From positions 1 to 11,230 of the forward strand of contig JAADFH010000143.1 in NCBI GenBank assembly GCA_013152995.1: 11,230 nt of DNA, in the 5' to 3' direction. Position 1 is the stretch's first letter. Every line of letters starts with the position of its first letter. Origin of the DNA: Methanobacteriota archaeon. Its GTDB lineage: Archaea; Hydrothermarchaeota; Hydrothermarchaeia; Hydrothermarchaeales; BMS3B. Shown in pieces: positions 1 through 11,230 of this stretch. A model generated the notes under the pieces. It saw only the letters and a list, made by a program, of their open reading frames with translations. It did not search any database and was not told the DNA's origin. Both the position numbers and the translations under genes were made by a program.

Positions 1-86
1 GTGCCACATGCCGGGCAGTGCTGGGCAAGCATGGTGGCTCTGGAGAGCAGCAGTGTGACCATCTTCTGAATCTCTTCCTCATCCAT
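1..86 (-). CDS. Autoantigen p27 (Sjogren/scleroderma autoantigen 1)-like zinc-ribbon protein, N-terminal part
   Basis: This is the first 28 codons of a minus-strand gene that runs off the left edge. It begins with ATG at 86 and reads MDEEEIQKMVTLLLSRATML followed by AQHCPACG. An acidic start, a short helix ending in a 'ATML' stretch and then a CPxCG half zinc ribbon match the archaeal members of the autoantigen p27 family (Pfam PF06677), small proteins of unknown role that normally carry a second Cys pair downstream. The second pair would lie outside the window. No Shine-Dalgarno site precedes the ATG, so the mRNA may be leaderless or have a very short leader. The gene diverges from the UPF0147 gene across 87 bp. 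The family call rests on a short fragment and is tentative. Confidence 0.7.
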   Translation of the reverse strand, partial: MDEEEIQKMVTLLLSRATMLAQHCPACG

Positions 87-112
87 AACTCTACTAGAAT
101 ATTTTATAACGT

Positions 113-126
113 AAAAAATTTATAAA
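113..126 (+). promoter_or_regulatory. BRE/TATA promoter for the UPF0147 operon
   Basis: A run of six A (113-118) is followed directly by TTTATAAA (119-126), the textbook archaeal BRE plus TATA arrangement. The expected start site about 26 nt past the box centre is near 148, giving a leader of roughly 25 nt that contains the strong Shine-Dalgarno site. TTTATAAA is its own reverse complement. It could therefore also serve the divergent minus-strand gene, whose ATG is at 86, with a predicted start near 96. A second AT-rich element (TTTTATAA, 102-109) lies closer to that gene. Confidence 0.65.
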
Positions 127-161
127 GGAGTGAGTAAGATAACTGCCTCGCTTACTTTTTT

Positions 162-170
162 GGAGGTGAT
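162..170 (+). promoter_or_regulatory. Strong Shine-Dalgarno site for UPF0147
   Basis: GGAGGTGAT is a full-length complement to the 3' end of archaeal 16S rRNA and ends 3 nt before the ATG at 174. It fixes the start of the UPF0147 gene and shows that this mRNA has a leader, unlike several other genes in the window. Confidence 0.85.
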
Positions 171-173
171 TAC

Positions 174-431
174 ATGGAGCAGGAGGAAAAGATGAGGCAG
201 ATATGTGAGGTGCTGGATCAGGTTATTGAGGACACTTCAATACCGAGAAACATACGCAGGGCAGCCGAGGAAGCCAAGAACGCCCTGATGAACGAGAAGG
301 AGGACATAGGCGTCAGGGTGAGCTCGGCAATCTACATACTGGAGGAGATCAGCAACGACAGAAATCTGCCTCTCCATGCAAGAACAATAATATGGAACGT
401 ATCCAGTGAGCTGGAGACAATTAAAACATGA
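174..431 (+). CDS. UPF0147 family protein
   Basis: This 85-residue protein matches the archaeal UPF0147 family (Pfam PF03685) along its whole length, and the length is normal for the family. It is all-helical, with a repeated pattern around 'IPRNIRRAAEEAKNAL' (about residues 23-38) and 'LPLHARTIIWNVSSELE' (about residues 65-81), which suggests two related helical hairpins. It has no enzyme motif, membrane segment or signal peptide, and the biochemical role of the family is unknown to me. The start is fixed by the GGAGGTGAT ribosome site. Its TGA overlaps the ATG of the next gene in an ATGA, so the two are probably translationally coupled. Confidence 0.92.
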   Translation: MEQEEKMRQICEVLDQVIEDTSIPRNIRRAAEEAKNALMNEKEDIGVRVSSAIYILEEISNDRNLPLHARTIIWNVSSELETIKT

Positions 432-979
432 AAGATGTGCTTCTCGCAATAGCCGAGGAGCTTGTGCTCTTTTCTCCAGAAGAGGCGCGGCAGGTGCTGG
501 GTCAGGTTTCCAGGTCTGACTCTGCCCTTGCTGCCAGCGTGGAGCGTCTGGTGGGGGAGGGTGCCCTTCTCCCTCTTGAAGCTGGGGAGAGCGTGCTCAG
601 CACGCCGGCGCTGCTCAGGTGGTCAGAGGCGAGCGGGGCGAGCATGCCGGAGGTCAGAGAGGCGATAGCCAGCCTTGGTTTGCCCAGGAGGAGCTACTCC
701 GACGTGCACTGGGATGCGCTCACCACCCGCCTCCTCGGAATTCTTGAGGAAGAGGCAAAAGCTCTGGAGAAGGACGTGGTGGAGCTTCTTCAGCCGCCCA
801 AGAAGCTGGAGATGAGGTACTTTGACCTTGCGATAGAGTTCCACAGGTACTACAGCCAGGTTCTCAGGCTGAGCTTCACCGAGGAGCTTTCAGGAAGAAT
901 ACCGCTGCAGAGGTGGGAAGAGTTCTTCAGCATCCTCAGCAGGCTGCGGGAGCTCCTGAACAGGCTGGACTACAGGTAG
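428..979 (+). CDS. Hypothetical helical protein coupled to UPF0147
   Basis: This 183-residue protein is not one I recognise. It has no Cys, no signal peptide and no membrane segment, and looks cytoplasmic and mostly helical. Residues 1-95 contain short helices with a possible winged-helix-like pattern ('SPEEARQVLGQ' then 'ASVERLVGEGALL'). Residues 96-135 are rich in Glu, Lys and Leu and could form a coiled coil. The C-terminal part ('LEMRYFDLAIEFHRYYSQVL' and 'RWEEFFSILSRLRELL') is aromatic and basic. The ATG overlaps the UPF0147 stop by four bases, with a weak GGAGA 10 nt upstream, so expression is probably coupled to UPF0147. The 3' end overlaps the opposing nucleotidyltransferase gene by 10 bp. 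Its codon use matches the neighbours, which supports a real gene. Confidence 0.8.
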   Translation: MKDVLLAIAEELVLFSPEEARQVLGQVSRSDSALAASVERLVGEGALLPLEAGESVLSTPALLRWSEASGASMPEVREAIASLGLPRRSYSDVHWDALTTRLLGILEEEAKALEKDVVELLQPPKKLEMRYFDLAIEFHRYYSQVLRLSFTEELSGRIPLQRWEEFFSILSRLRELLNRLDYR

Positions 980-1713
980 GGCTCCAGGTATCTGAAGTTC
1001 AGCCTCAGCAGGTCCCTCCAGCCTGAGAGGTGCACCCAGGTAGGGGTTAGCACCCCTCTGAGCTCAAGCCCCGCCTCAATCATGTCCTGCAGCGCAAGCG
1101 GAATCTCGTACTCGCCGCGTGGAGAGAGCCCAACACCCTCTATAAAGCTCACCGCCTCCCTGCTGAAGATGTACATGGGTGCTGCTGCAATCTCGCTGAG
1201 AACCTCATCCTCTGAAGGCTTCTCCACCAGCGCGGTGACCCTGCCTCCCTCCAGCCTGACGCTGCTCGCCTCTCCCATCTCCTCCCTCTTCATGCGCTTC
1301 AGGCTGAGCGTTGCGGCTGGCTTCTCTGCGCTGTGCACCTCAAGCATCTCCTGCAGGTGCTCCTCCGGGAACAGGTAGTCGCAGGCAAGCACTAAGAAGC
1401 TCTCCTCACCCTCAAGCAGGGGCAGCGCCTGCTGCAGCGCGTGGGCAGAGCCCAGGGGCTCGGGCTGGTGCACCCTCTCCACCTCATACCCCTGCCCGCG
1501 CACGAATTCCTCCAGCAGGCTCCCGTGCCTGCCCGTGACCAGCACCACCCTCTCAAACCCCGCAGCCTCAAGCATCTCAAGCTGCTGCAGCACCACAGCT
1601 CTGCCATTCACCGGCAGCATCGCCTTGGGCACCGCATGCGTGAGCGGCTCCAGCCTGCTTCCCCTGCCACCCGCCAGAATCACCGCAAGCACGTGCCTGT
1701 GCAGAAGCCTCAC
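970..1713 (-). CDS. Sugar-phosphate nucleotidyltransferase (NTP_transferase family)
   Basis: This predicted cytoplasmic enzyme joins a sugar-1-phosphate to an NTP, giving an NDP-sugar and pyrophosphate, probably for glycan or lipid glycosylation. The 247-residue protein has the Rossmann-like signature LAGGRGSRLEPLT (residues 13-25), PK at 29-30, a metal-binding Asp in 'VLACDYLF' (D112), 'EKP' (164-166) and the C-terminal 'WVHLSGWRDLLRLN'. It ends after the catalytic domain and lacks the left-handed beta-helix acetyltransferase domain of GlmU-type proteins. Sugar and nucleotide specificity cannot be read from the sequence; glucose-1-P thymidylyl- or uridylyltransferase and mannose-1-P guanylyltransferase are all possible. 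The start is a GTG at 1713; another in-frame GTG at 1692 (residue 8) would also keep the signature. It is divergent from htrA. Confidence 0.88.
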   Translation of the reverse strand: MRLLHRHVLAVILAGGRGSRLEPLTHAVPKAMLPVNGRAVVLQQLEMLEAAGFERVVLVTGRHGSLLEEFVRGQGYEVERVHQPEPLGSAHALQQALPLLEGEESFLVLACDYLFPEEHLQEMLEVHSAEKPAATLSLKRMKREEMGEASSVRLEGGRVTALVEKPSEDEVLSEIAAAPMYIFSREAVSFIEGVGLSPRGEYEIPLALQDMIEAGLELRGVLTPTWVHLSGWRDLLRLNFRYLEPYL

Positions 1714-1755
1714 ATCACAAACCTTAAGTAGCTCATAGCATCCTGAAATAAAAAG
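1714..1755. promoter_or_regulatory. Compact divergent promoter region (nucleotidyltransferase / HtrA)
   Basis: Only 42 bp separate the two divergent starts. On the plus strand CTTAAGTA (1723-1730) is centred about 29 nt before the HtrA ATG and predicts a transcript start near 1753, so htrA mRNA would be leaderless or nearly so; no Shine-Dalgarno site is present. On the minus strand TTTTTATT (1754-1747) predicts a start near 1724 and a leader of about 11 nt before the GTG at 1713. Both boxes are imperfect, so the exact positions are inferred. Confidence 0.5.
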
Positions 1756-2907
1756 ATGGACAGGCGCTCATACATAGCCTGCATAGCCTCGGGGGTTATA
1801 GGCGCCCTGCTCATGTACATGCTGATTTACCCGCCCTGGGCTACCCAGAGCCGCACCATCGTGACTGGTGAGGGCACGCTGAACCTGCAGGGTGTGAAGA
1901 GCGTTGAGGTAGTGGTGCTGAACGGCAGCATAGACGTGGAGGAGGTGGTGCGCAGGGTTTACCAGGACGCCGTGGAGAGCGTTGTCAGGGTGGAGGTGGA
2001 GAGGAACATAACCGGGGAGGAGGAACATCCAGCAGTTGAGGCTACGGGCTCCGGAATAGTGTACCGCAGCGACGGCTACATCCTCACCGCGGACCACGTT
2101 GTTGTTAATGCGAGCAGCATAGTGGTGGTTCTGCATGATGGCAGCAGCTACGCCGCCGAGCTCGTGGGCAGGGACCCTATGACGGACATAGCGGTGCTGC
2201 GCATCAGGGCGAACAACTTAAAGCCCGCGCTGCTCGGCAACTCCTCGCAGGTTGAGCCCGGGAGCATAGCCATCGCCATAGGCAACCCCTACGGTCTCGC
2301 CAACAGCGTGAGCTACGGCATAGTTAGCGGTGTCAACAGGAGCATAGAGATAGGCACCGGCTACAGGATGCACGACATAATCCAGACAGACACCGCAATA
2401 AACCCGGGCAACTCCGGCGGACCGCTGCTGAACTCTAAGGGTGAGGTCATAGGTGTGAATACAGCGATCTTCTCAACCAGCACGGGTTTTCAGGGCATAG
2501 GCTTTGCGATACCCATAAACACCGCCCGCTATGTTGCTGACAGCATAATAAAGCACGGCAAGGTTCTGAGAGCGTGGCTGGGGATAACCGGCATAGACCT
2601 CACACCCGCGCTTGCGAGGGCTCTCAACCTGAGCGTGAGCAGAGGTGCGCTGGTTATGAGCGTTGCTCCTGAATCGCCGGCCGAGGAGGCTGGAGTACTG
2701 CCCAGCAGGGGTGTGCTGGGCAGCGCCAACTTCACCCCTGGTGATGTTATTCTTGAGGTCGGGGGGAGGAAGGTTGAGAACATGGACGACGTGGTGCAGG
2801 CGGTGACGAGCCACAGGATAGGTGAGACGATTGAGCTCAAGCTCTACCGCAACGGCAGGGTGCTCAGCCTGCGTGTAACCCTGGGTGAGCGCCCCGCAAA
2901 CCTCTAA
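1756..2907 (+). CDS. Membrane-anchored HtrA/Deg-type serine protease with PDZ domain
   Basis: This is an ATP-independent serine protease of the HtrA/DegP/DegQ family, expected to act outside the cytoplasmic membrane on misfolded or signal proteins. The 383-residue protein starts with a single membrane segment (about residues 7-25). A trypsin-like domain follows with the complete triad: H114 in 'TADHVV', D144 in 'MTDIAVL' and S220 in 'GNSGGPL'. One PDZ domain covers about residues 275-375. The PDZ carries an insertion of about a dozen residues between 'EEAGV' and 'PGDVILEVGG'. The mRNA is probably leaderless. The 3' end overlaps the opposing OGG1 gene by 4 bp. The family assignment is secure; substrates and regulators are unknown. 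Archaeal HtrA proteins are patchily distributed, so ancient transfer from bacteria is possible, but base composition is like that of the neighbours. Confidence 0.95.
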   Translation: MDRRSYIACIASGVIGALLMYMLIYPPWATQSRTIVTGEGTLNLQGVKSVEVVVLNGSIDVEEVVRRVYQDAVESVVRVEVERNITGEEEHPAVEATGSGIVYRSDGYILTADHVVVNASSIVVVLHDGSSYAAELVGRDPMTDIAVLRIRANNLKPALLGNSSQVEPGSIAIAIGNPYGLANSVSYGIVSGVNRSIEIGTGYRMHDIIQTDTAINPGNSGGPLLNSKGEVIGVNTAIFSTSTGFQGIGFAIPINTARYVADSIIKHGKVLRAWLGITGIDLTPALARALNLSVSRGALVMSVAPESPAEEAGVLPSRGVLGSANFTPGDVILEVGGRKVENMDDVVQAVTSHRIGETIELKLYRNGRVLSLRVTLGERPANL

Positions 2908-3656
2908 GGCTTCAGCTCCTCTCTTGCAAGAAGGTACAGGTACTGCTGGGCATAGCCCTGGTAGGGCTCCCATCTTGCAGAAAAGCTCTCAATCCTGCTG
3001 CGGCTCACTCCGAAGTACTCCTGCATCGCCCTCGCTATCCACACGTCAACCGGAAAAGCCTCTAAGAAGCCGTAGCCGAAGAGGAGCACGCACTCAGCCA
3101 CCTTCTCGCCAACGCCGGGCAGCCTCATCAGCTCCCTCTTAGCCTCCTGGAACTCCAGCCTCTCAATCCCCTCCAGCGCACCCTCAGCCACCAGCTCTGC
3201 CGAGCGCTTTATGAACCTCTCCCTGAACCCCAGCCTTGCATGCTTCAGCTCAGCCTCCGCGAGCACCTCCGGGGCTGGCATGCGCCCTCCTGCTAAGCTC
3301 ATAATCGCCTGCACGTTCCTCTTTATCCTGGGGATGTTGTTGTTTATGGAGCACAGGAACGCCACCAGCGTCTCCCAGGGCTCGCTAAGTGTCAGCCTGA
3401 GCCCCCTGAACCTGCGCACGGCTCTTGCGAGCGCCTCATCCCGGCACAGCACCTCATAGACCTCCTCCAGTCTGTCCTCCAGCCTGAGCAGCCTGTGCAC
3501 ATACTCCCCTGAGCAGCCCCTGTACCTGAGCACGCTGCCATCCTGCCAGAGCTCTGCTCTGGTGTCAAGCATCCTGAAGTACCTGCTGCCCTGCTTCTGC
3601 CACAGGAATTCAGGAGGCTGACCGCTCTCCATCGTCAGCCTGAGGTTGAGAAGCAT
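2904..3656 (-). CDS. ogg: 8-oxoguanine DNA glycosylase/AP lyase, OGG1 family
   Basis: This DNA repair enzyme excises 8-oxoguanine and cleaves the abasic site. It is 250 residues long, close to the minimal OGG1 core. The N-terminal OGG_N region includes 'LTMESGQ' (human LTLDSGQ, containing the 8-oxoG-contacting Gly). 'CSINNNI' (102-108) matches human CSSNNNI. The helix-hairpin-helix '[11 protein letters not shown]' (179-189) holds the catalytic Lys, K185 (human K249), and the base-stacking Cys, C189 (human C253). 'FPVDVW' holds the catalytic Asp, D204 (human D268). '[11 protein letters not shown]' near the end aligns with human PYAGWAQAVLF, so Q237 matches Q315 while Y241 replaces F319. It belongs to the OGG1 type rather than the AGOG or short Ogg2 types. 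A TATA element 24 nt upstream predicts a leaderless mRNA. It is divergent from the ornithine cyclodeaminase gene. Confidence 0.95.
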
Positions 3657-3703
3657 GCGAAAGGTTATTTATCCGGCAGCTTATATTGCTTCCGGGTGTG
3701 AGG
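3657..3703. promoter_or_regulatory. Divergent promoter region (OGG1 / ornithine cyclodeaminase)
   Basis: A 47-bp spacer holds one TATA-like box for each direction. On the minus strand AATATAAG (3687-3680) predicts a start at about 3657, one base before the OGG1 ATG at 3656, so that transcript should be leaderless. On the plus strand TTATTTATC (3665-3673) predicts a start near 3696, giving a leader of about 8 nt before the ATG at 3704, or almost none if the in-frame GTG at 3698 is used. The two boxes lie inside each other's core promoter, so the two transcripts may compete. Confidence 0.55.
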
Positions 3704-4939
3704 ATGGAAGTGCGAGAAATTGAGCTCAGGGGGCACATAATAGACTCTCTCATACTGCCGAGGGTGTTTGACACGATAATGGACATGGGGGGAGATTTTG
3801 AGGTTCTGAGCTTCAGGATAGGCAAGCGCCGCACAGACCCGAGCTACGCCAGGATACTGGTGAAGGCGGAAAGCAGGGAGAAGCTGGACGAGATTCTGGG
3901 TGAGCTGCACAGAATCGGCGCCACGGTGCCGGAGGTGGAGGAGGCGAAGCTTGAGCCCGCGCCCGCTGACAGGGTTCTCCCGCAGGGTTTCTACTCCACC
4001 ACCAACCACCCGACCTACGTGCTGGTTGGCGGAGAGTGGGTGGAGGTGGAGGACATTGAGATGGACACCGCCATAGTGGTTGACCTCAAGCAGAGGCGTG
4101 CCAGATGCAAGCCAATAAGCGAGATTAAAAAGGGCGAGCTGGTGGTGGTGGGGCAGAGCGGTATAAGGGTGGTGCCCCCTGAGAGACCCAGGGAAGCGAG
4201 CGTGTTTGAGTTCATGCGCAGCAGCGTGAGCAGCGAGAAGCCTGTTGCGGCTATAATTTCCAAGGTGGCTGAGGCTATAATTGAGGTTAAAGCGCAGGGA
4301 GGGAAGGTGCTTGCTGTTGCAGGACCCGCGGTGGTGCACACCAGCGCCGCATCCGCGCTTGCCTGGATGATAAGGCATGGCTACGTGGACGTGCTCTACG
4401 CCGGAAATGCGCTTGCGGTGCACGACATAGAGGCGCAGCTCTTCCACACCTCCTTAGGAATGGACGTTGAGACAGGCAAGCCCTCGGAGGGTGGGCACAG
4501 AAACCACCTGTATGCGATAAATGAGGTGATGCGCGCTGGCGGGATAGCAGAGCTGGTTAGGAGCGGCAAGCTGAGGGCGGGGATAATGTACGAGGTGGTT
4601 CGCAGGGGCATACCCTACGTGCTCGCCGGCTCAATACGGGACGATGGACCCCTGCCGGAGGTGATAACCGACGTGCTTGAGGCGCAGCGGGAGATGCGCA
4701 GGCACCTGAAGGGGGTGAAGCTGGTGCTCATGCTGTGCACCATGCTTCACAGCATAGCCGTTGGCAACCTGCTGCCCAGCAGCGTGCGCACCATCTGCGT
4801 GGACATCAACCCTGCCACTGTAACAAAGCTCACCGACAGGGGTACCGCACAGGCTATGGGGATAGTGAGCGACGTCGGGGTGTTTCTGCCGATGCTCGTG
4901 GAGGAACTGCGCAGAAGGGAAGGGAACACTTCAAACTGA
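3704..4939 (+). CDS. Archaeal ornithine cyclodeaminase (TIGR00300 / LOR-SDH N-domain family)
   Basis: The protein matches the archaeal TIGR00300 family, whose Methanococcus maripaludis member was shown to convert ornithine to proline and ammonia with NAD. Such enzymes supply proline where the ProABC route is missing. It is cytoplasmic and 411 residues long from ATG 3704. The N-terminal LOR/SDH domain ('[20 protein letters not shown]' onward, about residues 2-95) is followed by the conserved '[12 protein letters not shown]' and a C-terminal Rossmann-like region with '[14 protein letters not shown]', '[12 protein letters not shown]', '[12 protein letters not shown]' and '[12 protein letters not shown]'. 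The last part ('[12 protein letters not shown]') is also typical. I chose ATG 3704 because family members begin just before this REIELRGH segment; TTG 3686 and GTG 3698 are in-frame alternatives. Some databases label the family lysine-ketoglutarate reductase/saccharopine dehydrogenase, which is less likely here. Confidence 0.9.
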
Positions 4940-4966
4940 TTATCGTTACCCTGTGGCTGAATATGT

Positions 4967-5401
4967 ATGGGGCATGGAGCGCGCCGCCTTCTTGTTCTGC
5001 TCCTGCTGATTGCTGCAGCGGGAGCGGGGGCGGTGCTGCTCTACCACTCCCCTGCTGATGGTGGTGATGAAGAGCTCACAGAGGGGGTGGTGGAGCGAAT
5101 AATAGACGGTGATACCATGGTGGTGAGCGGCTTCAGAGTGAGGCTGGTGGGCATAAACACGCCCGAGAGGGGCGAGCCCGGGTACGAGGAGGCAAAGAAC
5201 TTCCTGCTTGAGCTCTGCCCTCCGGGCATGGTAGTGCGCCTGGATGTGGATGACCTTGAGCCCTACGACAAATACGGCAGGGTGCTGGCGGTGGTGTACT
5301 GCAATGGCGTAAACGCAAATGCGGAGCTGCTCAGGCGCGGCTACGCTGAGGTTATGTACATCCCGCCCTCGGAGTTCAGACCCTGGGAGTGGAGGCAGTA
5401 G
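4967..5401 (+). CDS. Membrane-anchored or secreted staphylococcal-nuclease-like (SNase/thermonuclease) protein
   Basis: This is a predicted calcium-dependent phosphodiesterase acting on DNA or RNA outside the membrane. The 144-residue protein begins with a basic stretch and a hydrophobic segment (about residues 8-26) without a lipobox, so it is either an anchor or a signal peptide. The SNase domain covers about residues 38-134. D49 in 'IDGDT', R59 in 'VRLVG', E67 in 'NTPE' and R105 in 'DKYGR' correspond to nuclease residues D21, R35, E43 and R87, so all three main catalytic side chains (R35, E43, R87) are present. The metal ligand equivalent to D40 is Asn (N64). No clear Shine-Dalgarno site precedes ATG 4967, 27 bp after the cyclodeaminase stop. 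The C-terminus is short and its end lies 2 nt from, or overlaps, the kinase start, indicating an operon with the two-component genes. Confidence 0.9.
   Translation: MGHGARRLLVLLLLIAAAGAGAVLLYHSPADGGDEELTEGVVERIIDGDTMVVSGFRVRLVGINTPERGEPGYEEAKNFLLELCPPGMVVRLDVDDLEPYDKYGRVLAVVYCNGVNANAELLRRGYAEVMYIPPSEFRPWEWRQ
5391..5395 (+). promoter_or_regulatory. Shine-Dalgarno site that favours a TTG start for the kinase
   Basis: GGAGG lies inside the end of the nuclease gene, 8 nt before an in-frame TTG at 5404. The other candidate start, GTG at 5389, overlaps this site and has only a poor GGGA before it. The spacing argues for TTG, which would place the kinase 2 nt after the nuclease stop. Confidence 0.55.
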
Positions 5402-5403
5402 GG

Positions 5404-6930
5404 TTGCGCAGGTACCATGCTCTGGGAATAGGCGTGGTGGCTCTGGGAGTGCTCTTCAACATAGCCTACTGGGAGGTGGAGCGACTGCTGCAGCACGGGG
5501 GGATGAGCTACCGGGAGCACTTCATGCAGAGCCCGGTGGCAAGCGTCCTTGCAATAGCCTTCCTGCCCGTGATGGCGCTCATAGGGTATCAGATAATAAG
5601 GGAGGGCAGGCTTAGGGAGGAGCTGGAGCGTGAGGTGGAGGTGAGGAAGAAGGCTGAGAAGGCGATGAGGCAGTATCTGGAGGAGCTCAGGGCGGTGCAC
5701 GAGATTGACAGGAGCATCATAGAGAGCTCTGACCTGGGCTCGCTGCTGGAGTTCATAGTCAAGAAAGCCAGGGAGCTCACGGGCGCGGATGTGTGCTTCT
5801 TCGGGCTGGTGGAGGGAGACGTTATAAAGCTGCACGCCTTCTCGGGGGCGATGACGGGCATAACCACCGAGGAGTTCAGGAACATTGAGCTCAGGCGGGG
5901 TGAGGGCGCCGGCTGGCTTGCGCTGCAGAGCGCAAAGCCCGTGTACGTGGCAGACTACCTGAGGGATGAGAGGATGAAGGTGGGGGAGAAGGTGAGGGAT
6001 GCGGTGAGGCGGGAGAGGCTGGTGTCCATGCTGGCGGTGCCCTTCTTCTCACGCGAGGGCAAGCCCACAGGCGTGCTGTACGTGGCGATGCGCAGGAGGT
6101 ACGAGTTCAGCGATGAGGAGGTGGAGGTGCTGCTCACCCTCGCATCCCAGGCGTCCATGGCTGTGGAGCACGCAAGGCTGCTGGAGGAGATAAGGAGAGC
6201 CTACGAGGAGCTGAAGAAGGTTGACCAGATAAAGGACAGCATAATAGCCAACGTGGGGCACGAGCTCAGAACGCCGATAACCATCGCCAAGGGTGCGATA
6301 GAGCTGCTTGAGGAGGAGGAAGATCCGGAGGAGCGCAGGGAGCTGATTGACATGGCTTACTCGGCGCTGGTGAGGCAGGACTTCATAGTCAGCAACCTGC
6401 TGGAGGCTGCGAAGTTCAGGGAGGGCATAACCAAGCCCCACAGGGAGGTTGTGGAGCTGAAGCCGCTGGTTGACACCATGGTGGACTGGTTCATGCCCAT
6501 GGCGAGGCAGAACAGGCTGGAGTTCGTGGTTGAGGTTGGCGACGCCACCAGCGTCTGCGCCGACCCGGAGCACGTGGAGCACGTGCTCAGGAATCTTATA
6601 AGCAATGCGATAAAGTTTAATAAGTCTGGAGGCAAAGTAATTATCAAAGCCCATGAGCAAGACGGAAGGGTAGAGGTGTGCGTTGAGGATACGGGAATCG
6701 GAATACCTGCAGAGGTGCTTGAGAGGGTGTTTGAGAAGTTTTACCAGGTTGACCCCTCACCCACCAGGAAGTACGGGGGAATTGGTCTGGGGCTGGCAAT
6801 AGCACGTGAGATGGTGCGCGCCAACGGGGGAGAGATAAGGGTGGAGTCCGAGCCTGACAGCGGCTCAAGGTTCTGCTTTACACTGCCCGCAGCGGAGGGA
6901 TGTGATGGTAAGGATACTGGTGGTGGATGA
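5404..6930 (+). CDS. Two-TM GAF-domain sensor histidine kinase
   Basis: This is a membrane histidine kinase that autophosphorylates on His and passes phosphate to a response regulator, almost certainly the next gene. Residues are numbered from the alternative GTG at 5389; subtract 5 for the TTG 5404 start. Two membrane segments (about 10-28 and 49-69) flank an outside loop of only about 20 residues. A charged coiled coil (70-105) and a GAF domain (about 106-260) follow. The HisKA H-box has H291 in 'NVGHELRTP'. The ATPase domain has an N-box ('RNLISNAIKFN', N402 and N406), G1 ('DTGIGIP', D434), F-box ('FEKFYQ') and G2 ('GGIGLGLAIA'). All catalytic motifs look intact. There is no HAMP or PAS domain, so sensing probably lies in the GAF domain or membrane helices. 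The 3' end overlaps the regulator gene by 26 nt. Confidence 0.93.
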   Translation: MRRYHALGIGVVALGVLFNIAYWEVERLLQHGGMSYREHFMQSPVASVLAIAFLPVMALIGYQIIREGRLREELEREVEVRKKAEKAMRQYLEELRAVHEIDRSIIESSDLGSLLEFIVKKARELTGADVCFFGLVEGDVIKLHAFSGAMTGITTEEFRNIELRRGEGAGWLALQSAKPVYVADYLRDERMKVGEKVRDAVRRERLVSMLAVPFFSREGKPTGVLYVAMRRRYEFSDEEVEVLLTLASQASMAVEHARLLEEIRRAYEELKKVDQIKDSIIANVGHELRTPITIAKGAIELLEEEEDPEERRELIDMAYSALVRQDFIVSNLLEAAKFREGITKPHREVVELKPLVDTMVDWFMPMARQNRLEFVVEVGDATSVCADPEHVEHVLRNLISNAIKFNKSGGKVIIKAHEQDGRVEVCVEDTGIGIPAEVLERVFEKFYQVDPSPTRKYGGIGLGLAIAREMVRANGGEIRVESEPDSGSRFCFTLPAAEGCDGKDTGGG

Positions 6931-7267
6931 CGAGCCAGAGCTCAGGTTCCTGGCGAGGGTGATGCTGGAGAGGGCGGGATACGAGGTTGTGGAGGCAAAG
7001 GACGGTGCGGAGGCGCTGAGCAAGCTTGAGCAGCAGGAGGTCAGCCTGGTGCTGCTGGACGTCATGATGCCCGGAGACGACGGCTGGGTGGTGTGCAGGA
7101 GAATCAAGGAGAAGCACTCCGTGCCCGTGGTGATGTTCACGGTGCGCACCAGCGAGCGGGACAGGAAGAAGAGCCAGGAGTGCGGTGCGGATGCGCACAT
7201 AAACAAGCCCTTTGACAGGGAAGAGCTTCTCAGGGTTGTGAGGAAGATGCTTGAGGCTCAGGGCTGA
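6905..7267 (+). CDS. Single-domain (CheY-like) response regulator
   Basis: This 120-residue protein is a lone receiver domain. It has the acidic pair D8-D9 ('VVDDEPE'), the phosphoacceptor D52 ('LLDVMMP'), switch Thr T79 ('VMFTVRT') and Lys K101 ('INKPFD'), so it should be phosphorylated by the kinase encoded just upstream. There is no DNA-binding or enzyme domain, so the output must go through a protein partner or phosphorelay, as is common for archaeal regulators. GGAGG at 6894-6898 lies 6 nt before ATG 6905, which I prefer over the GTG at 6902. The gene starts inside the kinase gene and ends in a 10-bp tail-to-tail overlap with aspS. Confidence 0.94.
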   Translation: MVRILVVDDEPELRFLARVMLERAGYEVVEAKDGAEALSKLEQQEVSLVLLDVMMPGDDGWVVCRRIKEKHSVPVVMFTVRTSERDRKKSQECGADAHINKPFDREELLRVVRKMLEAQG

Positions 7268-8562
7268 AGCCTGAACCTGTCCCTGGGGAAGAGCGCGGCT
7301 TCGCGGATGTTGCCCAGCTTCAGCAGCAGCATCAGGAAGCGCTCTATGCCCATGCCGAAGCCTCCGTGGGGGGGCATGCCGTACCTGAACGCCTCTAAGT
7401 AGGTCTGGAAGTTCTCAACCCTCAGCCCGCTCGCCTTTATGCGCTCCACGAGCAGCTCGTAGCCGTGGATTCTCTGCGAGCCAGAGACGACTTCCCTGCC
7501 CCTGAACTCCAGGTCAAAGCTTCTGCTGAGCTTCTCTCCTTCAGGCATGGTGTAGAAGGGCTTTGCCTCAAGCGGGAAGTCTTTTATGAAGTACAGCTCA
7601 TGCCCCTGCTCCGCCATTATCTCTCCCAGCCTCTTCTCAGCCTCTGTGGTGAGGTCCTCGCCGAAGGGCAGGCTGAACCCCTGCTCCTCCAGCATCTCCA
7701 GAGCTTCCTCGTAGGTTATCCTGGGTATCCTCCTGCACTCGGGCAGCTCCGCATCCAGCAGCTCAAGCTCCCTGCTGCAGTTGCTCTCCACTCCCTGGAG
7801 CATCGCATGCACCAGGCTTTCTATGACGTCCATCACGTCCCCGTGGCTGGAGATGAAGGCGAGCTCGCAGTCTATGGCTGTGATCTCGTTGAGGTGCCAG
7901 ATGGTGTCGTGCTCCTCTGCCCTGAAGTAGGTGGCTATCTCAAACACCCTGTCAAACCCCGTCGCCATCAGCATCTGCTTGTAGAGCTGCGGGCTCTGGG
8001 CTAAGAAAGCCTCGCGCTCAAAGTAGCTCACGGGGAAGAGCTCTGTGCCCCCCTCGCTGGCGGTGGAGATTATCCTGGGTGTGTGCACCTCAATGAACCC
8101 ATCGCCGAGCAGGTAGCTCCTGGCTGCCTGCAGCAGGGCGCTGCGTATCCTGAACACCGCCGCAACCCTTGGCTTGCGCAGGTCAAGCACGCGGTGGTCA
8201 AGGCGTGTGTCCAAGTTGGCGGGCACCCTGCCGGTGGGGTCAAGGGGGAGGGGCGAGGCTGCGCTGCTGAGCACCTCTATGCTCTCCGGAAGAAGCTCAA
8301 CCCCGCCCGGGGCTTTGTCCATAGCCTGAAGCGTGCCCCTCACCACAACAACGCTCTCCCTGCTGAGCTTCTTTGCGGTCTCAAAAACCTCCTGGCTCAC
8401 GTGCTTCTTCGGCAGGGTTACCTGCACCACACCGTATCTATCCCTGACCAGCAGGAAGAGCAGCCCGCCGAGCTTGCGCCTCTCCTGCACCCAGCCGGCT
8501 ATGCTCACCCTGCTGCCGTGCATCTCCGGCTTCAGCTCCTTAGAGTAAACACGCTCAATCAT
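7258..8562 (-). CDS. aspS: Aspartyl-tRNA synthetase, archaeal type, probably non-discriminating (Asp/Asn)
   Basis: This class II synthetase charges tRNA-Asp with aspartate. At 434 residues it has the normal archaeal length. An N-terminal OB-fold anticodon domain (about residues 1-100, 'AGWVQERRKLGG') precedes the catalytic domain, with motif 2 'FRAEEH' (ATP-binding R214, H223) and motif 3 'GFGMGIERFLMLLL' (about 401-414). Residue 85 is Pro and residue 26 is Gln. In Thermococcus kodakarensis the Asp-specific enzyme has W26 and K85, and the relaxed archaeal enzymes typically have H26 and P85. P85 therefore suggests that it also makes Asp-tRNA-Asn for GatCAB amidation. W222 in motif 2 is unusual. 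The start at 8562 is fixed by GGAGG (8571-8567). The gene overlaps the end of hisD by 8 bp, so the two are co-transcribed. Confidence 0.96.
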   Translation of the reverse strand: MIERVYSKELKPEMHGSRVSIAGWVQERRKLGGLLFLLVRDRYGVVQVTLPKKHVSQEVFETAKKLSRESVVVVRGTLQAMDKAPGGVELLPESIEVLSSAASPLPLDPTGRVPANLDTRLDHRVLDLRKPRVAAVFRIRSALLQAARSYLLGDGFIEVHTPRIISTASEGGTELFPVSYFEREAFLAQSPQLYKQMLMATGFDRVFEIATYFRAEEHDTIWHLNEITAIDCELAFISSHGDVMDVIESLVHAMLQGVESNCSRELELLDAELPECRRIPRITYEEALEMLEEQGFSLPFGEDLTTEAEKRLGEIMAEQGHELYFIKDFPLEAKPFYTMPEGEKLSRSFDLEFRGREVVSGSQRIHGYELLVERIKASGLRVENFQTYLEAFRYGMPPHGGFGMGIERFLMLLLKLGNIREAALFPRDRFRLQP

Positions 8563-9838
8563 GGTACCTCCTCTCCAGTCTCGCCTCAATGCTCCTTGCA
8601 TGCATCTCCAGCCCCTCGGCTCTTGCCAGGGTGATTGCAGCTTTTGCTATTCTCTCCAGCCCCTCCATGCTCAGCTTCTGGTAGGTGATTCTCTTCATGA
8701 AGTCGTACACGCTCAGTCCAGAGTATGCCCTTGCGTAGCCTGAGGTTGGAAGCACGTGGTTGGTGCCGCTTGCGTAGTCGCCGCAGGCTACGGGTGAGCA
8801 CCTGCCCAGGAACACGGAGCCCGCGTTTTTCACCCTCTGCAGCACCTGCTCCTCCTCTTCGGTGAGCACCTGCAGGTGCTCCGGCGCGAACTCGTTGGCA
8901 AACCTGACAGCCTCCTCCATGCTCTCTGCTATCAGCACAGCTCCACCCGCCTCAATCGCCTCCCTTGCAGCCTCGGGAGCGCTTCTGCGTGCGCTCTCAA
9001 GCTCCTCCACAACCTTCTCTGCAAGCTCCCTGCTCGTGGTCACCAGCACGCTCACCGCCATGGGGTCGTGCTCAGCCTGCGCCAGCATGTCCAGCGCAAC
9101 AATCTCAGCCTCTGCGCTTGCATCCGCAAGTATCAGAACCTCGCTCGGTCCAGCGGGCATGTCGGTAGCCACCTCGCCGCTCACCAGCCGCTTTGCAATG
9201 GTCACGTACACGTTGCCCGGTCCGACAATCTTCTCCACCCTGCGCACGCTCTCTGTGCCGTAGGCGAGCGCCGCAACAGCCTGCGCGCCCCCTATGCTGT
9301 AAACCTCCCGCACTCCCGCAAGCCTGCACGCCGCTAAGGTGAGGGGCTCTGGATAGCCGTTTTTGCCTGGAGGTGTGCAGACCGCAACCCTCTCAACTCC
9401 CGCAAGCCTCGCGGGCACCGCACACATCAGCACGGTTGATGGGTAGCTCGCCCTGCCTCCCGGGACATAGCATCCCACGCTCTCCAAGGGACGGTGGAGC
9501 ATGCCCAGGGTTGCTCCCTCTCTGGTGTAGCTCCAGTCCTTCGGCAGCTGCCTGCGGTGGAAGTCGGCTATGCAGCTCCTCGCAGTCTCAAGCGCCTCCA
9601 GCACCTCCCTGCTCAGCCTGCTCTGGGCTTCCTCCAGCACCTCCTCAGGCACGGAGATGCTCTCCAGCTCCACGCCGTCAAACTCCCTGGTGAGCTCCAC
9701 CAGTGCCCTGTCCCCGTGCCTGCGCACCCTCTCCAGAATTTGCCTCACGCCTGCTTCAGCCTCTTCATAGCTGCGCCTTCTGTTCAGCAGTTTTTCCCTC
9801 TGCTCTCTGCTGAGGTTTTTGAGTTCTGTGAAAAGCAT
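8555..9838 (-). CDS. hisD: Histidinol dehydrogenase
   Basis: This enzyme catalyses the last two steps of histidine synthesis, oxidising histidinol to histidine with two NAD. It is zinc-dependent and cytoplasmic. The 427-residue protein is full length. It shows 'DMPAGPSEVLILAD' (226-239), Zn ligands Q254 and H257 in 'AQAEHDP', the catalytic pair E320-H321 in 'FAPEHLQ', D354 in 'CGDYASGTNH' and H413 in 'GLEMHARS'. These line up with E. coli Q259, H262, E326, H327, D360 and H419 at a steady offset of 5-6. ATG 9838 was chosen over upstream starts because homologues begin here and a TATA box sits at the correct leaderless distance. No other his genes are in the window, so the pathway is dispersed. 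It forms an operon with aspS. Confidence 0.97.
   Translation of the reverse strand: MLFTELKNLSREQREKLLNRRRSYEEAEAGVRQILERVRRHGDRALVELTREFDGVELESISVPEEVLEEAQSRLSREVLEALETARSCIADFHRRQLPKDWSYTREGATLGMLHRPLESVGCYVPGGRASYPSTVLMCAVPARLAGVERVAVCTPPGKNGYPEPLTLAACRLAGVREVYSIGGAQAVAALAYGTESVRRVEKIVGPGNVYVTIAKRLVSGEVATDMPAGPSEVLILADASAEAEIVALDMLAQAEHDPMAVSVLVTTSRELAEKVVEELESARRSAPEAAREAIEAGGAVLIAESMEEAVRFANEFAPEHLQVLTEEEEQVLQRVKNAGSVFLGRCSPVACGDYASGTNHVLPTSGYARAYSGLSVYDFMKRITYQKLSMEGLERIAKAAITLARAEGLEMHARSIEARLERRYHD
8566..8571 (-). promoter_or_regulatory. Shine-Dalgarno site for aspS inside hisD
   Basis: Read on the minus strand this is GGAGGT, ending 3 nt before the aspS ATG at 8562. It lies in the last codons of hisD and decides the aspS start, ruling out an upstream in-frame ATG at 8601 that would add 13 non-conserved residues. 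Confidence 0.75.
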
Positions 9839-9861
9839 CAGTATGCAGGTGTGTGAGGGGC

Positions 9862-9869
9862 TATTTAAA
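9862..9869 (-). promoter_or_regulatory. TATA box of a leaderless hisD-aspS transcript
   Basis: The minus-strand octamer TTTAAATA is centred 27 nt upstream of the hisD ATG at 9838, so transcription should begin on or next to the start codon. No Shine-Dalgarno site precedes the ATG, which agrees with a leaderless mRNA. The box lies in a 52-bp spacer after the upstream membrane-protein gene, which indicates that hisD-aspS is a separate transcription unit from the DUF2249/membrane-protein genes. Confidence 0.7.
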
Positions 9870-9890
9870 CATGTCGGAGAGGCGCCCTGG

Positions 9891-11063
9891 CTACCTGCGC
9901 AGCACCAGGAACATCTCCACTGCGAAGGCTGCGAAGGCGAGGGTGAGGGGAACCGCGAGAAGGCTGAGCGGCTCAAAGATGCTGCTGAAGGCAAAGCCTG
10001 CAAAGCTCAGGTTCATGGTGATGAACAGCAGCTTTGCCAGGGGTTTGCTGTAGAGGTCCTGAATCAGGGGCACCCCCGGCTGTCCTACCTTTGAGCTGTA
10101 CTTCTCAAGCCAGGTGAGCATGGGCAGGATGTGGTACATTGCCCCGACTATGGTGAGCCCAACCCAGCCAGCGAGCACCAGGTGGGCGTGGGTAAAGCCA
10201 CCCGGGAAGCCGAGAATAGCGGAGGTGAAGCCTGCCGTGACCCCCGCAACTCCGAAGGCAAGCGCATACGCCATGAACCTGGCGCTTATGTCCATCTCAA
10301 CAGGCGGACCGTGGGGCTTGCTGAAGTAGGTTCTTGTGAGGTTGTAGGCGAAGAGGTAGAATCCTGCAAGAAAGAGTGCTGAGGAGGCGATGAAGAGCGC
10401 TCCTTTTCCTGAGCTCAGGAACATGCCGGTGGCTGAGAGCACCGCCAGCACGAAGTGCACCTCTGCCAGCCTGCGGGAGTATAGCTGTCTCAGGGAGAGC
10501 ATGGGGAACAGCTCGTAGAGTCCGCCGAAGTTGGTCATGGCTATGAAGCCGAGGGCGAGCAGATGCGCATGGGTGGAGAGGTTGAACTGCATGCCACCAA
10601 GCACGCCAGCAAGTGCATACCCCGAGCCTGCCAGCAGGTAAATCACAGCCACCAGGAAGAACCAGATGGCGATGCTTTTCCTGTAGAATTCGGGAACGCT
10701 CAGGGCGGTGGCAAAGATTTCGTAGGCGAAGATGAGGAAGGATGCAAGGAGCACCGCACCTGCCAGCGGCAAAGCTCCGGGGTTGCTGAGGAAGGCGTAG
10801 ATGAGCAGCAGAAATCCGGCGTTGACCAGCAGGAACTGGAGCTCTGCCAGCCTGCGGGAGTGGAGCTGGGCACCGATTATTGTGGGCAGGAGCTGGTACA
10901 TCGCCCCCATTATTACCAGAGTAAAGAATGCGCCTGCTAAGAGGTGGACGTGAGCAGCCCTGAAGCTGCCTGCTCCAAGGGCATCCGCCGCCCCCAGTGC
11001 AACTCCAGCGAGCATGTAGAGCAGTGCAGCGCAGAAGAACCTTACAGGGAGCAGGTGGAGCAT
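9891..11063 (-). CDS. 12-TM heme-copper oxidase subunit I-like membrane protein with triplicated HxH units
   Basis: This 390-residue integral membrane protein has about 12 hydrophobic helices (near 7-28, 38-60, 72-93, 99-121, 131-153, 165-187, 199-219, 222-243, 262-285, 292-314, 342-362, 365-387). Its segments of the form 'GAMYQLLP' followed by 'SRRLAE' resemble cbb3-type cytochrome oxidase and NO reductase subunit I, whose fold is three four-helix arcs. It consists of three repeats with HxH at 38/40, 165/167 and 292/294, Tyr at 56/183/310 and Pro at 60/187/314, all exactly 127 apart. A lone His (H203) is in helix 7. The double His of helix 7 that binds copper in true oxidases is absent, so oxygen or NO reduction is uncertain. 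NnrS-like heme/copper proteins are an alternative family. GAGG (11072-11069) precedes ATG 11063, which lies 2 nt after the DUF2249 stop. Confidence 0.8.
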   Translation of the reverse strand: MLHLLPVRFFCAALLYMLAGVALGAADALGAGSFRAAHVHLLAGAFFTLVIMGAMYQLLPTIIGAQLHSRRLAELQFLLVNAGFLLLIYAFLSNPGALPLAGAVLLASFLIFAYEIFATALSVPEFYRKSIAIWFFLVAVIYLLAGSGYALAGVLGGMQFNLSTHAHLLALGFIAMTNFGGLYELFPMLSLRQLYSRRLAEVHFVLAVLSATGMFLSSGKGALFIASSALFLAGFYLFAYNLTRTYFSKPHGPPVEMDISARFMAYALAFGVAGVTAGFTSAILGFPGGFTHAHLVLAGWVGLTIVGAMYHILPMLTWLEKYSSKVGQPGVPLIQDLYSKPLAKLLFITMNLSFAGFAFSSIFEPLSLLAVPLTLAFAAFAVEMFLVLRR

Positions 11064-11065
11064 GC

Positions 11066-11230
11066 CTACCTCTTCCTGATTTTCACCCTCCAGACACCCT
11101 CCCGCTGCTCTGCCTCGCAGGTGTAGCCTCTGCTCTCCAGCATGGTGATGACTGGCACGGGCTTTACCTCCACTATGAGCTCAAGCTCTCCGAGCTCTTC
11201 AAGCTTCCTGAGAATTAAAGGCGGTCTCTC
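11066..11230 (-). CDS. DUF2249 domain protein, C-terminal part
   Basis: This is the last 54 codons of a minus-strand gene that enters from beyond the right edge and stops with TAG at 11068-11066. The fragment starts 'ERPPLILRKLEELGELELIV', continues with 'KPVPVITMLESRGY' and ends 'EGVWRVKIRKR'. This matches the C-terminal two thirds of the DUF2249 family (Pfam PF10006), a small TusA-like fold, including the 'P.P....L...G' and 'W.V.I.R' positions. DUF2249 proteins are often found near heme-copper oxidase, NnrS and hemerythrin-type genes in bacteria and archaea, which fits the membrane protein encoded 2 nt downstream. Its molecular role is unknown. The N-terminus and any fused domain lie outside the window. 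Confidence 0.75.
   Translation of the reverse strand, partial: ERPPLILRKLEELGELELIVEVKPVPVITMLESRGYTCEAEQREGVWRVKIRKR

Follow-up and report, generated by a model that had tools for sequence, protein, structure and literature searches.

The window, an archaeal DNA stretch of 11,230 nucleotides, contains among its open reading frames a minus-strand frame that starts with ATG and encodes a membrane protein with three four-helix units (Table 1). The protein matches the Pfam COX1 profile (PF00115) with 75.6 bits against a cut-off of 34.8, in three stretches, the best of which aligns residues 164–217 of unit 2 with profile positions 345–397; the kinship to heme-copper oxidases (HCOs) proposed in the first-pass annotation therefore passed the profile check. 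Structure prediction gave 12 helices in a 3 × 4 arrangement, as had been proposed, and the model matched the structures of cbb3, NOR and COX. A 16-residue insertion of unit 3 follows its long second helix. The cut-off of the ccoN equivalog profile (TIGR00780) was missed (49.1 against 583 bits), which is weak evidence because the CcoN-like genes of relatives miss it too: CcoN-like matches were found in five of 61 genomes, the best scoring 276 bits. Judged from its sequence and predicted model, the window protein is a member of the COX1 superfamily, a non-oxidase relative of the HCOs in which the triplication is well preserved. Residues 318–338 (window positions 10050–10112), the stretch that follows the second, long helix of unit 3, include positions conserved in the family: W318 is invariant, and P332 and L337 are nearly so.

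The membrane protein gene probably shares an operon with the DUF2249 gene ahead of it. The DUF2249 piece in the window scored 23.8 bits against the Pfam cut-off of 29.5, and is 85% identical to the protein of a related genome (G005), which passes. Elsewhere in the window, Pfam profile search identified a trypsin-type protease with a PDZ domain (1756–2907), an SNase-type nuclease adjoining an ArgZ/LOR-SDH-type protein (3686–5401), and a histidine kinase with a GAF domain followed by a response regulator (5389–7267).

Table 1. Coordinates of the membrane protein gene, its repeat units and its neighbour in the window
Feature	Positions	Strand	Evidence
Membrane protein of HCO fold, 390 aa; 12 helices in three units of four	9891..11063	-	sequence, profile, predicted model
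Unit 1, residues 1-127; helices 5-28, 35-63, 70-92, 95-121	10683..11063	-	predicted model, repeat
Unit 2, residues 128-254; helices 131-154, 162-189, 197-216, 221-246	10302..10682	-	predicted model, repeat
Unit 3, residues 255-390 + stop; helices 259-284, 289-325, 340-357, 364-389	9891..10301	-	predicted model, repeat
HxH of unit 1: His38 (1f), His40 (1s)	10944..10952	-	conservation, repeat
HxH of unit 2: His165 (2f), His167 (2s)	10563..10571	-	conservation, repeat
HxH of unit 3: His292 (3f), His294 (3s)	10182..10190	-	conservation, repeat
DUF2249 gene, 3' part, runs off window	11066..11230	-	stop codon 2 bp ahead of ATG

The three-fold repeat and its six histidines

An exact three-fold repeat had been claimed for the protein. 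The spacing is indeed exact, as the two histidines (38/40, 165/167 and 292/294), a tyrosine (56/183/310) and a proline (60/187/314) all recur 127 residues apart, and the SRRLAE motif at residues 69 and 196 has its unit 3 counterpart, SKPLAK, at 339, displaced by 16 residues as described. The exactness does not extend to the letters: anchored on Pro 60/187/314, the units are 40, 26 and 30% identical over 50 columns, with identities of at most 16% at register shifts of 1–14. Among the shifts tried, 127 gave the best ungapped self-match (48 of 263 residues), and its score was reached by none of 1000 local block shuffles, by a narrow margin (0.183 observed, 0.176 in the best shuffle). The stronger test is the comparison of unit profiles from 35 close rows of the alignment, which gave P values of 8.7e-28 for units 1/2, 2.3e-23 for 1/3 and 2.1e-19 for 2/3. 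These lie far below the values for CcoN-like units (120 rows; 5.4e-9, 2.1e-12 and 2.3e-8), in agreement with the claim that the triplication is clearer than in oxidases, although their sizes serve as a guide only, since the two alignments are unequal in diversity and the CcoN unit borders were set by hand.

The positions f and s of each unit are defined as the places 22 and 20 residues ahead of its proline. All six histidines are retained in 34 of the 35 close rows, and the two that correspond to ligands of the low-spin heme (1f and 3s, His38 and His294) in 100% of them. A seventh histidine, residue 311, is also invariant in these rows; it lies three residues ahead of the unit-3 proline, and the equivalent places are taken by Q57 in unit 1 and E184 in unit 2.

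Subunit I of cbb3 oxidase (CcoN, TIGR00780, PDB 8smr/3mk7) resembles the window protein in its 12-helix fold, its profile homology and its histidines at 1f (120 of 120 CcoN-like rows), 2s (119/120), 3f (120/120) and 3s (120/120). Compared to CcoN, the window protein is shorter, has a stronger internal repeat, and carries two additional histidines, 1s and 2f, in place of the CcoN residues Asn (111/120) and Tyr (119/120), respectively. Moreover, it lacks the CuB or FeB His-His that catalytic subunits have in helix 3 of unit 2: columns 217 and 218 are without His in all 35 close rows, which have no His-His anywhere from the unit-2 proline to residue 260. Exact place aside, a His-His between this proline and unit 3 was found in two of 180 wider rows (P0041 and P0070), which counts against the reading favoured below. 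The window family likewise differs from NorB (PDB 3o0r, 4xyd) in having no His-His at the CcoN place after the unit-2 proline. Since the CuB ligands are absent, catalysis of the HCO type, whether as an oxidase or as an NO reductase, was considered and ruled out.

Relatives and gene neighbourhood

A 402-residue paralog, in which every unit bears an HxH, is encoded on contig C51 of the source genome (62% complete; 827 kb, 143 contigs). Close orthologs (63–100% identity) were found in eight of ten genomes of the source's family and in neither G003 nor G006; named relatives include Euryarchaeota archaeon, archaeon BMS3Bbin15, Candidatus Pyrohabitans (a fragment) and Hydrothermarchaeales, which makes a Hydrothermarchaeota-type archaeon the probable source. 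In a tree of 59 rows, ten HCO rows (nine CcoN-like and one NorB) split from the rest with a support of 100/98. The window-type and paralog rows cluster less firmly (90/87), and the haloarchaeal, bacterial and outlying rows form a second group (97/97), the names "bacterial" and "haloarchaeal" being taken from few named members (Arcticibacter, Daejeonella; Halorientalis and others). Long branches lead to NnrS, Azospirillum, Thermus, Halobaculum limi, P0079 and the single NorB row, which is set apart from the window family.

DUF2249 lies immediately upstream of all eight close orthologs (window, G001, G002, G004, G005, G007, G008 and G009), in genomes with just one or two DUF2249 matches each. 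A MIP18-type gene precedes it in six of these loci; it is missing in G004, and the window contig stops earlier. Among distant genomes, G019 has both DUF2249 and the MIP18-type gene, and G014 and G017 the MIP18-type gene only. The surroundings of the window gene itself, on a contig that ends upstream, hold DUF2249 only and no nitrogen-oxide enzyme gene, which counts against a role in nitrogen-oxide metabolism. In 11 lower-identity loci examined with their flanks (L002, L042–L051), Nap and HAO-like genes accompany the family gene in four (L042, L043, L044 and L047), and NorB with a two-heme cytochrome in another (L045, genome G010); Nap, HAO-like and NorB genes are absent from the other six, some of which are on short contigs.

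Outside the bacterial group proper, two outlying members have comparable neighbours: the Thermus relative is on a plasmid with nar genes, two DUF2249 genes, a protoglobin and a MIP18-type gene, and the Azospirillum relative is next to cytochrome c, NorB (4xyd_A, E 1e-204), DUF2249 and hemerythrin. Among haloarchaea, the neighbours are qNOR (3ayf_A, E 6e-181), a multicopper oxidase and DUF2249 in Haloferax larsenii, and nirK with DUF2249 in Halobaculum limi; Halobaculum halobium and Halomontanus rarus have DUF2249 nearby and no Nir or Nor gene in the region viewed. Within 8 kb of the family gene, 80 haloarchaeal loci yielded DUF2249 in 52, NirK-like in 33, qNOR in ten, any of these in 60 and none in 20; these are raw counts without a background rate, 17 of the loci are shorter than 17 kb, and the NirK query may also pick up other multicopper oxidases. 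In addition, a 195-residue protein without a Pfam match (L053, 6296–6883) has a relative less than 1 kb from the family gene in 39 of the 80 loci. Passages of earlier papers tie DUF2249 to denitrification in Haloferax mediterranei (PMC11218638) and in Thermus (DrpA/DrpB; PMC6282519), and a passage of PMC6759336 reports Nar, Nap and Nor genes, and not NirS/K, from Hydrothermarchaeota genomes.

Histidine pairs and candidate functions

We propose that the six conserved histidines form three cyclic pairs, 1f–3s, 2s–3f and 1s–2f, one per pore, each of which could hold a bis-His heme b close to the outer face. In HCO structures, the low-spin heme is held by the helix II His and the second helix X His; the active-site heme is bound by the first helix X His, and the His of helix VI is part of the CuB site. 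Two of the three pores thus bring together s of one unit and f of the following one, and by three-fold symmetry the pair 1s–2f is predicted for the remaining pore. Two pores would then be the counterparts of those with the oxidase low-spin and active-site hemes, and the third, unused in oxidases, would be the one kept almost invariably by the window family. The assignment of 2s follows the ungapped proline anchor, which we preferred over a gapped profile alignment; left free, the latter aligns the CuB His of CcoN with 2f, at the cost of two gaps, instead of with 2s, which counts against the pairing.

The retention of HxH and of its spacing expected of homologues holds among the close rows and not in the wider family of 179 rows (180 including one NnrS), where only 47 carry all six histidines. 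The positions 1s and 2f are His in 179 and 178 of the 179 rows, respectively, and in 13 rows they are the only ones left of the six; the Thermus relative retains just these two. For 1f/3s, both are present in 72 rows, 1f alone in eight, 3s alone in none and neither in 99, compared to 48, 32, none (3f alone) and 99 for the unpredicted pair 1f/3f. For 2s/3f, both occur in 48 rows, 2s alone in 86, 3f alone in none and neither in 45. All 86 rows with 2s alone are bacterial relatives with Tyr at 3f, as has the single NnrS examined; they break the co-loss rule and count against this pair, so that simple co-loss of all three pairs fails for 2s–3f. An archaeal paralog (L049_5) lost 2s and 3f independently of haloarchaea.

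Across the 80 loci from haloarchaea, His occupies 1s and 2f in every case, 2s in none, 1f in 71 and 3s in 57; 3f is a gap in that alignment and was taken from the wider one. These loci with 37 protein rows, a set of 117 that retains possible near-duplicates, have both 1f and 3s in 76 rows, 1f alone in 24, 3s alone in two and neither in 15. The haloarchaeal rows L120 and L160, with 3s and without 1f, count against the pairing. By association with 1f, 3s ranks second among 226 columns; on each measure another column surpasses it, column 194 in phi and column 225 by one coincident change, which counts against the pairing. Tree-based sign tests of co-change were non-significant (best median p 0.125), owing to too few independent changes.

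Altogether, the reading we favour, which we judge about as apt to be right as wrong, is a CuB-less membrane cytochrome of HCO fold with three bis-His heme b sites that serves nitrogen-oxide metabolism. Its role would most likely be electron transfer to this metabolism, or NO binding or buffering for it, with the DUF2249 and MIP18-type proteins as possible partners. The nitrogen-oxide genes next to relatives also suit an NnrS-like NO-stress protein, in which hemes, filling just one or two sites out of three, would bind NO or shield other metal proteins without respiratory electron flow. NnrS (PF05940) resembles the window family in length and in a weak common profile signal, matching eight of 108 relatives at E ≤ 1 (best E 1.6e-4), and the NnrS of G015 (PF05940 E 8e-22; COX1 match below cut-off) has His at 1f, 1s, 2s and 3s. 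We regard this reading as distinctly less probable, as Pfam profile search of the window protein itself gave no NnrS match at E ≤ 1, and the sole NnrS examined lacks the histidines 2f and 3f and has a long separate branch. A passage of PMC6710368 places NnrS genes under common control with denitrification genes; on plasmids, no NnrS match was found.

A role of the six histidines in holding copper, zinc or iron ions, or in the transfer of protons or ions, in place of heme binding, appears rather improbable. Tyr at 3f in 86 of 179 rows would be odd for a bis-His heme and speaks for it, whereas 1f, 3s and 3f, heme ligands in the cbb3, NOR and COX structures, are homologous positions in the same predicted fold, and 1f and 3s tend to be retained or lost jointly. 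A normal, if diverged, oxidase subunit I, as implied by the COX1 and ccoN matches and by the cbb3-type subunit 1 label on relatives in some sources, is very improbable: all 35 close rows lack a CuB His-His, and contig C80 of the same genome carries a separate fragment that is CcoN-like and has His-His. Next after this fragment comes a reading frame containing two CxxCH motifs.

Ancestry of the fold

The first-pass annotation had offered either a relative of the form from which the oxidases diverged or a separate three-site heme protein, and the latter is the better reading, with indirect support. With a His pair per repeat, the protein may hold three hemes where oxidases hold two. Somewhat doubtful, and put forward tentatively, is the further idea that it preserves the architecture of a triplicated HCO ancestor with three equivalent bis-His heme sites, different sites being lost later by lineage: 1s–2f in oxidases, in which 2s–3f would have become the heme-CuB centre, 2s–3f in haloarchaeal relatives and 1f–3s in bacterial relatives. 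The tree was rooted on CcoN by choice and does not fix the direction of change; the repeat in the sequence favours loss from six histidines rather than gain. Window-family units 1 and 2 score 96 and 86 against the HxH-bearing CcoN unit 3, compared to 77 and 34 against CcoN units 1 and 2, as would follow from HxH being the older state, whereas the score of only 63 between the two third units is not predicted by that idea.

According to a passage of PMC11218638, Pei et al. 2014 linked DUF2249 to the HCO superfamily and to roles with nitrogen compounds, and part of PMC4602095 cites the same work in likening homotrimers of four-helix proteins to the HCO core. The families that Pei et al. 2014 (Protein Sci 23:1220) placed in the HCO superfamily, compared here through citing papers, may already include the window family or the three-pair histidine arrangement. 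At the level of titles and opening lines of abstracts, with most subscription journals beyond reach, the literature yielded no description of the three-pair histidine arrangement.

The window protein may show what the common ancestor of O2- and NO-reducing enzymes looked like, and the origin of the pseudo-three-fold symmetry of oxidase subunit I, together with the reason for its one empty pore, becomes testable. Its small size, its single gene and the likeness of its three sites make it tractable for heme counting and pairwise removal of histidines. Moreover, the family suggests that nitrogen-oxide metabolism has a membrane component, conserved in archaea and bacteria, that has yet to be characterised.
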